A program made the position numbers and the translations under genes. Shown here piece by piece: positions 1 through 64,000 of a stretch of 64,000 nt of DNA (positions are counted from its first letter, which is position 1; each line of letters opens with the position of its first letter). The stretch is from NCBI RefSeq assembly GCF_014201145.1, contig NZ_JACHDP010000001.1, positions 5,828,001-5,892,000 of the forward strand, in the 5' to 3' direction. The notes under the pieces were generated by a model. That model did no database searches, was not told the DNA's origin, and worked only from the letters and a program-made list of their open reading frames with translations. This DNA comes from Micromonospora parathelypteridis. GTDB lineage: Bacteria; Actinomycetota; Actinomycetes; Mycobacteriales; Micromonosporaceae.

Positions 1-6
1 GCGTGG

Positions 7-2250
7 TTGAGCGGTCCGAGTGTGTCCGACGATGTGGTGGAGCTGCGCGTACATGGGGCCGCCAGTGCAAGCGCCAGCCAGGTTCTGGACGTGCCGCAGG
101 TCGAGCAGGTCGCGGGCGACCGCAGTGGGGGCTTCTACCGTCCCCGCCGCGACTGTTCGTGCAGCAGCGGCGGACGGGTGACGCTGGAGGCGTACCGCTG
201 GGCGGACCTGCCCTCCGGAACGGTGGTCCGAACGCTGTCGCTGGTGTTCCTGCTGCCGTTCATGCTGGCCAACCTGGCGATCTGGATGCGTCCGGCGAGC
301 GCTGGCTCTGATGCGATGGTCAGATCCCTGTGTCGCTTACTGGCGCTCACTCTCACCGCGCTGTATGTGCTTGCCTTCGCCGGTGTCACGCTGGACCTGA
401 TCGCGTGGAAGTGCATGGGCTCGCCACGCTGCCTGGCCGGGCGCATCTGGTTGTCCTGGTTGGGTGGGCAACCGGTGGGCCTGCGGCTGGCGGTACTCGC
501 GATGGTTCCGGCTGCTGCCATCGGCCTGCTCTGGCGGGCAAGCGCGCGGCCAGGGAGGGTGTTCGACGCTTTTCGCGCTCCCGCGGAAGGGGTCTCCGGG
601 CATCGACTCGGCGAGATTGGTCAGTGGGAGGCCGAGCCGCTGGTGGGTCGGCTGCGCTCGATTAACGTCGCGGCCGCGTTCGCGACACTGGACGTCATTC
701 TGCTCGCATCCCGAGCCGCAACCGGCGCCTCCGCCAGCACGATCGTGCTGGCCGTAGTCACTGGGACGGTTCTGGCGAGCTGTGTAGTCCTGCTCTGCAT
801 ACCCCCGCTGATCGACCGGGCCGTGGATCAGCGACTGGACCGGATCACGCGCACGGTGCGGACGGTCGCCGTCGCCCTGACCCTCGTGGTGACGGCCCAC
901 GTCCTGGCCAGCACAGCGCCGTGGTCCGACGGGGGCGGCCTACCCGGCTACGGCTCGATCCTCACCTCGCTGTTTGTTGCCCAGACGACCCTGCTGACTG
1001 CCCTCGCCGCTGCACTGCTCTGGCGTCCGGACCGGCGGCCGGGCGCCATCCCGCTGCTCGGGCTGGGCGCGCTGGTGATCGCGGCCAGCGCGGTCAGCCT
1101 GGCGGTGGCGGTCTCCGCCGAGTTGGTCTACCGGGTGGCGGATTTCCTGGACCGCGACGAGCCGACCGGCGAGGGCCTGGCCTCCGGTCTGCCGCCGGCG
1201 TTTACCTGGGCGATCTTCGGCTTTCTCCGGACCGTACTGTTCACGCTGGTGATAGCGGTGCCGGTCATCCTGATTTCCCGACGCCGACGACTCCGCGCGG
1301 CGGCGGAGATTGTGGCGTGCGACTACCCGGACCGTCCGCCCGGAGCAGCGACCCGACTACGGCAGGTGCAGAAGGCGATAGCTCGGGCTCGGATCACCGA
1401 AAGACTGGCCCCATTGACCGTGGTCTATGCTTGCCTTGCCGGGATCGGCACGGCCACCACCACCGTCGGTTTGCTGGAGCTGCTCCCGAGCGAATCGGTG
1501 CAGCGGTACGCGCGGGTGCCGGGCGACCTGATCACCTTCTCCATCGAGCTCGGTAGCTGGGCGATCGCCGCGATCATCCTCGGCCTGGCCGTCGGCGGAA
1601 TCTTCGCCTATCGGACACTCGAATTCAGGCGCCACGTGGGTGTCCTGTGGGACCTGGGCACGTTCTGGCCCCGGGCGGCTCACCCGTTCGCGCCACCCTG
1701 CTACGCCGAACGAGCCGTGCCGGAGTTGACCCGACGAATCACGTACCTGGTCGGACGCGGCAACGCCGTGCTGCTCTCCGCGCACAGTCACGGTTCGGTC
1801 CTGGCCGCCGCGACACTGCTCCAGTTATCGCCTGAGGTCAGCAGCCGCGTCGCCCTGCTCACCCACGCGTCGCCACTTCGCCGACTCTACGCGCGGCTGT
1901 TCCCAGCCTACGTCGACGACGAGGTGCTGCAGGAGGTCGGCGTACGAGTCGAGTGGCGGTGGGTGAACCTGTGGCGTGACACCGACCCGATCGGCGGCTG
2001 GATTTTCTCGGCTCACCGGACAATCGTGCCGGTCACCGCCGACGGCCCGGCGGCCACGGTGGACCACCGGCTGCGGGACCCCGCCGATGTGGTGCCTCCA
2101 CCGGGCGACAGCGTCCCGCCACCGATCCAGGGACACCGGTCCTACGGATCGGAGCCGCGGTACGCCGAGGTGGCGCAGGCGTTGATCGAGCGCCTTCGCG
2201 GGCCGACAGGTCCAGGAGCGCGTCCGGCCGACCCACCGCCCGGGCAATGA
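7..2250 (+). CDS. Multi-pass membrane protein with a C-terminal serine-hydrolase-like motif
   Basis: A 747-residue reading frame begins with TTG at base 7. No in-frame stop precedes it in the window, so the true start may lie upstream. The N-terminal ELRVHG motif is common at the start of large actinobacterial membrane proteins of unknown role. About ten hydrophobic segments follow (for example near residues 75-95, 110-130 and 160-175, and others to about 540). The C-terminal part carries a nucleophile-elbow-like AHSHGS with the serine near residue 594, inside LLSAHSHGSVLAAATLL, which resembles the GxSxG of alpha/beta hydrolases. I infer a membrane-anchored hydrolase-like protein; substrate unknown. 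It is convergent with the next gene. Confidence 0.75.
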   Translation: MSGPSVSDDVVELRVHGAASASASQVLDVPQVEQVAGDRSGGFYRPRRDCSCSSGGRVTLEAYRWADLPSGTVVRTLSLVFLLPFMLANLAIWMRPASAGSDAMVRSLCRLLALTLTALYVLAFAGVTLDLIAWKCMGSPRCLAGRIWLSWLGGQPVGLRLAVLAMVPAAAIGLLWRASARPGRVFDAFRAPAEGVSGHRLGEIGQWEAEPLVGRLRSINVAAAFATLDVILLASRAATGASASTIVLAVVTGTVLASCVVLLCIPPLIDRAVDQRLDRITRTVRTVAVALTLVVTAHVLASTAPWSDGGGLPGYGSILTSLFVAQTTLLTALAAALLWRPDRRPGAIPLLGLGALVIAASAVSLAVAVSAELVYRVADFLDRDEPTGEGLASGLPPAFTWAIFGFLRTVLFTLVIAVPVILISRRRRLRAAAEIVACDYPDRPPGAATRLRQVQKAIARARITERLAPLTVVYACLAGIGTATTTVGLLELLPSESVQRYARVPGDLITFSIELGSWAIAAIILGLAVGGIFAYRTLEFRRHVGVLWDLGTFWPRAAHPFAPPCYAERAVPELTRRITYLVGRGNAVLLSAHSHGSVLAAATLLQLSPEVSSRVALLTHASPLRRLYARLFPAYVDDEVLQEVGVRVEWRWVNLWRDTDPIGGWIFSAHRTIVPVTADGPAATVDHRLRDPADVVPPPGDSVPPPIQGHRSYGSEPRYAEVAQALIERLRGPTGPGARPADPPPGQ

Positions 2251-2312
2251 TCTCGTCATGGCGGCACCACCAGCACCGAGGTGGCGAGGGCGCTCCGCGG
2301 GGGAGTGACTGA

Positions 2313-3128
2313 TCACAGGGTGGCGAATCCCTCTCGCCAGGAGGGATAAGTCGGGAGCCAGTCGAGGTGCGTGCGGGCGTAGTGGTTGCTCGCGCCCCGT
2401 GCCCAGCCGTGCCGCTCGCCTACCGTCGCCGCGGGTGCCGGGACCCCGGCCGCCGTGCAGAACGCGGGCACCCACTCCGAGGCGGCGGCGGGCTCGTCGT
2501 CGCAGACGTTGACCGCGCCGGCGGGCCACTCCAGGGCGGCGACCGCCGCGGCGACGGCGTCGTCGATGTGCAGCAGGCTACTCACGTCTGCGTCAGCGGG
2601 GACCTTGCCGTCGGCGGCGAACTGGGCCATCAGACCGTTGCGGGCATACCAGGTGCCCGGGCCGTAGAGAGTGCCGTACCGCAGCACGACCCACTCGGGC
2701 GTCTCCTGGACGGCGGCTTCGAGCGCAGAGATACCGGCCACAGTGGTCTGCCGCGGCTCTGGAGCGCCGACGTCGAGCGGGGTCTTCTCGGTGCCCGGCT
2801 CGGTGCCGGGCTCGTACGCCCAGGCGATGCTCTGTGCCACGAACCGGCGTACCCCGGCAGCGAGCGCCGCGTCGACCAGGTTGCGGGTCCCGATCTGACG
2901 CAGCCGCGAATTGGCGGCGAAGTCGCCCGTGCTCAGGCTGGTCAATTGGTGCATCACTACGTCAGGCCGGGCGTCACGGACGGCGGCCACCACCGCGTCC
3001 CGGTCGAGCACGTCGACGGCGATCGGGCCGTTGCGGGCCAGCCCGATGACCTCATGCCCCTGCGCGCTCAGGAGCGGCTCGAGCCGGCGGCCGATGACGC
3101 CGGTCGAACCGGCGAGAACGATACGCAT
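2313..3128 (-). CDS. NAD(P)-dependent epimerase/reductase-like protein
   Basis: This 271-residue protein opens with a Rossmann dinucleotide-binding loop, MRIVLAGSTGVIGRRL, followed by an acidic or dipole residue after the second strand (LARNG). It is typical of the extended short-chain dehydrogenase (NAD-epimerase) family. A serine-containing strand RFVAQSIAW and a later YGPG motif match the family. The usual YxxxK pair is not obvious, so the chemistry cannot be named. ATG is preceded by GGAGG nine bases away. It lies 15 bp after the cupin gene on the same strand, so the two are probably co-transcribed. Confidence 0.85.
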   Translation of the reverse strand: MRIVLAGSTGVIGRRLEPLLSAQGHEVIGLARNGPIAVDVLDRDAVVAAVRDARPDVVMHQLTSLSTGDFAANSRLRQIGTRNLVDAALAAGVRRFVAQSIAWAYEPGTEPGTEKTPLDVGAPEPRQTTVAGISALEAAVQETPEWVVLRYGTLYGPGTWYARNGLMAQFAADGKVPADADVSSLLHIDDAVAAAVAALEWPAGAVNVCDDEPAAASEWVPAFCTAAGVPAPAATVGERHGWARGASNHYARTHLDWLPTYPSWREGFATL

Positions 3129-3143
3129 GACTGTGTGCCTCCG

Positions 3144-3548
3144 TCAGTTCGGCCGGGGCGAGCGGCGGTCCCTACGCTGTTCGAGCTCCTCAGGGCTGAT
3201 CATCACCAGCATTTCCTGGCCGGGCGCGCACACCATGACGACCAGGAATTTGCTCACCCGATCGGGCAGGTTGTTGGCGGCCTGGTAGTGGATGACGTCG
3301 CCGCCAGGCTCCCAGAACGCCTCACCGGCCTTGATGACCCGTTCTGGCTCGCCCTCCAGCTCGAAGATCATCTCGCCTTCGAGCATGTAGCCGAAGACCG
3401 GACCGGAATGCCGGTGCGGCGGCGTGCCCGGGTCGCCCGGGGGTAGTTCGATCGTCGCGGTCATCACGTGCGAGCCCGCCGGCAGCTCCGGAGGCATGGC
3501 CGTGCCGAGCAGCACGATCTCGTTGTTTCCGATTTCCATGGTCTGCAT
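3144..3548 (-). CDS. Small cupin-domain protein
   Basis: A 134-residue single-domain cupin. The first cupin motif is visible as PPHRHSGPVFGYMLEGE and the second as GEAFWEPGGDVIHY, giving the His/Glu metal ligands of the beta barrel. Such proteins bind a divalent metal and act as small dioxygenases, isomerases or ligand sensors; the substrate cannot be read from sequence. It sits between a MocR-type regulator (41 bp upstream) and an epimerase-like gene (15 bp downstream), all on the minus strand. A second ATG three codons inside is an alternative start. Confidence 0.88.
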   Translation of the reverse strand: MQTMEIGNNEIVLLGTAMPPELPAGSHVMTATIELPPGDPGTPPHRHSGPVFGYMLEGEMIFELEGEPERVIKAGEAFWEPGGDVIHYQAANNLPDRVSKFLVVMVCAPGQEMLVMISPEELEQRRDRRSPRPN

Positions 3549-3589
3549 GAATCGAACGTATCTCCGACCGGATCAACAGAATGTACCGG

Positions 3590-4987
3590 TTAGCGCCCGA
3601 TCTGATGGACCAGTTCGCAGAGTCCGGACAGAGCTGCCTTCCAGGCATGATCTGGTGGTGCCGCGTATCCGAGGACCAGGGCTGCCGCCTGCCTCTCATC
3701 CGCCGGATCGTGCCAGTAGCTGTTGCTGTGCAGGCCGATCAGGTGCAGTCCCTGGCGGCGCCCGGCCTGGATCAGCCAGTGTTCCTGCTCCACCGAGGCC
3801 AGCGGCAGCAGCGCGTGCATGCCGGCCGCGATGCCCTCCAGTGGGGTAGGGGTGACCTCGCCCAGGCGGTCGGCCAGCTCGATCCGGCGGCGGCGGTAGG
3901 TCAGGCGCATGCGGCGAATGTGCCGGTCGTAGTCGCCGTGTGTGAGCAGGTCGGCCATGGCGAGCTGGTCGATCGCGGAGACTGCGGCGCCGGCCTCCAT
4001 GATCGTCGCCGTCAGGTCGCGACGCAGTGACTCGGGTACGACGAACCAGCCCAGGCGTACGCCCGGCGCCAGCGATTTGCTCGTGCTCCCGGCATAGACG
4101 ATCCGCTCCGGCGCCAGCGCCTGCATCGCGCCCACCGGCCGCTGGTCGTAGCGGAACTCGCCGTCGTAGTCGTCCTCGATCAGGAACGCGTCGTGCTCCC
4201 GCGCCCAGGCGATGAACCGGTACCGGTGCCCTGGGCTGAGGACCACCCCGGTCGGATGTTGGTGCGCCGGGGTGAGCAGCGCGGCCTGACCCGTCACGTC
4301 GTCCGGGTCGGCCCCGCCCGCGCCCACGGTGAGCGGGGTGACCGTCAGGCCCGCGGCGCGCAGCACCGTGCGATGAGGGGCCAGGCCGGGGTTCTCGGTG
4401 GCGATGGCGCGTACGCCGCGCCGGTGCAGCGTCCGCGCCACCAGGGAGAGGCCCTGGGTGAAGCCCGCCGTGATCACCACCGCGTCCGGGTCGCAGAGAA
4501 CACCACGGGTACGCGCGAGATAGTCGGCCACCGCCGCCCGCAACACGGGCAGCCCCGTCGGCTCGGGGTAGTCCAGCGTGCCGCGCGACGCCGTCGCCAG
4601 CGCCCGGCGCACACTGCCGACCCAGGCCGTGCGGGGGAACGAACCGAGATCGGGAATCCCTGGCCGTAACTCGATCACCGGCCCGGCCGTCGTCGATGGT
4701 CGCGGCTGGCGGCGCGAGCCGGGCACATCATGGAGCACCTCCGCGACCCGGGTGCCCGAGCCGGGTGCCGTCACCAGCCACCCTTCCGCAATCAGCTGCG
4801 CGTATGCCTGTACCACCGTGCCCCGGGCCAAGCCCAGGTCGTTGGCCAGGCTCCGGCTTCCGGGTAGGCGCGCCCCGACTCGCAGCCGGCCGGCCCGGAT
4901 GCCTTCTCGTAACGCGCTCTCCAGGGAGCGACCCGGGAAATTCGTACCCCGATCGAACTCCAGATGCAGGTCAAGCGACTTCGCCAC
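3590..4987 (-). CDS. MocR/PdxR-type GntR regulator with aminotransferase-like domain
   Basis: 465 residues. The N-terminal 70 or so form a GntR winged helix (GARLPGSRSLANDLGLARGTVVQAYAQL is interpretable as its recognition region). The rest is a fold-type I aminotransferase domain with the pyridoxal-phosphate lysine in AGSTSKSLAPGVRLGW. MocR proteins use PLP or an amino acid adduct as effector and commonly control a neighbouring gene; here the cupin and epimerase follow on the same strand, and the serine protease gene is divergent. The start is GTG with a weak ribosome site. Confidence 0.93.
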   Translation of the reverse strand: MAKSLDLHLEFDRGTNFPGRSLESALREGIRAGRLRVGARLPGSRSLANDLGLARGTVVQAYAQLIAEGWLVTAPGSGTRVAEVLHDVPGSRRQPRPSTTAGPVIELRPGIPDLGSFPRTAWVGSVRRALATASRGTLDYPEPTGLPVLRAAVADYLARTRGVLCDPDAVVITAGFTQGLSLVARTLHRRGVRAIATENPGLAPHRTVLRAAGLTVTPLTVGAGGADPDDVTGQAALLTPAHQHPTGVVLSPGHRYRFIAWAREHDAFLIEDDYDGEFRYDQRPVGAMQALAPERIVYAGSTSKSLAPGVRLGWFVVPESLRRDLTATIMEAGAAVSAIDQLAMADLLTHGDYDRHIRRMRLTYRRRRIELADRLGEVTPTPLEGIAAGMHALLPLASVEQEHWLIQAGRRQGLHLIGLHSNSYWHDPADERQAAALVLGYAAPPDHAWKAALSGLCELVHQIGR

Positions 4988-5238
4988 CCAGCAACGATCT
5001 CACCTGTGCGAGCAGCGCTAGCTGGTTCGGCGACGACTCACGTGCCAGATCCATCGACCTCGACGTGCTTCCGGCGGGCGAAGCGTCGATGGTGACCAGC
5101 GCGACCGTGGTTTCGCGCCGCGAGAGCTGGGGCGGTGAGCAGGCAGCTATGACATAGATGGGATTACATGTCTTGCTTGTTCTCAGGTATGAAGGCCGAA
5201 GGCACGTCTCGGTGCTGATTCCTGAGAAGGAGCGACAG

Positions 5239-6468
5239 ATGAAACATGCCCTGCGCCGCCTACGAACGGGGGCGGTCGCGCTCGCTGCCTGCACACTTGG
5301 GCTGAGCCTACTGTCGGTACCCGCCGCCGAGGCGTACTCGGTTGCCCCTCTCGCGCCACAATCCGAGCGGGCACCGGAATCGAACCAGTTTTCGGCTGAG
5401 GGTGTGACCACGATCGGTGAACTCCGCACCGTCGACAGCTCCCTGTCCTACGCCCCCAACGGCGGGACGCAGATCATTCAGCACCCCGGTGCCACCTACG
5501 TCAAGGTGCACTTCAGCTCACTGCGGCTGGCCCAAGGCGACTACGTCACCGTGTCGAGCCGCGACGGCAAGGAGAGCTACCGGTACGACCGCCACCTGAA
5601 CCGGGCGACCGGTTCGGACTACACCACCGACGGGCAGCCGGGTTTCTGGGCGATGTCGGTCGAGGGCGACACCGCGGTGGTGACACTGCACAGCAGCCGC
5701 CCCTCACGTGGCAGCGCCGCCACCATTGACCGGTTCTGGCGCGGATACGACCGCACGGAGATCGCCGCGCACAACTTCTCCACCCAGTCCGTGTGCAGCA
5801 CCGACGCCCGCCGGGACGTGGTCTGCTACCAGAACAGCCACCCCACCGAGTACGCCCGCGGCAGGGCGGTAGCGCGGCTGCTGATCAGCGGCGGTGGACT
5901 GTGCACCACCTGGCGGGTCGGCAACACCAACCGGATGCTGACGAACAAGCACTGCTTCTCGACGCAGTCCGCAGTGAGCGGCAGCGAGATGCAGTTCAAC
6001 TACCAGTGCGCCACCTGCGGCGGCGCGAATCCCGGCGCCGGCACCAAGGTCAGCGGTGCCACCCTCTACAGGGTGAGCAGCGGCGGCTCCAACCAGCTGG
6101 ACTACACCCTGTTCTCGGTCAACAACTTCGCCACCATCCAGGGATTCGGCACGCTGTACCTGGCAACTACCGCCACCAGCAACGGCACCCGGATCTACGT
6201 CCCCGGGCACGGCGACGGCAGCGCGAAGCGGCTGTCGATCTACGAGGACACCCAGAACGGCGCGACCTGCGCCGTCCGGAACGCGAACTACAACACCTGG
6301 AACATCAGTTACAGCTGTGACACCTCCGGTGGCAACTCGGGTTCACCCGTGCTGAACGCCAGCCACCGTGTGATCGCCCTGCACCACCTCGGCGGTTGTC
6401 CGTCGAACCAGGGCGCGAAGGCGCACCTGATCTACAACGAGATCGCCAGCCTGATCGACAACGGCTGA
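5239..6468 (+). CDS. Secreted trypsin-like serine protease
   Basis: I place the start at the ATG at 5239, after a good ribosome site (GAAGGAG) and directly before a classical signal peptide (MKHALRRLRTGAVALAACTL, then an alanine-rich cleavage site near residue 32). This gives 409 residues. The S1 fold is shown by the His motif MLTNKHCFS and the Ser motif CDTSGGNSGSPVL; an Asp in the LDYTLFSV segment is a plausible third triad member. Six or more cysteines suggest disulfides after export. The gene is divergent from the MocR regulator and ends at a shared hairpin with the next, convergent, gene. Confidence 0.92.
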   Translation: MKHALRRLRTGAVALAACTLGLSLLSVPAAEAYSVAPLAPQSERAPESNQFSAEGVTTIGELRTVDSSLSYAPNGGTQIIQHPGATYVKVHFSSLRLAQGDYVTVSSRDGKESYRYDRHLNRATGSDYTTDGQPGFWAMSVEGDTAVVTLHSSRPSRGSAATIDRFWRGYDRTEIAAHNFSTQSVCSTDARRDVVCYQNSHPTEYARGRAVARLLISGGGLCTTWRVGNTNRMLTNKHCFSTQSAVSGSEMQFNYQCATCGGANPGAGTKVSGATLYRVSSGGSNQLDYTLFSVNNFATIQGFGTLYLATTATSNGTRIYVPGHGDGSAKRLSIYEDTQNGATCAVRNANYNTWNISYSCDTSGGNSGSPVLNASHRVIALHHLGGCPSNQGAKAHLIYNEIASLIDNG

Positions 6469-6473
6469 GACGG

Positions 6474-6510
6474 TGGGCCGCCGACGCGCGCTCTGCGCCT
6501 TGGCGGCCCA
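6474..6510. terminator. Hairpin between convergent genes
   Basis: Perfect 9-bp arms TGGGCCGCC and GGCGGCCCA enclose a 19-base loop, immediately after the protease stop and just before the stop of the convergent subtilase gene. It could serve as a bidirectional terminator. There is no T-tract, which is usual in these genomes. Confidence 0.6.
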
Positions 6511-6519
6511 TCGCCATCC

Positions 6520-9500
6520 TCACCGCTCGACCTCACCACCAGACACCGTGTACGCGTAGGGCACCGCGGCCACCTCCGTGGCGAACCCGGTACGGGCGTC
6601 GAGGGTGGTCACCGTCAACGAACCGGTGACCGGTTCTCCCACCGGTTCGTCCGCGCTGAAGATCACGATGACCCGGCCGCTCTGCCCCGGCGCCAGCGTC
6701 AGCGGCGTGGATGGGTCGGTCGACCCTTCGACCACCCGCCGCCAGTAACTGCCGGTGGACGAGGTGACCCGCCGGTCGAAGAGTCGAGTCAGGGCAGTCG
6801 CCGCGCAGTCCACTCGGGCCGAGGGCTGGGGAGCACCGCCGAACGGGCCGGCCCGGTTGGCGTTGCAGATCCAGGTCGTGGCCGACACCTCCGCCGACGA
6901 GACGACCACCTCCGAGCGCCGGCCGGCGGTCCCGGCCAGGTCCGGGTCACCGACGTAGTAGCCGTTCTCGCCATACGGTTGCGTGTCCAGCACGTGCGGC
7001 ACCGTCGAATCCGCCGACATCCGCAGCCGGGTCGTGCCGGACGGGACCGCGAAGCGAGGGTAGACATCGACGGCGGACACCGGTGTCTGATACGTGGCCG
7101 ACGCCACCGGCCGCAGTGGCACCTCGCCCATGGCGTCCAGCCGGGCGTCCACGAGGTACGACGCCGGTGCCGTACCGGTGTTGGTGATGGTGAGGGTGGC
7201 CTCAGCGGGACGACCCGCCGGCAGCACGGCGCCCGCCGGCACTCCGGTCGCCACCACCGACGCCGGGGCGAACCCCACCCGGCCGTGGAACGGCTGGCTG
7301 GTCCGGACAGTGGCGGTCGGCGCGGTGAGCACCAGCACCACGGTCCATCGACCTGGCTGCGGGGCACGCCGGACCAGGTCCAGCCGGGGCGGCGCCGTGG
7401 TCCCCGCGGAGCGCGAGCTGCTGGCCGCGAGCGGCATCCCGGCCGGGTCGACGAGGAAGCCCCACACCTCCAGCCCCGGGTCGTCGCCGGCGTGCACCGA
7501 CACGGCCAGCGCCGGTTTCCCAGCCGGTACGTCGAACTGGAAGCTGCGCCGCTGCCCGAGCAGCGCCCACCCGGCGAGGGCGCCGTTGCCGCCGGAGAAG
7601 GTGCCGCCGAAGCTGCCGCCGGTGGGACCGGTCGGGACCAGCGCCCGCAGTCCTAACGGAAGCGCCGCGTAACCCGTCGTGCCGGCGACGACGGTCACGG
7701 CGGCCGACGAGTCACCAGCCGTGGTCGGCAGGCGGACCGGCAGCCAGGCGGTCCGCGTACCGCCGGGCGGCACGACGACCGAGGGGCCGCTTCGCGCGGT
7801 CAGCCGCAGCGCGGTGACGTCGTACCGCACCGCATCCACCGGCGGTGACCCGTCGTCGCGGGTCCAGATCGCCACGGTCCAGCGGCCCGGCTGCGGCCGG
7901 GCCACCGTCACCCGCCCGTACCCCCCGTTGCCCAGCGGCAGTGAGTAACCGGCGAGCCGGCCGGCGGGATCGAAGACGCTCACCGCGACCGGCGTGGCAT
8001 GTGACCGGGGGTCCCAGGCCACCGCGGCCTGGAGCTGGTCGGTCCCGCCCGGAACGGTGACCGGCACCCGGCGGGCGTTCGCCGGTACGCCGTCGGAGTC
8101 GGCGAAGGCCGTCCCCGCCCCCGGCGTCACCTGACCGGCGGCGAGGCTGCGGGCCGGCGCGGCGGACCGCAGGCCGACGGTGACGCGACGGGCGCGCCCG
8201 CCCGGATTGGTGAGGTGCACCGCGACCGGCGTGACCTGCCCCGCCGCGCCGGTGACGCTCGCCGTCGAGGTGGCGACAAGCAGCCCCGCCAGGTCCCCCG
8301 AGGCCGGCCGACCAGCGGATCCGGCAGCGGCGTCGGCGGGCCGGGCGGCGGAGTCCGGGTGGTCGGTCAGGGCGGCGGCCAGCCGCACCGCCGCGAGGGT
8401 GTCCACCCGCCCGGCCCCCTGCTGGTCTGCCGGCTGCCGCAGGTCGGTCGCGGAGCTCATGAGGATGCGTTTGACCTGCTCGGGGGTCGGTGTGCCGCCG
8501 GTGTGCCGGCGTACCGTCTGGATCACCAACGCCGCCGCCCCGGCCACGAACGGCGCTGCGGCGCTGGTGCCGCCGAACAGGAAGAACGGGCTGGGGCTGC
8601 CGCCGTCGAAGAAGGAGATACAGCTCTGGTAGCGCGCGGTGTCGGTCGAGCAGGCAGCCCACGAGGTGTCGCCGGGTGCCACGAGGTCGACGGTGCGAGG
8701 TTCCGCCTGCGCGGTGCCGCCGGAGCTCAACGCGGACACCGAGTCGGACCGGTGGCCGCCGTCGCCGAGCGGCGAACCGCCGTACCCGAGTTGGCCGTAC
8801 GCGCGCAGTTGGGTGCTCGCGCCGACGGCGATGACGTCCGGGTCGCTGGCCGGCGAACCCAGGGTGCCGTCCGGCCCGGCGTCCCCGGTGGCCACCACCA
8901 CTGTCACCCCCGCGGCGACGGCCGCGTCGTTGGCCAGCCGCAGCGCGTTCGCGGCCGTGTCCGGGTAGCCGTAACCCACCAACGACTCGTTCAGCACGTC
9001 GACGCGTTCATGGAGCACCGCCCACTCGATGCCCTGCAGGACAACCGACGTGGGTGCCGCGACGTTGCTGAACACCTTGGCGACGTGCACGGTGGCGGCC
9101 GGTGCGACGCCGAGGATCCGCATCAGGCACGGTCCGTCGGAGCGGTGCGCCGGATGCGCGTACCGCCCGGCGTCGTAGACGCCGACGCCCTGGGCCGCCA
9201 CCACGCTCGCGTCGCCGAAGGATTCCAGGATGTACGAGGGGGCGTCCAGGCCGTCGCCGGTGAAGTCGGCGTAGCCAGCCACGACCGACCGCCCGTCGCG
9301 GACGAACTCCGCCGCCGCCGGGTCGATCGCCCCGCCGAGCACGCCGACCCGCACCCCTGAGCCGTCGGCCAGGTCGTGGGCGCCGGGCCCCTGGGCGGAT
9401 CCGACGGTACGCGTCAACGCCAGCCCTTCCGGTTCGGTCAGCGGTGGCTCACCCGGCCCGGCGCAGCTGCGGGCACCCATCGCGGTCCCGCCGGCCGGTG

Positions 9501-9891
9501 GCGCGGGCCGGCTCGGCGCGACCGGTTGGCGCAGTCGCAGTGGACTGTCGGGCAGTACGGCTCGCACCCCGGGACGGGTCTCCAGCTCCGCGACGGCCCG
9601 CTCCGGCAGGGTCGTGGCGATGGCGTTCACCAGGCGGAAGGGCGTCACCCGGGTGGCGCCGACGCGGCGCAGGTCGGTGAGCATCGGCTGCTGGTCGGCG
9701 GTGATCCGGGCGGCCCGGTCGGCGAGCAGCCGCGCGGGAGCGGTGTCGTGCTGATCGGCGAGGACGACGATGACGGCCCGGACCGGCCCGGCGTCGACCG
9801 CCGCCGGTGCGGCCATGGCGGCGACCGGTCCGGTGGCCAGGGCCGGCGTCAGTAGGGCGGCCAGCAGTCGGTGCGGCGCGGTCAGGTGCAC
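6520..9891 (-). CDS. Large secreted subtilase-fold (S8) protein, RiPP operon member; triad looks degenerate
   Basis: The preferred start is the GTG at 9891, preceded by GGAAGTGAGG about nine bases away, and directly before a signal peptide; this gives 1123 residues. An in-frame GTG at 9906 is an alternative. Residues about 35-120 resemble an I9 pro-domain. The S8 core spans about 175-500, with the serine motif GGTSAAAPFVAG near residue 443. By eye, the Asp motif reads VGVLGGAID where VxDTG is expected, and the His block reads FGDASVVAA where HGTHVA is expected. The oxyanion region is ATGDAG with Asp instead of Asn. Several beta-rich, Fn3-like segments make up the last 600 residues. It lies 50 bp downstream of the M50 gene, as the last gene of the operon, and could process or bind the peptide outside the cell. 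Confidence 0.85.
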   Translation of the reverse strand: MHLTAPHRLLAALLTPALATGPVAAMAAPAAVDAGPVRAVIVVLADQHDTAPARLLADRAARITADQQPMLTDLRRVGATRVTPFRLVNAIATTLPERAVAELETRPGVRAVLPDSPLRLRQPVAPSRPAPPAGGTAMGARSCAGPGEPPLTEPEGLALTRTVGSAQGPGAHDLADGSGVRVGVLGGAIDPAAAEFVRDGRSVVAGYADFTGDGLDAPSYILESFGDASVVAAQGVGVYDAGRYAHPAHRSDGPCLMRILGVAPAATVHVAKVFSNVAAPTSVVLQGIEWAVLHERVDVLNESLVGYGYPDTAANALRLANDAAVAAGVTVVVATGDAGPDGTLGSPASDPDVIAVGASTQLRAYGQLGYGGSPLGDGGHRSDSVSALSSGGTAQAEPRTVDLVAPGDTSWAACSTDTARYQSCISFFDGGSPSPFFLFGGTSAAAPFVAGAAALVIQTVRRHTGGTPTPEQVKRILMSSATDLRQPADQQGAGRVDTLAAVRLAAALTDHPDSAARPADAAAGSAGRPASGDLAGLLVATSTASVTGAAGQVTPVAVHLTNPGGRARRVTVGLRSAAPARSLAAGQVTPGAGTAFADSDGVPANARRVPVTVPGGTDQLQAAVAWDPRSHATPVAVSVFDPAGRLAGYSLPLGNGGYGRVTVARPQPGRWTVAIWTRDDGSPPVDAVRYDVTALRLTARSGPSVVVPPGGTRTAWLPVRLPTTAGDSSAAVTVVAGTTGYAALPLGLRALVPTGPTGGSFGGTFSGGNGALAGWALLGQRRSFQFDVPAGKPALAVSVHAGDDPGLEVWGFLVDPAGMPLAASSSRSAGTTAPPRLDLVRRAPQPGRWTVVLVLTAPTATVRTSQPFHGRVGFAPASVVATGVPAGAVLPAGRPAEATLTITNTGTAPASYLVDARLDAMGEVPLRPVASATYQTPVSAVDVYPRFAVPSGTTRLRMSADSTVPHVLDTQPYGENGYYVGDPDLAGTAGRRSEVVVSSAEVSATTWICNANRAGPFGGAPQPSARVDCAATALTRLFDRRVTSSTGSYWRRVVEGSTDPSTPLTLAPGQSGRVIVIFSADEPVGEPVTGSLTVTTLDARTGFATEVAAVPYAYTVSGGEVER

Positions 9892-9941
9892 GGTAGGTGT
9901 CCTCACTTCCGGGTGGCGGTGCGCTGCGGTGGACGAGCCGA

Positions 9942-11168
9942 TCAGGCGGCGGTACGACGTTCGGTGACGAGGACCCAGCCGAAGGTGGCGAGTTGCAGGG
10001 CGACGAGCGCGAGGAAGCCGACGCCGTTCCAGAAGGCGAGCCCGTCGACCGGCGCGACGAGTCCGTCGATGGCCAGCCGGACCATCGTGACCATGGCGGG
10101 CGCCGTGAGGGCCAGCAGCGCCGCGGTCACGGCGAGCGAGCCCAGCAGGTAGAACGGCGCGTACCAGCGGATGATCCGTACTTCCCGGGCCGGCACACCG
10201 CCGAGGTCGTGCCCGGGGTCGCGGCCGACCAGTCGACGCACCTGGTTGGCCAGCCATCGCCGGGTGTCACCCATCAGGTCGCCCAGCCGCAGCCAGTTGC
10301 CCAGGACGTAGTAGATGTCGGTGCGCATGAACACCAGAAACTGGTAGACCACCGACAGCGTGAGCGTGTAAACGACGCCGCGGACCAGTCGCTCGTGCAC
10401 ACCGGCGAGTTGCAGCACCAGGCAGGCCGACATGAGCAACAGGTCCCAGGTCAGCCCAGCCAGGTACGGGGCGTAACGGCGGCGACGGGGCACGGACCGG
10501 ACGGCTGACATCTCCGTCTGCGCCACCAGGAACCACAGCCTTCGGCTGATGGAGAGCCGTCCGGTGACGCCCAACGCCCGCACGGTGGCCGCGTGCGCCA
10601 ACTCGTGCAGCAGCACCAGCATCCAGGCCACCATCGCGACGACCAGGGCGTTGGCCAGCACCCCGTCCAGCAGGAACGCGTCGGCCGGGGTGGGCCGCAG
10701 CGAGGGAACGAGCGCCAGCAGTAACGGTACGGTCAGCCAGCTGCCGACGTAGAGCAGCCGCATCGGCGGCGCGAGCAGCCAGGAGACCCGGTGCGGCGGC
10801 AGGTTCGCCAGCAGCGCCACTCCCCGACGGGACACCTCGCTGCCGGCGGCCGGCGGGGTGCCGGCCCCGGTCGTCGTCGTGCCCGCGTCGCCCGTCGCGG
10901 CGTCCACCCGCAGGAATCCGCAGGACGCGATGCCGTCGAGGAAGTCGGCGAGGTCCGGCTCGGTGCCGTAGCGGTCGGCGAACCGCCGGCGGACCTCGCC
11001 GAGCGGCAGTCCCTCGCCGAGCCACCGGACGAGGTCGACGCCCTCGGCCGGCAGCTCGACGAAGTCGCCGGTCTCGACCCGGCCGACCTCGCACACACCG
11101 TCCTCGCTCTCGCCGATGTGCAGCGGATACAGCCGGACGACGGTGGTGTCGGCGAGCGTGCTGGTCAC
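9942..11168 (-). CDS. PqqD-like domain fused to M50-type membrane metallopeptidase
   Basis: 408 residues from a GTG that overlaps the stop of the upstream E1-like gene (GTGA), implying translational coupling. Residues 1-90 look like a PqqD/RiPP-recognition-type winged helix. From about 128 on there are six or so membrane segments with the zinc motif HELAH at 188-192 (LVLLHELAHAATVRALG) and a second conserved-looking Asp in GLTWDLLL, as in the M50 peptide-maturation peptidases. The family cleaves or helps export modified peptides at the membrane. With the adjacent precursor-like gene and adenylating enzyme, I infer leader removal or export of the product. Confidence 0.88.
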   Translation of the reverse strand: MTSTLADTTVVRLYPLHIGESEDGVCEVGRVETGDFVELPAEGVDLVRWLGEGLPLGEVRRRFADRYGTEPDLADFLDGIASCGFLRVDAATGDAGTTTTGAGTPPAAGSEVSRRGVALLANLPPHRVSWLLAPPMRLLYVGSWLTVPLLLALVPSLRPTPADAFLLDGVLANALVVAMVAWMLVLLHELAHAATVRALGVTGRLSISRRLWFLVAQTEMSAVRSVPRRRRYAPYLAGLTWDLLLMSACLVLQLAGVHERLVRGVVYTLTLSVVYQFLVFMRTDIYYVLGNWLRLGDLMGDTRRWLANQVRRLVGRDPGHDLGGVPAREVRIIRWYAPFYLLGSLAVTAALLALTAPAMVTMVRLAIDGLVAPVDGLAFWNGVGFLALVALQLATFGWVLVTERRTAA

Positions 11169-12325
11169 GTCGCGGACCCGGACGCGACAGTGGCCCGCAG
11201 GTCGCCGGGGCGGGGGACCCGGCCGTCCGGGCCGCAGGCGGCGCAGTCGTCGAGCAGCGTGCCCTCGGCGAACTGCGTTTCCATCCGGTGCACGTCGACG
11301 ACGAGTTTCCGGCCGACGATGACCGGCTCCGCCATGCCGGTGAGGTGCTTGACGGCCTCCAGGGCGGCCAGGTTGCCGATCATCCCGGCCATCGGCGCGT
11401 TGCACGGGTTGATGGTCCGGTCGCCGATCACCCCGACGACATACTCGGCCATCGGCGCGTACTCCGGGTGGTTGGCCGCGGCGTCCTGCTCGACACACTG
11501 GAAGCAGGCGGTCTGGTAGGGAACGTGCAGGAAGAGGCTGACCGTGAGCCCGTCGTTGGAGCCGCGCATCCACGCCGTGCCCTCCCGCAGGGCCGCCTCG
11601 TTCAGCCACTGGTAGAGCGTGAGTCGGGGCCGGTCGGCGGCGCAGATCACCAGGTCCCGGCCGGTCATGCAGGCGCGGGCGGCCGCCACCCCGTCGACCC
11701 GCGCGTTGCGCGCGCTGATCCGCACGTGCGGGTTTATCTCGGTCAGCCGGCGGACGGCAGCGGTCACCTTGGGCTGCCCGACGTCGGCGTCGGTGTAGAG
11801 CACCTGGCGGTTCAGGTTCATCAGTTCCACGTCGTCGTCGTCGACGAGCAGGATGTCGCCGACTCCGATGGCGGCCAGGCTCATCGCGACGTACGACCCG
11901 AGGCCGCCGATCCCGAGCACCGTGACCCGGGCGTCGCGCAGCCGCAGCTGGAAGTCGGCCGCGGTCAGCGGGGGCTTGTGGAAGTAGGAGAAGAACTCCA
12001 GGTTGCGCCGGTACCGCTCGCGTTCCACCTCCGGCAGCCGGGCCGGCGGGGGTACGGCGGCGTCCTCCACGAAGCCCATGTCGATCAGCGCGTCGACGGA
12101 GTCGTCGACGTCGGCGGCGGTGATCCCCGGATCGTGCTTTGCCATCGCGTCCGCCAGCTCGGGCCGGGTCCGGGTTCCGTCCAGCAGGCTCAACAGGTGC
12201 CAGGTGTTGCCGTGCTCGTCGTCGACCATCTCCGAGGCGATGCCGTAGTCGCCGCCGCCGATGCGGATGCGGCCGTCGCCCAGCGGGATGGGTGGAAACA
12301 CACTCTTGATTCGGGGTCGCCTCAT
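11165..12325 (-). CDS. E1/ThiF-like adenylating enzyme with N-terminal PqqD-like domain (RiPP maturation)
   Basis: The start chosen is the ATG at 12325, nine bases after AAGGAG, giving 386 residues. Residues 1-85 look like a peptide-binding PqqD-type domain (WHLLSLLDGTRTRPEL). The E1 fold follows, with nucleotide loop LGIGGLGSYVA, then VDDDDVELMNLNRQVLY and a catalytic-type Lys in GQPKV. Two CxxC pairs (TACFQC and DDCAAC) should bind zinc, as in MccB and other ThiF relatives. Such enzymes adenylate a carboxyl group, often of a peptide. There is no YcaO partner nearby, so azoline formation of the usual kind is not indicated; terminal activation as in microcin C-type systems is a better comparison. 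Confidence 0.92.
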   Translation of the reverse strand: MRRPRIKSVFPPIPLGDGRIRIGGGDYGIASEMVDDEHGNTWHLLSLLDGTRTRPELADAMAKHDPGITAADVDDSVDALIDMGFVEDAAVPPPARLPEVERERYRRNLEFFSYFHKPPLTAADFQLRLRDARVTVLGIGGLGSYVAMSLAAIGVGDILLVDDDDVELMNLNRQVLYTDADVGQPKVTAAVRRLTEINPHVRISARNARVDGVAAARACMTGRDLVICAADRPRLTLYQWLNEAALREGTAWMRGSNDGLTVSLFLHVPYQTACFQCVEQDAAANHPEYAPMAEYVVGVIGDRTINPCNAPMAGMIGNLAALEAVKHLTGMAEPVIVGRKLVVDVHRMETQFAEGTLLDDCAACGPDGRVPRPGDLRATVASGSAT

Positions 12326-12430
12326 CCGTACTCGCTCCTTCGGGTCCTGGTGGGGTCGCCCGGCGCCCCCAGTCGTCGTGGCGGTCCTGGCCACCGCCCA
12401 CCAGAGCGGGCGGTGACCAGGACAGTCGGG

Positions 12431-12508
12431 TCAGCAGTCCGTGCAGGGGCTGCAAGCGCAGATGACAGTGGTCTCGATCTTCTCGAGCCGACGGATCTGG
12501 ATCTTCAT
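12431..12508 (-). CDS. Putative RiPP precursor peptide, 25 residues, Cys-rich C-terminus
   Basis: ATG at 12508 is preceded by a very strong ribosome site (GGGAGGTG, five bases away), and the frame ends at TGA 12431. The product has 25 residues: a charged leader-like start (MKIQIRRLEKIE) and a C-terminal stretch CACSPCTDC with four cysteines at positions 17, 19, 22 and 25. It is the first gene of the operon, 105 bp ahead of the E1-like gene, in the usual position of a precursor. The very short leader and the C-terminal Cys are unusual. A short structural peptide cannot be fully excluded, but context strongly favours a RiPP precursor. Confidence 0.85.
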   Translation of the reverse strand: MKIQIRRLEKIETTVICACSPCTDC

Positions 12509-12622
12509 GGCGACACCTCCCTCCCGGGTTCCACGGCTGGCCCGACCGCGACCGGCGGAGGCCGCCGGTGCCCGGACCAGCACCTCGGTGAAGTGTGTGG
12601 CGGGCCGCCGGGGCGTGGGTGA

Positions 12623-12642
12623 ATCCCGGACGATCCCGGACG
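12623..12642. promoter_or_regulatory. Perfect 10-bp tandem repeat in divergent promoter region
   Basis: Two head-to-tail copies of ATCCCGGACG lie between the precursor gene and the divergent NB-ARC/TPR regulator. Direct repeats with a period of one DNA turn are typical operators of SARP-like regulators. A role as binding site is inference. Confidence 0.4.
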
Positions 12643-12760
12643 GCCACCACCGGCGCCCCCGTGTCCACTCGGCGGATCAAGGACAGATCCGGTGACGCTG
12701 CCGGACAGCAGGGGTCTAGTAGGAGCACAAGTCCGACATCAGGACCGTCCAGGAGCCGCC

Positions 12761-15388
12761 GTGACCGAGTCGCTGTCGATCAGAAGCGGTGTGGCGCCGC
12801 CGGATCCCGGACCGGCCGACTCGCTGGACGAGGTGGCCCAACGACTACGGATGTTGAAGGTCTGGGCCGGTGACCCGTCCTACGACACGATCAAGAATCG
12901 GATCAATGCGGCAGGGAAGGCCACGGGCCGGCCCGGTGGTGTGATGGCGAGGAGGACGACGGTCGCCGACTGCTTCAAGGGCGGCCGGAGGCGGCTCAAC
13001 ACCGATCTGGTGATCGCCGTTGTCGAAGCGCTGCATCCAGACGTCGGGTACGTGGCGCAGTGGCGGCAGGCGCTTCGCGTCGTCGGCGGGGAGGCCCGGG
13101 CGGCAGCGCAGGTGCGGGTCCAGGACAACCTGCCGCAGGACCTGGCCGGCTTCGTCGGTCGTACCGCCCCGCTGAACCGGCTCCGACGGGAGTTACGCAA
13201 AGGCGACCTGGATGGCGGCCCGGTCGTGCTGGCGATCCAGGGCATGGCGGGCGTCGGCAAGACCCAACTCGCCATCCACGCCGCGCATGCCGCGCACCGG
13301 CGGAAACCGTTCGACCGGATCCTCTTCGTCAACCTGCGCGGATTCCACCCGGACCCCGGTCAACCGCCGGCCGACCCGGCCTCGGTCCTGGAGGGCTTCC
13401 TGCGCCTGCTCGGCGTCGCCGGCCAGCAGATCCCGTACGACCTGCCCGCCCGGGTTGCCGCCTACCGCCGCCTCCTGGTCGGCACCCGTACTCTCGTGGT
13501 GCTGGACAACGCCAGCGACGCCGAACAGGCCCGCCCGCTGCTGCCCGACACTGCGGGCTGCCCGGTGCTGATCACCAGCCGACGCGACCTCAGCGAACTG
13601 CCGCACGCCACACGGCTCACCGTGGACCTGTTCACTCCGGATGAGTCGGCCGCGCTGCTCGCCGGGGGAGGGTCGCCTCTCCCCGGCGGCGCCGACCCGA
13701 ACGCGGTGGCCCGGATCGCGCAGCGGTGCGGCCACCTTCCCCTTGCGCTCGGGCTGGTCAACGCGCACCTCAGAAGCACCTCAGGCTGGACGTTGACCGA
13801 TCACGCCGACCGGCTCGACGAGCGTCACCACCAGCGTCGCCTCGACGTCAGCGTGGAGCTTGCCTTCGACCTCTCCTACCGGGAGCTACCCACCGACCGG
13901 CGACGGCTGCTGCGTTTCGTGGCGGCACATCCCGGCGATGATTTCGACGCCCAGGCCATCGCTGCCCTCAACGGCATCTGCCCGTCCGACGCGGAGGTCC
14001 ATCTGCACCACCTCCACCGGGACCACCTGCTGCAACAGGCCGCCCCCGGCCGGTACGCCCTGCACGACCTCATTCGCGCGTACGCCGTCAGCCGGTGCGG
14101 CGACGAAGACCCACCACCCGAACGGCGGGCCGCCCTGACCCGTCTGTTCGACTACTACGTGGCCACCGCCGCCGCCGCAATGGACGTCCTGTACCCGGCC
14201 GGGTCGCACCGCAACGAGGCATCATCCGGTGGCGGACCGGTCGCGGTTCTGCTCGACTCGGACACCGCCCGCGACTGGCTGGATACTGAACGCCCGGCTC
14301 TGGTCGCCGTCGCCGCCTACACCGCCGCCCACGGCTGGCCCTCTCACACCACCCGCCTGTCGACCAGCCTGTTCCAGTACCTGCACGGTGGGTATCCCAC
14401 TGATGCCCTCGCCATCCACGAGCACGCGCGTATCGCCGCTCGCCGCGCCGGTGATTCAGCCGGGCAGGCTCACGCCTCGACCAGTCTCGGCGCCACCTAC
14501 GCACAGCTCGGCCGATACGGGCCGGCCACCGAGCACCTTCAGCAGGGCCGGACCCTGTTTCGACGAGTCGGCGACCAGGTCGGCGAAGCCCGCGCACTGG
14601 TCAACCTCGGCGTCATCGAGTCGCAGCTCGGCCGCAACCGGTCCGCCGCCACCAGCTACGGCCTGGCCCTGGCCCTGTTCCGGCAGGCCGGCCACCAGGC
14701 CGGGGAGGCACACGCGCTGAACAACCTCGGTGAGGTCGAGGCGCAACTGGGCCAGTACGGGCTGGCCGCCGAGCACGTGAAACGATCCCTGATCCTGTTC
14801 CAGCGAATCGGCGGCCGGACCGGCGAAGCCTGGACGCTGAACACACTCGGCGACATCGAGATACGGCTGGGGCGGCACCGGGCCGCCGGGATCCATCTGG
14901 AGCGGGCCCTGGCCATGTACCGCCAACTCGGCAATCACACCGGTGCGGCCTGGACGCTGAACAGCCTCGGCACGCTGCACACCAGCCTCGGCCAGATCAG
15001 CTGCCATCACCAGCAGTCGCTGGACATCTTTCGCGAGACCGGCGAACGGTACGGGGAAGCCAGCGCACTCAACGGAATCGCCGAGGCGGCTCGCGTCACG
15101 GGCAACGTCGCCGACGCCCTTGCCCACCACAACGCGGCACACACGATCGTCGTCGAGATCGGCGCGTATCACGAGCACGCCCGTACCCACGCCGGCCTCG
15201 GTCACACCCACCGCGCTCTCGGAGCCCCCACCTCCGCCCGCGATCACTTCCAACGGGCGCTCACCCTCTACACCGACCTCGACATGCCCGAGGCCGAAGA
15301 TATTCGCGCCCACCTCACCGCCCTCGACAGCAACGGCGTCGGGTACGCGACGGTACAGCTCCTGACGTGCACCCTGAGCTGCAGTTGA
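12761..15388 (+). CDS. NB-ARC/TPR regulator with HTH-like front, divergent from RiPP operon
   Basis: 875 residues from a GTG at 12761 with AGGAG five bases upstream. Residues about 20-110 resemble the helix-turn-helix-like front end of actinomycete STAND regulators (VADCFKGGRRRLNTDLVIA). A P-loop GMAGVGKTQLA is at 161-171, followed by LVVLDNASD and the GLPLAL-like CGHLPLALGL of the NB-ARC module. TPR repeats fill about 530-860, with recurring LxNLGxxxxxLG units. There is no BTAD domain. Such proteins couple ATP binding to transcription control. Its position, 252 bp from the peptide gene and divergent, suggests it regulates that operon. Confidence 0.88.
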   Translation: MTESLSIRSGVAPPDPGPADSLDEVAQRLRMLKVWAGDPSYDTIKNRINAAGKATGRPGGVMARRTTVADCFKGGRRRLNTDLVIAVVEALHPDVGYVAQWRQALRVVGGEARAAAQVRVQDNLPQDLAGFVGRTAPLNRLRRELRKGDLDGGPVVLAIQGMAGVGKTQLAIHAAHAAHRRKPFDRILFVNLRGFHPDPGQPPADPASVLEGFLRLLGVAGQQIPYDLPARVAAYRRLLVGTRTLVVLDNASDAEQARPLLPDTAGCPVLITSRRDLSELPHATRLTVDLFTPDESAALLAGGGSPLPGGADPNAVARIAQRCGHLPLALGLVNAHLRSTSGWTLTDHADRLDERHHQRRLDVSVELAFDLSYRELPTDRRRLLRFVAAHPGDDFDAQAIAALNGICPSDAEVHLHHLHRDHLLQQAAPGRYALHDLIRAYAVSRCGDEDPPPERRAALTRLFDYYVATAAAAMDVLYPAGSHRNEASSGGGPVAVLLDSDTARDWLDTERPALVAVAAYTAAHGWPSHTTRLSTSLFQYLHGGYPTDALAIHEHARIAARRAGDSAGQAHASTSLGATYAQLGRYGPATEHLQQGRTLFRRVGDQVGEARALVNLGVIESQLGRNRSAATSYGLALALFRQAGHQAGEAHALNNLGEVEAQLGQYGLAAEHVKRSLILFQRIGGRTGEAWTLNTLGDIEIRLGRHRAAGIHLERALAMYRQLGNHTGAAWTLNSLGTLHTSLGQISCHHQQSLDIFRETGERYGEASALNGIAEAARVTGNVADALAHHNAAHTIVVEIGAYHEHARTHAGLGHTHRALGAPTSARDHFQRALTLYTDLDMPEAEDIRAHLTALDSNGVGYATVQLLTCTLSCS

Positions 15389-15489
15389 TCATTGCCGCGC
15401 ATCTGCCCCCGCCAAGCCGCGCGGCCGGCGAGGCGAACGACCGGCCAACGCCGCAGCGGCGCACTCCTCGGGCGTCGGTTGTGGCAGGG

Positions 15490-16983
15490 TCACGCGGAGT
15501 TGCGCCACTTGCGGCCGTGCCGGCCGATGAGCCGGTCGGCGTCGGTCGGGCCCCAGGAAGCGGCCTCGTAGGTGGGGATCGACGAGTTGTCCTTCTCCCA
15601 GTTGTCGATGATCGGGTCGACGATCCGCCAACACTGCTGCACCTCGTCGCTGCGGATGAACAGCGACGCGTCACCGATCAGCGCGTCCAGGAGCAGACGC
15701 TCGTACGCCTCCGGGGACTCCTCGAGGAACGTCTGGTCGTAGGAGAACTCCATCGTGGCGGTGCGGACCCGGAAGGAGTGGCCTGGCACTTTGGCACCGA
15801 AGCGCAGCGAGATGCCCTCGTTCGGCTGGATCCGCAGGATCAACGCGTCAGCATCGAGGCCGGTGAGCTGGTCGGTCGGGATCGGCAGGTGCGGCGGCCG
15901 CTGGAACTGCAGTGCCACCTCGGTGAGCCGGGCCGGCAGGCGCTTGCCGGTGCGTACGTAGAACGGCACCCCGGCCCAGCGCCAGTTGTCCACGTTGAGC
16001 CGCATAGCGGCGTAGGTCTCGGTCCGCGACAGGGGGTCGACGCCGGCCTCCTCGCGGTAGCCGGCCATCAGCTCCTCGCGGGTGCCGCCCCGGGTGTACT
16101 GTCCCCGGACCGCGGCCTCGGCGATGTCCCGGTCGGTGGGGAGCCGGATCGCCTGCAGCAGCTTCACCTTCTCGTTGCGCAGGCCCTCAGCCTCGAATGA
16201 GGCCGGTGGCTCCATCAGTGCCAGCGCGAGGACCTGGAGCACGTGGTTCTGCACGATGTCCCGCATCGCGCCAGCGTCCTCGTAGAAGCCGCCGCGGCTG
16301 CCGACGCCGAGGGTCTCGGCGACGGTGATCTGCACGTGGTCGACCCAGGAACGGTCCCAGATCGGCTGGAAGATCGAGTTGGCGAAGCGCAACGCCAGCA
16401 CGTTCTGGACGGTGTCCTTGCCCAGATAGTGATCGATACGAAAGACCTGGTGCTCGTCGAACGCGCTGTGCACGACGCCGTCGAGCTCGCGGGCCGTGAC
16501 CAGGTCGCGCCCGTACGGCTTCTCGATGACCAGGCGGGAGAAGGAGCCTTCGCGTGGCTGGTTGAGCCCGACGGCGGCCAGTCCGTTGATCACCGGCTCG
16601 AAGGCTCCGGCCGGGGTGGACAGGTAGAAGAGCCGGTTGCCGGACGTGCCCCGCTGCGCGTCCAGCTCGTCGAGGGTCTCCACGAGCCGCTTGTAGGTCT
16701 CCGGGTCGTCGTAGCCGCCGGCCACGTACCGCACGCCGCCCTGGAGCTGGCGCTTGCTGGCGAGGGTGCGGTCGCCGAGGGCGCTCTCGGCGAACTGCTC
16801 GTCGGTCATCGACGTGCGCGCGACGCCGACCAGCGCGAACTGGTCCGGGAGCCGCTCGTGCCGAGCCAGGCTCTCGACTGCGGGCAGCAGCTTACGCCGG
16901 GTCAGGTCACCGGAGGCACCGAAGATCACCAGCGTGGCCGGCGGGGCACTCCGCTCCTGGATGAGCTGAGATGCGTGGTCCAT
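15490..16983 (-). CDS. zwf: Glucose-6-phosphate dehydrogenase
   Basis: 497 residues from ATG 16983, preceded by GGAGG nine bases away; a longer in-frame start is less likely. The NADP-binding loop is VIFGASGDLTRRKLLPA near the N-terminus and the substrate/active-site signature RIDHYLGKDTVQN is intact. The enzyme oxidises glucose 6-phosphate to 6-phosphogluconolactone, the first step of the oxidative pentose phosphate pathway, in the cytoplasm. Length is normal for the family. It is not next to the usual opc, tal or pgl genes here. It is convergent with the upstream-listed TPR regulator. Confidence 0.98.
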   Translation of the reverse strand: MDHASQLIQERSAPPATLVIFGASGDLTRRKLLPAVESLARHERLPDQFALVGVARTSMTDEQFAESALGDRTLASKRQLQGGVRYVAGGYDDPETYKRLVETLDELDAQRGTSGNRLFYLSTPAGAFEPVINGLAAVGLNQPREGSFSRLVIEKPYGRDLVTARELDGVVHSAFDEHQVFRIDHYLGKDTVQNVLALRFANSIFQPIWDRSWVDHVQITVAETLGVGSRGGFYEDAGAMRDIVQNHVLQVLALALMEPPASFEAEGLRNEKVKLLQAIRLPTDRDIAEAAVRGQYTRGGTREELMAGYREEAGVDPLSRTETYAAMRLNVDNWRWAGVPFYVRTGKRLPARLTEVALQFQRPPHLPIPTDQLTGLDADALILRIQPNEGISLRFGAKVPGHSFRVRTATMEFSYDQTFLEESPEAYERLLLDALIGDASLFIRSDEVQQCWRIVDPIIDNWEKDNSSIPTYEAASWGPTDADRLIGRHGRKWRNSA

Positions 16984-17004
16984 GGTCTGCGTTCCTCCGG
17001 GCAC

Positions 17005-17414
17005 AAGGGGTGTGGGGTCGGGGGTGCCGTGCTGTCAATGCCAGGAATTGTGCGGCTATGGCGGTAGTGTCCGGGAGCCACGCGGCGTGGCCCGTTGGTC
17101 GCGGACCTTGAGCGTCGCATGCCGGGCTGGCGGGTGGGCGTCTCGGTGGCGATTCGGTACGGTCCGTCGGCGTACGAATGATCGTGGCTAGACAGCCCGC
17201 GGAGGTCGACGGGCTCGCCGACGGCGGCGACGGGACCGCCAGGGTGCGACAGAGCGAGCCCTGACCGGCGCTGGAGACGATGCCGGGGGCACCTACCGTC
17301 GAGCCCGACGGTGGGTGCCCCCGTATTCGGAGTGCAGATCAGCTCAACGAGCTGGTGCAGCATGCCTGGTTCCGCTCCCGACCAGTCAACCGGTCGACGG
17401 GCTCGTTCACCGGC
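17005..17414. other. Intergenic region without a recognisable gene
   Basis: About 410 bases between the start of zwf and the end of the secreted repeat protein. Apart from the zwf leader and the strong hairpin near 17300, I see no codon-biased frame resembling a protein in either strand. Confidence 0.5.
17285..17322 (-). terminator. Strong hairpin downstream of the secreted repeat-protein gene
   Basis: 17-bp arms, GGGGGCACCTACCGTCG and CGACGGTGGGTGCCCCC, with one G-T pair and a four-base loop. It lies about 95 bases past the second stop codon of the secreted protein locus on the minus strand, so it would terminate a message covering both repeats. Confidence 0.7.
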
Positions 17415-17729
17415 TCAGGCGTACCAGGGGTTTCCGTTGTTGCAGTTGTACAGATTGCTGCCCGCGTACTCGCAGACGCTGACGGTGACCCACTTCTCCT
17501 CCGGGAAGATGTCGGCCGACATGGAGGAGCACTTGCCGTCGTTGGACTGGTCGTAGACGTAGTAGGTGTTTCCGGTCGGGATCCCTCGCGCCTCGGCGAC
17601 GAGGCCACGCCCGTCCGTCTCGTTGTCGCAGACGGTGATCTTCTCGACGTTCGGGTAGCCGTTCAGGTCGCCGTCGAAGAACGCCCCGCTCTTGCTGAAT
17701 CCGGACCCGCTGTAGGTGTAGATCCAGCG
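17415..17729 (-). pseudogene. Second Cys-rich repeat domain, in frame after a TGA stop
   Basis: Immediately after the TGA ending the upstream frame, the same frame stays open for 104 codons to a TGA at 17415. It encodes a second copy of the upstream domain: WIYTYSG matches GWLYTVG, and GDLNGYPNVEKITVCDN matches ADLNGYPNVEKITVCDN. It ends in VCEYAGSNLYNCNNG. The four cysteines are kept in the same order. It has no start codon or signal peptide of its own. It is therefore either the lost half of a two-domain protein, inactivated by one nonsense change, or made only by readthrough. Confidence 0.8.
17622..17670. repeat. 49-bp exact direct repeat, copy 1
   Basis: This 49-base stretch is identical to 17952-18000. 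The two lie exactly 330 bases (110 codons) apart and encode the DLNGYPNVEKITVCDN part of each domain. The identity is higher than in the rest of the domains, so it points to recent duplication or gene conversion. Confidence 0.9.
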
Positions 17730-18140
17730 TCAGGCCCGGGCGAAACCGATGGCGCAGTTCAGTCGTTCGCTGGACCCCATGTACTCGCAGACCTCGACCT
17801 TGACCGGGGTTTCCTCAGCGATCATGTTGTAGGCCATGCTCGTGCAGGCACCGTCGTTCGACGGATCCTTGATCCAGTCGATGAGGCCGTCCCCGTTCCC
17901 GGTGATGCCGTCGAAGTAGAGCCGCCCGATGAGCCCTCGGCCATCACTCCTGTTGTCGCAGACGGTGATCTTCTCGACGTTCGGGTAGCCGTTCAGGTCG
18001 GCGTCGAAGAACACCCCGCCGCTCGCACCCACCGTGTAGAGCCAACCGAGGTTGCTGCTCGCCTGGACTGGCGCGGACGTGCCGAAGATGACCGCCGCCG
18101 CGCTGGCGGCGGCCAGGCCAAGTTTGAGGGACCGCTTCAT
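17730..18140 (-). CDS. Secreted Cys-rich protein, first domain of a tandem pair
   Basis: Start at ATG 18140, with a GGAAGG ribosome site upstream and an immediate signal peptide (MKRSLKLGLAAASAAAV, cleavage after VQASS or near it); 136 residues. The mature part has four cysteines in the contexts VCDN, GACTS, VCEY and LNCA, and is Asp/Asn/Gly rich. I do not recognise the family. It stops at a TGA after GFARA, beyond which the frame continues as a homologous domain (17415-17729). It is divergent from the SARP regulator at 18291. Confidence 0.8.
   Translation of the reverse strand: MKRSLKLGLAAASAAAVIFGTSAPVQASSNLGWLYTVGASGGVFFDADLNGYPNVEKITVCDNRSDGRGLIGRLYFDGITGNGDGLIDWIKDPSNDGACTSMAYNMIAEETPVKVEVCEYMGSSERLNCAIGFARA
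17952..18000. repeat. 49-bp exact direct repeat, copy 2
   Basis: Identical to 17622-17670; lies in the first domain of the secreted protein. Confidence 0.9.
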
Positions 18141-18290
18141 GAGTACGTGTGCCTTCCCGTTGTACGGCTCGCGATTTGTGCTGGTCAGCAGACGCGCTGC
18201 TTTCGCCAAAGGGACACTGAGCTACCAGGCTTGACATTTCCTTACCATCCGGTCCTCAGCGGTCGAAGCGCTGGCCGTAAGCTGTCCATC

Positions 18291-21179
18291 GTGGAGTTTC
18301 GGCTGCTGGGATCGGTCCATCTGCTCAGCGCCAGCGGAGAACTCGTCCGGCTCAACCGGCGCATGGAACGCCTGGTACTGGCCGTGCTCTTGTTGGAGCC
18401 GGGCCGGGTGATCACCACCGACCGGCTGATCGACCTGCTCTGGCGCGAGGCACCCCCCGCGGCGGCCAGAACCACCTTGCAGACCTTGGTCTCGCGTATC
18501 CGGACCGCACTGCGGTCTGCCGGTGGCGACGACCAGCTGGTACGGCTGGTGGCCCACGGCCAGGGCTACCTGCTGCAGGTCCAGCCCGACACGGTGGACC
18601 TCCACCGGTTCCGCAGGCTTGTCGACGCTGCGCGCACGATTGACGACCCGGGGTTGCGCTCCGCCCGGCTCACGGCGGCGCTGGAGCTGTGGCGTGGGCC
18701 GGCACTGGCCGACGCTGCCGACGGCGACCTGCGGGAACAGTTATGTGGGGGCCTGGAAGAGTCGCGCTTCGCCGCCCTCTCCGACCGGATCGACGCCGAC
18801 CTCGAGGCCGGCCGGCACTCGGAACTCATACCCGAGCTGTCCCGCCTGGCCCACGAGCACCCGATGCGTGAGCGGTTGTCCGGTCAACTCATGCTGGCGC
18901 TGCACCGAAGCGGTCGGCGCGCCGACGCGCTCGCCGCCTATCGGCGGACCCGCGAGATCCTCGTCGCCGAACTTGGCCTGGAACCCGGGTCGGAGCTGCG
19001 CGGCCTCGCCGCGTCCATCATCACGGACCGCGAGGGACCCGCGGTGGATGCCGACGAGGCCTCCGGAAACGCCGCGACCGCCGAGGCCCGCGCCGGGTCT
19101 GCGGCGAGGGTCGAGCACCCGGCCCGGTCGGTGGTACCTGCCCAGCTTCCGCCCGCTCTGGCTGGTTTCGTAGGACGCACGGCCTACCTGCGTGACTTGA
19201 GCGACCTGCTCGTTGAGCGGGCAGGCGGTCCCGCGGTCCCACCGTCCATGCCGATCTGCGTGATCGCTGGCACCGCTGGGATCGGCAAGACGGCGCTGGC
19301 CGTAACCTGGGCTCACCAGGTCCGCCACCGCTTTCCGGACGGGCAACTGCACGTGAACCTGCGGGGTTTCGACCCGAACGGTTCCTCGACGAGTCCCGGT
19401 GAGGCGCTACGCGGTTTCCTGGAGGCGCTGCACATACCGACTCGGCAGGTTCCGCCCGGCGTGGAGGCGCAAACAGGGCTGTACCGCAGCCTGCTCGCCG
19501 ACAAACGGGTTCTGATCCTGCTGGACAACGCCCGCGACGCCGAGCAGGTGCGACCGTTGCTACCCGCCTCGCCGGGTTGCCTCGTCCTCGTGACCAGCCG
19601 GAACGTGTTGTCCGGCCTGGTCGCCACCGAAGGGGCGGTGCCGATGCGCCTGGATCTGCCGTCCGCCGCCGAGGCCAGCGAACTGCTGGCCCGCCGGGTC
19701 GGCGCCGAGCGGATCGCGGCCGGCAGCTCCGCGGTCGAGGACATCATCACCCGGTGCGCCCGACTCCCGCTGGCGCTGGCGATCGTCGCCGCCCGCGCAG
19801 CCACGAAACCCAGTCTGACGATCGAGGAACTGGCCACGGAGCTCAGCCAGTACGCCCACGACCTGGACGCCTTCGATGGCGAGGAGGCCATCACCCAACT
19901 CCGTACCGTCTTCTCCTGGTCCTACCGCACCCTGTCGGTCGGCGCCGCCCACCTGTTCCGACTGCTCGGGCTGCATCCTGGCCCCGATGTCAGCGTCTCC
20001 GCCGCCGCCGGTCTTGCCGGGGTCGACCCGCACCAGGTGCGCCCGCTGCTGGCCGAGCTGGTCCGCGTCCACCTCATCGCCGAGCATCCACCGGGCCGGT
20101 ACGCGTTCCACGACCTGTTAGCCGCATATGCCGCGGAACTCGTGCACACCCACGACTGCGACGCCGATCGTCGCGACGCACGCCACCGGCTCCTCGACCA
20201 TTACCTGCAGAGCGCCTACCGGGCCGCCCTGTTGCTGGAGCCCCGGCGGGACCCGATCGAACTCGCCACACCACTGGTCGAGGGACCCGCCGAAGACTTC
20301 GTCGACCCGGACCGGGCCATGGAGTGGTTCGCCGACGAACGTCCGGTGCTACTCGCGGCGATCCCACACGCGGCAAGCACCGGCTTCGACCGCCATGCCT
20401 GGCAACTCGCCTGGACGCTCAGCACCTTCTACAACAGGCAGGGCCGCTGGCCTGAACTGATCACCGCACTGGACGGGATACTGCGGCTGGCCGACCGGTC
20501 CGGGCAGGCACACATCCACCGTCTCCTCGGTCTCTCCCACGCCCACCTGGGCCACGACGATTCGGCCTGCACCCACCTGCAGCAGGCCCTCGACCTCACC
20601 AAAGCGGTGGGAGATCGCACCGGCCAGGCGAACGTCCATCACAATCTCACCTGGCTGTACGCCCGGGAGAAGCGCGACCGCGAGGCTCTCGTCCACGCCC
20701 GGCAGGCACTCGACCTCTACCAGGCCACCAACCACCGGGCCGGACAGGCCCGGATGCTCAACGCGGTCGCCTGGCTCCACGTCCGCATCGGGAACCACCA
20801 GGAGGCCGTCACCCATTGCCGCCACGCCCTCATCATGCTTGAGGAGATTGAGGACCGCCCAGGACAGGCCAACTCCTGGGACACCCTCGGCTACGCATTC
20901 CACCACCTCGGCCGCTACGAACAGGCCACCATCGCCTATCAACGGGCCCTGGACCTGTTCCGGCTCGACGGCGACCGGTTTCACGAGGCCGACACCCTCG
21001 CCCACCTCGGCGAAACCCAGTGTGTCACCGGCGCCACCGAGAAAGCGCGCCGCACCTGGCAACGTGCGCTGCGAATCTTCCACGAGATCGGGCACGCCGA
21101 CGCCGGCCAACTTCAAGCCAAGCTTGCCCAGCTCGATCGAGATCCGACGTCGCTTCCCAAGCCGGGGCTGTCCCGCTGA
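18291..21179 (+). CDS. AfsR/SARP-family regulator (OmpR-type DNA-binding, BTAD, NB-ARC, TPR)
   Basis: The GTG at 18291 starts a standard SARP N-terminus (VEFRLLGSVHLLSASGE), giving 962 residues; the frame is open further upstream, but that stretch is not protein-like. Residues 1-95 are the winged-helix DNA-binding domain, and about 100-245 the BTAD domain. The NB-ARC ATPase has P-loop AGTAGIGKTALA near 326 and a GLPLAL-like RLPLALAI. TPR repeats lie at about 720-950. The family activates secondary-metabolite or secreted-protein genes. It is divergent from the Cys-rich secreted protein across about 150 bp, a plausible target. Confidence 0.93.
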   Translation: MEFRLLGSVHLLSASGELVRLNRRMERLVLAVLLLEPGRVITTDRLIDLLWREAPPAAARTTLQTLVSRIRTALRSAGGDDQLVRLVAHGQGYLLQVQPDTVDLHRFRRLVDAARTIDDPGLRSARLTAALELWRGPALADAADGDLREQLCGGLEESRFAALSDRIDADLEAGRHSELIPELSRLAHEHPMRERLSGQLMLALHRSGRRADALAAYRRTREILVAELGLEPGSELRGLAASIITDREGPAVDADEASGNAATAEARAGSAARVEHPARSVVPAQLPPALAGFVGRTAYLRDLSDLLVERAGGPAVPPSMPICVIAGTAGIGKTALAVTWAHQVRHRFPDGQLHVNLRGFDPNGSSTSPGEALRGFLEALHIPTRQVPPGVEAQTGLYRSLLADKRVLILLDNARDAEQVRPLLPASPGCLVLVTSRNVLSGLVATEGAVPMRLDLPSAAEASELLARRVGAERIAAGSSAVEDIITRCARLPLALAIVAARAATKPSLTIEELATELSQYAHDLDAFDGEEAITQLRTVFSWSYRTLSVGAAHLFRLLGLHPGPDVSVSAAAGLAGVDPHQVRPLLAELVRVHLIAEHPPGRYAFHDLLAAYAAELVHTHDCDADRRDARHRLLDHYLQSAYRAALLLEPRRDPIELATPLVEGPAEDFVDPDRAMEWFADERPVLLAAIPHAASTGFDRHAWQLAWTLSTFYNRQGRWPELITALDGILRLADRSGQAHIHRLLGLSHAHLGHDDSACTHLQQALDLTKAVGDRTGQANVHHNLTWLYAREKRDREALVHARQALDLYQATNHRAGQARMLNAVAWLHVRIGNHQEAVTHCRHALIMLEEIEDRPGQANSWDTLGYAFHHLGRYEQATIAYQRALDLFRLDGDRFHEADTLAHLGETQCVTGATEKARRTWQRALRIFHEIGHADAGQLQAKLAQLDRDPTSLPKPGLSR

Positions 21180-21327
21180 AGATCGCCCCAACTCATCCGC
21201 AGGCCCAAGCGATTTCTGACACGCGGCCCAGGGCGACTCCGGCGGTCCGATGTTCCGACGCGACGCGGTCGGTCGTTGACGACCCGCGAGGCGTACCGGA
21301 CCGGCTGGCTGGGTAACACCGGCGGCC

Positions 21328-22260
21328 ATGAGCACGAGTACCGCTGCCCCCACCACGCCCGTGACCGCCGCCCGGCTGGGCACGGTCGCGGTGGTCGCCC
21401 ACCGCCGCAAGAGCCTCGGTGGCGGCCTCGACGAGCTGCGGGCGACCCTCGCCGGCACCGGCATCGACGACCTGCTCTGGTACGAGGTGCCGAAGAGTCG
21501 CAAGGCGCCGAAGAAGGTCCGCAAGGCGCTGAAGAAGGGCGCCGAGCTGGTCTTCGTGTGGGGTGGGGACGGCATGGTGCAGCGTTGCGCGGACACCCTG
21601 GCCGCCACGGGGACCCCGATGGCGATCCTGCCGGCCGGCACCGCGAACCTCTTCGCCGCCAACCTCGGCATCCCCGAGGACCTGGCGGAGGCGGTGCGGA
21701 TCGGCCTGCACGGCCGGCGACGCCGGCTGGACCTGGGCCGGCTCAACGGCGAGCACTTCGCGGTGATGGCCGGGGCCGGGTTCGACGGTGACCTGATCCG
21801 CGAGGCGGACCGGGACCTCAAGGGCCGGCTCGGCCGGCTGGCGTACGTCTGGACGGGGCTGCGGCACGTCCGGGGCGAGCTGGTGGACACCCGTATCCGG
21901 GTGGACGGGGTCACCTGGTTCGACGGCGAGGCGAGCTGTGTGCTCTTCGGCAACGTCGGCACGATCACCGGCGGCATCCCCGCCTTCGACGACGCCCGAC
22001 CCGACGACGGCTGCCTGGAGGTGGGCGTTTCGACCGCCAGCGGGGCGATCGACTGGGCCCGGACCCTCGGCCGGATGGCCGCCGGCCGGTCGACGGACTC
22101 GCCCTTCGTCCGGATCACCCGGGGCCGCCGGATGACGGTCCGCTTCGCCGCGCCGCGGACGTACGAGCTCGACGGCGGGGCGCGTACGGCGGTTCGGAAG
22201 CTCAAGGTGCGCTCGGTGCCCGGCGCGCTCACCGTCTGCTGCCCCGAGCACTCCGCCTGA
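21328..22260 (+). CDS. Diacylglycerol/lipid kinase family protein
   Basis: 310 residues with a DAGK catalytic domain: the nucleotide-binding motif VWGGDGMVQRCADTL, then ILPAGTANLFAANLGIP, and a C-terminal beta-sandwich including AGAGFDGDLI. Members phosphorylate diacylglycerol, sphingoid or related lipid hydroxyls at the membrane face. The usual GGDGT reads GGDGM, a common variant. An ATG at 21328 fits the family start; the ribosome site is weak. Confidence 0.92.
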   Translation: MSTSTAAPTTPVTAARLGTVAVVAHRRKSLGGGLDELRATLAGTGIDDLLWYEVPKSRKAPKKVRKALKKGAELVFVWGGDGMVQRCADTLAATGTPMAILPAGTANLFAANLGIPEDLAEAVRIGLHGRRRRLDLGRLNGEHFAVMAGAGFDGDLIREADRDLKGRLGRLAYVWTGLRHVRGELVDTRIRVDGVTWFDGEASCVLFGNVGTITGGIPAFDDARPDDGCLEVGVSTASGAIDWARTLGRMAAGRSTDSPFVRITRGRRMTVRFAAPRTYELDGGARTAVRKLKVRSVPGALTVCCPEHSA

Positions 22261-22315
22261 CCGGTGGCACCCTCGTCGGCCGTCAGGCTCTTCAGTCATC
22301 GGGTGCGTCTTTCCT

Positions 22316-23593
22316 ATGGGCAGCGCGGCGACGTGGTACGACTGCTCTAGCGACAAGCCGACGAAGCGGACGGGCCGGGTGACGAGGAACAGAGTGGCCA
22401 ATCTGCTGCGCAGGCGTGAGAGTCCGCAGCGGCCGACTTTCCTGGAACTGTTCTTCGATCTCGTGTTCGTCTTCGCGCTCACCCGGGTCGTGCACGAGTT
22501 GGTGTTGGACTACACCAGGGGTCACGTCGCGGATAGGTTGACCACCTCCCTTGCGGAGAACGGCGAGACGCTGCTGCTGCTCCTGGCGGTCTGGTGGATC
22601 TGGACCCAGACGGCATGGATGACCAGCAGATTCGATCCGTTCCAGCCGGCAGTCCAGTTCGTGGTCATCACGACGATGTATGGGAGCCTGCTCCTGGCGG
22701 TCGCGATCTCGGGGGCTCTCGCCGAGACCGGCCTGCTCTTCGCGAGCACCTATGTCGCGATTCAGGTGGGCCGCAGCCTCTTCTTCGTGGTCATTGTGCG
22801 GGGTCACGACCTGCGCCGCGTCAACATGCTGGCGCTCGTCTGGTTCGGTGTGTCGGCCGTTCCGTGGCTCGCCGGAGCCTTCGCACCCGAGTTGACGCGC
22901 AATTCGCTCTGGACGGTGGCTCTGGCGATCGACTACCTGGGGGGCAGACTCGGCTGGCCGGTACCGGGGCTGGGTCGCGCGAAGATGTCCCCGTGGGCCG
23001 TCGCGGGCGAGCACTTGGCCGAACGTTACTGGCAGCTCGTCATCGTCGCGCTTGGTGAGACGATCCTGACTTCCGGGTCGAGTCTTCTCCGCGGTCCGAT
23101 CGTGGCGCAACGAACGTTGGCCCTTACCGTGTCGTTCCTCATCACGGTGTTGCTGTGGCGGATCTACTTCTACCGAGCCGGCCAAATCTTGGGAGAGGCC
23201 ATCACGGCATCCGCCGACCCTGGCCGGCTCGGCCGGTTGGCCGAGTTCTCGCACCTGCTCATGGTGGTCGGCATCCTCGCCAGCTCAGCCGGCTCTGAAC
23301 TCGTTCTCATAGATCCACTCGGCGACGCCAAACGTGCTTGGGTCGGGGCCATTCTCGGCGGGCCTGCGCTCTTCCTCGCCGGTCGCTCCGTATTCGAGTA
23401 CGTGGCCTTCGCCCGGGTGTCCCGGCCACGGCCGATCGGGATCCTCGTCCTCGCGGCCATGGCACCGATCATGGTCGGCCTGCCGCCCCTCGGAGTCGCT
23501 GCAGCAGCTGTCGTGGTCCTGCTCGGCGTCGCCATCTCGGACACGATCCGAGCCCACGGACGCCCACTAGAGCAGGCCTCGCCGCCACACTGA
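22316..23593 (+). CDS. Low-temperature-requirement A (LtrA) family membrane protein
   Basis: 425 residues with about ten to twelve hydrophobic segments. The signature ELFFDLVFVFALTRV near the N-terminus, then WWIWTQTAWMTSRFDP and ALGETILTSG, are typical of LtrA proteins. Their biochemical role is not established; the name comes from a Listeria mutant. The ATG at 22316 gives the longest form. A GTG at 22394 preceded by GAGGAA would remove 26 non-conserved residues and is also plausible. Confidence 0.93.
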   Translation: MGSAATWYDCSSDKPTKRTGRVTRNRVANLLRRRESPQRPTFLELFFDLVFVFALTRVVHELVLDYTRGHVADRLTTSLAENGETLLLLLAVWWIWTQTAWMTSRFDPFQPAVQFVVITTMYGSLLLAVAISGALAETGLLFASTYVAIQVGRSLFFVVIVRGHDLRRVNMLALVWFGVSAVPWLAGAFAPELTRNSLWTVALAIDYLGGRLGWPVPGLGRAKMSPWAVAGEHLAERYWQLVIVALGETILTSGSSLLRGPIVAQRTLALTVSFLITVLLWRIYFYRAGQILGEAITASADPGRLGRLAEFSHLLMVVGILASSAGSELVLIDPLGDAKRAWVGAILGGPALFLAGRSVFEYVAFARVSRPRPIGILVLAAMAPIMVGLPPLGVAAAAVVVLLGVAISDTIRAHGRPLEQASPPH

Positions 23594-23750
23594 CGCGCGT
23601 ACCGCGCACCCCAGCAAAGACGCGATGCGCGCGTGATACCGGCGCCGACGAGCGCGTCTTCTTCGGCAAGCCCGAACTCGACCCGCTGTCCCGGGTCGTA
23701 CCGACCTGGTTCAATCCGCAGGACAAGCGGGCGCGACAGGGGGAGGACCA

Positions 23751-23879
23751 ATGGGAAGCTGGGGCAGCGGCAACTTCGACAACGACACCGCGGCCGACCA
23801 TCTGGGGATCTTGACCGCTGGCGTTCCTGGGGCGCGGCGCGCGCCCAGTACGCCGCCGTGCGGGCACCCCGCACCCTGA
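23751..23879 (+). pseudogene. Truncated DUF4259-type gene start
   Basis: After a GGGAGG ribosome site, the ATG at 23751 begins MGSWGSGNFDNDTAADHLG, the characteristic opening of DUF4259 proteins, which are normally more than 100 residues. After about 20 residues the similarity ends, and the frame closes at 23879. The rest of the gene has been replaced by sequence coding for an alpha/beta hydrolase end in another frame, so this is a deletion-junction remnant. Confidence 0.65.
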
Positions 23880-24022
23880 TCTACGGCGAACGCGACTGGT
23901 CTCGACCGTCGGAACGGACGCGTACCGCGAAGGCTCTCGGCGAGAAGCCGGTCGTCGTGCCCGACGCCGGCCACTTCACCATCCTGGAGCAGCCCGGACG
24001 GATGGCCGAGATCATCGCTTGA
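23822..24022 (+). pseudogene. C-terminal remnant of an alpha/beta hydrolase
   Basis: The frame ending at 24022 encodes RAPRTLIYGERDWSRPSER and later VPDAGHFTILEQPGRMAEII. This is the last third of an alpha/beta hydrolase, with the acid residue in GERDW and the catalytic His in DAGHF. The nucleophile-bearing front half is missing. It overlaps the DUF4259 start in a different frame. Confidence 0.7.
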
Positions 24023-24057
24023 GCCGCTGACGCGGTTGCGTGGCGGCTGCGGCTCCG

Positions 24058-24636
24058 TCACGACGCCACGTGGTCGTGCTGGCTCTCCAGGCTCAGGTGG
24101 TTGCGTTCGCCCTCGTGGTCGAGGATGCAGAGGATCTCGGCCGGGCCGCCGTGCGCGCCGAATGCGTGCGGAACCATGGTGGAGAACTCGGCTGCCTCGT
24201 TCGTCCCGACCAGGATCGTCCGCTCGCCGAGGCGCAGCACGATCGTGCCGGAGAGCACGATGAGCCAGTCGCGCCCCGGGTGCACACGCAGCTCCTGCGG
24301 CGCCTCGCGGGTCACCCGCATCTTGGCGACCGTCTGCCTGCTGTCGCGGGACAGCAGCCAGGTGGTGATGCCGCGCTCCTCGTTGCTGTGTGGGCGGATC
24401 ACCACGTCGTCGTCGGCATCAGACTCCACCAGCTGGTCGAGGGTGGTGCCCAGGGCGCGGGCGATCGGCGCCATGTGGTCCAGGGCGATCCGCCGGTGGC
24501 CGGTCTCGATCCGGCTGAGGGTGGACGGGCTGAGCAGGCAGCGGTTGGCCAGCTCGTCCAGTGACCAGCCGCGGGCCACCCGCAGGCCACGGATCCGCTG
24601 CCGAACCAGGGCCTCCAGGTCATTGTCTTGCTTCAT
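24058..24636 (-). CDS. XRE-family regulator with C-terminal cupin domain
   Basis: 192 residues from ATG 24636; a longer frame reads into the divergent gene's leader and is not protein-like. Residues about 8-65 form a Cro/CI helix-turn-helix (LDELANRCLLSPSTLSRIE). Residues 110-185 are a cupin (HPGRDWLIVLSGTIVLRLGE). This architecture is a ligand-sensing repressor or activator. It is divergent from a methyltransferase gene with only 47 bp between the two starts, so it very likely controls that gene and itself. Confidence 0.93.
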   Translation of the reverse strand: MKQDNDLEALVRQRIRGLRVARGWSLDELANRCLLSPSTLSRIETGHRRIALDHMAPIARALGTTLDQLVESDADDDVVIRPHSNEERGITTWLLSRDSRQTVAKMRVTREAPQELRVHPGRDWLIVLSGTIVLRLGERTILVGTNEAAEFSTMVPHAFGAHGGPAEILCILDHEGERNHLSLESQHDHVAS

Positions 24637-24683
24637 ACGCAAGATGATATGTCGGAGGAGCAATCGGGGGCTATGGTCGACGC

Positions 24684-25469
24684 ATGGCACACGACCACCT
24701 GATCGAGCTGCTCGACCTGGACGTCGAGGTTCTGCACGCATACCACCGCGACCTGATCGGCTGGGTCGGCCGCGAGGCCGCCGACTCCCCCCGCATCGTC
24801 GACCTCGGCGCCGGCAGTGGCACCGGGTCCCTCGCGCTCGCCCGGGACCTGCCCGGATCCCAGATCACCGCGGTCGACGTGTCCCCGGAGATGCTGGCTC
24901 ACCTGCGTGGTCGGGCCGACGCTGCCCGGGTGGGCGATCGGATCTGTACCATCGAAGCCGATCTTGATCGGTCCTGGCCCGACCTCGGACCGGTCGACGT
25001 GGTCTGGGCCGCCTCCGCGATGCACCACATGGCCGACCCCGGGCAGGCGCTCGCCTCGGCGTTCGACGCGCTGCGGCCGGACGGGCTGCTGGTGATCGCC
25101 GAGTTGGACTCGTTCCCGCGCTTCCTCGTCGGCACCGAGCATGAGGATGTGGAGCAGCGCGCTCACGCCGAGATGGCGAAACGCCGGCAGGAGGCGGGCC
25201 TGCACATGCACGAGAACTGGGGCGACCGGATCACCCACGCCGGCTTCACCGGGGTGACCGAGCGGCACTTTGCCATCGACCTGCGGCCGCCGTTGCCGCC
25301 GGCCACCGAGCGGTATGCCGAGGTCTCGATACGTCGGATGCGCCACGGCTTGGACGGGCGCCTGTCATCATCCGATCTCACCGCGCTGGAGAAGGCTGCC
25401 GCCGGCCTGGCCGGCCGCGACGACCTCAGCGTCCGCACCGAGCGGACGGTCTGGCTGGCCCGCCGTTAA
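24684..25469 (+). CDS. Class I SAM-dependent methyltransferase
   Basis: 261 residues. The SAM-binding glycine loop is VDLGAGSGTGSLALA (residues about 38-52), with the acidic strand-2 residue in ITAVDVSPEML. The later motif VVWAASAMHHMADP and LRPDGLLVIAELD match the ubiquinone/UbiE-like and antibiotic methyltransferase group. The substrate is unknown. Divergently transcribed from the XRE-cupin regulator. It ends in front of an 18-bp palindrome. Confidence 0.92.
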   Translation: MAHDHLIELLDLDVEVLHAYHRDLIGWVGREAADSPRIVDLGAGSGTGSLALARDLPGSQITAVDVSPEMLAHLRGRADAARVGDRICTIEADLDRSWPDLGPVDVVWAASAMHHMADPGQALASAFDALRPDGLLVIAELDSFPRFLVGTEHEDVEQRAHAEMAKRRQEAGLHMHENWGDRITHAGFTGVTERHFAIDLRPPLPPATERYAEVSIRRMRHGLDGRLSSSDLTALEKAAAGLAGRDDLSVRTERTVWLARR

Positions 25470-25488
25470 CGCCTGACGAGTGCGGGGG

Positions 25489-25506
25489 CACCGCCGGCCG
25501 GCGGTG
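25489..25506. terminator. GC palindrome between convergent genes
   Basis: CACCGCCGGCCGGCGGTG is a perfect 18-base palindrome between the methyltransferase stop and the CDF transporter stop. Its central bases would form a short loop. Likely a bidirectional terminator. Confidence 0.5.
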
Positions 25507-25516
25507 GACGGTTGGG

Positions 25517-26446
25517 TCAGGAGCCGGCGCCAGTCGGGTTGAGGAAGACGAATCGGATCGCCGGGTTACGCGCGGTGAGCCGCCGTCTGGCCTCGTCTGC
25601 CACGTCCTCGATGTCAGCGGCCCTGACGTGGTCGGCAAAGTTGATCTTCGCGACAACGAGAATGTCGTCGGGACCGAGCTGCAGGGTCAGCAGCTCCACG
25701 ATGCCTTGCACGTATGGCAGGGCGGTCAGTTCCCGGCGAATCTCGTCCTGAACTGGCTCCCTTGCTGACCGGCCGACGAGCAGAGCGAGATTGTTGCGAG
25801 CCAGAATGGTGGCCACCACGAGGAGCAGTACACCGATGGCGACCGATGCGATGCCATCCCAGACCGGGTCCCCGGTCACCTCGGCGAGCCCCAGGCCTGC
25901 GCCGGCCATGCCCAGGCCGATCAGGGCGGCGCTGTCCTCCAGGAACACCGCCTTGATGGCGGTGTTGGGCGTGCGCCGCAGGACCCTGGCTGGACTGATG
26001 CCCCAGCGCTTGGCCCGGCGCCGTACCTGACGCACCGTCCGCAGCAGGGACACCGACTCCAGGACGAAGGAGACGGCCAGCACCGCGTACGAGACGGTGT
26101 AATCTCCGGTCTCTTTGGTCGATGCGATGACGTGCACGCCGTGGGTGATGGAGAAGCCGGCGCCGCTGACGAAGGTGAAGACGGCGGCGAGGAGGGCCCA
26201 GATGTAGCTCTCCCGACCGTAGCCGAAAGGGCGCGCCGGGTCGGCCCGGCGGCCGCCGCGACGCAGCGCCACGAACAGCAGCACCTCGGTCGTGGTGTCG
26301 GCGAACGAATGCGCGGCTTCCGACAGCACGGCGGCCGAACCTGAGAGCAGACCCGCAACCACCTTGGCCGCAGCGACGGCGACGTTGACGAGACCAGCCA
26401 CGATCACCGTGCGGACGCTCTGCGACTGCCCGTCCGATTCGGTCAT
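25517..26446 (-). CDS. Cation diffusion facilitator family transporter
   Basis: 309 residues with the CDF core: first membrane segments VIVAGLVNVAVAAAKVVAGL, then SGSAAVLSEAAHSFADTTTE, which holds the metal-site His and Asp (HSFAD) of helix 2, and a second site region in helix 5 near VWDGIAS. A C-terminal cytoplasmic domain (about 210-309) ends the protein. CDF proteins export Zn, Mn, Co or Fe in exchange for protons; the metal is not predictable here. Monocistronic, with a convergent neighbour. Confidence 0.93.
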   Translation of the reverse strand: MTESDGQSQSVRTVIVAGLVNVAVAAAKVVAGLLSGSAAVLSEAAHSFADTTTEVLLFVALRRGGRRADPARPFGYGRESYIWALLAAVFTFVSGAGFSITHGVHVIASTKETGDYTVSYAVLAVSFVLESVSLLRTVRQVRRRAKRWGISPARVLRRTPNTAIKAVFLEDSAALIGLGMAGAGLGLAEVTGDPVWDGIASVAIGVLLLVVATILARNNLALLVGRSAREPVQDEIRRELTALPYVQGIVELLTLQLGPDDILVVAKINFADHVRAADIEDVADEARRRLTARNPAIRFVFLNPTGAGS

Positions 26447-26510
26447 GATGCCAGGTTATGGGCCGGGTGTCGGCTAGGCGGACAAACCGACAGGCACACG
26501 CGGTACGCGG

Positions 26511-26657
26511 GGGGTCGCCGAGTCGCACCGGGAGTTCCACGTCGCGCTGGTGGCGCTCGCCGCTAGCCGGCAACTGTCCGCTGTGTACGGCGCGATCCTG
26601 GTGAGGTTGCAGCTCGACATGGTGATCTTTTGGGACTCCGACCGGCCCGACGGCTGA
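26511..26657 (+). pseudogene. C-terminal fragment of a GntR-family (FCD) regulator
   Basis: Reading + strand from 26511 gives AESHREFHVALVALAASRQL and then LDMVIFWDSDRPDG before TGA. The REFH and the helical pattern are those of the FCD ligand-binding domain of FadR-type regulators. No DNA-binding part is present; the upstream sequence is the start of the CDF gene on the other strand. Confidence 0.6.
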
Positions 26658-26774
26658 GCGGCATTGATTCTTAACTCCGATGTCACCTCCCGAACCCTCA
26701 GGCGACGTGGCGGTGTCTGCCCGCAGGAGTTTGCTGTCAGCTATCGCACATACCCTGACCAGGAGCTGATTCGC

Positions 26775-28229
26775 GTGCCTTCCTCCCGTCGTACCTTCCT
26801 CGCGGGCGGCGCCGCCGCCGGCGTGGGCCTTGCCGTCGCCGGTGGGCTGCCGTCCCTCGCGCAGGCCAGCCCTGGCCGGCCACACTCGCCGGTCAAGGGC
26901 GGTCCCGTGCCCTTCCCGCCGCTCGTGGACGACCCCAAGGGGATCCTGGCCCTGCCGGAAGGCTTCAGCTACACGGTGGTGACCCGGACCGGCGTCACCC
27001 GACTCGACCGCGGCCAGGGCGTGACGCCGGCGGACCACGACGGCATGGCCGTCTACGACGCCGGCCAGGGCCGTTACACCCTGATCCAGAACCACGAGAT
27101 CGACCCGGGCGCCGAGTTCGGCGTACCGCACGTCAAGGGCACGGTGTACGACGCGGGCGCCGTTGACGCCGGCGGCTGCACCGTGATCAAGACCGACCGC
27201 GCGGGCCGTAACCTGGGTGAGTTCGTCGCCCTGTCCGGCACCATCTCCAACTGCGCCGGCGGGCCGACCCCCTGGGGCACCTGGCTCACCTGCGAGGAGA
27301 CCGAGGACCGCGCCGGCGACGAGTGGGAAGAGGGCGACCGGTCCGGCGTCTACCAGAAGGACCACGGGTACGTCTTCGAGGTCTGGGCCGACGGCAGCGC
27401 GGACCCGAAGCCGATCAAGTGCCTGGGCCGCTACTCCCACGAGGCCCTGGCGGTCGACAAGGACCGCACCAACATCTACCTCTCCGAAGACGCCGATGGG
27501 CCCAACGGCCTCTTCTACCGCTGGTCAGCGCCACGGGGCGTCAAGCTCGGCCCCGGCGTACTCACCCGCCTCGCACCGAACGCCGGCGTCCTCGCCGCAA
27601 TGCAGATCATCATGGACGACGGCTCGGTGCTGCCGGACGTCGCCTACCTGACCTCCGCCCAGTTGGGCCGCCCCTTCCCGGTACGGTGGATCGAGGTGCC
27701 GGACCGCGACGCGCGGCACAAGTCCGTGCGCGAGCAGTTCGCCGACGGACAGGTCACCCGGGGACGCAAGTTCGAAGGTGTGTGGAGCACCGACGAGGGC
27801 GTGTACGTGGTCAACTCCTACGCCTGGGAAGACGGTGACCTGCCGGCCGACGCCGCGCCGCACGACGGGATGGTCTGGTTCTACAACTTCAGGAACCAGA
27901 CCATCCAGCTGGTGACGTACTTCCCGCACCAGACGGCGTCGGAGGAGGGCACGCCGGTCAAGTACAACGACCTCACCTTCGACGGCCCGGACAACGTATC
28001 CGTCACCCCGTGGGGCAGCCTGGTGCTCGCCGAGGACGGCACCGGGGCCTCCCACGTGCTCAGTGCGACTCCGGGCGGGCCGACGTACGCGATCGCCCGC
28101 AACCAGCTCAACGATTCGGAGTTCTGCGGGCCGACCTTCACCGCCGACGGCAGGGTCCTCTTCGTCAACATGCAGGACCCGGGCCTCACCCTGGCGATCA
28201 CCGGCCCGTGGGAGAAGTACCTGGGCTGA
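26775..28229 (+). CDS. PhoX-like (DUF839) secreted phosphatase family protein
   Basis: I place the start at the GTG at 26775, nine bases after AGGAG. It leads directly into a Tat-type signal, SSRRTFLAGGAAAGVGL; 484 residues. The rest matches the PhoX/DUF839 beta-propeller family: DHDGMAVYD, the NHEIDPGAEFG block, SNCAGGPTPWGTWLTCEET and ENGL-like DGPNGLFYRW. Family members are Ca/Fe-dependent alkaline phosphatases exported folded. Whether this one is a true phosphatase is an inference. No Pho box was identified by eye. A hairpin follows the stop. Confidence 0.9.
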   Translation: MPSSRRTFLAGGAAAGVGLAVAGGLPSLAQASPGRPHSPVKGGPVPFPPLVDDPKGILALPEGFSYTVVTRTGVTRLDRGQGVTPADHDGMAVYDAGQGRYTLIQNHEIDPGAEFGVPHVKGTVYDAGAVDAGGCTVIKTDRAGRNLGEFVALSGTISNCAGGPTPWGTWLTCEETEDRAGDEWEEGDRSGVYQKDHGYVFEVWADGSADPKPIKCLGRYSHEALAVDKDRTNIYLSEDADGPNGLFYRWSAPRGVKLGPGVLTRLAPNAGVLAAMQIIMDDGSVLPDVAYLTSAQLGRPFPVRWIEVPDRDARHKSVREQFADGQVTRGRKFEGVWSTDEGVYVVNSYAWEDGDLPADAAPHDGMVWFYNFRNQTIQLVTYFPHQTASEEGTPVKYNDLTFDGPDNVSVTPWGSLVLAEDGTGASHVLSATPGGPTYAIARNQLNDSEFCGPTFTADGRVLFVNMQDPGLTLAITGPWEKYLG

Positions 28230-28243
28230 CGGAGTCAGACCGA

Positions 28244-28280
28244 CCGGTGGGGATCAGGTGATCGGCCTGGTCCCCACCGG
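28244..28280 (+). terminator. Hairpin after the PhoX-like gene
   Basis: 15-base arms CCGGTGGGGATCAGG and CCTGGTCCCCACCGG with one mismatch and a seven-base loop, 14 bases after the stop codon. Confidence 0.65.
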
Positions 28281-28386
28281 CTACCCGGACGCGGTTGCCC
28301 GCACGCCGAGCACCAACGGACCCGCCCGTTCGTCGGACCTGGCGGTGAATCCGGTTGACCGGCGGTCGGCCCCGGGATCGTCGAGA

Positions 28387-28752
28387 ATGGTAGGGGTGGC
28401 GCCCGCCTTCGTCCTGCACCAGCATCGCAAACCACGACCGCACTTCGACCTGCGGCTCGAAGAGGACGGTGTGCTGCGCTCGTGGGCGGTTCCTCGTGGC
28501 CTGCCAGACAGCCCCGGCGACAATCGGCTCGCGATCGCGGTGCCTGATCACCACCTTGATCACCTCACGTACGAGGATGCCGACAAGTCGATTGCCGACA
28601 TTGGCAGGTGGGAGGAGCACGACCGCACCGACCGCCGGATGCTGTTCACGCTGCACGGCCGCACCGGCTCCAGCCGATACGCGCTCATCCGCACCAGCGA
28701 GGGGTGGCTGCTCCACCTGACGAAAGAGCAGCCCTCAGAGGGGCGTGGCTGA
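28387..28752 (+). CDS. Stand-alone LigD-type 3'-phosphoesterase domain protein
   Basis: 121 residues from the ATG at 28387. The sequence FVLHQHRKPRPHFDLRLEEDGVLRSWAVPRG carries the two His and Asp residues of the phosphoesterase domain found at the N-terminus of the NHEJ ligase LigD. WLLHLTK resembles the WLLIK end of the domain. In LigD it trims 3' ends during double-strand break repair. Here it is single and short, compared with about 130-180 residues for most copies. No Ku or ligase gene is beside it. The start is not certain. Confidence 0.82.
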   Translation: MVGVAPAFVLHQHRKPRPHFDLRLEEDGVLRSWAVPRGLPDSPGDNRLAIAVPDHHLDHLTYEDADKSIADIGRWEEHDRTDRRMLFTLHGRTGSSRYALIRTSEGWLLHLTKEQPSEGRG

Positions 28753-28954
28753 ATCGCCCGCGAGCGCACCGTTTCTCTGGCTGCCGGCCGAGCCGGAACC
28801 GGCCAGCTCAAGCCCGCAGTGTCACGACGATTCCGGTTCAGCCACTGAGATCCCCCGAGGCCGCCGGGCTCGTGGTGCGCGGCGTGCCCGCCCGTAGAGC
28901 GCCTCAACGGATGTCCAGGAAGTTTCGCCAGTGCGTTGGGCCTACGGAGCCGAG

Positions 28955-29650
28955 TCAGCCGCGGGCGGTGGGCGCGGCAACGATGGGGCCGTTGACCTCC
29001 CGTAGCCGGGAGAAGAACGCCGAAAGTAGGAAGACCGCGAAAATCAACAGGTTGAGGATCCACCGGGGATCGTCGACATGCAGCGCTGCGGTGAACTGAT
29101 CCTTCTCCGCCGCGGTCAACACCGCCGTGGACCGCTCTGCCGCGGCGAAGTCCAGGCGGTCGGGGGCGAACACGAGGTAGGTCCAGATCCGGTGGACGAA
29201 ATAGAGCGCGGCCGCGGTGACGAAGAGGATCCGGCGGGTGCCGGGACGCCATCCGAGGACCAGCAGAACCGGGATGATGACGAGTTCGGTGGGGACGTTC
29301 GCCGCGATCGCGATGGGAATGCTAGGCAGGAACATCGTCACCATCGTCTCCCCGGTGATCGAGGAGCTATCCAGCGCGGTTCCCAGCATCATCAGCCCGA
29401 TGGCGCCGCCGAACGCGAACAGTGCCATGGTTACGCAGCCCAGCGCGACGAGGCCGTCCTCCGCCCAGGCGCTCAGCGCCGGTCTGCGGCTGATCCAGCG
29501 CGCGGCGAGCCAGATGAGGACCGCCCATCCGGCTCCGATCAGCAGTGCGATCGGCAGTGGGACGAACTCCATCAGGGACAGACCTTGCACCACGACCGTA
29601 AATGCCGCGACGAGGGCGAACGACGCGATCCAATCAATACGCTGCTTCAT
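28955..29650 (-). CDS. Six-helix membrane protein of unknown function
   Basis: 231 residues with about six hydrophobic stretches (residues 8-28, 31-50, 66-90, 103-130, 140-158 and 200-218). No enzyme motif is recognisable. It follows a membrane-anchored LuxR-type gene by 72 bp on the same strand and may be co-transcribed with it. A sensor or partner role is possible but not shown. Confidence 0.75.
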   Translation of the reverse strand: MKQRIDWIASFALVAAFTVVVQGLSLMEFVPLPIALLIGAGWAVLIWLAARWISRRPALSAWAEDGLVALGCVTMALFAFGGAIGLMMLGTALDSSSITGETMVTMFLPSIPIAIAANVPTELVIIPVLLVLGWRPGTRRILFVTAAALYFVHRIWTYLVFAPDRLDFAAAERSTAVLTAAEKDQFTAALHVDDPRWILNLLIFAVFLLSAFFSRLREVNGPIVAAPTARG

Positions 29651-29722
29651 GCCCCCGGACGCTAGGAGGGACCGCCAGGTAAGGCATCTGCCGAACGGTC
29701 TACCGGCGGTTTAAAAGTGGGT

Positions 29723-30226
29723 TTAGTCGAGCAGACCGGCCTCGCGGGCGTGCGCAACGGCCTGCAGACGGCTCGCCGCCTCGAGCTTGCGGAAGATGTG
29801 GTTGAGGTGCGCCTTCACCGTGCCGGGCGCGACGAAAAGCATCTTGGCGATCTCCGCGTTCGTGTGGCCGGCTGCCAGGTGGTGCAGCACCTCCAGTTCG
29901 CGCGAGCTGAGCGTCTCGGCGGGCTTGCGCTGCACGGCGACCGGCGGCGGACCCTGGGCGGCGACGAGTACGGGCAGATCTGCCGGTGCCGCGTAGGCCC
30001 GAGACGGGGCCGCAGGGACCCAGCGGACGGCCAGCACCGCAATCGCCAGCACGAACGCGCCGAAAATCGGGATCACCCACCATTGTCCGCTGCCGTGCTC
30101 CACCATCGCGAACGACAGCCCAACGATGACGATCGCCCAGACGAAACAGCCGACCAGCACGGCGGCGATGGACAGGCGCCTGCGGATGGACGGTAATCGG
30201 AGCCAGGCGGTGACGCGCATCGGCAA
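29723..30226 (-). CDS. Membrane-anchored LuxR-type HTH regulator
   Basis: 167 residues. Two hydrophobic helices (about 17-40 and 50-68) come first, and the C-terminal 60 residues are a canonical LuxR/GerE domain: LSSRELEVLHHLAAGHTNAEIAKML and GTVKAHLNHIFRKL. No receiver domain is present. A HTH tethered to the membrane suggests control by membrane state or by the partner membrane protein encoded downstream. About 220 bp upstream, before the next gene's end, contain nothing recognisable. Confidence 0.88.
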   Translation of the reverse strand: MPMRVTAWLRLPSIRRRLSIAAVLVGCFVWAIVIVGLSFAMVEHGSGQWWVIPIFGAFVLAIAVLAVRWVPAAPSRAYAAPADLPVLVAAQGPPPVAVQRKPAETLSSRELEVLHHLAAGHTNAEIAKMLFVAPGTVKAHLNHIFRKLEAASRLQAVAHAREAGLLD

Positions 30227-30447
30227 CTCCCCGAGGTCAGGAACCGCGTCGAGCCTAACCTGGGAACTCCTGCTTCTCGACGTGCTCCACCTTGAGGTTG
30301 CGGTGGCCGGCCACAGCTACCGATCTGCCACGGATCAGAACCTCAGGTCAGGCCCGGGGCGCCTTACGATGCGTCAAGATCAGGTGCGTGCTCATGCCGC
30401 TGAACGGGCGGAACGCTCGGTCGCGCACCGGTGCCGCCGGGACAGGT

Positions 30448-32607
30448 TCAGGTGGCCAGTCGTACGTGCGACTGGGTAGTGGTCGCTTCGATGTCCCACC
30501 GTACGCCGAAGGCCGATACGTTGGTCATCTGGATTCGCCCGATCTCGGGTGGGATCTTGGGGTTGAGGGTGAGTCGACCGTTCTTGGGTTCCGTGCCGAG
30601 CATCGTGCGCAGAAAGAGGAGCGGTGCCGCGCTGGCCCAGGCTTGCGGATTGCAGGCGGTCGGGTACGGGACTGGCGCGCGCCCGAAGGATCGGTCGTAG
30701 CCGGAAAACGCTTCGGGGAGGCGGTGTTCGGAAAATTGCGAGGCATCGAGCATTGCCATAATGATCCGATTGGCCTCCTCGCGGAAGCCGTACCGGGCGA
30801 GACCACAAGCAGTGATTGAGTTGTCGTGCGGCCAGACGGTGCCTCGGTGATAGCCGATGGGGTTGTAGGCACGGTCGTCGGTGGAGGTGGTGCGGACGCC
30901 CCAACCGGAGAACAGTTGGTCGGACATGAGGTGGCCGGCGATGATGGGGGCGCGTTCGGCTGGGACGATGCCGCTCCAGAGCAGGTGGCCCATGTTGGAG
31001 GTCATCATGTCGATCTGGCGGTTGTCGCCGTCGAGGCCGAGGGCATAATAGCCGCCACGCTCATCGATCCAGAAGTCATGGTTGAACCGGTGGTGGAGCT
31101 CCGCCGCCTCGGTACGGAGTCGAGTGGCGAGGGTAGGGTCGTTGAGCGGCCCCTCAGCGAGTTCCGCGAAGCGGATTTTGGCGTCGTACGTGTACCCCTG
31201 AATCTCGCAGGTGGCGATCGGCAGCACGGGCATCGCGCCGTTAGCGAACAGAATGCCGTCCCAGGAGTCGCGCCAGCACTGGTTGCCGAGGCCCTGCGGC
31301 GAGCGGGTGGCGTATTCGACGTAACCATCGTTGTTGCGATCGCCATACTCGTCGATCCAGCGCAGGGCGGCATAGGCGTTGTCGCGAAGCTGCTGAACGA
31401 AGGCGTCATCGCCGGTCCAGCGCCAGTATTCGGAGAGAAGAATCAGCCACAGTTGCGTGGCGTCGGCAGCGCCGTAGTAAGGGTTGTGGGGCTTGAGGCC
31501 CAGCTTGGTCAGCTCACCGGACCGGTACTCGTGCAGAATCTTGCCGGGTTCCTGGTCGGTGAAGTCGTCAAACTCGGTGGACTGATAACGGGCAAGGACG
31601 AGTATCGCGCCGCGCGCCAGATCCGACCCGCCGCCCATCGTCTGGTAAGCGGTGATCAATGTGTCTCGGCCAAAGATCGTCAGGAACCACGGCAGCCCGG
31701 CCGACAGCAACGCGACCGGTTCGTTCTTCAGACGCATCTCGGTCCGCAGCGCGGTCAGGTCCAACGCCGACTTGCGATAAACATTGCGCAGCAGGTCGGA
31801 ATCGGTCTGTAGGGCCGGTTTGGCGAGCTGCCAACGGGCAAGGGGATCGTCGTGCTCGACGTTGAAGGCCGTACCGAAACCTCGCTTCGCCGGCATGCTG
31901 AGCATCTCGTCGTAGCGCAGTGGGACCTGCAGGTCGCACAGCCATTCCTCGGTGGGCCGCAGGTGCAACTCCCACACCAACCCGTCATCCTTCACCTGGT
32001 CGGCCGGAGGATCCGCCAACACCTGTGTACGGGCCTCGAAGGTGCCGTTGCGGTACGAGAAGTCCAGCCGCGACCCGTCCTGAGCATGTGAACGGGTGAT
32101 GTGGTGGGAACGATCCCGAACAGTTTCCTTGATCTCGAACAGATCCGCGAAGTCCGTACCCACCGCCAACCGCACCTGAATCGACACCGGCTGCTCGGCG
32201 TACGACTGCAGCTCGATGCGCTCGTGCATTCCCTCACCGATGAACCGCCGCCGACGTATCCCGATGGCGTTGGCCGGCAAACCGGGAAGCTCGGGATTAG
32301 CCAGAAAAAACGCCGCCGAGTAATCCTCGACCGTACTCGCAGATAGAGTGAGCAGAGGAGCCCCACAGATCGTGAGCTCCCACCGATTCAGGAGACGGGT
32401 GTCCTCGTGCACCAACCCGCCGATCGAACCGGGAGGCACATCCCCCGCCGCGTTGGAGAACATGAACGTCCGGCGATCGAGCACACCAACCGCATCCGGC
32501 CCCAGTTCCGGCGGCAGATTCCGAACGGTCTCACTCGGTATGTCCCTGCGACGCGTGACATCGGGCATCGGATCAGCCGGAGTAGGCCGACGAGCTTCGT
32601 TCGCCAC
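30448..32607 (-). CDS. Glycogen-debranching/amylo-alpha-1,6-glucosidase-like protein
   Basis: I place the start at GTG 32607 (GGAAGG six bases upstream), giving 719 residues. The N-terminal part (about 40-235) is a debranching-enzyme N-terminal domain (GSIGGLVHEDTRLLNRWEL). The rest is an (alpha/alpha)6 glycosidase domain with GRDTLITAYQT, GNQCWRDSWDGI and GTVWPHDNSI, typical of this GH family. Such proteins hydrolyse glucans such as glycogen or sucrose-type glycans in the cytoplasm. Monocistronic; the exact substrate is not known. Confidence 0.9.
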   Translation of the reverse strand: MANEARRPTPADPMPDVTRRRDIPSETVRNLPPELGPDAVGVLDRRTFMFSNAAGDVPPGSIGGLVHEDTRLLNRWELTICGAPLLTLSASTVEDYSAAFFLANPELPGLPANAIGIRRRRFIGEGMHERIELQSYAEQPVSIQVRLAVGTDFADLFEIKETVRDRSHHITRSHAQDGSRLDFSYRNGTFEARTQVLADPPADQVKDDGLVWELHLRPTEEWLCDLQVPLRYDEMLSMPAKRGFGTAFNVEHDDPLARWQLAKPALQTDSDLLRNVYRKSALDLTALRTEMRLKNEPVALLSAGLPWFLTIFGRDTLITAYQTMGGGSDLARGAILVLARYQSTEFDDFTDQEPGKILHEYRSGELTKLGLKPHNPYYGAADATQLWLILLSEYWRWTGDDAFVQQLRDNAYAALRWIDEYGDRNNDGYVEYATRSPQGLGNQCWRDSWDGILFANGAMPVLPIATCEIQGYTYDAKIRFAELAEGPLNDPTLATRLRTEAAELHHRFNHDFWIDERGGYYALGLDGDNRQIDMMTSNMGHLLWSGIVPAERAPIIAGHLMSDQLFSGWGVRTTSTDDRAYNPIGYHRGTVWPHDNSITACGLARYGFREEANRIIMAMLDASQFSEHRLPEAFSGYDRSFGRAPVPYPTACNPQAWASAAPLLFLRTMLGTEPKNGRLTLNPKIPPEIGRIQMTNVSAFGVRWDIEATTTQSHVRLAT

Positions 32608-33072
32608 GACAAACCTTCCGACCGGGAAAGAAGACGGGACGTGCGCGCACCGCACAACTCACCGTAGCCCCGCCCTGCGGGTGTGGACGCCCGAACCGGG
32701 GTAGTCGGCCTCACGACCTCGTGCACGGTCGCCGCGAGGGCCAGTCACCTCATGGGCGGTGAGGTGCGGCTGGTACGGCTTTGAACGAATCCTCCCTCGG
32801 CGACAGCCAGCGCCGTTTGGGAAGGCGACCGTCGTCCATCCCGCCCGCTGACCGTGCATTTCCCGTGCTATGGCCCATCTCGGGCGCGGGGCTCTTTCGG
32901 GCCGCTGCCCGTCGGCGAGCGTTACGCGGATCGCGGGGTCGCCGGATCGGCACCGACCAGGCATGATCCACCATGCACCGAACCCGGCGGATCCTTACCC
33001 GTGCGACGAGATATGCGATACCCAGCTCAACTGGCCTGACGAAGCCTCGGCCGCGCCGCTCAGGAGAACACT
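32608..33072. other. Divergent intergenic region, no gene recognised
   Basis: About 465 bases between the glycosidase start and the next + strand gene. I find no convincing coding frame on either strand. It must hold both promoters; no clear palindrome stands out. Confidence 0.5.
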
Positions 33073-33774
33073 TTGCACTGCACGAAATGCGGTACCGAAC
33101 TCGAACACCTCGGCCAAGGCCACACGTGCCGGTCCTCGACGCCGCCGCCCGCGCTAAGGACAGCAGGTTGGAACGTCGCGACCTGGTTCGTAGTCGGGTT
33201 CGCCGTACTTTTCGCCCTAGCCGCGATCGCCGTGGCCGTCTTCGGTAGCATCCCGATCGACCGCTCCGGGCCGCTGCCCCCGTCCGACGCCGGCGCAGCG
33301 ATTGGTTTCGTCCTGGCCAACCTGATCCTGGTCGTCGCCATCATCGGCCTGGTTGTCAGCGGGCTGATCTGGGCACGCGGCACCCGCCAGCTCGCCGAGG
33401 CGCATGGCTCCTCCGGCCGCTCGTACAGCCGCCACTGGGGCACGCGCGTGTTCCCCTCCTGCATCGTCTTCAGCGCCGTCATGGCCTGGCTGGCTACCGA
33501 CCAAGCCGCCCCAGCCGTCCGGTCCGGCCAGGCGGCCCTGCGCACCCTCGGAGCCGCCGCGCTGGTCGGGGGCATGCTGCACAGCCGGGCGCGGATCCTG
33601 CGGCTGATCGCCCAAGTCAACCGAGTCGGCGCCGGGCACTACTCGCCGGTCGCCGGGCAAGACCCGGCGTGGCCGCTGTCGCCCACTCCGACCAGCGACG
33701 ACTGGAACGCCGGCCAATGGGACCCCGAGGTGCTGCGCGACATCGATGCCCGCCGCCACCGCGACAGAACCTGA
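33073..33774 (+). CDS. Zinc-ribbon plus membrane protein (DUF4328-like)
   Basis: 233 residues from a TTG at 33073 preceded by AGGAGA. It starts with a zinc-ribbon-like pair HCTKCG and later HTC, followed by four hydrophobic segments (about 33-57, 78-102, 125-140 and 150-165). The pattern WARGTRQLAEAHG and SRHWGTRVFP with a repeated helix resembles DUF4328 proteins of actinomycetes, which have no assigned function. A repeat-protein gene follows 128 bp on. Confidence 0.8.
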   Translation: MHCTKCGTELEHLGQGHTCRSSTPPPALRTAGWNVATWFVVGFAVLFALAAIAVAVFGSIPIDRSGPLPPSDAGAAIGFVLANLILVVAIIGLVVSGLIWARGTRQLAEAHGSSGRSYSRHWGTRVFPSCIVFSAVMAWLATDQAAPAVRSGQAALRTLGAAALVGGMLHSRARILRLIAQVNRVGAGHYSPVAGQDPAWPLSPTPTSDDWNAGQWDPEVLRDIDARRHRDRT

Positions 33775-33902
33775 TCTCACGGTGTGCCGGTCTTCAGCGC
33801 GACGACGATCGAGTACGGCTAGCCCGGGATCATCCGGTGTTCGTCCTTGCTCCGGCCGCAGGTGTGGCAGAACGAGCGGGGCACTGGACCAGGGTGCAGC
33901 CG

Positions 33903-35432
33903 ATGGTCGGTGATGCTTGGTTGGATCGGTGTTCGTCTCCCTCACTGCTGCTAGGCGGGCTGGCGCGGAATCCGGCAGCGCCGACCGACGTGCTGCTCCG
34001 GCTGGTAGAGAGGTGGCCGGAGCAGGTGTGCGAGGGGCTACGCCGCCGCCGCGAGCTGCCGCCGCCGGTGCGGGATGCGATGCTGCATCACCCCTCGCCC
34101 AGGATCCGTGGGGCGCTCGCCACCCATCCGCAGGTCGACCCTCTGGCGCGTGCCCAGCTGCTGGCCGACCCGGCGTGGCGGGTGAGACTTCGCGCGTTTG
34201 GCCGACCCGGTCAGGAACCGCTGCCTGACGACGTGCTGGTCAGGCTGTTGGCCGAGCTTGACGGTTCACCCTCCGACATGCCGTTCAGCCGCGAGGAGTT
34301 GATCGGCGAGTTGTTCGAGGCAATGGGGTATGACCGACATCTGTTTCGGCTGGCCGCCGCGCACCCTCGGCCGCGTGTGCGGCTATTCGTGGCCGGTTCC
34401 CTGTACTGGCTGGACGAGCGGTCGCGCCAGGCGCTGCTGGAGGATGAGGTGCCTGAGGTGCGGGAGGCCGCTGTGGCGTCCGTCGCGCACCGCGAGCAGG
34501 TGATGGAACCTGCCGATCTGCCGGACCAGCACTGTCACGCATTCTGGTACGTCCTGCAGCGTCCACTGTCCCGGGCGCTGATCGATCAGGTGCTCGCCAG
34601 CGGCGACGCGGCTGCGCTGCGGGTGATGGCCGAGAACCCGAGTGTCCCGCCGGACGTGGTCGAGACGCTGCTGCGTAACCCCGACCCGTCGGTCCGGCAG
34701 GCAGCCGCCGGCCGCGTCGACCTGAGCGGCGAACAGCTTGTCGGGCTCGCCACCGACCCAGCGGTCGAGGTCCGAACTGCGGTCTCCACCCATCCCGGAC
34801 TCAGCGAGTCGCAGCGGGCCAGTATCGACATCGACGTGACCACTGTGCCGGGCGACGGACACTTTGGCTCCGCGGACGTGCGCTGCCGTGGGATCCCATG
34901 TCCCGACGGCACCGCGCCGGAGCTCACCGATGCGCTGCGGTGGGCCTGTTCGGTCAACCCGCTGCTGCGCCGCCGAGCTGCCCGCAACGCCGAGTTGCCG
35001 GCGGAGGTCGTCGCGATACTCGCCGACGACTCCGACTTGGGCGTACGGGTCCTGCTCGCCCAGCACCACCCGGCCGCGTTGCCAGCACTGCTGCTGCGCT
35101 GCTTCCTCGAGTACCACTGCTGCGGCCGGGACCGGTTGAGTGAGCTTCCGCAGTTTCCTACCGATGGGATGGCCCGATTTTCCGACGACCCCGATCCGAA
35201 GGTACGACGGCTCGTCGCCCTCGACCCTCACGCCAGCCCCGAACTCGTCGACCGACTGAGCACCGACCCGAGCGTCACCGTGCGACAAGCGATGGCAAGC
35301 AGCCCACTTCTCCCGGCGCTGCGGATCGTCGCGCTCCTCAATGATCCTGAACTGGCCGAGGCCGCCGCGGCCAACCCGGCCCTGACGGTGGATCAGATGC
35401 ACCAGATCCTGGACGGGATGACCGCGGGCTGA
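33903..35432 (+). CDS. Leucine-rich-variant/HEAT-like repeat protein
   Basis: 509 residues from the ATG at 33903; the longer open frame upstream overlaps the previous gene and is not protein-like. The whole chain is a run of roughly 23-residue helical repeats with the pattern NPxxPxxVLxxLxxDPxxxVRxAAAxxP (for example NPSVPPDVVETLLRNPDPSV and DPHASPELVDRLSTDPSVTV). This is the variant leucine-rich/HEAT type that makes a solenoid for protein binding. There is no signal peptide and no catalytic motif. Partner unknown. Confidence 0.85.
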   Translation: MVGDAWLDRCSSPSLLLGGLARNPAAPTDVLLRLVERWPEQVCEGLRRRRELPPPVRDAMLHHPSPRIRGALATHPQVDPLARAQLLADPAWRVRLRAFGRPGQEPLPDDVLVRLLAELDGSPSDMPFSREELIGELFEAMGYDRHLFRLAAAHPRPRVRLFVAGSLYWLDERSRQALLEDEVPEVREAAVASVAHREQVMEPADLPDQHCHAFWYVLQRPLSRALIDQVLASGDAAALRVMAENPSVPPDVVETLLRNPDPSVRQAAAGRVDLSGEQLVGLATDPAVEVRTAVSTHPGLSESQRASIDIDVTTVPGDGHFGSADVRCRGIPCPDGTAPELTDALRWACSVNPLLRRRAARNAELPAEVVAILADDSDLGVRVLLAQHHPAALPALLLRCFLEYHCCGRDRLSELPQFPTDGMARFSDDPDPKVRRLVALDPHASPELVDRLSTDPSVTVRQAMASSPLLPALRIVALLNDPELAEAAAANPALTVDQMHQILDGMTAG

Positions 35433-35476
35433 CACCGGACGACCGGGGCGCACGTTGCCGACCGTCCCTGATGCCA

Positions 35477-35758
35477 CTACCAGATGATGATGCCGCCGTG
35501 TACCGCCTTGGCGCGCTTCACCGCGTGCCGCATGTTGGTCAGGTAAAGGAGGATGCGATCCGCGTCGTATCCCGTCGCGGGGGATAGTTGCTCGATGTTC
35601 TCTGCCAGGAGTACGCACTCCTGCTCGAAGGCGTCGAGCTGACCGGGCGGGACCTGGAGATTCCCATGGTTGTCGTCCGTGATGTCAGCAAGTTGCGGGA
35701 GGAACGTCGCGCCAAGACGCCGAGTCGCACGATACTGGTGGGTACCGCTGAACCTGAT
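35477..35758 (-). pseudogene. Protein-like frame lacking a start codon
   Basis: On the minus strand a 93-codon frame ends at TAG 35477. It encodes protein-like sequence, for example QLDAFEQECVLLAENIEQL and then DADRILLYLTNMRHAVKRA. It is preceded by an in-frame TGA, and its first residues (IRFSGTHQYRATRRLG) contain no ATG, GTG or TTG. The first codon could be an ATC where an ATG is expected. It is therefore a remnant with a mutated start, or a gene using a rare start. Family not recognised. Confidence 0.5.
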
Positions 35759-35784
35759 CGGGCCACGTCGCGCTCAGGGCCTCG

Positions 35785-36255
35785 TCAGGTAGCGGCGTTC
35801 GGGTGGGCGGTATCGGAGACGGATCCCGGCCTGTGCCCGGCTCCCTGTTCGTTCGTTCGGTGCAGGATCAGTTCCGCCTCCCGGCGGGCTGAGGCGACGA
35901 TTCTCTCGGCCTCGAGTCGCGCCTCGGCACGGTGGTCCGCGGCCTGCTCCTCGGCGAGTCGGAGGATCTGTTCCACCCGAGTGCTCAGGCCGCTGAGGGT
36001 TGGCCGTTCCCGATCCCGCCATCGTTCCGTGGTTTTTGCGGCCGTACCGGCGCCTGCTTGTTCGGTCTTCTCGTCACGATCGACCAGACCGTCCCCAATG
36101 AGGTCGGATTCCGTCGTGCCGACCAGGGAGAGTGCGACGCCGAGCGTGGCCAACGCGACGCCGGACCAGAGGGCAGCCGGCCCAAGGGATGGGCCGACTG
36201 CGGTGCCCACACCGAGCCCGAACAGGACGGCGGCAGTCTTGGCCGGCTTGCGCAC
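35785..36255 (-). CDS. Small membrane protein with DivIVA-like coiled coil
   Basis: 156 residues from a GTG at 36255 behind a strong GAGGAGG site. Two hydrophobic segments (about 6-26 and 30-46) come first. The second half is a charged coiled coil (STRVEQILRLAEEQAADHRA, ERIVASARREAELIL), like the C-terminal helices of DivIVA/Wag31-type scaffolds in actinomycetes. A role in membrane or cell-pole organisation is possible but unproven. It is divergent from the gene at 36387. Confidence 0.78.
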   Translation of the reverse strand: MRKPAKTAAVLFGLGVGTAVGPSLGPAALWSGVALATLGVALSLVGTTESDLIGDGLVDRDEKTEQAGAGTAAKTTERWRDRERPTLSGLSTRVEQILRLAEEQAADHRAEARLEAERIVASARREAELILHRTNEQGAGHRPGSVSDTAHPNAAT

Positions 36256-36386
36256 AGGTCCTCCTCGCGTGATGCGGTGGGCCGCTTCCGGTTCCAGCAT
36301 GCTGCACGCGTCAACCTGGTCGCGCCCGTCAGATGCGCGGGGATGCAGCCAACGACGTTCGCCTGGACCTACTACCCTCCGGACTT

Positions 36387-36968
36387 GTGATATCTGACCT
36401 GGCGAATGTCGTCGCGGCGTGCGGCTCTGCGATCGCGGTTGTCGTGACGGTCGTATTCGCGTTACGCCAGCTGCGCTCGGCGCAGACCGCCAACCAGACC
36501 CTCGTCGCGATCGAGCTGCTGACCAGGGACCGATCCAGCGACGAGTTTCTACGCGCTGAGGACTTCGTCCTCAATGAGCTGGCCGTCCGCCACCCGCCAC
36601 CCGATGTCAGCGTCAGTGACCTGCCGGCCGAGGCCCGCCACCATGTGGTCCGGCTGTCTCTGTACTACAACGGCCTGGGCCAGATGCTGGCCTTCGCGGC
36701 GGTCGATCCGAGGCTCCTTGTGGGTACGGTCAGCTACCGCTCCCGGCAAGCCTGGCGCGTTCTGGAGCCCTACATCCTCGCCGAGCGTGCCCAGCGCGGA
36801 GAGACGTACCTGTCCCACTTCGAGCACCTCGTCCACATGGCCACGCACAACCCGTGGGCCACGGCTGTACGCAAGTTCAACCTGAAGCGCTTCGGCAGCT
36901 ATCCCGCCGAGCTCGGCATGAACGACGGTTCGACGAAAGCCTGGTCACGTCAGCACGAAATCGCATAG
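36387..36968 (+). CDS. Single-span membrane protein, possibly DUF4760 type
   Basis: 193 residues from GTG 36387, which directly precedes the only membrane helix (about 4-26); an ATG at 36333 adds 18 unlikely residues. The remaining part is soluble and helical (TANQTLVAIELL, LYYNGLGQMLAF), which suits the DUF4760 group. Function unknown. Confidence 0.72.
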   Translation: MISDLANVVAACGSAIAVVVTVVFALRQLRSAQTANQTLVAIELLTRDRSSDEFLRAEDFVLNELAVRHPPPDVSVSDLPAEARHHVVRLSLYYNGLGQMLAFAAVDPRLLVGTVSYRSRQAWRVLEPYILAERAQRGETYLSHFEHLVHMATHNPWATAVRKFNLKRFGSYPAELGMNDGSTKAWSRQHEIA

Positions 36969-36986
36969 CGGCGACACCCGCAGCAG

Positions 36987-37050
36987 GTCCTGGCGGACCG
37001 GGCCTACACCTCCAAAGCCAACACTGCGACAACCAGCGCGGTGCGTGGGC
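36987..37050 (+). mobile_element. Possible IS5-type transposase scrap
   Basis: The + strand reads VLADRAYTSKAN, a phrase close to the DRAYTSxxNRxxLRRRG region of IS5-family transposases, and then diverges. Only about 20 codons are recognisable, with no ends or repeats, so this is a weak call. Confidence 0.3.
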
Positions 37051-37068
37051 GTAGGCCGGCCGGCGGCA

Positions 37069-38298
37069 TCACGTCGTGCGGTAGTGGCCGGTGAGCCGAC
37101 CGAGCTTCAAGGCCAGGTGCAGGCACAACCGTTCGTTGCCGTCCTTGAGGTCGGTCCCGGCGAGCTGTTCCACCCGTTGGAGCCGGTAGTAGAGGGTGGT
37201 CCGGTGCAGTCGAAGCTTCTCGGCGGTGGCATGCGCGTTGCCCGCCAGGTCGAGGTAGGCCTCCAGGGTCTCCAGTAGCACCTGGTGGGCGTCGTCGCGC
37301 AGCAGCCGCTCCAGACCGGGATGGACACCCGCGACGTCGAGGTGCTGACCGTCCAGTTGGGACAGCACCCGGTAGATGCCGAGGCCGGCCCAGGAGACCA
37401 CCCGGCCCAGCGCGGGCAGTTGCGTACCGACCCGGGCGGCCTGCGCGGCTTCCTGGTAGGACTCGATCGCGCTGGACAACCCGGCGCGAGGCTGGCCGAT
37501 CCCGGTCACGGTCCGGTCCACCGAGGGCAGGCCCCGCGTCGCGGTGCTCAGCGTCTCGTCGAGGTGCCCGGCGGTGGCTTCTGGCGAGGGGCGACCGGCG
37601 ACCCGGTTGCCGCAGACCAGCAGCACCCCATGGTCGTGCCAGACGAGGTGCAGCGTCTCCCGTACTCCGATCCACCGGCGGGTGGTGACCAGGGCCTGTT
37701 CCAGGGCGATCCGGGCCACCTCGTCGGGCTGCCGCCCGCTGGCCGGCACGAGCTGGGCGACGAGCGCGACGGTCGACCCGTCGGTGGCCACCACGCCCTC
37801 CTCCAGCAGCGCCCGCGCCGCGTGCTCGCGCGCCTGCCGGCTCTCCACCAGTAGGGTGCGGGTGGCCTCGGTCTCCCGCTGTGAGGCGAGCTCACCGAGC
37901 AGGTTCTCCCGGTACAGGGCCAGCGACAGGTCGGTGAAGGGGCCGGTCGCGGTGGCGATGTCGGCGTCGGTCAGCGAACCGTCCGCGTCGATGAACCAGA
38001 CGAACCCGAGCAGCAGGTCGTCGTGGCGGATCGGCACGCAAACCCTCGCCAGCAGGTCCAGCTCGGCGCACGCGGGGGTACGGACCGGCGCGTGCGCCGT
38101 GAGCACGCCCATGTCTCGGAACCAGGCGATCACCTCCGGCGTCGTCTGCCGGCGCAGGATCGACGTCCGGCGGACGTCGTCCATCGGACCGTCGTGCTCG
38201 CTGTAGGCGACCACCCGCTGTCGCCGGTCCTCGATGAGGGCGGGTCGCCCCACCCGGGCGGCGACCGCGTCGACGATTCGCTGGAGCTCACCGTGCAT
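37069..38298 (-). CDS. PucR-family transcriptional regulator
   Basis: 409 residues from ATG 38298, five bases after GGGAG. A longer open frame upstream runs antisense to the lyase gene and is discarded. The C-terminal PucR HTH is clear: LLETLEAYLDLAGNAHATAE, KLRLHRTTLYYRLQRVEQL and the final LHLALKLGRL. The N-terminal 140 residues look like a GAF-like sensor (CVPIRHDDLLLGFVWFID). PucR regulators control catabolic or amino-acid genes. Its divergent position opposite a DapA-family lyase suggests regulation of that gene. Confidence 0.93.
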   Translation of the reverse strand: MHGELQRIVDAVAARVGRPALIEDRRQRVVAYSEHDGPMDDVRRTSILRRQTTPEVIAWFRDMGVLTAHAPVRTPACAELDLLARVCVPIRHDDLLLGFVWFIDADGSLTDADIATATGPFTDLSLALYRENLLGELASQRETEATRTLLVESRQAREHAARALLEEGVVATDGSTVALVAQLVPASGRQPDEVARIALEQALVTTRRWIGVRETLHLVWHDHGVLLVCGNRVAGRPSPEATAGHLDETLSTATRGLPSVDRTVTGIGQPRAGLSSAIESYQEAAQAARVGTQLPALGRVVSWAGLGIYRVLSQLDGQHLDVAGVHPGLERLLRDDAHQVLLETLEAYLDLAGNAHATAEKLRLHRTTLYYRLQRVEQLAGTDLKDGNERLCLHLALKLGRLTGHYRTT

Positions 38299-38553
38299 GT
38301 AACTCCCATGGTTGCGCTGCGTGACAGGGGTCGCGCGGCGGTGAGTCCTTACCCTCCGGTGCGGGTGGGTCATCGCGCAAGGTCCACTGTCGAAGTCACG
38401 ACAAAAAGACGGGCGGCAATGCGACTGTTCCAGCATCTGTCCGAAGACCGGGGCGACAGACGTTCCTAGGGTTCCGGTATGGACCGCACCAGCGGGGCGG
38501 GCACGGTGCGGGTGGATGGTGGGCGGCGCCGGCGCGGAAAAGGGGATTTCCGA

Positions 38554-39444
38554 GTGGGAACTGGTAGGCCCTGGCGGGGCATGCTGGTCGCCATCACCAC
38601 ACCGTTCCGCGCGGACCTGTCGGTCGACTTCGACCAGCTCCAGGAGCACGTCCGTTGGCTCGCCGCCGAGGGGTGCCACGGGGTCGCGCCGTGCGTGTCG
38701 ATGGGGGAGTACCGGGCACTCTCCGACGACGAGCGGGCCGCCGTGGTGAAGGCGACGGTAGAGGCCGCGCCGTCCGGCTGCGCGGTGGTGCCCGGCGTCG
38801 GCGGCTACGGCAGCAGGCAGGCCTGCCGCTGGGCGGAGCAGGCCGCCGCGGCCGGCGCCCACAGCGTGCTCGCGCGGCCACCCGACGGGCCCGCCGCCCG
38901 CGCCGCCGACGTGGTCGCCCACTACCGGGAGGTGGCCGCGGTCGGCCTGCCGGTGATCGCCCACAACGAACCGTACGACACCCGGCTGGACCTCACGCCG
39001 GACCTGCTGGCGACCGTCGCCGAGATCGACGGGATCGTCGCGGTCAAGGAGGTCACCGGCGACGTACGCAGGCTGCATCGTCTGCGGGACCTCTGTCCGC
39101 ACGTCGACGTGCTGGTCGGCGCCGACGACGTGGTGCTCGAACTGGTGCTGTGCGGCGCCACGGGATGGATCGCTACCTTGCCCAACGCGCTGCCCCGCCA
39201 GGCCGGACGCCTGTACGAGCTGTGCGTCGCCCGCGACCTGAGCCGGGCGCTGCCGCTCTACGCCGAACTGCACCCGATCCTCGGCTGGGCCTCCCGACCC
39301 GAAGCCGTACAGGCCGTCAAGCTCGCCATGGAGTGCGCCGGGCGGTTCGGCGGGCGGTGCCGCCCACCGCGCGGACCCCTGGCCGGGTCTGCCGCCGATC
39401 GGGTGCGCCGGGACGTGCTGCGGGCCCTCGCGGCACCGGCCTAA
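38554..39444 (+). CDS. DapA/NanA-family aldolase-lyase (dihydrodipicolinate synthase family)
   Basis: 296 residues from a GTG at 38554 with AGGGGA upstream; an ATG at 38479 would add 25 residues. The TIM-barrel family is shown by LVAITTPFRADLSVDF at the N-terminus, the catalytic Tyr in NEPYDTR (near 141) and the Schiff-base Lys in VAVKEVTGD (near 165). Members condense or cleave a pyruvate unit; the substrate is unknown, and this is not the housekeeping dapA judging from the context beside a PucR regulator. GASMGE-like CVSMGEYRAL replaces the usual GTTGE. Confidence 0.88.
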   Translation: MGTGRPWRGMLVAITTPFRADLSVDFDQLQEHVRWLAAEGCHGVAPCVSMGEYRALSDDERAAVVKATVEAAPSGCAVVPGVGGYGSRQACRWAEQAAAAGAHSVLARPPDGPAARAADVVAHYREVAAVGLPVIAHNEPYDTRLDLTPDLLATVAEIDGIVAVKEVTGDVRRLHRLRDLCPHVDVLVGADDVVLELVLCGATGWIATLPNALPRQAGRLYELCVARDLSRALPLYAELHPILGWASRPEAVQAVKLAMECAGRFGGRCRPPRGPLAGSAADRVRRDVLRALAAPA

Positions 39445-39650
39445 CCGGCTCCCGGGGCCGGCCTCGGCTGATCGTCCGGTGGGCGCCGGTCCTTCAGGTG
39501 TCGGAAGTCGCCGGCCCACCTGCCGACATCTGTACGGTGACCGGCACCGGCCCGCCCTCCTAGATTCGCTGCGCGGCCTGCGTACAGATGATCCTCGATA
39601 CCCTCACCGGGACGCCAGCGCCGCGTTTTCCTCCGACGAGAGGTGGTTCC

Positions 39651-41693
39651 GTGCACCGTGCTAACCCCCACCGAACCCGGCTGAGGCGGGCCGTGCTCGC
39701 CGCAGCCGTGGCGACCACGCTCGTGGCGACCGGGGCGGCGCAGGCCGCCGCGGCTCCGGCCAACCCGGCCGGCGGCGCGCCGTTCCAGGTCCTCGACCCG
39801 CAGGTCTGGCAGAACCCGGACACGATGACCTGGAACGACTACAAGGCCGTACCCGGCAAGAACTGGGCCGACCCGAGCGTGCCGGGCTCGGTGCGCAACT
39901 TCAAGATCGCCCTGGTGGCGCTCGACTATCCTGACGAGACGTTCGCGGTCTCCCAGCGGGCCCGCTCGACGGTTTTCGGCAACCCCCAGTCCGTCGCGAC
40001 CAACATTCCCCGAGCGGACGTGCCGAAGTTCTACCAGGACTTCCTGAACACCCCGAACACTCTGAACAAGGGCCACACCCTGCACGAGTACTGGATGCAG
40101 GACTCCAACGGCCGCTACGGCGTCGACCTCACCGGTTTCGGGCCGTACCAGATGCCGGCCAAGTCCTACCAGTACGGGCTGGACAACGGGTTCAACCCGG
40201 GTGCCTGTCCGAGCGGGGACGTGTGCGCCAAGAACATCCGCACCGATGGCCTGGGCGCCTGGCGGGCGGCCGTCGGCGAGGAGGTCGCCAACCAGTACGA
40301 GCTGGTGTTCATCCTCAGCGCCGGCCAGGACGAGTCGTCGACCTGGCAGGAGTTCGGGCAGATGATCTTCCAGAACAAGGAGGACGTGCCGGACGCCTGG
40401 GGCCCGCCGGACCCCACCCTGCCGAACTGGGCGAAGACCCGCTACGTGGACTGGACCTCGTGGAAAGCGGCGGCGACACTGTGGCCGAACGCTGGCGGTG
40501 GCTCCTCGACGCAGGGGGAGAGTTCCGGCATGGGCGTCTACGCCCACGAGTTGACCCATCTGCTGGGCATCGGCGACAACTACAACAACCCCTACGGCGT
40601 GCCGCTGCGTAGGGCGTACACCGGGATCTGGAGCATGATGTCGCGCGGGTCGTTCAACGGCCCGGGCGGTCCGCACACCCGCTGGCAGATCCCGCCGACC
40701 AACGGCGGATCGATGGGCTCGCTGCACACCGTGCGCGACAAGCTCAAGATCGGCCTGCTCGGTGAGGAGCACGTGCTGCGGCTGTCGCGGGAGTCGCTGG
40801 CCTCCTCTGGCATGGTGGTCGCGCAGGTCAAGGCACGGGCGGTTGACGCCGGCCCGAAGGGCCTGAGCGGCCTGAACATCGCGTTGAACAAGGACCTGTC
40901 GCCGACGTGTGGCGTCAGCACCGAGCCGTTGTGCGACGGTGGCAACTTCAACAACTACACCGTCGAGGTCGTCGACCGGATGGGCGCGGACTCCTTCACC
41001 CCGGACAGTGGCGTGCTGCTGAGCAAGACGAAGAACGCCGACAGCGCGCCGTTTCAGTGGGTGGTGGACGCCAACCCACAGGACATCGACATGATCGACT
41101 TCTACCGACCCGACGGCACCCCGCAGAAGATCACTATGGGTGACTACCGGCAGCTCTCCGACGCGCTGTTCCACGCCGGTGCGAACACCGGCAGCCAGTA
41201 CGAGTACGTCGATGAGGCCAACCGGCTGCACTTCTACGTCATCGACCTCAAGCGGGACGCGGCCGGCTCGCTCTCCTACACCGTGGCGGTGCGTTCGCTG
41301 GACGGCACCGGTGGGCCGAGCACCCACGACGTGCAACTGGGCAAGGGCGAGGTGACCGGCGGAGGCAAGCCGACCAATCGCGGAGTGACCTGCTCGTTCG
41401 ACCTGACCAACACCGGTTCGTACTCGGCCGGCGGGCAGCAGCACCCGGAAGACGTCAGCGCGTACCTGAAGTCGGACGTCTACCGCCTGTCAGCCGAAGT
41501 GGCCGGCAAGGGCTGGCGGACCTTCTTGCCCAACCAACTCGCCACCGCACAGTTCGGCAAGGCCACCACGGTCGAGGTGTCGGTGGGTGCCACCGCCACC
41601 GCGGCGAGCACCGGTGTCGTGAAGCTCACCGCGACCTCGGAGAGCGACCCGACCAAGACGGTGACCAAGCAATGCCGGGTCCCGAAGTCCTGA
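39651..41693 (+). CDS. Secreted M6-type (immune inhibitor A-like) metalloprotease
   Basis: 680 residues from GTG 39651, five bases after GAGAGGTGG. A signal peptide follows (about 1-34, ending QAAAA). The extended zinc motif HELTHLLGIGDNYNNPYG, with the first His near 299, is of the HExxHxxGxxD type found in M6 peptidases. SMMSRGSFNGPGGPHTRWQ supplies the Met-turn and downstream block. A beta-rich C-terminal region (about 540-680) may bind substrate. It ends with a strong hairpin. A lipoprotein and a redoxin gene follow on the same strand. Confidence 0.93.
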   Translation: MHRANPHRTRLRRAVLAAAVATTLVATGAAQAAAAPANPAGGAPFQVLDPQVWQNPDTMTWNDYKAVPGKNWADPSVPGSVRNFKIALVALDYPDETFAVSQRARSTVFGNPQSVATNIPRADVPKFYQDFLNTPNTLNKGHTLHEYWMQDSNGRYGVDLTGFGPYQMPAKSYQYGLDNGFNPGACPSGDVCAKNIRTDGLGAWRAAVGEEVANQYELVFILSAGQDESSTWQEFGQMIFQNKEDVPDAWGPPDPTLPNWAKTRYVDWTSWKAAATLWPNAGGGSSTQGESSGMGVYAHELTHLLGIGDNYNNPYGVPLRRAYTGIWSMMSRGSFNGPGGPHTRWQIPPTNGGSMGSLHTVRDKLKIGLLGEEHVLRLSRESLASSGMVVAQVKARAVDAGPKGLSGLNIALNKDLSPTCGVSTEPLCDGGNFNNYTVEVVDRMGADSFTPDSGVLLSKTKNADSAPFQWVVDANPQDIDMIDFYRPDGTPQKITMGDYRQLSDALFHAGANTGSQYEYVDEANRLHFYVIDLKRDAAGSLSYTVAVRSLDGTGGPSTHDVQLGKGEVTGGGKPTNRGVTCSFDLTNTGSYSAGGQQHPEDVSAYLKSDVYRLSAEVAGKGWRTFLPNQLATAQFGKATTVEVSVGATATAASTGVVKLTATSESDPTKTVTKQCRVPKS

Positions 41694-41717
41694 CCGGCGA
41701 CCGAGATTGACCCCGAC

Positions 41718-41758
41718 CCTGCCGGGTCCGCGGCGCAGGCCAACGCGGACCCGGCAGG
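41718..41758 (+). terminator. Strong hairpin between metalloprotease and lipoprotein genes
   Basis: Perfect 15-base arms CCTGCCGGGTCCGCG and CGCGGACCCGGCAGG with an 11-base loop. It should terminate the protease message or attenuate the downstream pair. Confidence 0.75.
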
Positions 41759-41777
41759 CGGGCGAGAGGAGGATGAC

Positions 41778-42212
41778 GTGCGGCGAAGCATCATGACTCT
41801 GCTACCCCTGCTGCTGGCCGGCGCGACCGGCTGCGGCACCGTCGGCGCCGCCCAGGAGGCGGTCTCCCCGACGACCGTCCGGGTCCTGGTTCGCGACATC
41901 AACATCCGGGCCGCGGGCGTGGACTGCGCCGGCACCGGCCCGTACCAGCACTTCCACAACCGCGCACCGTTCCGCGTGCTCGACCCGGACGGGGCGGCGC
42001 TGGCCAGCGGGCGGCTGTCGGCAGGGACTGCGGTAGCCGCCTTCGCCGAGGATCTGGGGGTCGAGCGCCTGCCCACCTACTGCGAGTTCGCCGTCCCTGT
42101 ACGCGTACCCCAGCGGGCCGCCTATCGGCTGGAGGTGGACGGCCGACCGGCGCTCGACCTGACGCCGGACAACAGCGAGGGCCCGGCGCTGGTGGCGGTG
42201 GTCCCATCATGA
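41778..42212 (+). CDS. Small lipoprotein of unknown function
   Basis: 144 residues from GTG 41778, preceded by GAGGAGG. The signal sequence ends in a lipobox (LLAGATGCG), so the protein should be anchored on the outer face of the membrane. The mature part is beta-rich, with two more cysteines (VDCAG and TYCEF). Family not recognised. Its stop overlaps the start of the redoxin gene by four bases (ATGA), so the two are translationally coupled. Confidence 0.82.
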   Translation: MRRSIMTLLPLLLAGATGCGTVGAAQEAVSPTTVRVLVRDINIRAAGVDCAGTGPYQHFHNRAPFRVLDPDGAALASGRLSAGTAVAAFAEDLGVERLPTYCEFAVPVRVPQRAAYRLEVDGRPALDLTPDNSEGPALVAVVPS

Positions 42213-42787
42213 GGCGGGCACTCCTGCCGCTGTTGCTGGCGGCGGCGCTGCTGGGCGGATGCAGCACACCCGAGCCCGCGCCCGCACCGGCGCCCGCCGG
42301 AGGGGCGGCGGCGCTGCCCGGGCCGGTCCCCGCCGACCTGGCGTTGCGCCCGGCGCCCGGCACCGCCCCGGCCGCCCCGGAGTTCACCGGCACGCTGACG
42401 GACGGCACACCGTTCGCGGCCGCCGAACTGTGGGCGCAGCGTCCCGTCGTGCTCACCTTCTTCAGCTCCTGGTGCACCACCTGCGCCAGCCGCCAGGCGG
42501 CCCTCAGTGAGCTTGCCCGCAGCTATCGCGACCAAGTGGTCTTCGTCGGCGTGGCCGGCGCGGACCAGGCCGACGAGGTCCAGGACTATTTACGCGCTCA
42601 CCGGGTGGAGTATCCGGTCGTCCTGGACGACCAGCAGACGGTCTGGCGCTCGTACGCGGTGCGAGAGCCGCCGGCCGTCGTGCTGGTTGCCAAGGGTGGC
42701 GCCCTGCTCCGCGGCTGGCCGGGTGGCGTGGACGCCCCGACGCTCGACCAGCGGCTACGGGAGCTGGTGCTGGCCGGCCAGCCGTAG
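42209..42787 (+). CDS. TlpA-like thioredoxin-fold lipoprotein
   Basis: 192 residues. A lipoprotein signal (LLLAAALLGGCS) is followed by a proline/alanine linker and then a thioredoxin-fold domain with the redox motif SSWCTTCASR. Later PPAVVLVAKGG and the GW of LLRGWPGG match the TlpA/ResA group, the first being the cis-Pro loop. Extracytoplasmic members reduce or form disulfides. The gene overlaps the upstream lipoprotein gene, whose product has cysteines, so that may be its partner. Confidence 0.88.
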   Translation: MRRALLPLLLAAALLGGCSTPEPAPAPAPAGGAAALPGPVPADLALRPAPGTAPAAPEFTGTLTDGTPFAAAELWAQRPVVLTFFSSWCTTCASRQAALSELARSYRDQVVFVGVAGADQADEVQDYLRAHRVEYPVVLDDQQTVWRSYAVREPPAVVLVAKGGALLRGWPGGVDAPTLDQRLRELVLAGQP

Positions 42788-42803
42788 TCCCGTCGCCCAG
42801 GCA

Positions 42804-42847
42804 CCTCGGTGCGGCCCGACCCGGCATCGGCCGGCGTCGCACCGAGG
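42804..42847. terminator. Hairpin between convergent redoxin and MFS genes
   Basis: Perfect 10-base arms CCTCGGTGCG and CGCACCGAGG with a 24-base loop that itself can pair (GGC...GCC). Located between the two stop codons. Confidence 0.55.
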
Positions 42848-42927
42848 CCTCCCCGCTAGGGCACCGCCCAGCTACTCGGGGATCCGCATCAGTCCAGCGA
42901 CCGGACGGCCTGGCGATCGCGTAGCCG

Positions 42928-44610
42928 TTAGATGTTGTTGCCGACCGCGGTCCCTGTCTTCACCGCTGCGGCGTTCGCCGCGGTCTCCGTCGTGGCCGTG
43001 CCGTCGGGGGTCCCGGCCTGCGGGACGCGCTCCGCGGCCGGGCCGTGACCGCTGACGCCCGGCTTGATGCCGCGCAGCAGCACCGCAGCCAGCAGCGCCA
43101 GGACAAGCGCGACGCCGGCACCGACGACGGCCGTGACATGCAGCCCGTGGGTGAACGCCTCACGGGCGACGGTCAACAGTTCGTCACCGGCCTTCCCGGA
43201 GAGGTCTTGGGCCACCGCCACCGCGCCACCAAGCGACTCGTGCGCCGCTTCGGAGTCGACGCCTGCCGGCATGGTGTCCGCGATCCGACTGCGGTAGACA
43301 CCGAAGCCGATGCTGCCAAGGACCGCGATGCCCAGACCGGCGCCCAGCTCGGTGCCCGTCTCGGAGATGGCCGAGGCCGCGCCGGCCCGCTCGGGCGGAG
43401 CCGCGCCGACGATCAGGTCGGTGCTGAGCGCCGCCATCGGTCCCAGACCCGCACCCATGATCGCGGACGCTGTCACCAGCATGCCCAGTCCTGCCGTCGT
43501 GCTTACCAGCGTGAGCATTCCCAGTCCGATGGCCGCGACGACCAGGCCGCCCGCGATGACGAAGCCGGGGCGGATCTTCGCGGCGAGGGCCGGGGCCGTC
43601 ATGGCACCGGCCATCAGACCCGCCGCGTTGGGCAGCGACCAGAGGCCGGCGACCAGCGGGGAGAGTCCGTGTACGAGCTGGAGGTACTGCAGCGTGAAGA
43701 GCTGCGAGCCGGCCATCACCAGGATGCCGACGGTGAGCAGAGCCACCGAGGCGCTGAAGGTGCGCTCACGGAACAACTTGAGGTCGAGCAGCGGGTCGGC
43801 GAGCGTCCGCTGTCGGTGGACGAAGACGACCCCGACGGCCAGACCCAGCACCAGGAAGCTGACCGGCAGCAGCCCCACACCGCCCTCGGCGACCAGCTTG
43901 AGGCCGTAGACCACGGACAGCACGGCGACCAGGGACAGCACGGCACTGCCCAGATCCAGCTTGCCCGCCTTCTCGTCACGGTGCTCGGGCAGCAGCACAG
44001 GACCGAGTACGAGCAGGACCACCATGACGGGGACGCCGATCAGGAACGCCGAGCCCCACCAGAAGTAGCTGAGTAGGAATCCGCCAAGCAGCGGGCCGAG
44101 GGCGCCGCCGACCGCGAAGCAGGTCATCCAGACACTGATGGCGACGGTGCGCTGGGCCGCGTCATGGAACATGGTGCGGATCAGGGACAGCGTGGAGGGC
44201 ATCAGCGTCGCACCCGCGACGCCGAGCAGCGCTCTGGTCACGATCAGCATCTCGGCGCTGGTGGAAAGCCCGGCGAGCACCGAGGCGGCGCCGAAGGCGG
44301 CGGCGCCGATCAGCAGCAGCTTGCGCCGCCCGACCCGGTCACCGAGCGTTCCCATGGTGATGAGTAGTCCGGCGACCAGGAACCCGTAGATGTCCATTAT
44401 CCACAGCAGTTGCGCGGTGCTCGGCCGCAAGTCCGCGGTCAGCGAGGGAACCGCCAGGTGCAGAACGGTCATGTCCATCGCGATGAGCAGCGTGGGCATG
44501 GCCAGCACCGCAAGCCCGATCCACTCTTTCCGGCCCGCGCGGGGCGCGGCGGCCCGCCGGTCTGCGACATCCGCCGGTCGCACCAGTGCGTACGGTGTAT
44601 CTTCCGCCAT
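42928..44610 (-). CDS. MFS drug exporter, DHA2 (14-helix) type
   Basis: 560 residues from ATG 44610, with about 14 hydrophobic helices. Motif A between helices 2 and 3 is visible as LGDRVGRRKLLLIG, and motif C as ALGPLLGGFLLS. These fit the EmrB/QacA-type proton antiporters that expel drugs. The C-terminal tail is a low-complexity Ala/Thr/Pro region. It is divergent from a GntR-TetR regulator, with overlapping palindromes between the two genes, so it is probably drug-inducible. Confidence 0.94.
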   Translation of the reverse strand: MAEDTPYALVRPADVADRRAAAPRAGRKEWIGLAVLAMPTLLIAMDMTVLHLAVPSLTADLRPSTAQLLWIMDIYGFLVAGLLITMGTLGDRVGRRKLLLIGAAAFGAASVLAGLSTSAEMLIVTRALLGVAGATLMPSTLSLIRTMFHDAAQRTVAISVWMTCFAVGGALGPLLGGFLLSYFWWGSAFLIGVPVMVVLLVLGPVLLPEHRDEKAGKLDLGSAVLSLVAVLSVVYGLKLVAEGGVGLLPVSFLVLGLAVGVVFVHRQRTLADPLLDLKLFRERTFSASVALLTVGILVMAGSQLFTLQYLQLVHGLSPLVAGLWSLPNAAGLMAGAMTAPALAAKIRPGFVIAGGLVVAAIGLGMLTLVSTTAGLGMLVTASAIMGAGLGPMAALSTDLIVGAAPPERAGAASAISETGTELGAGLGIAVLGSIGFGVYRSRIADTMPAGVDSEAAHESLGGAVAVAQDLSGKAGDELLTVAREAFTHGLHVTAVVGAGVALVLALLAAVLLRGIKPGVSGHGPAAERVPQAGTPDGTATTETAANAAAVKTGTAVGNNI

Positions 44611-44676
44611 GCGTACAACGTATCGCCGCACCCGGGAATTCGAGTCAATGCCGTTGGGTCAAACGAAGTAAGTGTG

Positions 44677-44689
44677 CTAGTCAGACTAG
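44677..44689. promoter_or_regulatory. 13-bp perfect palindrome, likely operator
   Basis: CTAGTCAGACTAG, perfect about a central A, lies 67 bases upstream of the exporter start and 59 upstream of the regulator start. TetR and GntR proteins bind such palindromes, so it is a likely operator for the divergent pair. Confidence 0.6.
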
Positions 44690-44701
44690 GATTGCCCTAG
44701 T
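44685..44701. promoter_or_regulatory. Second overlapping palindrome, likely operator
   Basis: ACTAGG, five bases, CCTAGT: perfect 6-bp arms that share ACTAG with the preceding palindrome. The CTAGT core is thus repeated three times across 25 bases. Confidence 0.55.
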
Positions 44702-44747
44702 ACAGTCCAGCCGGACGACGACTTCGCCAGTAGATCGGAGGGCAGCC

Positions 44748-45713
44748 ATGCCTCCTCCGCCGCCGCGCCCGGATCCGCCGTATCGGCGGATCGTCGAGGA
44801 GATCCGCGGCCGAATCCTGACTGGCGACCTGCGGCCGGGGGACCGGATACCCTCCGTCCGGCAGATCGCCCAGCGATGGGGTGTCGCGGTAGCGACCGCG
44901 ACCAGAGCGATGGCGACTCTCCGTGACAGCGGGCTGGTCGAAACGACTGTCGGTTCCGGCACGGTGGTCAGCAGGCACATCCGCCGAAAGCACTCGGTCA
45001 GTCCGGCCATGCCCCAGCGGTCGCGTCAGGCCGGCGCGTTCAAGCAGCCGCTGGGCCGGATGCACGTCCTGCGCGCCGCCATCGCGATCGCCGACGTCGA
45101 AGGACTCGACGCGGTGTCGATGCGACGTCTCGCCGTCGACCTCGGCGTCGGCCCGATGTCGCTCTACCGGCACGTGACGAACAAGGACGATCTGGTGACG
45201 CAGATGACCGACGAGGTCTTCGGCGAATCCGAACTGCCCGACCCTGGACCGCCCGGGTGGCGGGCGAAGCTTGAACTCGTCGCCCACCAACAGTGGGCTC
45301 TGTGCCAGCGACACCTCTGGCTGCCCAGAGCGGTCTCGTTCACCCGTCCGGCGCTTGTGCCCAACATGATGGCGCACACCGAGTGGATCCTGCGCGCGCT
45401 CGACGGACTCGGGCTGCCCATGACGACACGGATCCGCGAGGCGCTCACGCTCCACGGACTGGTCGCCACCGTCGCGCTGTCCATGGCGGCCGAGGTCGAA
45501 TCCGAGCAGGAAACTGGCGTCACGCTCGATCGGTGGTTGCTGGCACAACAGAAGCGAGCCAGCCAGACGCTCGACAGTGGAAAGTTTCCACTGCTGGCGA
45601 CCATCCCGGCGGAGACGGCCTCGGACCTCAACGGGCTGTTCGAGTACGGTCTCGCACGCCATCTCGACGGCTTCGCCACCCTGATAGAGGATCATCTCCG
45701 CGTGAGGTCATGA
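44748..45713 (+). CDS. GntR-TetR fusion transcriptional regulator
   Basis: 321 residues from ATG 44748, with GGAGG upstream. Residues 1-80 form a GntR winged helix (RIPSVRQIAQRWGVAVATAT). A second, TetR-type HTH lies at about 100-155 (SMRRLAVDLGVGPMSLYRHVTNKDDL), and the rest is a TetR ligand-binding domain. Such fusions of two DNA-binding units are known in actinomycetes. It is divergent from an MFS exporter, so repression of the exporter, relieved by a drug, is the obvious model. Confidence 0.93.
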   Translation: MPPPPPRPDPPYRRIVEEIRGRILTGDLRPGDRIPSVRQIAQRWGVAVATATRAMATLRDSGLVETTVGSGTVVSRHIRRKHSVSPAMPQRSRQAGAFKQPLGRMHVLRAAIAIADVEGLDAVSMRRLAVDLGVGPMSLYRHVTNKDDLVTQMTDEVFGESELPDPGPPGWRAKLELVAHQQWALCQRHLWLPRAVSFTRPALVPNMMAHTEWILRALDGLGLPMTTRIREALTLHGLVATVALSMAAEVESEQETGVTLDRWLLAQQKRASQTLDSGKFPLLATIPAETASDLNGLFEYGLARHLDGFATLIEDHLRVRS

Positions 45714-46106
45714 GGGCGCGACGGACCGTCCGAGAGCCCGGATCCTGGTGCTGTTCATCACCTTTGAGCTCTCGGTCCCGGTTAGATCGGTAGCCTTCGC
45801 CATGCGAAGGGGAGTAGCTCCCAACGCGATGGTCGACATACTGATCCGCCGAGCGGGTCCGGCCATCCGACCCCCGTCTACCCGGGGGTGAGCGAGACCT
45901 TCGACCCTGGCAGTTGGTGCCGGGTCGAGGTCATCCGTGTACCTCCGCCCGGTGTGTATGTCCCGGGAGGACGCTGTGGAACGGATCTCGCCGAGCGGCG
46001 CAGTTGGCGCGGCCGTCCACTGCTCCCCATCTTCGGCGTGTCGGTGTTCATCGGCCATCAACCCCTCGGTACACAGCTTCGGCTTGCTGGAAGGGCGTCC
46101 CCGCAC
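45714..46106. other. Region without a supported gene
   Basis: About 390 bases between the regulator and the CPBP gene. The + strand has a protein-like patch (ILVLFITFELSVPVRSVAF) with no plausible start. I see no other gene, and the long minus-strand frame through it looks like an antisense shadow. Confidence 0.35.
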
Positions 46107-46850
46107 ATGCTGACCGACCTGCTCACCTATTTCCTGCGGATAATGCCCGGCCTGACACTCGTCACCGGCTGCTTGCTTCTGGTACGCCGCCACCGTGACC
46201 CACTGCTGTCGATTGTCGTGCTCATCCTCGGATTCATCCTGATCCGCGACGCCATGACACCCCTCGGACTGTGGCGCCTCGGCACCGTCGACGGTGTGGT
46301 CCCGTGGCTGCGTTTCACCACCGAATCCACCTTGCTGGCCGCCCTCGGCGTCGCCACCCTCGTCCTCACCGCGGCGGTGCTCGCCAGCGACCAACGCCTA
46401 CGCGCCCTCATTCCGCGACAACGACCCGACCTCGCCGCGATCGGCCTCGGCATCGCCGGGGCCGCCGTGGCGGCGGGTCCCGTTATCGCCATCGCCAGCC
46501 GCTGGCCACAGGCGGACCGTGGCGGTGCCGTCGCGCTGTCCGCAGTGCCGGTGATCGTGTTCTTCTGCCTCGCGGGCAACCTCTTCGAAGAGGTGCTCTT
46601 CCGCGGGCTACTGCAGACGCGGCTGGCCCAGACGATGAGCCCTGTCCGTGCCGCACTGCTGTCCGGGCTGCTGTTCGCGGCCTGCCACAGCTTCCTCGCC
46701 TCCACCGTCACCGACCTTGGTTGGCCCCTGCTGGCGTTCACCGCGTGGGAAGGCCTCATCTGCGCCTTCCTGCGCCTACGTCACGGCCTCACGCCGGCCG
46801 TGCTGACCCATGGCCTTGCCATCGCAGCATTGGCAACCGCCCTACCCTGA
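46107..46850 (+). CDS. CPBP-family intramembrane protease
   Basis: 247 residues from ATG 46107, with GGAAGG about nine bases upstream; the longer frame from 45888 adds 73 poor residues. Six to eight hydrophobic helices are present. The catalytic motifs are LFEEVLFRGLLQ (EExxxR), AFTAWE (FxxxE-like) and FAACHSF (His), which define CPBP/CaaX-type glutamic membrane peptidases. Its substrate is unknown. Confidence 0.92.
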   Translation: MLTDLLTYFLRIMPGLTLVTGCLLLVRRHRDPLLSIVVLILGFILIRDAMTPLGLWRLGTVDGVVPWLRFTTESTLLAALGVATLVLTAAVLASDQRLRALIPRQRPDLAAIGLGIAGAAVAAGPVIAIASRWPQADRGGAVALSAVPVIVFFCLAGNLFEEVLFRGLLQTRLAQTMSPVRAALLSGLLFAACHSFLASTVTDLGWPLLAFTAWEGLICAFLRLRHGLTPAVLTHGLAIAALATALP

Positions 46851-46961
46851 TGGCGGCATTTCCGGAAGTGTACTAGTTCAATGCCCCCAGATCCGGTCAC
46901 TTTTCGAGATCTGCAAGGCCGAATACACAAGGGTTCCGCGCAGTCTGAATACGATGTGCAC

Positions 46962-47192
46962 ATGAACCCAAGTACGCCGTACGCAGCCGTGCTGCAGGTG
47001 GATGACGCAGCAGGGCACGCGGTGCTGGACGTCCTCAGCGAGGCGTTCTCGATCGATCCCATTGCCCGTCAGATCGTCCCCTCGCGGTGGCTGGCGCCGA
47101 CCGCAGGCCGGGTGCTCGACGCGGAGCATCCCGACGTGCCTGAGGTGGTTCGACCGGCACGGATGGGCGACACCGGAAGGGAGATCGTATGA
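46962..47192 (+). CDS. Small protein of unknown function, coupled to a membrane protein
   Basis: 76 residues from ATG 46962, or 103 from 46881. Its stop overlaps the next start by four bases (ATGA), which supports it being real. The stretch VLDVLSEAFSIDPIARQIVP faintly resembles the N-terminus of some GNAT acetyltransferases, but the domain is not complete. Function unknown. Confidence 0.5.
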   Translation: MNPSTPYAAVLQVDDAAGHAVLDVLSEAFSIDPIARQIVPSRWLAPTAGRVLDAEHPDVPEVVRPARMGDTGREIV

Positions 47193-48235
47193 ACCAGCTG
47201 TCCGGCTCGCTCGCCGAGGTACGGTCGTGGCATCGACCACTGATGATCATGGTGGCGGCGATGTCCGCGCTGGTCGTCGTCGCGAGCTTCGGTCTCTTCA
47301 TTGACGGTCGTGAGCTCATGCAGGCATCGGTCTGGGCGAAGCCGTTGAAGTTCGGCATGTCGTTCGTCATCTACGGCGTGACGCTCGCCTGGCTACTGCC
47401 GAAGCTGCACAGGGCAAGGCGAACGATGTGGACCCTCGGAACGGTGTTCGCGGTTACCGGGCTGATCGACGTCGGTTTCATCGCGGTGCAGGCCGCCCGC
47501 GGCACCTATAGCCATTTCAATGTCAACACTGACGTGTTCAATCAGATCGGGCAGGTGGTCTTCTCCTCGGGTGTGGTCGGGTTGTTCGGGGCGAGCCTGC
47601 TCATCGCTGTCATGCTGCTGTTCCAGCGGGTCGGTGACGCGGCACTCACCTGGTCCCTGCGTGTCGGGATCGGGCTCTCCGTCATCGGCATGGCACTGGC
47701 GTCCTTCATCCGTGGGTGGGCCGCGACTGGACCACGGACGGCCGAGGACGCCTACGGCAACTCGGTCACACTCTTGGGGCAGCACGGGGTGGGGGTACCG
47801 GACGGGGACGGCATGCCGATCACAAACTGGAGCACCGTCGGCGGCGACCTGCGCGTTCCGCACTTCATCGGTTTGCACTCCATTCAGGTGTTCGTACTGG
47901 CGGTGCTGCTTCTCACTGCCCTCGCGGCCCGAATCAGCTGGCTGCGCAGCGAGCGGGTACGCGCCCAGCTGACCGGGGTCGTCATTCTGGGCTACAGCGC
48001 GGTGTTCACCATCACGACGTGGCAGGCGATGCGCGGCCAGCCGCTGGTCGGTCCCGACGCGGCCACGTGGACCGCACTCGGCGTGACGGTGGTCGTGACC
48101 GCGCTGCTAGCGACTCTGGCCATCTCAGCCGCCCGCCGCAGTTTGGTGGTCCCCGCCGGTGACTGGCGCTCGTCCGGGGCGCCGCCTCGTGAGCCGGTCG
48201 GGTCTTCGGGTCCAGACCGCACTGTGACGCCATGA
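47189..48235 (+). CDS. Seven-helix membrane protein of unknown function
   Basis: 348 residues; GGAAGGGAG precedes the ATG. Seven or eight hydrophobic segments (about 18-42, 53-70, 83-105, 127-145, 155-180, 228-250 and 255-275). Motifs such as WAKPLKFGMSFVIY and a polar loop before PHFIGLHSIQV recur in actinobacterial proteins of unknown role; no catalytic site is evident. Translationally coupled to the preceding small gene. Confidence 0.82.
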   Translation: MNQLSGSLAEVRSWHRPLMIMVAAMSALVVVASFGLFIDGRELMQASVWAKPLKFGMSFVIYGVTLAWLLPKLHRARRTMWTLGTVFAVTGLIDVGFIAVQAARGTYSHFNVNTDVFNQIGQVVFSSGVVGLFGASLLIAVMLLFQRVGDAALTWSLRVGIGLSVIGMALASFIRGWAATGPRTAEDAYGNSVTLLGQHGVGVPDGDGMPITNWSTVGGDLRVPHFIGLHSIQVFVLAVLLLTALAARISWLRSERVRAQLTGVVILGYSAVFTITTWQAMRGQPLVGPDAATWTALGVTVVVTALLATLAISAARRSLVVPAGDWRSSGAPPREPVGSSGPDRTVTP

Positions 48236-48315
48236 CGTTGAGGTTGGGGACCCGCGCTGGGTGCCCCGCCGCCGGCCCAGCGGCACGAGGTACACGAGAA
48301 AGAGGAACGAGCAGA

Positions 48316-49926
48316 ATGCTGCGTCAGTCCTGGTCCGTTCGCGGCCGACTCCGTCGACCGCAGTCGAGGTCCATGACCGAGCTCGGTCGTTCCAGGCAGC
48401 GGGTAATCAGTCCCACGCCTGGCCAAGTTCTGGTCCTGAGTGTCGTGTTCACGATCGCGGTGGCTGGATGCGGGGTGGTGCCGAAGAGGGGAGGGGCGTC
48501 CTCGCCCGCCGCCAGCAGCCCGCCCGCCACCGCCACGGCAACGGGTCAGGACACCCGGGCGGCATTGGCCGAAACCCGCAGTACCATGACCGAGAACCTG
48601 AAGGTCGAGGTCATCGGCCTCAACCGCGTCAAGGGCAAGCACCTCATCGCCCAGCTCCGGCTGTCCAACACCGGCACCGACAAGCACCTGTCCTGGGCCG
48701 GCGAGATGGGCGACCGCACCCGCCCTCTCGGCGAGATCAAGTGGGCCTCCGGAATCGGCATCCTCGACGCGCAGGCCCGGACCTGGCTCCTGCCATACAA
48801 ACCCGCCGGCTCCCCCTGCCTGTGCAGCGACTGGGACCGCGACGGCCTCGGCCGCTTCATCGATCCTGGCCGGCCGATCACCGTCTACGCGGTGCTGCCC
48901 GCACCATCGGGCAACCCCGCGACGGCCACCGTCGTCACCCCCGTGGCCCCGCCGATGCTCAACGTGCCCATCAGCGACGAGGCGCCGGCCGGTGATTTTC
49001 CCGACCCCGACGCCGAGACGGTCACTGTGGTCACCCGCCGCCTCATCCTCCCCTCCGAATCCCTGGACAAATCGGAGGAGACCGCCGACGACGGCAAGGA
49101 CCTGCAGGTCAACCTCTCCTCCGACGTCCTGTTCGCGGTGGGCAAGGCCACCCTCACCCCCAAAGCCAATTCGATCATGGCCCGTACGGCCAAGCTCATC
49201 GACATCTCACCCAGCGCGGTGGTGACGGTGGCGGGCCACGCCGACTCCTCCGGCAACGACGCCATCAACGACCCACTGTCGCTGCGCCGTGCCCAGGCGG
49301 TACAACACGCCCTGTCGGCGCTGCTGTCCAAGGACGGCATCCGCTTCCAAACCGAGGGGTACGGCTCTCGCCGCCCGCTTTACCGCAACGACAGCGAAGA
49401 GGGTAAACGCCGCAACCGCCGGGTCACGGTGACCTTCGCCAAACCCCAGCCTGCTGCCCCGGAACCGGCCCCCACGACTCCTCCCGGCGCGTCTGCTCTG
49501 ACCGGCACCACCAAGGCCGACGGCCAGCCCATCGCTCTGGGAGTCACCGGCCTGCGTCGACTACCCGGCGGCCTCGGCCTGCTCACCTACAAGATCACCA
49601 ACCAGGGATCGGCCGAGACCTGGTTCAACGACCTTCACCACGCTCAGGACTGGGAGGCGTACAAGTACCAGGCCGCGACCAACATCCGCCTGACCGACGT
49701 CGCCGCCCACCGCCAGTACCTGCCCGGCCGCCTGGAGGTCCCCACCGACGACGGCGTGGACTTCTACTGCGCATGCACAGACGTCTCCGGTGTCCGCATC
49801 AACACCGAGAAGTTTGCACCAGGCCAGACCCGTGAGTTCTGGAACCTGATCGCCCTGCCCGACACCCCCGCCACCCTCAGGGTCAAGATCGGGCTGTTCC
49901 GCGAACTCGACGTTCCCATCCACTGA
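48316..49926 (+). CDS. OmpA-domain lipoprotein
   Basis: 536 residues from ATG 48316 (ATG 48373 is possible). A hydrophobic signal ends in the lipobox FTIAVAGCG. An OmpA peptidoglycan-binding domain lies in the middle (about 275-385): DVLFAVGKATLTPKA, then GHADSSGND, SLRRAQAVQHAL, and EGYGSRRPL. C-terminal to it is another beta-rich domain (about 400-536) with a Cys pair FYCACTD; a similar CLCSDW pair occurs in the N-terminal half, which suggests a duplication of that domain on both sides. Likely tethered to the membrane and bound to the wall. Confidence 0.88.
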   Translation: MLRQSWSVRGRLRRPQSRSMTELGRSRQRVISPTPGQVLVLSVVFTIAVAGCGVVPKRGGASSPAASSPPATATATGQDTRAALAETRSTMTENLKVEVIGLNRVKGKHLIAQLRLSNTGTDKHLSWAGEMGDRTRPLGEIKWASGIGILDAQARTWLLPYKPAGSPCLCSDWDRDGLGRFIDPGRPITVYAVLPAPSGNPATATVVTPVAPPMLNVPISDEAPAGDFPDPDAETVTVVTRRLILPSESLDKSEETADDGKDLQVNLSSDVLFAVGKATLTPKANSIMARTAKLIDISPSAVVTVAGHADSSGNDAINDPLSLRRAQAVQHALSALLSKDGIRFQTEGYGSRRPLYRNDSEEGKRRNRRVTVTFAKPQPAAPEPAPTTPPGASALTGTTKADGQPIALGVTGLRRLPGGLGLLTYKITNQGSAETWFNDLHHAQDWEAYKYQAATNIRLTDVAAHRQYLPGRLEVPTDDGVDFYCACTDVSGVRINTEKFAPGQTREFWNLIALPDTPATLRVKIGLFRELDVPIH

Positions 49927-49965
49927 CGACATTCCGCGGTATGTTTTGGCACCACCCCGTGGCTC

Positions 49966-50001
49966 CCGGGTGTCGTTGACGAGCGTGTCAACGACACCCG
50001 G
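49966..50001. terminator. Strong hairpin between convergent genes
   Basis: Perfect 15-base arms CCGGGTGTCGTTGAC and GTCAACGACACCCGG around a six-base loop, between the OmpA-lipoprotein and DUF3224 stops. A bidirectional terminator. Confidence 0.8.
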
Positions 50002-50029
50002 AGGGTCTGGACGGCGACGCCGGCATGCG

Positions 50030-50425
50030 TCAGGCCAGGGTGTACTCCAAGACATAGGAGTGGCTGCCGTCGTCGGACTGGATGATCTCGAAAGCTCCCA
50101 CGATCCCGGTGAGGTCATCGGAGCCCGTTCCCGGGACGACGCGGATCGTGAGTTGCTCACCGTGGCTGCCGGGTGCGCTGTGTTGGAGGACGAACGAGCC
50201 CTTGAGGCCGTCGAGTTCGCCCGTGAATCGCTCTACGGCGACATAAGCAGCGGGGCTGCCCTCGATGTCGGCCACCGACAGCATGTTCACCGTACTGATG
50301 CCGGCCAGGCCTCCCTGGAAGGTCTTGGTGATCCGCACCCGGCCAAGCGCGGCCCCCGGGCCTTCGTCGAGCACCTTCGGCTCGAACGATGTGACGTCAA
50401 ATGCTCCGCGAGCCTTCGTGCTCAT
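50030..50425 (-). CDS. DUF3224 protein
   Basis: 131 residues from ATG 50425, with GAGGTGAGAGGG upstream; a longer frame is less likely. It has the DUF3224 lipocalin-like pattern: VRITKTFQGGLAGISTVNML, VERFTGELDGLKGSFVLQH and DLTGIVGAFEI. The function of the family is not established. Confidence 0.9.
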   Translation of the reverse strand: MSTKARGAFDVTSFEPKVLDEGPGAALGRVRITKTFQGGLAGISTVNMLSVADIEGSPAAYVAVERFTGELDGLKGSFVLQHSAPGSHGEQLTIRVVPGTGSDDLTGIVGAFEIIQSDDGSHSYVLEYTLA

Positions 50426-50592
50426 TTCGCACCCTCTCACCTCGATCGCATTTAGCGTGGGGCAGCCTTGCACACGGCACTGACATTCCCCGGACGGCGA
50501 CCCTCGGCAGCCCTGCTCAGGGCTTCCGGCGGAGGGCCGAAGGACTTCGAGCGTTGACCACTAAGCCGAGGCCGCGCAGCAGAGGTTGCACA

Positions 50593-50889
50593 TCAAGCTG
50601 GGCCCGGAAGCGGGGGACGGTTTGCCCCGGGCCATGCTCCGGGCGACTCCGCCGGCAGGTCGGCCTCTTCAGTCCCCGTGCGGTATAGCTTCATGCCCCG
50701 GGACTGGTAGTTCTTCAACGCTGCCGGGCCATCGAGCGTGCAGGTGTGCACCCAGACGCGCCGGACCGGCTGGAGCTGTGGCCAACGCTCGGCCAGGCCC
50801 CACGCCCGCTGCAACGCGACAGTGAGCAGATGGCCGCCGAAGCCTTGGCCGACGAATGCCGGCAACAGGCCGAAGTAGGCAAGTTCCAC
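50593..50889 (-). pseudogene. C-terminal half of a GNAT acetyltransferase
   Basis: The frame opens at GTG 50889 and encodes LAYFGLLPAFVGQGFGGHLL (acetyl-CoA loop) and VHTCTLDGPAALKNYQSRGM, the second half of a GNAT. An in-frame TAG sits two codons before the GTG, and no first half (about 70 residues) is present. It could be a short remnant or be expressed as a partial protein. Confidence 0.65.
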
Positions 50890-50937
50890 CTCACGCTACG
50901 CGGACGCTGCCGTTGAGTGCGATCGGCGAGACAGAAC

Positions 50938-51693
50938 CTAGTGGGGTGGCAGTGGTGCGACGGGGCGTACCGCCGTGAAGTCGGCGTGCCCGTACCGGGT
51001 GGCGGGAAGCAGCAGCAGCCACTCGTCGCAGCCCTGCCAGGGGTACAGGTCCACGGCTCCGCCGCGTACGGTCCGGGGTCCGTCGCCGGTCCGTGGTCGC
51101 GCGTCTGCCGGCGCGCCGTCGAACCCGGGGATCCACACGTCGGCGCAGAGCTCGTTCGCCGATCCCATCGCCGCCAGCCCGAACGCGTTCTCCCCGGTGG
51201 CCGTCCGCGTTTCGTCGCCGAAGTCGTCGAGAAGCTGGTCCTCGTCGGGTTTTCCGTCGCCGCGGAAGGTCAGCGTGGTGGTGCCGGCCCGGGCCGCGTA
51301 TTCCCACTGCGCCTCGCTGGGCAGCTGGAATGGCAACAGCTTGAGCAGGTCGTTCAGGTCGCCTTCGAGCCGGGCCGTACCGGTGTCCGACTCGGCGTAG
51401 TCGTCCTCGTACTCGGGCAGCCAGTGCCGGACCTGCGCCACGGTCAGCGGGTGCCGGGCGATCAGGAACGGCTCGACCCGCACCTCGCGGACCGGCTGGG
51501 CGTCCCCGGCCCCGTTGAGGAACGGCTCGATGGTGTCCTCGACTCCGCCGCTGCGCTCGATGGCGCGTACCGCGTCCAGCTCCGCCTCGGACAGTCCCAT
51601 CCGGAACGTGCCGCCCGGAACCTCCCGGAACACGACCCTCGATGGGACGTGCCGCCATGCCGGGCGTCCGGCCACGATTTCCTCGTTCCACAT
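50938..51693 (-). CDS. SUMF1/FGE-like domain protein
   Basis: 251 residues from ATG 51693; a longer frame from 51747 would overlap a terminator hairpin. The formylglycine-generating-enzyme-sulfatase fold is seen in VFREVPGGTFRMG, RHPLTVAQVRHWLPEYEDD, LPSEAQWEYAARAG, ELCADVW and TVRGGAVDLYPW. The second active-site Cys of true FGE (in a C-x-S/A-R stretch) is missing, so it is probably not a sulfatase activator. Role unknown. Confidence 0.85.
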   Translation of the reverse strand: MWNEEIVAGRPAWRHVPSRVVFREVPGGTFRMGLSEAELDAVRAIERSGGVEDTIEPFLNGAGDAQPVREVRVEPFLIARHPLTVAQVRHWLPEYEDDYAESDTGTARLEGDLNDLLKLLPFQLPSEAQWEYAARAGTTTLTFRGDGKPDEDQLLDDFGDETRTATGENAFGLAAMGSANELCADVWIPGFDGAPADARPRTGDGPRTVRGGAVDLYPWQGCDEWLLLLPATRYGHADFTAVRPVAPLPPH

Positions 51694-51742
51694 GGCGGCG
51701 AACGCTAGCAGCCCAGCGGCCCGGCGGTCTCTCCCAACAGGG

Positions 51743-51779
51743 GACACCCGTCCGGCCAGTTGACCACCGGACGGGTGTC
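51743..51779 (-). terminator. Hairpin after the GH16 gene
   Basis: Perfect 13-base arms GACACCCGTCCGG and CCGGACGGGTGTC with an 11-base loop, between the GH16 stop and the SUMF1-like start. It should end the amino-sugar operon. Confidence 0.7.
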
Positions 51780-51863
51780 GCCGCTCGTCGAAAAACCCCA
51801 GGTGGCCGGTGACCCGCGGCCGGCCGGCGACAACCTGTCAACTGCTGCGCGGTCGGATGCCGC

Positions 51864-53066
51864 TCAGCAGCGGCCGAGATCCTCCCACTGCTGGGTCCAG
51901 CCCGGCTCGGAGCCCTGCGTCCAGTACCGTGCCCGCCACAGGTGCTTGCCGTCGCCCGACGGCGGGCCGCTCGGGTCGCCGTACCTGCTCCTCTCGTGTT
52001 TTACCGTCTGGCCACCGGTGTAGGCCGTGCCGAAGGCCCACTCCGGCGCGGTCGAACAGTTGCCGGCTGGCGGCGGAGTGGTGGGCGGAGTCGTCGGCGG
52101 CGTGGTGGGCGGGGTCGTCGGCGGCGTGGTCGGTGGGTTCGTCGGGTTTGAGCAGGTGCCCGTGGAAGCGACCGTGTCCGCGATCGTGCTGCCCGCCGAC
52201 CGGTACGCCGCCGTCCTCGACGTCACCTGCGCCGGGGTCAGGACCTGGTTCTTCGCGAACAACACCCAGTCGACCTGCTGGATGTAGGTGCTCAGCCCGC
52301 CGCTGTGAGCCGCGGTGTCGATGAACCAGAGGTTCCAGTTGATCGTCATCGTCTGCCGCGGGTAGAACTTGCCCGAGTGGTCGCCCACCTGCACGCCGTC
52401 GATGTAGTAGATGACGTGTCCGTTCGCGACCGTCGCGACCAGGTCGTGCCAGCCGTTGAGACTGCTGCGCTGCTCCGAGTGCATGTTGTCCGCGTACCAG
52501 GGGTCGTTGCGGTAGGTGTACCAGGTGGTCTGGTAGTTGATCGGGCCGGTCTCGCCCCACCCGCCGTTGGGCAGGTACTCGGAGATGTCCAGCTCGCTGT
52601 AGGTCGGGTCGAGGTCACCGTTCAACGGACTGATGGTGAAGAACGTCTGGTTGATGTGGTCGCCGTCGTTCCCGCTGGTGGGGGTGTCGGTGAAGCGCAC
52701 CCGGCTGGCGTACGTGCCCTCGAGGTAGCGCTTCTGGGTGCTGTACAGCTCCGCCTGGTTGGTGCCGGCACCGGTGCCGTCGGTCGAGGCGGTGAGCTGC
52801 ATGACCTTCTGGCCGCTGACGGTGGGGAAGGTGATGCTGTTCGGCGACCAGGTCGCCCCGGGTACGCCTGGACCGCCGGAGTAGCTGCGCGGGGTCCAGC
52901 CGTGCGCGGTCAGGGAACTGTCGCTCGACGAGGTGTAGGAGAAGTCGTCGAACAGGTAGCCGCACTCGGCGGCGGAGGCACTCGGCGCGCTGCTGAAGAC
53001 TGCCAGCGTGCCGAGCAGGGCCGCTACTCCCGCGAACCCTATCGATCTACGTTTGTCGATGGACAT
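51864..53066 (-). CDS. Secreted GH16 glucanase with C-terminal CBM5/12-type module
   Basis: 400 residues from ATG 53066. A signal peptide (about 1-33, ASA-AE) is followed by a GH16 jelly roll with the catalytic ELDISE (Glu 158, Asp 160, Glu 163). A Pro/Thr linker of TTPP repeats leads to a Trp-rich module (PEWAFGTAYTGGQTVKH, WRARYWTQGSEPGW) of the chitin-binding CBM5/12 type. GH16 enzymes hydrolyse beta-1,3 or beta-1,3/1,4 glucans. It is 38 bp downstream of the ngcG-like permease gene, so it is co-expressed with amino-sugar uptake; fungal cell wall, with glucan and chitin, is the likely substrate. Confidence 0.93.
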   Translation of the reverse strand: MSIDKRRSIGFAGVAALLGTLAVFSSAPSASAAECGYLFDDFSYTSSSDSSLTAHGWTPRSYSGGPGVPGATWSPNSITFPTVSGQKVMQLTASTDGTGAGTNQAELYSTQKRYLEGTYASRVRFTDTPTSGNDGDHINQTFFTISPLNGDLDPTYSELDISEYLPNGGWGETGPINYQTTWYTYRNDPWYADNMHSEQRSSLNGWHDLVATVANGHVIYYIDGVQVGDHSGKFYPRQTMTINWNLWFIDTAAHSGGLSTYIQQVDWVLFAKNQVLTPAQVTSRTAAYRSAGSTIADTVASTGTCSNPTNPPTTPPTTPPTTPPTTPPTTPPPAGNCSTAPEWAFGTAYTGGQTVKHERSRYGDPSGPPSGDGKHLWRARYWTQGSEPGWTQQWEDLGRC

Positions 53067-53104
53067 GAGCCGGGTCCTCCGATGGGTGGGGATGGAAAGG
53101 GGAC

Positions 53105-53992
53105 CTACTTGACCGCGCCAGCGGTCATACCGGCGCGGATGTGCCGTTGGAACGCGACGTAGGCGACGAGCACCGGCAGCATGGCGATGGTCAAACCGGC
53201 GAACAGACCGCTCCAGTCGCTGCGATACCCCTGGCTGACCGACAGGGCGGCCAGACCCTGCGCCAGGACGTACCGGTCCGGGTCGGGATTGAGAACCAGC
53301 GGCAGCAGGTACTGGTTCCAGAGCCCGAGGAAATTGAAGATGCCGACCGCCACCAGACCCGGTCGGGCCATCGGCAGCATGACGCGGAAGAACACCCCGC
53401 TGTGCGAGCAGCCGTCGATGAATGCGGCCTCCGCCACCTCGCTGGGCAGCGTGCGGAAGAACGCGTGCAGGAAGAAGACCGTGAAGGGTACGGCGTACGC
53501 CGCGTAGACCAGGATCAGACCGGGGTACGTGCCCAGCAGGCCCAACTGCTGGACGACGAAGAACAGTGGCACCAGTGCCAGGAACACCGGGAAGAACATC
53601 GCCGCGACGAAGGTGTAGTAGATGAACCGGTTGCCGCGGAACTCGTAGCGCGCCAGGGCATAGGCGACCAGCGAGCCCAACAGCATGGTCAGCACCAGCG
53701 CGGCACCCACGACGACGACGCTGTTGAGGAAGTAGCGACCGATGCTGGCCTGGGTCCACGCCCGTGACCAGTTGTCGAACTTTGGTGATGCGGGCAGGGA
53801 CCACGGTTCGTTGAGGATCTCGTCGTCGGTCTTGAAGGAACTGACCACCGCCCAGAGCAGCGGAAGCGCGGTGACGACGGCCCAGGCCAGCATGGCGAGG
53901 TGCACCGGAAAGGCGGCTCCGGAGCGCCGGACGCGACGTGCCGGGGCGGGCCGGGCAGCGACCGCCGCCGCTCGCTCACGGGTCACGGTCAT
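53105..53992 (-). CDS. ABC sugar permease, MalG/NgcG type
   Basis: 295 residues with six membrane helices and the EAA loop EVAEAAFIDGCSHSGVFFRV. ATG 53992 overlaps the upstream permease stop by four bases. Inner-membrane subunit of a carbohydrate importer; together with the substrate protein and the second permease, it matches an N-acetylglucosamine or chitobiose (NgcEFG-like) system. No ATPase gene is present in the operon; such importers use the shared MsiK ATPase encoded elsewhere. Confidence 0.92.
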   Translation of the reverse strand: MTVTRERAAAVAARPAPARRVRRSGAAFPVHLAMLAWAVVTALPLLWAVVSSFKTDDEILNEPWSLPASPKFDNWSRAWTQASIGRYFLNSVVVVGAALVLTMLLGSLVAYALARYEFRGNRFIYYTFVAAMFFPVFLALVPLFFVVQQLGLLGTYPGLILVYAAYAVPFTVFFLHAFFRTLPSEVAEAAFIDGCSHSGVFFRVMLPMARPGLVAVGIFNFLGLWNQYLLPLVLNPDPDRYVLAQGLAALSVSQGYRSDWSGLFAGLTIAMLPVLVAYVAFQRHIRAGMTAGAVK

Positions 53993-54897
53993 GCCAGCTC
54001 CAGCCTCTCCTTGCGGCCCGACCGCAGCGCCAGCACGGCCAGGGTCAGCGTGGCGAAGAACAGGGCGACTCCCATGGCCGAGGCGTAGCCGAACTTTCCG
54101 TACTGGAAGGCGTTGCGGTACAGCGACAGCCCGATCACCTCGGTCGCACCGTCCGGTCCGCCGGGCCCGACGGTCATCACCTGGACGACGGCGAAGGCGT
54201 CCAGTGCCGCTATGCCCAGGTACACGAACGCGACGTGCACGCTCTCTCGCACCAGCGGAAACGTCACCGTGCGGAAGGTCGCCCAACCGCCGGCTCCGTC
54301 GAGCAACGCCGCCTCGAACAGTTCCCGTGGAATGCTGTCGATCGCCGCGCTGAACAGCACCACGTAGAAGCCCACCGACGACCAGACCAGGACCGCCATC
54401 ACCGCGATCAGCGCCAGGGACGGCGACGCGAGCCAACTCCGGGTCAACCCGTCCAGGCCGACCGACCGCAGCGCCCCGTTCAACAGCCCGTTGTTGGGGT
54501 TGTAGACGAACCCCCACAGCACCGCGATGACCACCAGGGACAACAACTGCGGAAAGAAATAAACGATCTGGTACGCGCCGGAGCCCGCGATCCCCCGTCG
54601 TCCACCGCGGCCACCGAGGTGCATCATGCTCGCCAGGAACAGCCCGATGCCGATGGTGACCGTTGGCACCACGACCAGCATCACCGCGTTGTTCCGGACC
54701 GCGTGCAGGAACAGGGAGTCGCCGCCGAGGCGGGGGTAGTTGCCCGCCCCGACGAAACGCGCCTCGCCGGCGACGCCGGTCCAGTCGGTCAGCGACAGGT
54801 AGAAGGCCTGCGCGTACGGCGACAGCACGAACACGGCGTGCAGCACCAGCGCGGGCACCAGCGCGCCGGCCAGGAACCGCCACCGTCCGTGTCTCAT
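53989..54897 (-). CDS. ABC sugar permease, MalF/NgcF type
   Basis: 302 residues from ATG 54897, which overlaps the substrate-protein stop by four bases (ATGA). Six membrane helices are visible, with the EAA loop ELFEAALLDGAGGWATFRTV. It forms the permease with the following gene product. Longer in-frame starts upstream lie in the preceding gene and are not used. Confidence 0.92.
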   Translation of the reverse strand: MRHGRWRFLAGALVPALVLHAVFVLSPYAQAFYLSLTDWTGVAGEARFVGAGNYPRLGGDSLFLHAVRNNAVMLVVVPTVTIGIGLFLASMMHLGGRGGRRGIAGSGAYQIVYFFPQLLSLVVIAVLWGFVYNPNNGLLNGALRSVGLDGLTRSWLASPSLALIAVMAVLVWSSVGFYVVLFSAAIDSIPRELFEAALLDGAGGWATFRTVTFPLVRESVHVAFVYLGIAALDAFAVVQVMTVGPGGPDGATEVIGLSLYRNAFQYGKFGYASAMGVALFFATLTLAVLALRSGRKERLELA

Positions 54898-56321
54898 CAG
54901 CGGGTGTACTTCTTCACCGTGGAGTCCTTGGCCAGCCCGTCGGCCGCCTTCTGGATCCGGTCCGACCACTGCGTGGCGGTGATCCGCCTGTTCACCAGCT
55001 CGCCGGTGGCGTCGTCGACAGCCTTGGCCAGCGGGGCGTACCAGGTGCGGAAGCGGTAGGTGAAGGTCTCGGTGCCGGCCGCCCGGACCGCGTCGCGCAC
55101 CGAGCCGAGGCCGCTGCTCAGCGTGAGACCGTCGGTGGCTCCGGCCACGGCGGGCAGGGTCCCGGCGGTCTCGGCGAACGCCTTCGCCGACTGCTTGGAG
55201 AACAGGATCCGTAGGTATTCCATACCGCCGGCGGGATTCTTGGCCTTCGCCGGTACCAGGAACGATTCGCTGCTCGCCGCCTGCACCGCCGTGTGCTTCA
55301 GGGTGTCCGCCGTCGTCCGTGCGGGCACCGGAGCCATGACCATGTCGAAGTTCGCGGGCGTGACACCCTTCTGTTCACTCTCCAGCCAGGACCCGCAAGG
55401 GATGATCGCCGCCTTGCCCTGCGACCAGGCCGCCTGCGCCTCGGTGTGCGACAGCGCCTCGGAGCCGGACATTATGTAGCCCTTGCCGGCCAGCTCCGCG
55501 AACGCCTCGGCCGCGCCGAGCAGGCCCGGCGCCTTCCACGCGTTTGGCTCCAGGTTGTCAACGGCCTTGACCAGCGACGGTCCGCCGGTCTTGGCGGCCA
55601 TGCTGAGCAGCGGGTCGTTGATGTACTCCGGGTACTTGCCCTGGTATGTCCAGGGCGCGATGCCGGCTGCCCTGATGGTCGCGCAGAGTGTGAGCATGTC
55701 GTCCCAGGTCGTCGGGAAGGTCCAGCCCTTCGCCGCGAAGAGCGGCTTGGAATACCAGAGACCCCAGACGGTGTAGGTGAAGTTGAGCGTCAGCGGCACC
55801 GAGTCGAACGTGCCGTCGTCGACCACGCCGGGCAGCAACGTGTCGCGCACCGTCCTGCCCGGGTCGTCGAAGGCGGGAGCGTCGAGCAGTTCGCTGAGAT
55901 CGCTGACCTGCTTGGCGGAGACCAGCGTCGCGATATCGAGGCGGCTGGCACCGGTGTTGTCCACGACGTCCGGCGGGGTGTTCGCGACGAATCGAGGCTG
56001 CAACGCCTCGCCGATCTTCTGGATGCCCTGATGGTCGATCTTCGCGCCCGCGTACCTCTGGGCGTAGAGCGTCTCGGCGCGCTTGGCGTACTCGTCGCCG
56101 TATCCGCCCTTGAAGATCACGACCTCGAGCGGCGCGTCCGCCTTGACGCCCAGCGGGTTGTCGGCGCTCTTGGCGCCGGTGTTTCCGGCGGCGCGGTCCT
56201 GGTCATCGCTACCACTGGTCACGCACGCGCTCAGCAGGGGCAGCGTGACACCGGCGGTCACCGCCGCGCGCAGCACGGTTCGTCTCGTGGGGTACGGTCC
56301 GGACAGGGGTGAACGGTTCAT
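54897..56321 (-). CDS. Sugar-binding lipoprotein, NgcE-like
   Basis: 474 residues. The N-terminus YPTRRTVLRAAVTAGVTLPLL with lipobox LLSAC gives a Tat-type lipoprotein anchored at Cys 33. The mature part is an ABC solute-binding family 1 protein (VVIFKGGYGDEYAKRAETL, GLWYSKPLFAAKGWTFPTTW). The sequence opening and operon order (E-F-G) resemble the N-acetylglucosamine/chitobiose binding protein NgcE; the ligand is therefore likely an amino sugar. It is 16 bp after the SIS gene. Confidence 0.9.
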   Translation of the reverse strand: MNRSPLSGPYPTRRTVLRAAVTAGVTLPLLSACVTSGSDDQDRAAGNTGAKSADNPLGVKADAPLEVVIFKGGYGDEYAKRAETLYAQRYAGAKIDHQGIQKIGEALQPRFVANTPPDVVDNTGASRLDIATLVSAKQVSDLSELLDAPAFDDPGRTVRDTLLPGVVDDGTFDSVPLTLNFTYTVWGLWYSKPLFAAKGWTFPTTWDDMLTLCATIRAAGIAPWTYQGKYPEYINDPLLSMAAKTGGPSLVKAVDNLEPNAWKAPGLLGAAEAFAELAGKGYIMSGSEALSHTEAQAAWSQGKAAIIPCGSWLESEQKGVTPANFDMVMAPVPARTTADTLKHTAVQAASSESFLVPAKAKNPAGGMEYLRILFSKQSAKAFAETAGTLPAVAGATDGLTLSSGLGSVRDAVRAAGTETFTYRFRTWYAPLAKAVDDATGELVNRRITATQWSDRIQKAADGLAKDSTVKKYTR

Positions 56322-56337
56322 CAGCTGGGCCTTTTCC

Positions 56338-57087
56338 CTATGCGGTACGCCGGATGCGCCCGGCGTACCGCGCTTCGATGAGTTTGTTGTGCTCCCGCCC
56401 GCCCGGCACGTTGTCGGACAGATAGACCGGCGGGGTGACGTTGAGCGCCAGCAGCCGCGCCACCACCTCGGTGACGATCTGCTGGGCCAGCAGTGCTGCG
56501 GTGATCGACGAGACGGCCCCGACCGCGCCGTTGCCGTAGTCGAGGGACGCGTCGCCGTACGGTGCGCCGTTGTCGAGCACGACGTCGGCCAGGTCGGCGA
56601 GCTTGAGCCCGCTGTCGTGCCGCGACTCGACCCGAGCGGAGTGCTCGACCGAGGTGATCGCGATCAGCGCGTGTCCGCGCTGTTTCACCAGGTGTGCCAT
56701 CTCCACGACCGCGCCGTTGACGCCGGAGTTCGAGGCGATGACGAACGCGTCGTCGGGCTTGATCGGGGCGAGTGCGTAGAGGCGGTGGGCGATGTCGGGC
56801 GTGCGCTCGAGTTGCGGGTCACCGAGCACGTTCGTCGGCTCGCCGCCGTACAGGACGATGTCGCGTAGGGCGATCTTGTTGGTGGGGACGAGGCCGCCGG
56901 CCCGACCGGCGATCTCCATGGCGAGTGCCTCGGAGTGTCCGCAGCCGAACGCCTGGATCACCCCGCCGGCCTGCAGCGTCGCGGTCAGCAGATCGGCGGC
57001 CCGCGCCACCCGGTCGCCCTGGGTGGTGCTGACACGTTCGATGGCCTTGGTGATGACCTCGACATAGTCCGCGCTTGTGATCGTCAC
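56338..57087 (-). CDS. SIS-domain sugar-phosphate isomerase-like protein
   Basis: 249 residues with a SIS fold: QAFGCGHSEALAMEIAGRAGG and VIASNSGVNGAVVEMAH are the phosphosugar-binding loops. The closest group is UPF0309/GlmS-like SIS proteins found in amino-sugar loci. It likely isomerises, deaminates or removes an ether from a phosphorylated amino sugar; the exact reaction is not evident. Its ATG overlaps the RpiR stop by four bases. Confidence 0.9.
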   Translation of the reverse strand: MTITSADYVEVITKAIERVSTTQGDRVARAADLLTATLQAGGVIQAFGCGHSEALAMEIAGRAGGLVPTNKIALRDIVLYGGEPTNVLGDPQLERTPDIAHRLYALAPIKPDDAFVIASNSGVNGAVVEMAHLVKQRGHALIAITSVEHSARVESRHDSGLKLADLADVVLDNGAPYGDASLDYGNGAVGAVSSITAALLAQQIVTEVVARLLALNVTPPVYLSDNVPGGREHNKLIEARYAGRIRRTA

Positions 57088-58001
57088 AGCGGCTTTTCCT
57101 TCCGTGCTCGCTTGCGGTTCGCATTGGTGTCCGGCATCCGGTGTGCGTCGACGGCCCGCACGGTGAGTTCGAGAGCTTCGGCGGTGCGCTCGTAGGTGCG
57201 CTGTGCGACGGCGACGTAGATGAGATCGAGGATCAGCAACTGCGAGTGCAGCGCGGAGAGGGCCGCGAGCCGGAACGTGGTCTCGTGCACCGAGGTGGTG
57301 AAGACGACGTCGGCGACCTCGGCCAAAGGTGAGCGGGCGTACGAGGTGACCGCCACGGTCAGCGCGCCATGATCGGCGGCCTCGGCCAGCATCTCGATCG
57401 CCTCCCGGGTCCGACCGGAGTGCGACAGGCTGATCGCGACGTCGCCCGGCCCGAGCAGTGCGGCGTTGGTGAGGGCGGTGTGGGTGTCGGCGCGGTACCG
57501 CACCGGGACGCGGATGCGTTCGAGCCGGAACGCCATCTCGCTGCCGGCGGTGCCGCTGCTGCCCAGCCCGAAGATCTCCACTCGGCCGGCAGTGGCGATC
57601 GCGGCCGCCACCCGCTCGACCGCGACCGTGTCCAGGCCGGAGGCGGTCGCCTGGATGGCCCGGGTGTCCGCGGCGGTGATCACGTCGAGGACGCTGCCGA
57701 TCGGGTCCTCCGGCGCGATGTCCCCGGAGATGTCGGTCTCCCAGCGGGCCTGCTCTGCGCGCCCGGTCTCGGTCGCGACGGCCACGCGCAGGTTGGCGTA
57801 CCCCTTGAAGCCGAGTGCCCGGCTGAAGCGGGTGACCGTCGCGGTGGAGGTCCCGGATCGTTCGGCCAGGTCGACGATGCTGGCGTGCGCCGCCGTCTCC
57901 GGATCGTCGAGGATGGCCTCGGCGATCTTCGCCAGGGCCTCCGGCATGGTGGGCCCCTCCATGCGGAGCCGCACCAGCAGCCCGCCACTTTCACCCGTCA
58001 C
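57084..58001 (-). CDS. RpiR/MurR-family regulator
   Basis: 305 residues from GTG 58001 with AAGGA upstream. An N-terminal RpiR HTH (ASIVDLAERSGTSTATVTRF) is followed by a SIS sensor domain (IFGLGSSGTAGSEMAF, ISLSHSGRTREAIEML) that binds a phosphosugar. First gene of the amino-sugar operon and divergent from the kinase. A 15-bp palindrome in the shared promoter is a likely operator. Confidence 0.93.
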   Translation of the reverse strand: MTGESGGLLVRLRMEGPTMPEALAKIAEAILDDPETAAHASIVDLAERSGTSTATVTRFSRALGFKGYANLRVAVATETGRAEQARWETDISGDIAPEDPIGSVLDVITAADTRAIQATASGLDTVAVERVAAAIATAGRVEIFGLGSSGTAGSEMAFRLERIRVPVRYRADTHTALTNAALLGPGDVAISLSHSGRTREAIEMLAEAADHGALTVAVTSYARSPLAEVADVVFTTSVHETTFRLAALSALHSQLLILDLIYVAVAQRTYERTAEALELTVRAVDAHRMPDTNANRKRARKEKPL

Positions 58002-58067
58002 CAGTGATCGTCCTTTTCATCGATTAGCTCTGAGCATGAAAATTACGACCACATCGACGTCTGGTCA

Positions 58068-58082
58068 ATAGAAAATTTCTAT
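58068..58082. promoter_or_regulatory. 15-bp palindrome, likely RpiR operator
   Basis: ATAGAAAATTTCTAT is perfect about a central A, AT-rich in a GC-rich genome, and lies 15 bases before the kinase start in the RpiR/kinase intergenic region. RpiR proteins bind such A/T-rich inverted repeats. Confidence 0.6.
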
Positions 58083-58097
58083 GCTTCGATTTTCTGC

Positions 58098-59018
58098 ATG
58101 GATCTGGTACTGGGTGTTGACGCCGGAGGCACGGCGTCCCGGGCGGTCCTGGCGACCCGGGACGGCACCGTGGTGGGACGCGGCTCGGCGGGTCCGGGCA
58201 ACCCGACGGCTGCGGGACCGGCCGCTGCGCGCTCGATCGGCGCGGCGGTGCGCGAGGCCCTGGGAGAGCACGACCCCGCATCCGTGCGCAGCGGCGTCGC
58301 CGGCATCGCCGGCGCGGGCATCATGGCGGATCCAGGGATCGCCGCGGCCTTCACCGCCGAATGGGGCCAATGCGGACTCACCTGCCGGGTCACCGTGGTC
58401 GGAGACGCGGTGACGGCCTTCGCCGCAGGCACGTCGGCACCCTCGGGAGCGGTGCTCATCGCCGGCACCGGCGCCGTCGCCGCCCGAATCGACGACTGGC
58501 GCGTCAGCCGTACCGCCGACGGCCTCGGCTGGCTGCTGGGGGACGAAGGCTCGGGCATGTGGCTGGGCCTGCAGGCGGTCCGTTCGATCGCCCGGGCCTG
58601 GTCGGGTCCCACCGTGGACGCCGGACTGGCAGCCACGATCGCGGGGCAGGCCGGCGTGACCAGCTGCGACGAGCTCGTGCGCTGGGCCGGCCGCCAACAA
58701 CCCGCGGCATTCGCCGCGCTGGCACCCCTGGTCTGCGCTGGCGCCATGGCCGGCGACGCCCTCGCCGAGCGTTTGACCGCCGAGGCCGCCGATCGACTGG
58801 TCGCCACGCTCGCAGAGTTGGGCCCGCCACCCGGACCCGTCGTGCTCGCCGGCAGCTTGTTGACCAGGACCACGGCGGTGCGAACGGCCGTGCTGGCCAC
58901 CCTTGCCGGCTCGGTGGCAACCGCCCGGGACCCAGCGGTCGGCGCGGCCTGGCTCGCACTGCGCCAGATCACCGACCAGGAGGAGACGGCGCGCCTGCAC
59001 CAGCGCATGCTGGTGTGA
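58098..59018 (+). CDS. N-acetylglucosamine kinase-like (BadF/BadG ATPase family)
   Basis: 306 residues. The ASKHA fold is shown by the phosphate-1 loop LVLGVDAGGTASRAVLA, then VLIAGTGAVAARI and GWLLGDEGSGMWLG. The family includes N-acetylglucosamine kinases. It is divergent from the rpiR-SIS-ngc operon, so it should phosphorylate the imported amino sugar, providing substrate for the SIS protein. A promoter palindrome lies just before it. Confidence 0.92.
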   Translation: MDLVLGVDAGGTASRAVLATRDGTVVGRGSAGPGNPTAAGPAAARSIGAAVREALGEHDPASVRSGVAGIAGAGIMADPGIAAAFTAEWGQCGLTCRVTVVGDAVTAFAAGTSAPSGAVLIAGTGAVAARIDDWRVSRTADGLGWLLGDEGSGMWLGLQAVRSIARAWSGPTVDAGLAATIAGQAGVTSCDELVRWAGRQQPAAFAALAPLVCAGAMAGDALAERLTAEAADRLVATLAELGPPPGPVVLAGSLLTRTTAVRTAVLATLAGSVATARDPAVGAAWLALRQITDQEETARLHQRMLV

Positions 59019-59053
59019 CGGGGTTCCGGGAAAGTAGGAGCGCGATACCGCGG

Positions 59054-59085
59054 CGGCCTGACTGCGTAGATCGCAGATCAGGCCG
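59054..59085. terminator. Hairpin between kinase and sdpB-like genes
   Basis: CGGCCTGACTGCG and CGCAGATCAGGCCG pair over 13 bp with a single bulged A and a five-base loop, in the gap between convergent genes. Confidence 0.7.
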
Positions 59086-59156
59086 TTGCCATACGGCGAG
59101 ATACCCGACTTGGCCCCCGTCAGGCAGACGTCGAACCCAGGCCCCCGCGGCGCCGC

Positions 59157-60137
59157 CTACCCACTTGCTCGACGGGCACCGTGCACCCGCGCCACCACGA
59201 TCGCCGGTAGCGTGACCTGGTGTCCCACGGGCAACAGGTAGAGCAGCAGCGCCCCACTCATCGCGAGACCGAAGGTGACCAACTCCAGGACGACCGCGAT
59301 GCCGATGTGGAACGCCAGCCCGGCGACCAGTAGTACGCGGCGCAGCTCGGGGGGCAACAGCCGGGCCAGGGCCAGAGCGAACTCCAGCGCCAGCACCGAC
59401 CAGGTGAACAGCGTCACCCCCACTGCGGAACTGGTGGCCGCCTCGGTCAGCGGACGCAGGAAACCAGGCGGCTCGTACCCGGGTGTGCGGAGCCAGTAGA
59501 ACATCGCCGTTCCGTCGGCCCACTCGGTGACGCCAAGCTTGGCGATGCAGGCGTGCAGATACACGATGGCGACCTGGAGCCAGACGAGGACCAGGGCCGC
59601 GTGCGCGACCACCCGGCCGGCGCCGATCGCGGTGCCGGCCGGGGGTGGTTGCCAGTGCCACCGCCGGGGGTCGGTGAGGGCAATCGGGAGTAGCAACAGG
59701 CTGAGGGTGGCGGTGATGTGATCACCGCCGTCCAGCGCGGACAGGTTCGCGATCACGCTCCAGGAGATGTACCAGTGCGGCAGTGCCGTCCACCGGGGCC
59801 GCCAGCCGCTGGCCACCACGACCAGCACGGCGATCCCTATCCACCCGGCGAGCTGCCCCTGCCCGGCGGGCAGCGCACACCAGATGCCGGCGGCGGCCGG
59901 CCCGGTGCAGTCGGCGCTGTCCATCGACAGCAGGATCGCCGGCGGGTTGACCAACAGGGTGGCGCAGGTGCCGGTGGCCAGCAGCGTACGGGCCAGCCCG
60001 AATCCGCTCGACCAGGGCGCGACGGCCAGGGCCGGTCGGCAGCGCCGGCCGAGCCGGGCCAGCCACCGGTCTAGCAGGTCACCGTGAGCCGAGCCACCCG
60101 GGACGGCAGCACGGTCGGCAGGTCGTTCCAGGCCCAT
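59157..60137 (-). CDS. sdpB: SdpB-like multi-pass membrane protein
   Basis: 326 residues from ATG 60137, which has a near-perfect AGGAGGT site, seven bases away, inside the end of sdpA (67-base overlap). It has about seven membrane helices. Motifs WYISWSVIANLSALDGGDH, YLHACIAKLGVTEWADGTAMFYW belong to the HTTM/SdpB group. In Bacillus, SdpA and SdpB are needed to mature the cannibalism toxin SDP from SdpC, and the same order (C, A, B) occurs here, though rearranged. Confidence 0.88.
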   Translation of the reverse strand: MGLERPADRAAVPGGSAHGDLLDRWLARLGRRCRPALAVAPWSSGFGLARTLLATGTCATLLVNPPAILLSMDSADCTGPAAAGIWCALPAGQGQLAGWIGIAVLVVVASGWRPRWTALPHWYISWSVIANLSALDGGDHITATLSLLLLPIALTDPRRWHWQPPPAGTAIGAGRVVAHAALVLVWLQVAIVYLHACIAKLGVTEWADGTAMFYWLRTPGYEPPGFLRPLTEAATSSAVGVTLFTWSVLALEFALALARLLPPELRRVLLVAGLAFHIGIAVVLELVTFGLAMSGALLLYLLPVGHQVTLPAIVVARVHGARRASG

Positions 60138-60589
60138 GGCAGTACCTCCTGAAGGACGATCCCGGTGTCGCCGCAGAGCGTGCGCACGGTGGCGGTGTTG
60201 GCTACCGCGGTGGCCGGGGCGGCGGCCAGGCAGGTGGAGGGTTCGCCGTCACACTCTGTCCACGCGGACCCGTGCAGCCGGCGGGTGAGCAGTGAGATCT
60301 CGGCGCTGCGGGCGCGGTCCCGCTTGTCCAGGCCAGCCGGGCCGCGGCTGCCTCCCGAGGCGAGCCGCCACCGGCCGTCCCGGTCCGCGGCGTACGCCAC
60401 CGGACTGGGACGGCGGGGATCGCGAGTGAAGAACGCCCAGCCTTCCGGCACCAGTGCGCGGGCCACCGACCGGCCGGGTGGGGCAGGCATCGCAGCCACC
60501 GGCAGCACCGCGCGGGTGAGGTAGCCCACGAGGAGCACGGCGACTACCGCGCTCCCCGCGATCCACCGACCCAACCGTGTGTCATCCAC
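60071..60589 (-). CDS. sdpA: SdpA-like protein
   Basis: 172 residues; one N-terminal membrane helix (about 9-28), then a soluble part with VPEGWAFFTRDPRRP and YAADRDGRW, the SdpA family hallmark. With SdpB it is required for SDP toxin maturation. It starts six bases after the sdpC stop and overlaps sdpB. Confidence 0.88.
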   Translation of the reverse strand: MDDTRLGRWIAGSAVVAVLLVGYLTRAVLPVAAMPAPPGRSVARALVPEGWAFFTRDPRRPSPVAYAADRDGRWRLASGGSRGPAGLDKRDRARSAEISLLTRRLHGSAWTECDGEPSTCLAAAPATAVANTATVRTLCGDTGIVLQEVLPWAWNDLPTVLPSRVARLTVTC

Positions 60590-60595
60590 TGTGGA

Positions 60596-61234
60596 CTACT
60601 TGTATCGCAGGTCACGGGTGATGGACGCGATGAGTTCGTCCTGCACCAGTTTGGCCTGTGGCGCCGGGGTGCCGGCCATGTCCCACGACCAGCCGGAGAA
60701 AGCAGCGCCGAAGAGGGCCCGGACGGTACCGGCCTCCAGCAGGGTCGGCTTGTCCTCGTCCAAGTCGATGTAGGAGTCGGCCCGGACGACCTCGTACGCG
60801 TTCTGGAGTAGGGCGTCGTCGACCACGAGCACGGCGGAGTCCACGGTTTCCTTGCCGAATGTCTTGTCGAACACCTCGCGAGCCAGCGCGACGAGGGTGA
60901 CCAGCCCTTCGCGCACCGCGACCGGGTTGCCGCTCTGTATCCGCTGCACGATCATCGTGTCGGACCAGGTGTCCCGACGGGTCAACTCCGAATTGAGCGC
61001 ACCCTGGGCGTAGCGCAGCGCTGTCGTCCACCGTGTCGGCGGGCGCTTCAGGTTGACCAGCCGATAGGCCGCCGGCCCGTCGTTGAACAAGACCGCGTCG
61101 GAGACCTCGGTGGCCCGGTACTGCGGCGGCGGGCCAGGCCAGCCGGGGTCGGCCTGGCTCCGCGCTCCGAAGCCGAGGGACACCGTTGCCAGGGCCAGGA
61201 CGAGCAGGCCGAGCCAGGTCTTGCGGTGATTCAT
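60596..61234 (-). CDS. sdpC: SdpC-family toxin precursor
   Basis: 212 residues from ATG 61234, preceded by GGAGGT. A signal peptide (about 1-28) is followed by VSDAVLFNDGPAAYRLVNLK and a mostly helical remainder, as in SdpC precursors (203 residues in Bacillus). The mature toxin is a short peptide cut from the C-terminal half. Only a few Cys are present, so a disulfide as in SDP is not obvious. It is the first gene of the cassette and divergent from a SARP-like regulator. No SdpI-type immunity gene or SdpR is visible in the window. Confidence 0.8.
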   Translation of the reverse strand: MNHRKTWLGLLVLALATVSLGFGARSQADPGWPGPPPQYRATEVSDAVLFNDGPAAYRLVNLKRPPTRWTTALRYAQGALNSELTRRDTWSDTMIVQRIQSGNPVAVREGLVTLVALAREVFDKTFGKETVDSAVLVVDDALLQNAYEVVRADSYIDLDEDKPTLLEAGTVRALFGAAFSGWSWDMAGTPAPQAKLVQDELIASITRDLRYK

Positions 61235-61503
61235 GACTACCTCCCGCACATCAAGCGACTTCTCAGGAGCACCCTGCGCCTGACCGTCCCCGATCGATCC
61301 CCGGTTCGTCCCCGGCGGCGCCCTGGCCCCGCGCCGAATCACCACGGGACCGGTTCCGGGTGCCTTCGACGACGAGCTATGCATGCGTTCGCGGCAGTGT
61401 GACAATCCGAGGTGGCACGGCTCGTTCGGCTGGCGACCGAGCCGTCGGCCGCGCCATGTCCACAAGGGACGGCCCGACCGGCGCGGACGAGGGCGGGAGG
61501 TAC
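61235..61503. promoter_or_regulatory. Divergent promoter region, sdpC/SARP
   Basis: 269 bases between the two starts; no other gene fits. It must hold both promoters. I see no strong palindrome or repeat. Confidence 0.4.
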
Positions 61504-64000
61504 GTGAGGTTCGAGGTGCTGGGTCCGCTCAGAGTGCGACTCGACCATGGCCAGATTCCCCTGGGCGCGGCACGGGAGCAACGCATCCTGGCCGCCCTGT
61601 TGCTCGACGCGAACCGGGTGGTGCCGATGTCCCGGCTGGTCGAGGCGATCTGGGACGAGCATCCGCCCAGCAGCTCGGTCAAGGTGGTCCGCAACTGCGT
61701 GTCGACGCTGCGTCGGCAGCTGGCGACGGCGGGCGAGATCGTCACCGACTCCGGCGGGTACTCTCTGCGCGTCCCGGACGACGAGATCGACCTGCGTGTC
61801 TTCGTCGATCGGGCACGCCAGGGCCGTCAGCTCGCCGCCGTCGGAGAGCTGACGGGTGCGGTCGTCCACCTGCGGGAGGCGCTGGCGCTGTGGCGCGGGT
61901 CCGCCTTCACCGGAGTGACCGGCCGGCTGGTCGAGGCGGCGGCGGCCCAGCTCAACGACCAACGCCGCAGCCTCCAGGAAGAACGCCTGTCACTTGAACT
62001 CACGTTGGGCGGCGGAGCCGAACTCGTGGACGAGATCGCCGACCTGGTCGCGGCGGAACCACTACGCGAACGGGCCCACGGGCAGCTCATGCTCGCCCTG
62101 TACCGGGCAGGCCGGCGGACCGAGGCGCTCCGGACGTATCACCAGGTACGCGAACTCCTGGTGGGTGAACTGGGGATCGACCCTGGACCGGAACTGATCG
62201 AGCTGCACCGCGCGATCCTCAACGCCGACCCGCGACTGGCACCGGTCACGGCGCCCGCGGCCACCTCCCGGCCGGAGCCCAGCCTGCCGGGAGCCTCGAC
62301 CCCGACCAAGCCGGTCCCGGCGCAGCTACCCGCGTCGCCGTACGCCTTCACCGGACGCATTGCTGAGGTTGACGAGTTGTGCGGGCTGCTAGACGCGGCC
62401 ACTCGGGCCGGCACGGGCATGGTGGCAGTCCTCTCCGGCATCGCGGGGGTGGGAAAAACGGCGCTGGCGGTCCACTTCGCCCGCCTCGTGGCCGACCGGT
62501 TTCCGGACGGCCACCTCCACGTCGATCTGCGCGGCTTCCATCCGACCGGTCCGCCGCTCGACCCCGGTGAGGCAGTTCGTGGCTTCCTGGACGCGTTCGA
62601 GGTACCAGCACAGCAACTGCCCGACGGTCTCGCCGCCCAGTCGGCCTTGCTGCGCACGCTGCTGGCCGGGCGCCGGGTCCTGCTGTTGCTGGACAACGCC
62701 CGCGACAGCGAGCACGTCCGCCCGCTGCTGCCGGGTGGACCCGGCTGCCTCACCCTGATCACCAGCCGCAGCAGGTTGACCGGCCTGGTGACGACCGAGG
62801 GAGCACATCCGATCACGCTCGATCCGCTGCCGCTCGACGACGCGCACACCATGCTGATCCGCCGACTCGGTGCGCGCCGGCTCACCGCCGAGCCGGCGGC
62901 CGTCACAACGATCACCGCCCGGTCCGCGGGGCTGCCCTTGGCGCTGGCCATCGTCGCGTCCCGACTGGTCAATCACCCCCACTTCGCCCTGCGGGCCATC
63001 GCCGAGGAGCTGGACCTGGCCCACGGTGGTCTGGAGGGTTTCACGGGCATGGACGCCGAAACTGACGTCCGCTCGGTCTTCTCCTGGTCGTACCGCGCCC
63101 TGAGTAGTCCGGCCGCACGCCTGTTCCGACTGCTCAGCCTGCATCCCGGTCCGGATCTGGGTGCGGTTGCTGCGGCCAGCCTCGCCGGTGTTCCGGCCGC
63201 GCGGGTCCGCCCACTGTTGGCCGAGCTCGCGCACGCGCACATGGTCACCGAACACGCGCCGGGCAGGTATGCCATGCACGACCTGCTCCGTGCCTACGCC
63301 ATGGAGCGAACCGACATCGAGGAGGACTGCGCCGAGCGGCTGGCGGTGACGCGCCGGATGTTCGACCACTACCTGGGCAGCGCCCACCTTGCCGACCTGC
63401 GGCTGCACCCACATCGGGACCCGATCCGGCTACCAGGGGCGGTCGTTGGCGTGACCGTAGCGGTCATCAGTGACCGCGAGGCCGCCTGGACCTGGTTCAG
63501 CCAGGAGTATCCGGTGCTGTTCGATCTCTTGCGACGGGCTGGCGGCGACGGGTACGACGTTCACGCGTGGCAGCTCGGCTGGGCCATGACCACGTTCCTG
63601 GACCGGTGTGGCCGCTGGCATGACCAGGCGATCGTTCAACAGCTCGCGCTGGAGGCGGCCCGCCGGGTCCGGGACCGGGACGGGCAGGCTCGAGCACATC
63701 GCAACATCTCCATCGCGCACCTGCGTCGGGGTCTGCACGGCGAGGCCCGCGACCACCTGTGGCACGCGGTGCGGCTTTACCGCAGGCTTGGTGATCAGGT
63801 CGGGCAGGCCCGCACCCTGCTCAACCTGGGTACCGTCGCCGAGCATCGGGGCAAGCCCCGGCTCGCCCTGCGCTACGCCGAACAGGCGCTGCGACTGTTT
63901 CGGGCGGCCGGGCACCGATCCGGGCAGGCGAATGCCCTGAACAACGCGGGTTGGTACCACAGCCAGCTCGGTGACCACGAGCTTGCGCTGGATCACTGCC
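61504..64000 (+). CDS. AfsR/SARP-like regulator, cut by the window end
   Basis: At least 832 residues from GTG 61504, behind GGGAGGTAC. It starts VRFEVLGPLRVRLDHGQIPL, a typical SARP winged helix (1-95), then BTAD (about 100-245) and NB-ARC (P-loop SGIAGVGKTALA near 311, LLLLDNARD, LPLALAI). TPR-like repeats begin near 710 and continue to the window end. It is close in layout to the regulator at 18291. It is divergent from the sdpC-like gene, a plausible target. Confidence 0.93.
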   Translation, partial: MRFEVLGPLRVRLDHGQIPLGAAREQRILAALLLDANRVVPMSRLVEAIWDEHPPSSSVKVVRNCVSTLRRQLATAGEIVTDSGGYSLRVPDDEIDLRVFVDRARQGRQLAAVGELTGAVVHLREALALWRGSAFTGVTGRLVEAAAAQLNDQRRSLQEERLSLELTLGGGAELVDEIADLVAAEPLRERAHGQLMLALYRAGRRTEALRTYHQVRELLVGELGIDPGPELIELHRAILNADPRLAPVTAPAATSRPEPSLPGASTPTKPVPAQLPASPYAFTGRIAEVDELCGLLDAATRAGTGMVAVLSGIAGVGKTALAVHFARLVADRFPDGHLHVDLRGFHPTGPPLDPGEAVRGFLDAFEVPAQQLPDGLAAQSALLRTLLAGRRVLLLLDNARDSEHVRPLLPGGPGCLTLITSRSRLTGLVTTEGAHPITLDPLPLDDAHTMLIRRLGARRLTAEPAAVTTITARSAGLPLALAIVASRLVNHPHFALRAIAEELDLAHGGLEGFTGMDAETDVRSVFSWSYRALSSPAARLFRLLSLHPGPDLGAVAAASLAGVPAARVRPLLAELAHAHMVTEHAPGRYAMHDLLRAYAMERTDIEEDCAERLAVTRRMFDHYLGSAHLADLRLHPHRDPIRLPGAVVGVTVAVISDREAAWTWFSQEYPVLFDLLRRAGGDGYDVHAWQLGWAMTTFLDRCGRWHDQAIVQQLALEAARRVRDRDGQARAHRNISIAHLRRGLHGEARDHLWHAVRLYRRLGDQVGQARTLLNLGTVAEHRGKPRLALRYAEQALRLFRAAGHRSGQANALNNAGWYHSQLGDHELALDHC

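What the first reader, a model, noticed from the sequence alone, without database searches (positions are those of the whole stretch)
12431..12508. Short Cys-rich peptide gene in precursor position of a RiPP-like operon
A 25-codon gene with a very strong ribosome site encodes a peptide ending CACSPCTDC. It is directly upstream of an E1-like enzyme and an M50 peptidase on the same strand. A leader of only about 16 residues and a cysteine as the last residue are unusual. I know of no described class with this exact precursor and enzyme set.
Basis: partly seen in the sequence, partly recalled or inferred. Interest (0 to 1): 0.92.

Follow-up and report, generated by a model that had tools for sequence, protein, structure and literature searches.

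The report
Cysteine-tailed precursor for a ThiF–M50 RiPP
A 25-residue bacterial peptide gene belongs to a broad, apparently undescribed group of tiny modified-peptide operons whose ubiquitin-E1-like enzyme probably activates the peptide's C-terminal cysteine so that it can be cyclised or conjugated, before a membrane peptidase releases it.

Summary
Window 12431-12508 (-) encodes MKIQIRRLEKIETTVICACSPCTDC after a strong ribosome site, 105 nt upstream of an E1/ThiF-like gene that overlaps an M50-like peptidase gene by GTGA. Three Micromonospora copies differ only at synonymous third positions, while flanking DNA is 59-87% identical.

It belongs to a family. Of 80 E1 loci kept, 50 carry a short ORF with the leader motif IxIRxL[ED]xIETT, mostly in Actinomycetota, some in cyanobacteria. 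A profile trained without the window's clade finds the window peptide at E 2.9e-10. The E1 model matches MccB and PaaA, the RiPP adenylyltransferases, over nearly its full length.

The window's clade stands out. Its precursors end C-x-x-[CH]-x-D-C, and among 81 locus sequences only its six E1s carry a cysteine at position 308.

Best explanation: a ThiF-like-adenylyltransferase RiPP whose Cys25 carboxylate is adenylated and captured, most likely as a macrothiolactone on an internal cysteine; the M50 peptidase then releases it. The chemistry is inferred.

The papers and family libraries searched do not describe this precursor and enzyme set. Novelty: new variant of a known kind.

The parts
12431..12508 (-). 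Precursor peptide gene, 25 aa: leader MKIQIRRLEKIETT, putative core VICACSPCTDC
   Evidence: translation; synonymous-only changes in 3 genomes; profile hit E 2.9e-10
12509..12525 (-). Ribosome-binding region (GGGAGGGAGGTGTCGCC before ATG)
   Evidence: sequence; GAGGGAGGTGTCGCC conserved in three genomes
12384..12423 (-). Strong RNA hairpin between precursor and E1 gene; possible attenuator or mRNA stabiliser that keeps the precursor in excess (inference)
   Evidence: 18-bp stem, z of the intergenic stretch -3.3; strong hairpins in 5 of 6 clade loci with different stem sequences; none in L022. No terminator-like site with T-run and no Rfam match
11165..12325 (-). ThiF/E1-like adenylyltransferase, 386 aa, with N-terminal RRE-like winged-helix domain (about residues 1-95) and Cys308
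   Evidence: PF00899 E 1.1e-49; model pLDDT 93.9; best PDB matches MccB and PaaA; R173, Q174, K186 in 81 of 81 and D231 in 78 of 81 sequences
11402..11404 (-). Codon of Cys308 (INPCNAP), among the locus sequences found only in the clade with C-x-x-[CH]-x-D-C precursors
   Evidence: 6 of 81 E1 sequences; invariant in 31 of 31 proteins of A2; also in two more distant proteins, P0105 and P0107, whose precursors are unknown
9942..11168 (-). M50-like membrane metallopeptidase with PqqD-like N-terminus, 408 aa, GTGA overlap with the E1 gene
   Evidence: HExxH and [RK]TDxY in 41 of 41 aligned sequences; homologues match PF02163 (5 of 6) and PqqD (3 of 6) below cut-off; sources call some relatives 'putative peptide zinc metalloprotease' or 'PqqD family'
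6520..9891 (-). S8 subtilase gene next in line; possible last processing protease, not part of the conserved core
   Evidence: PF00082 E 1.1e-29; relatives beside the module only in L018, L019 and L022 among 80 loci

Best explanation
The ORF is the precursor of a RiPP made by a ThiF-like (E1-type) adenylyltransferase. Steps: (1) the E1's N-terminal RRE binds the IQIRRLEKIETT leader; (2) the E1 adenylates the C-terminal carboxylate of Cys25; (3) the acyl-AMP, perhaps through a Cys308 thioester, is captured by an internal thiol, most likely Cys19 (-6) or Cys22 (-3), giving a C-terminal macrothiolactone; (4) the membrane M50 peptidase cuts near the ETT site and releases or exports the short core, and in some strains the S8 subtilase trims further. 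That it is a precursor for this enzyme is shown by comparison (my probability 0.93). C-terminal activation is inferred from the enzyme family (0.7). The thiolactone is the favoured guess (0.4). The function of the product is unknown; a signal or antagonist is my guess.
For: A conserved leader motif sits near the E1 in 50 of 80 loci, and the held-out test found the window clade, 10 of 10 copies at E 1.8e-9 or better. The E1 model matches MccB (TM by target 0.86) and PaaA (0.84) over RRE plus catalytic domain; those are RiPP enzymes. ATP-site residues are kept. All four distinct peptides of the clade (ends CSPCTDC, CGSCSDC, CCGCTDC, CPIHGDC) have Cys at 0 and -6 and Asp at -1; three of four have Cys at -3. 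Among 81 locus sequences Cys308 is found only in that clade. Published E1-type RiPP enzymes adenylate a carboxylate, in most cases the C-terminal one: MccB, GrcB, EnfB, IndF (PMC12250964, sections and passages; PMC12150305, parts 1-2 of 3). M50 peptidases release other RiPPs: TglG, TmoG, EpeP (PMC10885120, passages).
Against: No biochemical data. Cys308 and the terminal Cys co-occur in one clade, so this is one event, not repeated covariation; two distant E1s (P0105, P0107) also have a Cys there, with unknown precursors, and two precursors ending in Cys (L024; L084 at E 1.8) go with E1s that lack it. Cys308 is offset from ThiF Cys184 by about five residues in the pairwise alignment and sits opposite a Thr in MccB. 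PaaA modifies side-chain Glu, not the C-terminus. Sources disagree on which carboxylate GrcB uses. 14 of 50 precursor-bearing loci lack a recognisable M50. The E1 and M50 N-terminal profiles do not match convincingly (hhalign probability 1.5). No exporter among the five gene products scanned.
Confidence: 0.6

Rival explanations
1. The E1 activates the Cys25 carboxylate, but an outside nucleophile captures it: sulfide (thiocarboxylate, as in ThiS), an amine (as EnfB can do) or another small molecule, with Cys308 as a true E1-like thioester carrier.
For: Cys308 lies in the segment that in ThiF holds the catalytic Cys, though out of register, and among 81 locus sequences is limited to this clade. 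EnfB amidates with available amines (PMC12250964 section 17).
Against: No sulfurtransferase, carrier protein or conjugating enzyme among the five gene products scanned. Internal cysteines are conserved in the clade, which suggests they are used.
Confidence: 0.18
2. The core is a metal-binding peptide: C-x-x-[CH]-x-D-C gives thiol and imidazole ligands, and the enzymes only cap or release it.
For: A Cys/His swap at -3 among the four distinct cores, typical of metal ligands.
Against: Only one His case; no metal transporter among the five gene products scanned; 30 of 50 family cores with the full motif have fewer than two Cys or His.
Confidence: 0.12
3. A microcin-C-like nucleotide peptide: the E1 attaches a nucleotide to the C-terminus.
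For: MccB is the closest solved structure. 18 of 69 distinct precursor tails in the family end in Asn, as MccA does.
Against: The window peptide ends in Cys, not Asn; MccB acts on a C-terminal Asn (PMC12250964 section 7, passages).
Confidence: 0.07
4. Not a RiPP: a regulatory leader peptide or spurious ORF in front of the E1, with the E1 serving sulfur transfer or phage defence.
For: A hairpin follows the ORF; PADLOC E1-E2 models match the E1's catalytic domain.
Against: The leader is conserved between Actinomycetota and cyanobacteria; precursors lie upstream of the E1, between E1 and M50, or after the M50, and in up to four copies. The fold match to RiPP E1s covers the RRE too.
Confidence: 0.03

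Closest known systems
GRC-type RiPPs (GrcA/GrcB, Streptococcus)
   Same: RRE-E1 enzyme; Cys-containing C-terminal region; ATP-driven thiolactone there, proposed here
   Different: GRC has radical SAM enzymes, a separate RRE and a Glu-Cys link (PMC12250964 section 14); here an M50, no radical SAM among the five gene products scanned, a C-terminal Cys, and leader not compared
Microcin C7 (MccA/MccB)
   Same: Best structural match, nearly full length; very short precursor
   Different: Substrate ends in Cys, not Asn; M50 partner; about 21% identity
Pantocin A (PaaP/PaaA)
   Same: RRE-E1 fold, among the best structural matches with MccB; 30-residue precursor
   Different: PaaA acts on internal Glu residues; oxygenase partner; leader motif there FXXLXXRI, here IxIRxL[ED]xIETT
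Enterofaecin (EnfA/EnfB) and Ind (IndA/IndF)
   Same: Short precursor, RRE-E1, C-terminal cyclisation; EnfA leader uses (V/I)RKA, many leaders here (V/I)RKLE; the released IndA core EDTTNWYFI also carries TT
   Different: Trp/Ile cores; IndP is an M16 protease, not M50 (PMC12150305, parts 1-2 of 3)
Epipeptide and pearlin M50 peptidases (EpeP, TglG, TmoG)
   Same: Membrane M50 peptidase that releases a RiPP product (passages)
   Different: Their modifying enzymes are of other kinds (recalled); no sequence comparison with them was made here

Membership tests
ThiF-like adenylyltransferase (TLAT) RiPPs | RRE-ThiF fusion enzyme with kept ATP site | tested here: met
   MccB/PaaA fold over RRE and catalytic domain, pLDDT 93.9; NRQ, K186, D231 kept in the window protein
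ThiF-like adenylyltransferase (TLAT) RiPPs | Adjacent small precursor with conserved leader and variable core | tested here: met
   50 of 80 loci; motif and cores
ThiF-like adenylyltransferase (TLAT) RiPPs | ATP-dependent modification of the precursor | not testable with these tools
   needs enzyme assay
GRC-type thiolactone RiPPs | Radical SAM partners (GrcC, GrcD) | tested here: not met
   no radical SAM among the five gene products scanned: E1, M50, S8, NB-ARC/TPR, trypsin-like; genes further out were not scanned
GRC-type thiolactone RiPPs | Cys near the C-terminus able to form a thiolactone | tested here: met
   Cys at -6 in 4 of 4 distinct clade peptides, at -3 in 3 of 4
Microcin C RiPPs | C-terminal Asn in the precursor | tested here: not met
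   ends in Cys
Azol(in)e RiPPs with ocin-ThiF partner | YcaO cyclodehydratase; ThiF as docking protein | tested here: not met
   no YcaO among the five gene products scanned; TIGR03603 hit 32 bits against a 187.65 cut-off
E1/E2 (ubiquitin-like) anti-phage systems | Partner E2, JAB or ubiquitin-like protein | tested here: not met
   PADLOC E1-E2 models hit only the E1's catalytic domain; no PADLOC hit for the M50 or S8, only TPR models for 12761-15388
Peptidase family M50 | HExxH plus Asp motif in a membrane protein | tested here: met
   both motifs in 41 of 41 aligned; PF02163 below cut-off in 5 of 6 homologues, no hit for the window protein; membrane topology not tested

The most novel reading that the evidence does not exclude
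The clade evolved a ubiquitin-E1-like two-step enzyme for a 25-residue ribosomal peptide: adenylation of the C-terminal Cys, transfer to enzyme Cys308, then release as a macrothiolactone or thioester-derived conjugate. It would sit inside a much larger, undescribed RiPP family, united by the IxIRxL[ED]xIETT leader and an E1 that mostly travels with an M50, whose clades each evolved their own C-terminal chemistry.
Probability: 0.3. Interest if true: 0.8.

Novelty: new variant of a known kind. Interest (0 to 1): 0.62.

Why it matters
Few E1-type RiPP enzymes are characterised, and they make different bonds (phosphoramidate, thiolactone, imide, indolylamide, bicyclic core). This family offers many natural precursor-enzyme pairs with one leader rule, a two- or three-gene operon and cores of 6-16 residues after the motif (median 9, 50 distinct cores), so it should be easy to reconstitute in vitro. 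The Cys308 clade allows a direct test of whether a bacterial RiPP E1 uses an enzyme thioester, as ThiF and ubiquitin E1s do.

Tried and rejected
Pfam and NCBIfam gave no family for the window peptide, NCBIfam none for ten relatives, and no equivalog above cut-off for the E1. Rfam found nothing in 9000-14000. Genome searches by the peptide alone gave weak hits; 8 of the 16 non-self loci (L003, L006, L007, L009, L012, L014, L015, L017) proved to be relatives. Plasmids: one record with a distant E1 at E <= 1e-40. Viral contigs: no exact match to a degenerate 50-base pattern of the peptide gene. Searches for more E1s of the Cys308 clade in 392 genomes of a genus that I took to be Streptomyces from genome sizes, 15 of another genus and 341 of a family gave one, apparently the same as L020; the tool warns that such empty answers prove little. 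The M50 model was folded from a single sequence by oversight and is unusable (pLDDT 46.6), so no fold search was made with it. RRE homology between E1 and M50 was not supported. A single-linkage count that gave the M50 in 47 of 50 loci was dropped for the profile count (36 of 50): that cluster holds a read-through ORF that overlaps the E1 gene out of frame, and in the 11 extra loci no ORF had both HExxH and the TD motif. The M50 profile was itself built from these loci. Caveat: the 52 training precursors were picked by a pattern I chose; only the held-out clade is an independent test, and it too had been seen when the pattern was written.

Full report
What is there. Window 12431-12508 on the minus strand encodes MKIQIRRLEKIETTVICACSPCTDC, after a strong ribosome site. 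105 nt downstream starts a 386-residue E1/ThiF-like protein (11165-12325). Its stop overlaps, as GTGA, the GTG start of a 408-residue M50-like protein (9942-11168). A subtilase gene follows (6520-9891). A divergent NB-ARC/TPR gene (12761-15388, +), most like the RiPP-associated HaaT model but far below its cut-off, lies upstream. The genome is one contig of 7.0 Mb; the nearest named loci are Micromonospora endolithica and Micromonospora sp. RP3T (95% and 94% E1 identity), so the host is taken to be a Micromonospora.

Is the peptide real? Comparing the window with L018 and L019, the ORF shows only synonymous third-position differences (2, 3 and 1 codons in the three pairs), at 96-99% identity, while DNA upstream is 59-77% and downstream 77-87% identical. 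A 50-residue reading with a GTG start is also open in the window, but the ATG and its ribosome site are what the three genomes conserve. Between peptide and E1 lies an 18-bp hairpin (12384-12423); 5 of 6 clade loci fold strongly there (z -3.3 to -4.7) with differing stem sequences, and L022 does not. No T-run terminator was found. A role in keeping the precursor in excess is inference.

The family. A scan of one genome per species with an alignment of 31 E1 proteins found 337 related stretches and kept the best 80 as loci. Short ORFs near the E1 share IxIRxL[ED][KR][IL]ETT. A profile from 52 of them, leaving out the window clade, was run on 13,382 small ORFs and found all 10 held-out copies at E 1.8e-9 or better. 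Its 92 hits with E < 0.6 lie in 80 loci (window included) and all within 2.5 kb of an E1 gene; the first hit more than 3 kb away comes at E 5.9. Of the 80 loci, 50 carry such a hit; L034, L040, L076, L083 and L084 have look-alikes outside that set. Hosts with a hit include Micromonospora, Microbispora, Nonomuraea, Glycomyces, Nostoc and Calothrix; a Ktedonobacteria genome (L084, E 1.8) and a Paenibacillus (L076, by eye) are less sure. Precursors lie before the E1, between E1 and M50, or after the M50, in one to four copies. The M50 profile matches in 36 of the 50 loci and in 4 of the other 30; the 14 exceptions are Nonomuraea, Thermoactinospora, Planotetraspora, Herbidospora and Actinacidiphila. 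In 30 of 30 loci kept from the window's family an M50 relative lies within the 1.5-kb flank. Apart from the E1 and the M50, every other shared gene cluster, out-of-frame ORFs aside, is limited to at most 16 of 81 sequences. In the window's family (Micromonosporaceae by inference) 43 of 354 genomes have an E1 at E <= 1e-60, and 4 of these belong to the window clade; class-wide it is 13 of 394, the window's included.

The enzymes. The E1 model is confident (pLDDT 93.9, pTM 0.90). Foldseek's best 25 PDB matches are MccB and PaaA chains, over 356-377 alignment columns covering the winged-helix N-terminus and the catalytic domain; ThiF and MoeB match the catalytic part. R173, Q174 and K186 are kept in 81 of 81 sequences, D231 in 78 and the four zinc cysteines in 78 or 79. 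The M50 keeps HExxH and [RK]TDxY in 41 of 41 aligned sequences. Pfam M50 hits are below cut-off in five of six homologues, PqqD hits below cut-off in three of six, and neither appears for the window protein. Sources name some relatives 'putative peptide zinc metalloprotease' or 'PqqD family'.

The Cys clade. Position 308 is Cys in the window, L018, L019, L020, L021 and L022, and in none of 74 other locus sequences with a residue there. It is invariant in 31 of 31 proteins of A2. In the wider A1 it is Cys in 34 of 40: the clade plus P0105 and P0107, which are only about 43-44% identical and whose precursors I could not see. The clade's precursors all end in Asp-Cys. The distinct ends are CSPCTDC, CGSCSDC, CCGCTDC and CPIHGDC: Cys at 0 and -6 and Asp at -1 in all four, Cys or His at -3. 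Outside the clade two precursors end in Cys, the cyanobacterial L024 and the weak hit L084, and their E1s lack Cys308, so a terminal Cys does not require it. In the pairwise alignment Cys308 is near, but not in register with, ThiF Cys184 (that Cys184 is catalytic is stated in PMC12710340, passage). The co-occurrence is a single evolutionary event, hence suggestive only.

Mechanism. Published E1-type RiPP enzymes make an acyl-AMP, in most cases on the C-terminal carboxylate, and differ in the nucleophile: MccB, GrcB, EnfB and IndF; PaaA acts on Glu (PMC12250964, sections 8, 14, 17, 20, section 9 part 1, and passages; PMC12150305, parts 1-2 of 3). The review words the GrcB link in two incompatible ways (internal Glu to terminal Cys, and activation of the C-terminal carboxylate), while two other papers say C-terminal Glu-Cys thiolactone. 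With four cysteines, a C-terminal Cys and an added Cys in the enzyme, capture by an internal thiol is the simplest guess. The M50 then plausibly releases the core near ETT; in the Ind system the released core begins EDTT. M50 enzymes act in pearlin and epipeptide maturation (PMC10885120, passages). Every step of chemistry here is inference.

Prior art. Paper searches pairing ThiF, MccB or E1-like with RiPP and with M50, Micromonospora, Microbispora, Glycomyces, actinobacteria or cyanobacteria listed no paper that I could identify as describing this set (listings, with the papers named here opened in part). RRE-Finder (PMC7470986, passages) and the structure-based RRE paper (PMC12710340, passages) do not hold the term M50 in their main text. 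The IndF paper reports 27,400 RRE-ThiF candidates and other promising clusters in a supplement I could not read, so this family may appear there. The enterofaecin paper (ACS Omega 2024) is not held. Hence new variant of a known kind, not a new kind.

Changes on checking. I added the two distant Cys308 proteins, the L084 counter-example, the read-through-ORF explanation of the rejected M50 count, and recounts. They do not change my odds.

Noticed in passing
L041:917-979, L060:7925-7987, L063:7877-7987, L069:7912-7983, L078:7916-7990: A second, different family of tiny ORFs (IEF near the start, e.g. MIEFLEPKLDLVLCDPDQNN) sits just upstream of E1 relatives in Amycolatopsis, Kutzneria, Saccharothrix and kin; the M50 profile finds nothing there. 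Probably another E1-type RiPP precursor family.
   Followed up: no
L102-L106, L108-L113, L115 (upstream of the E1): A second clade in the window's family has a strongly conserved core [DE]PGCRN[DE][VL]C[GS] and an M50, but no Cys308 in the E1.
   Followed up: partly
L057:2944-3431, L062:7790-9443, L066:7568-7916: Loci with three or four precursors of the same leader type, suggesting several products from one enzyme.
   Followed up: partly
L035, L037, L068, L071, L072, L089 and Microbispora loci such as L047, L053, L054: Precursors ending NSxGN (C-terminal Asn, as in MccA), in E1 clades without Cys308; candidates for microcin-C-like chemistry in Streptosporangiales.
   Followed up: no
window 12761-15388: NB-ARC/TPR protein with a partial match to the HaaT model of cyclophane RiPP clusters (399 bits against 1125 cut-off); close relatives divergent beside the operon in L018 and L019.
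   Followed up: partly
window 5242-6468: Trypsin-like protease gene convergent with the subtilase gene; no relative in the 80 loci.
   Followed up: no
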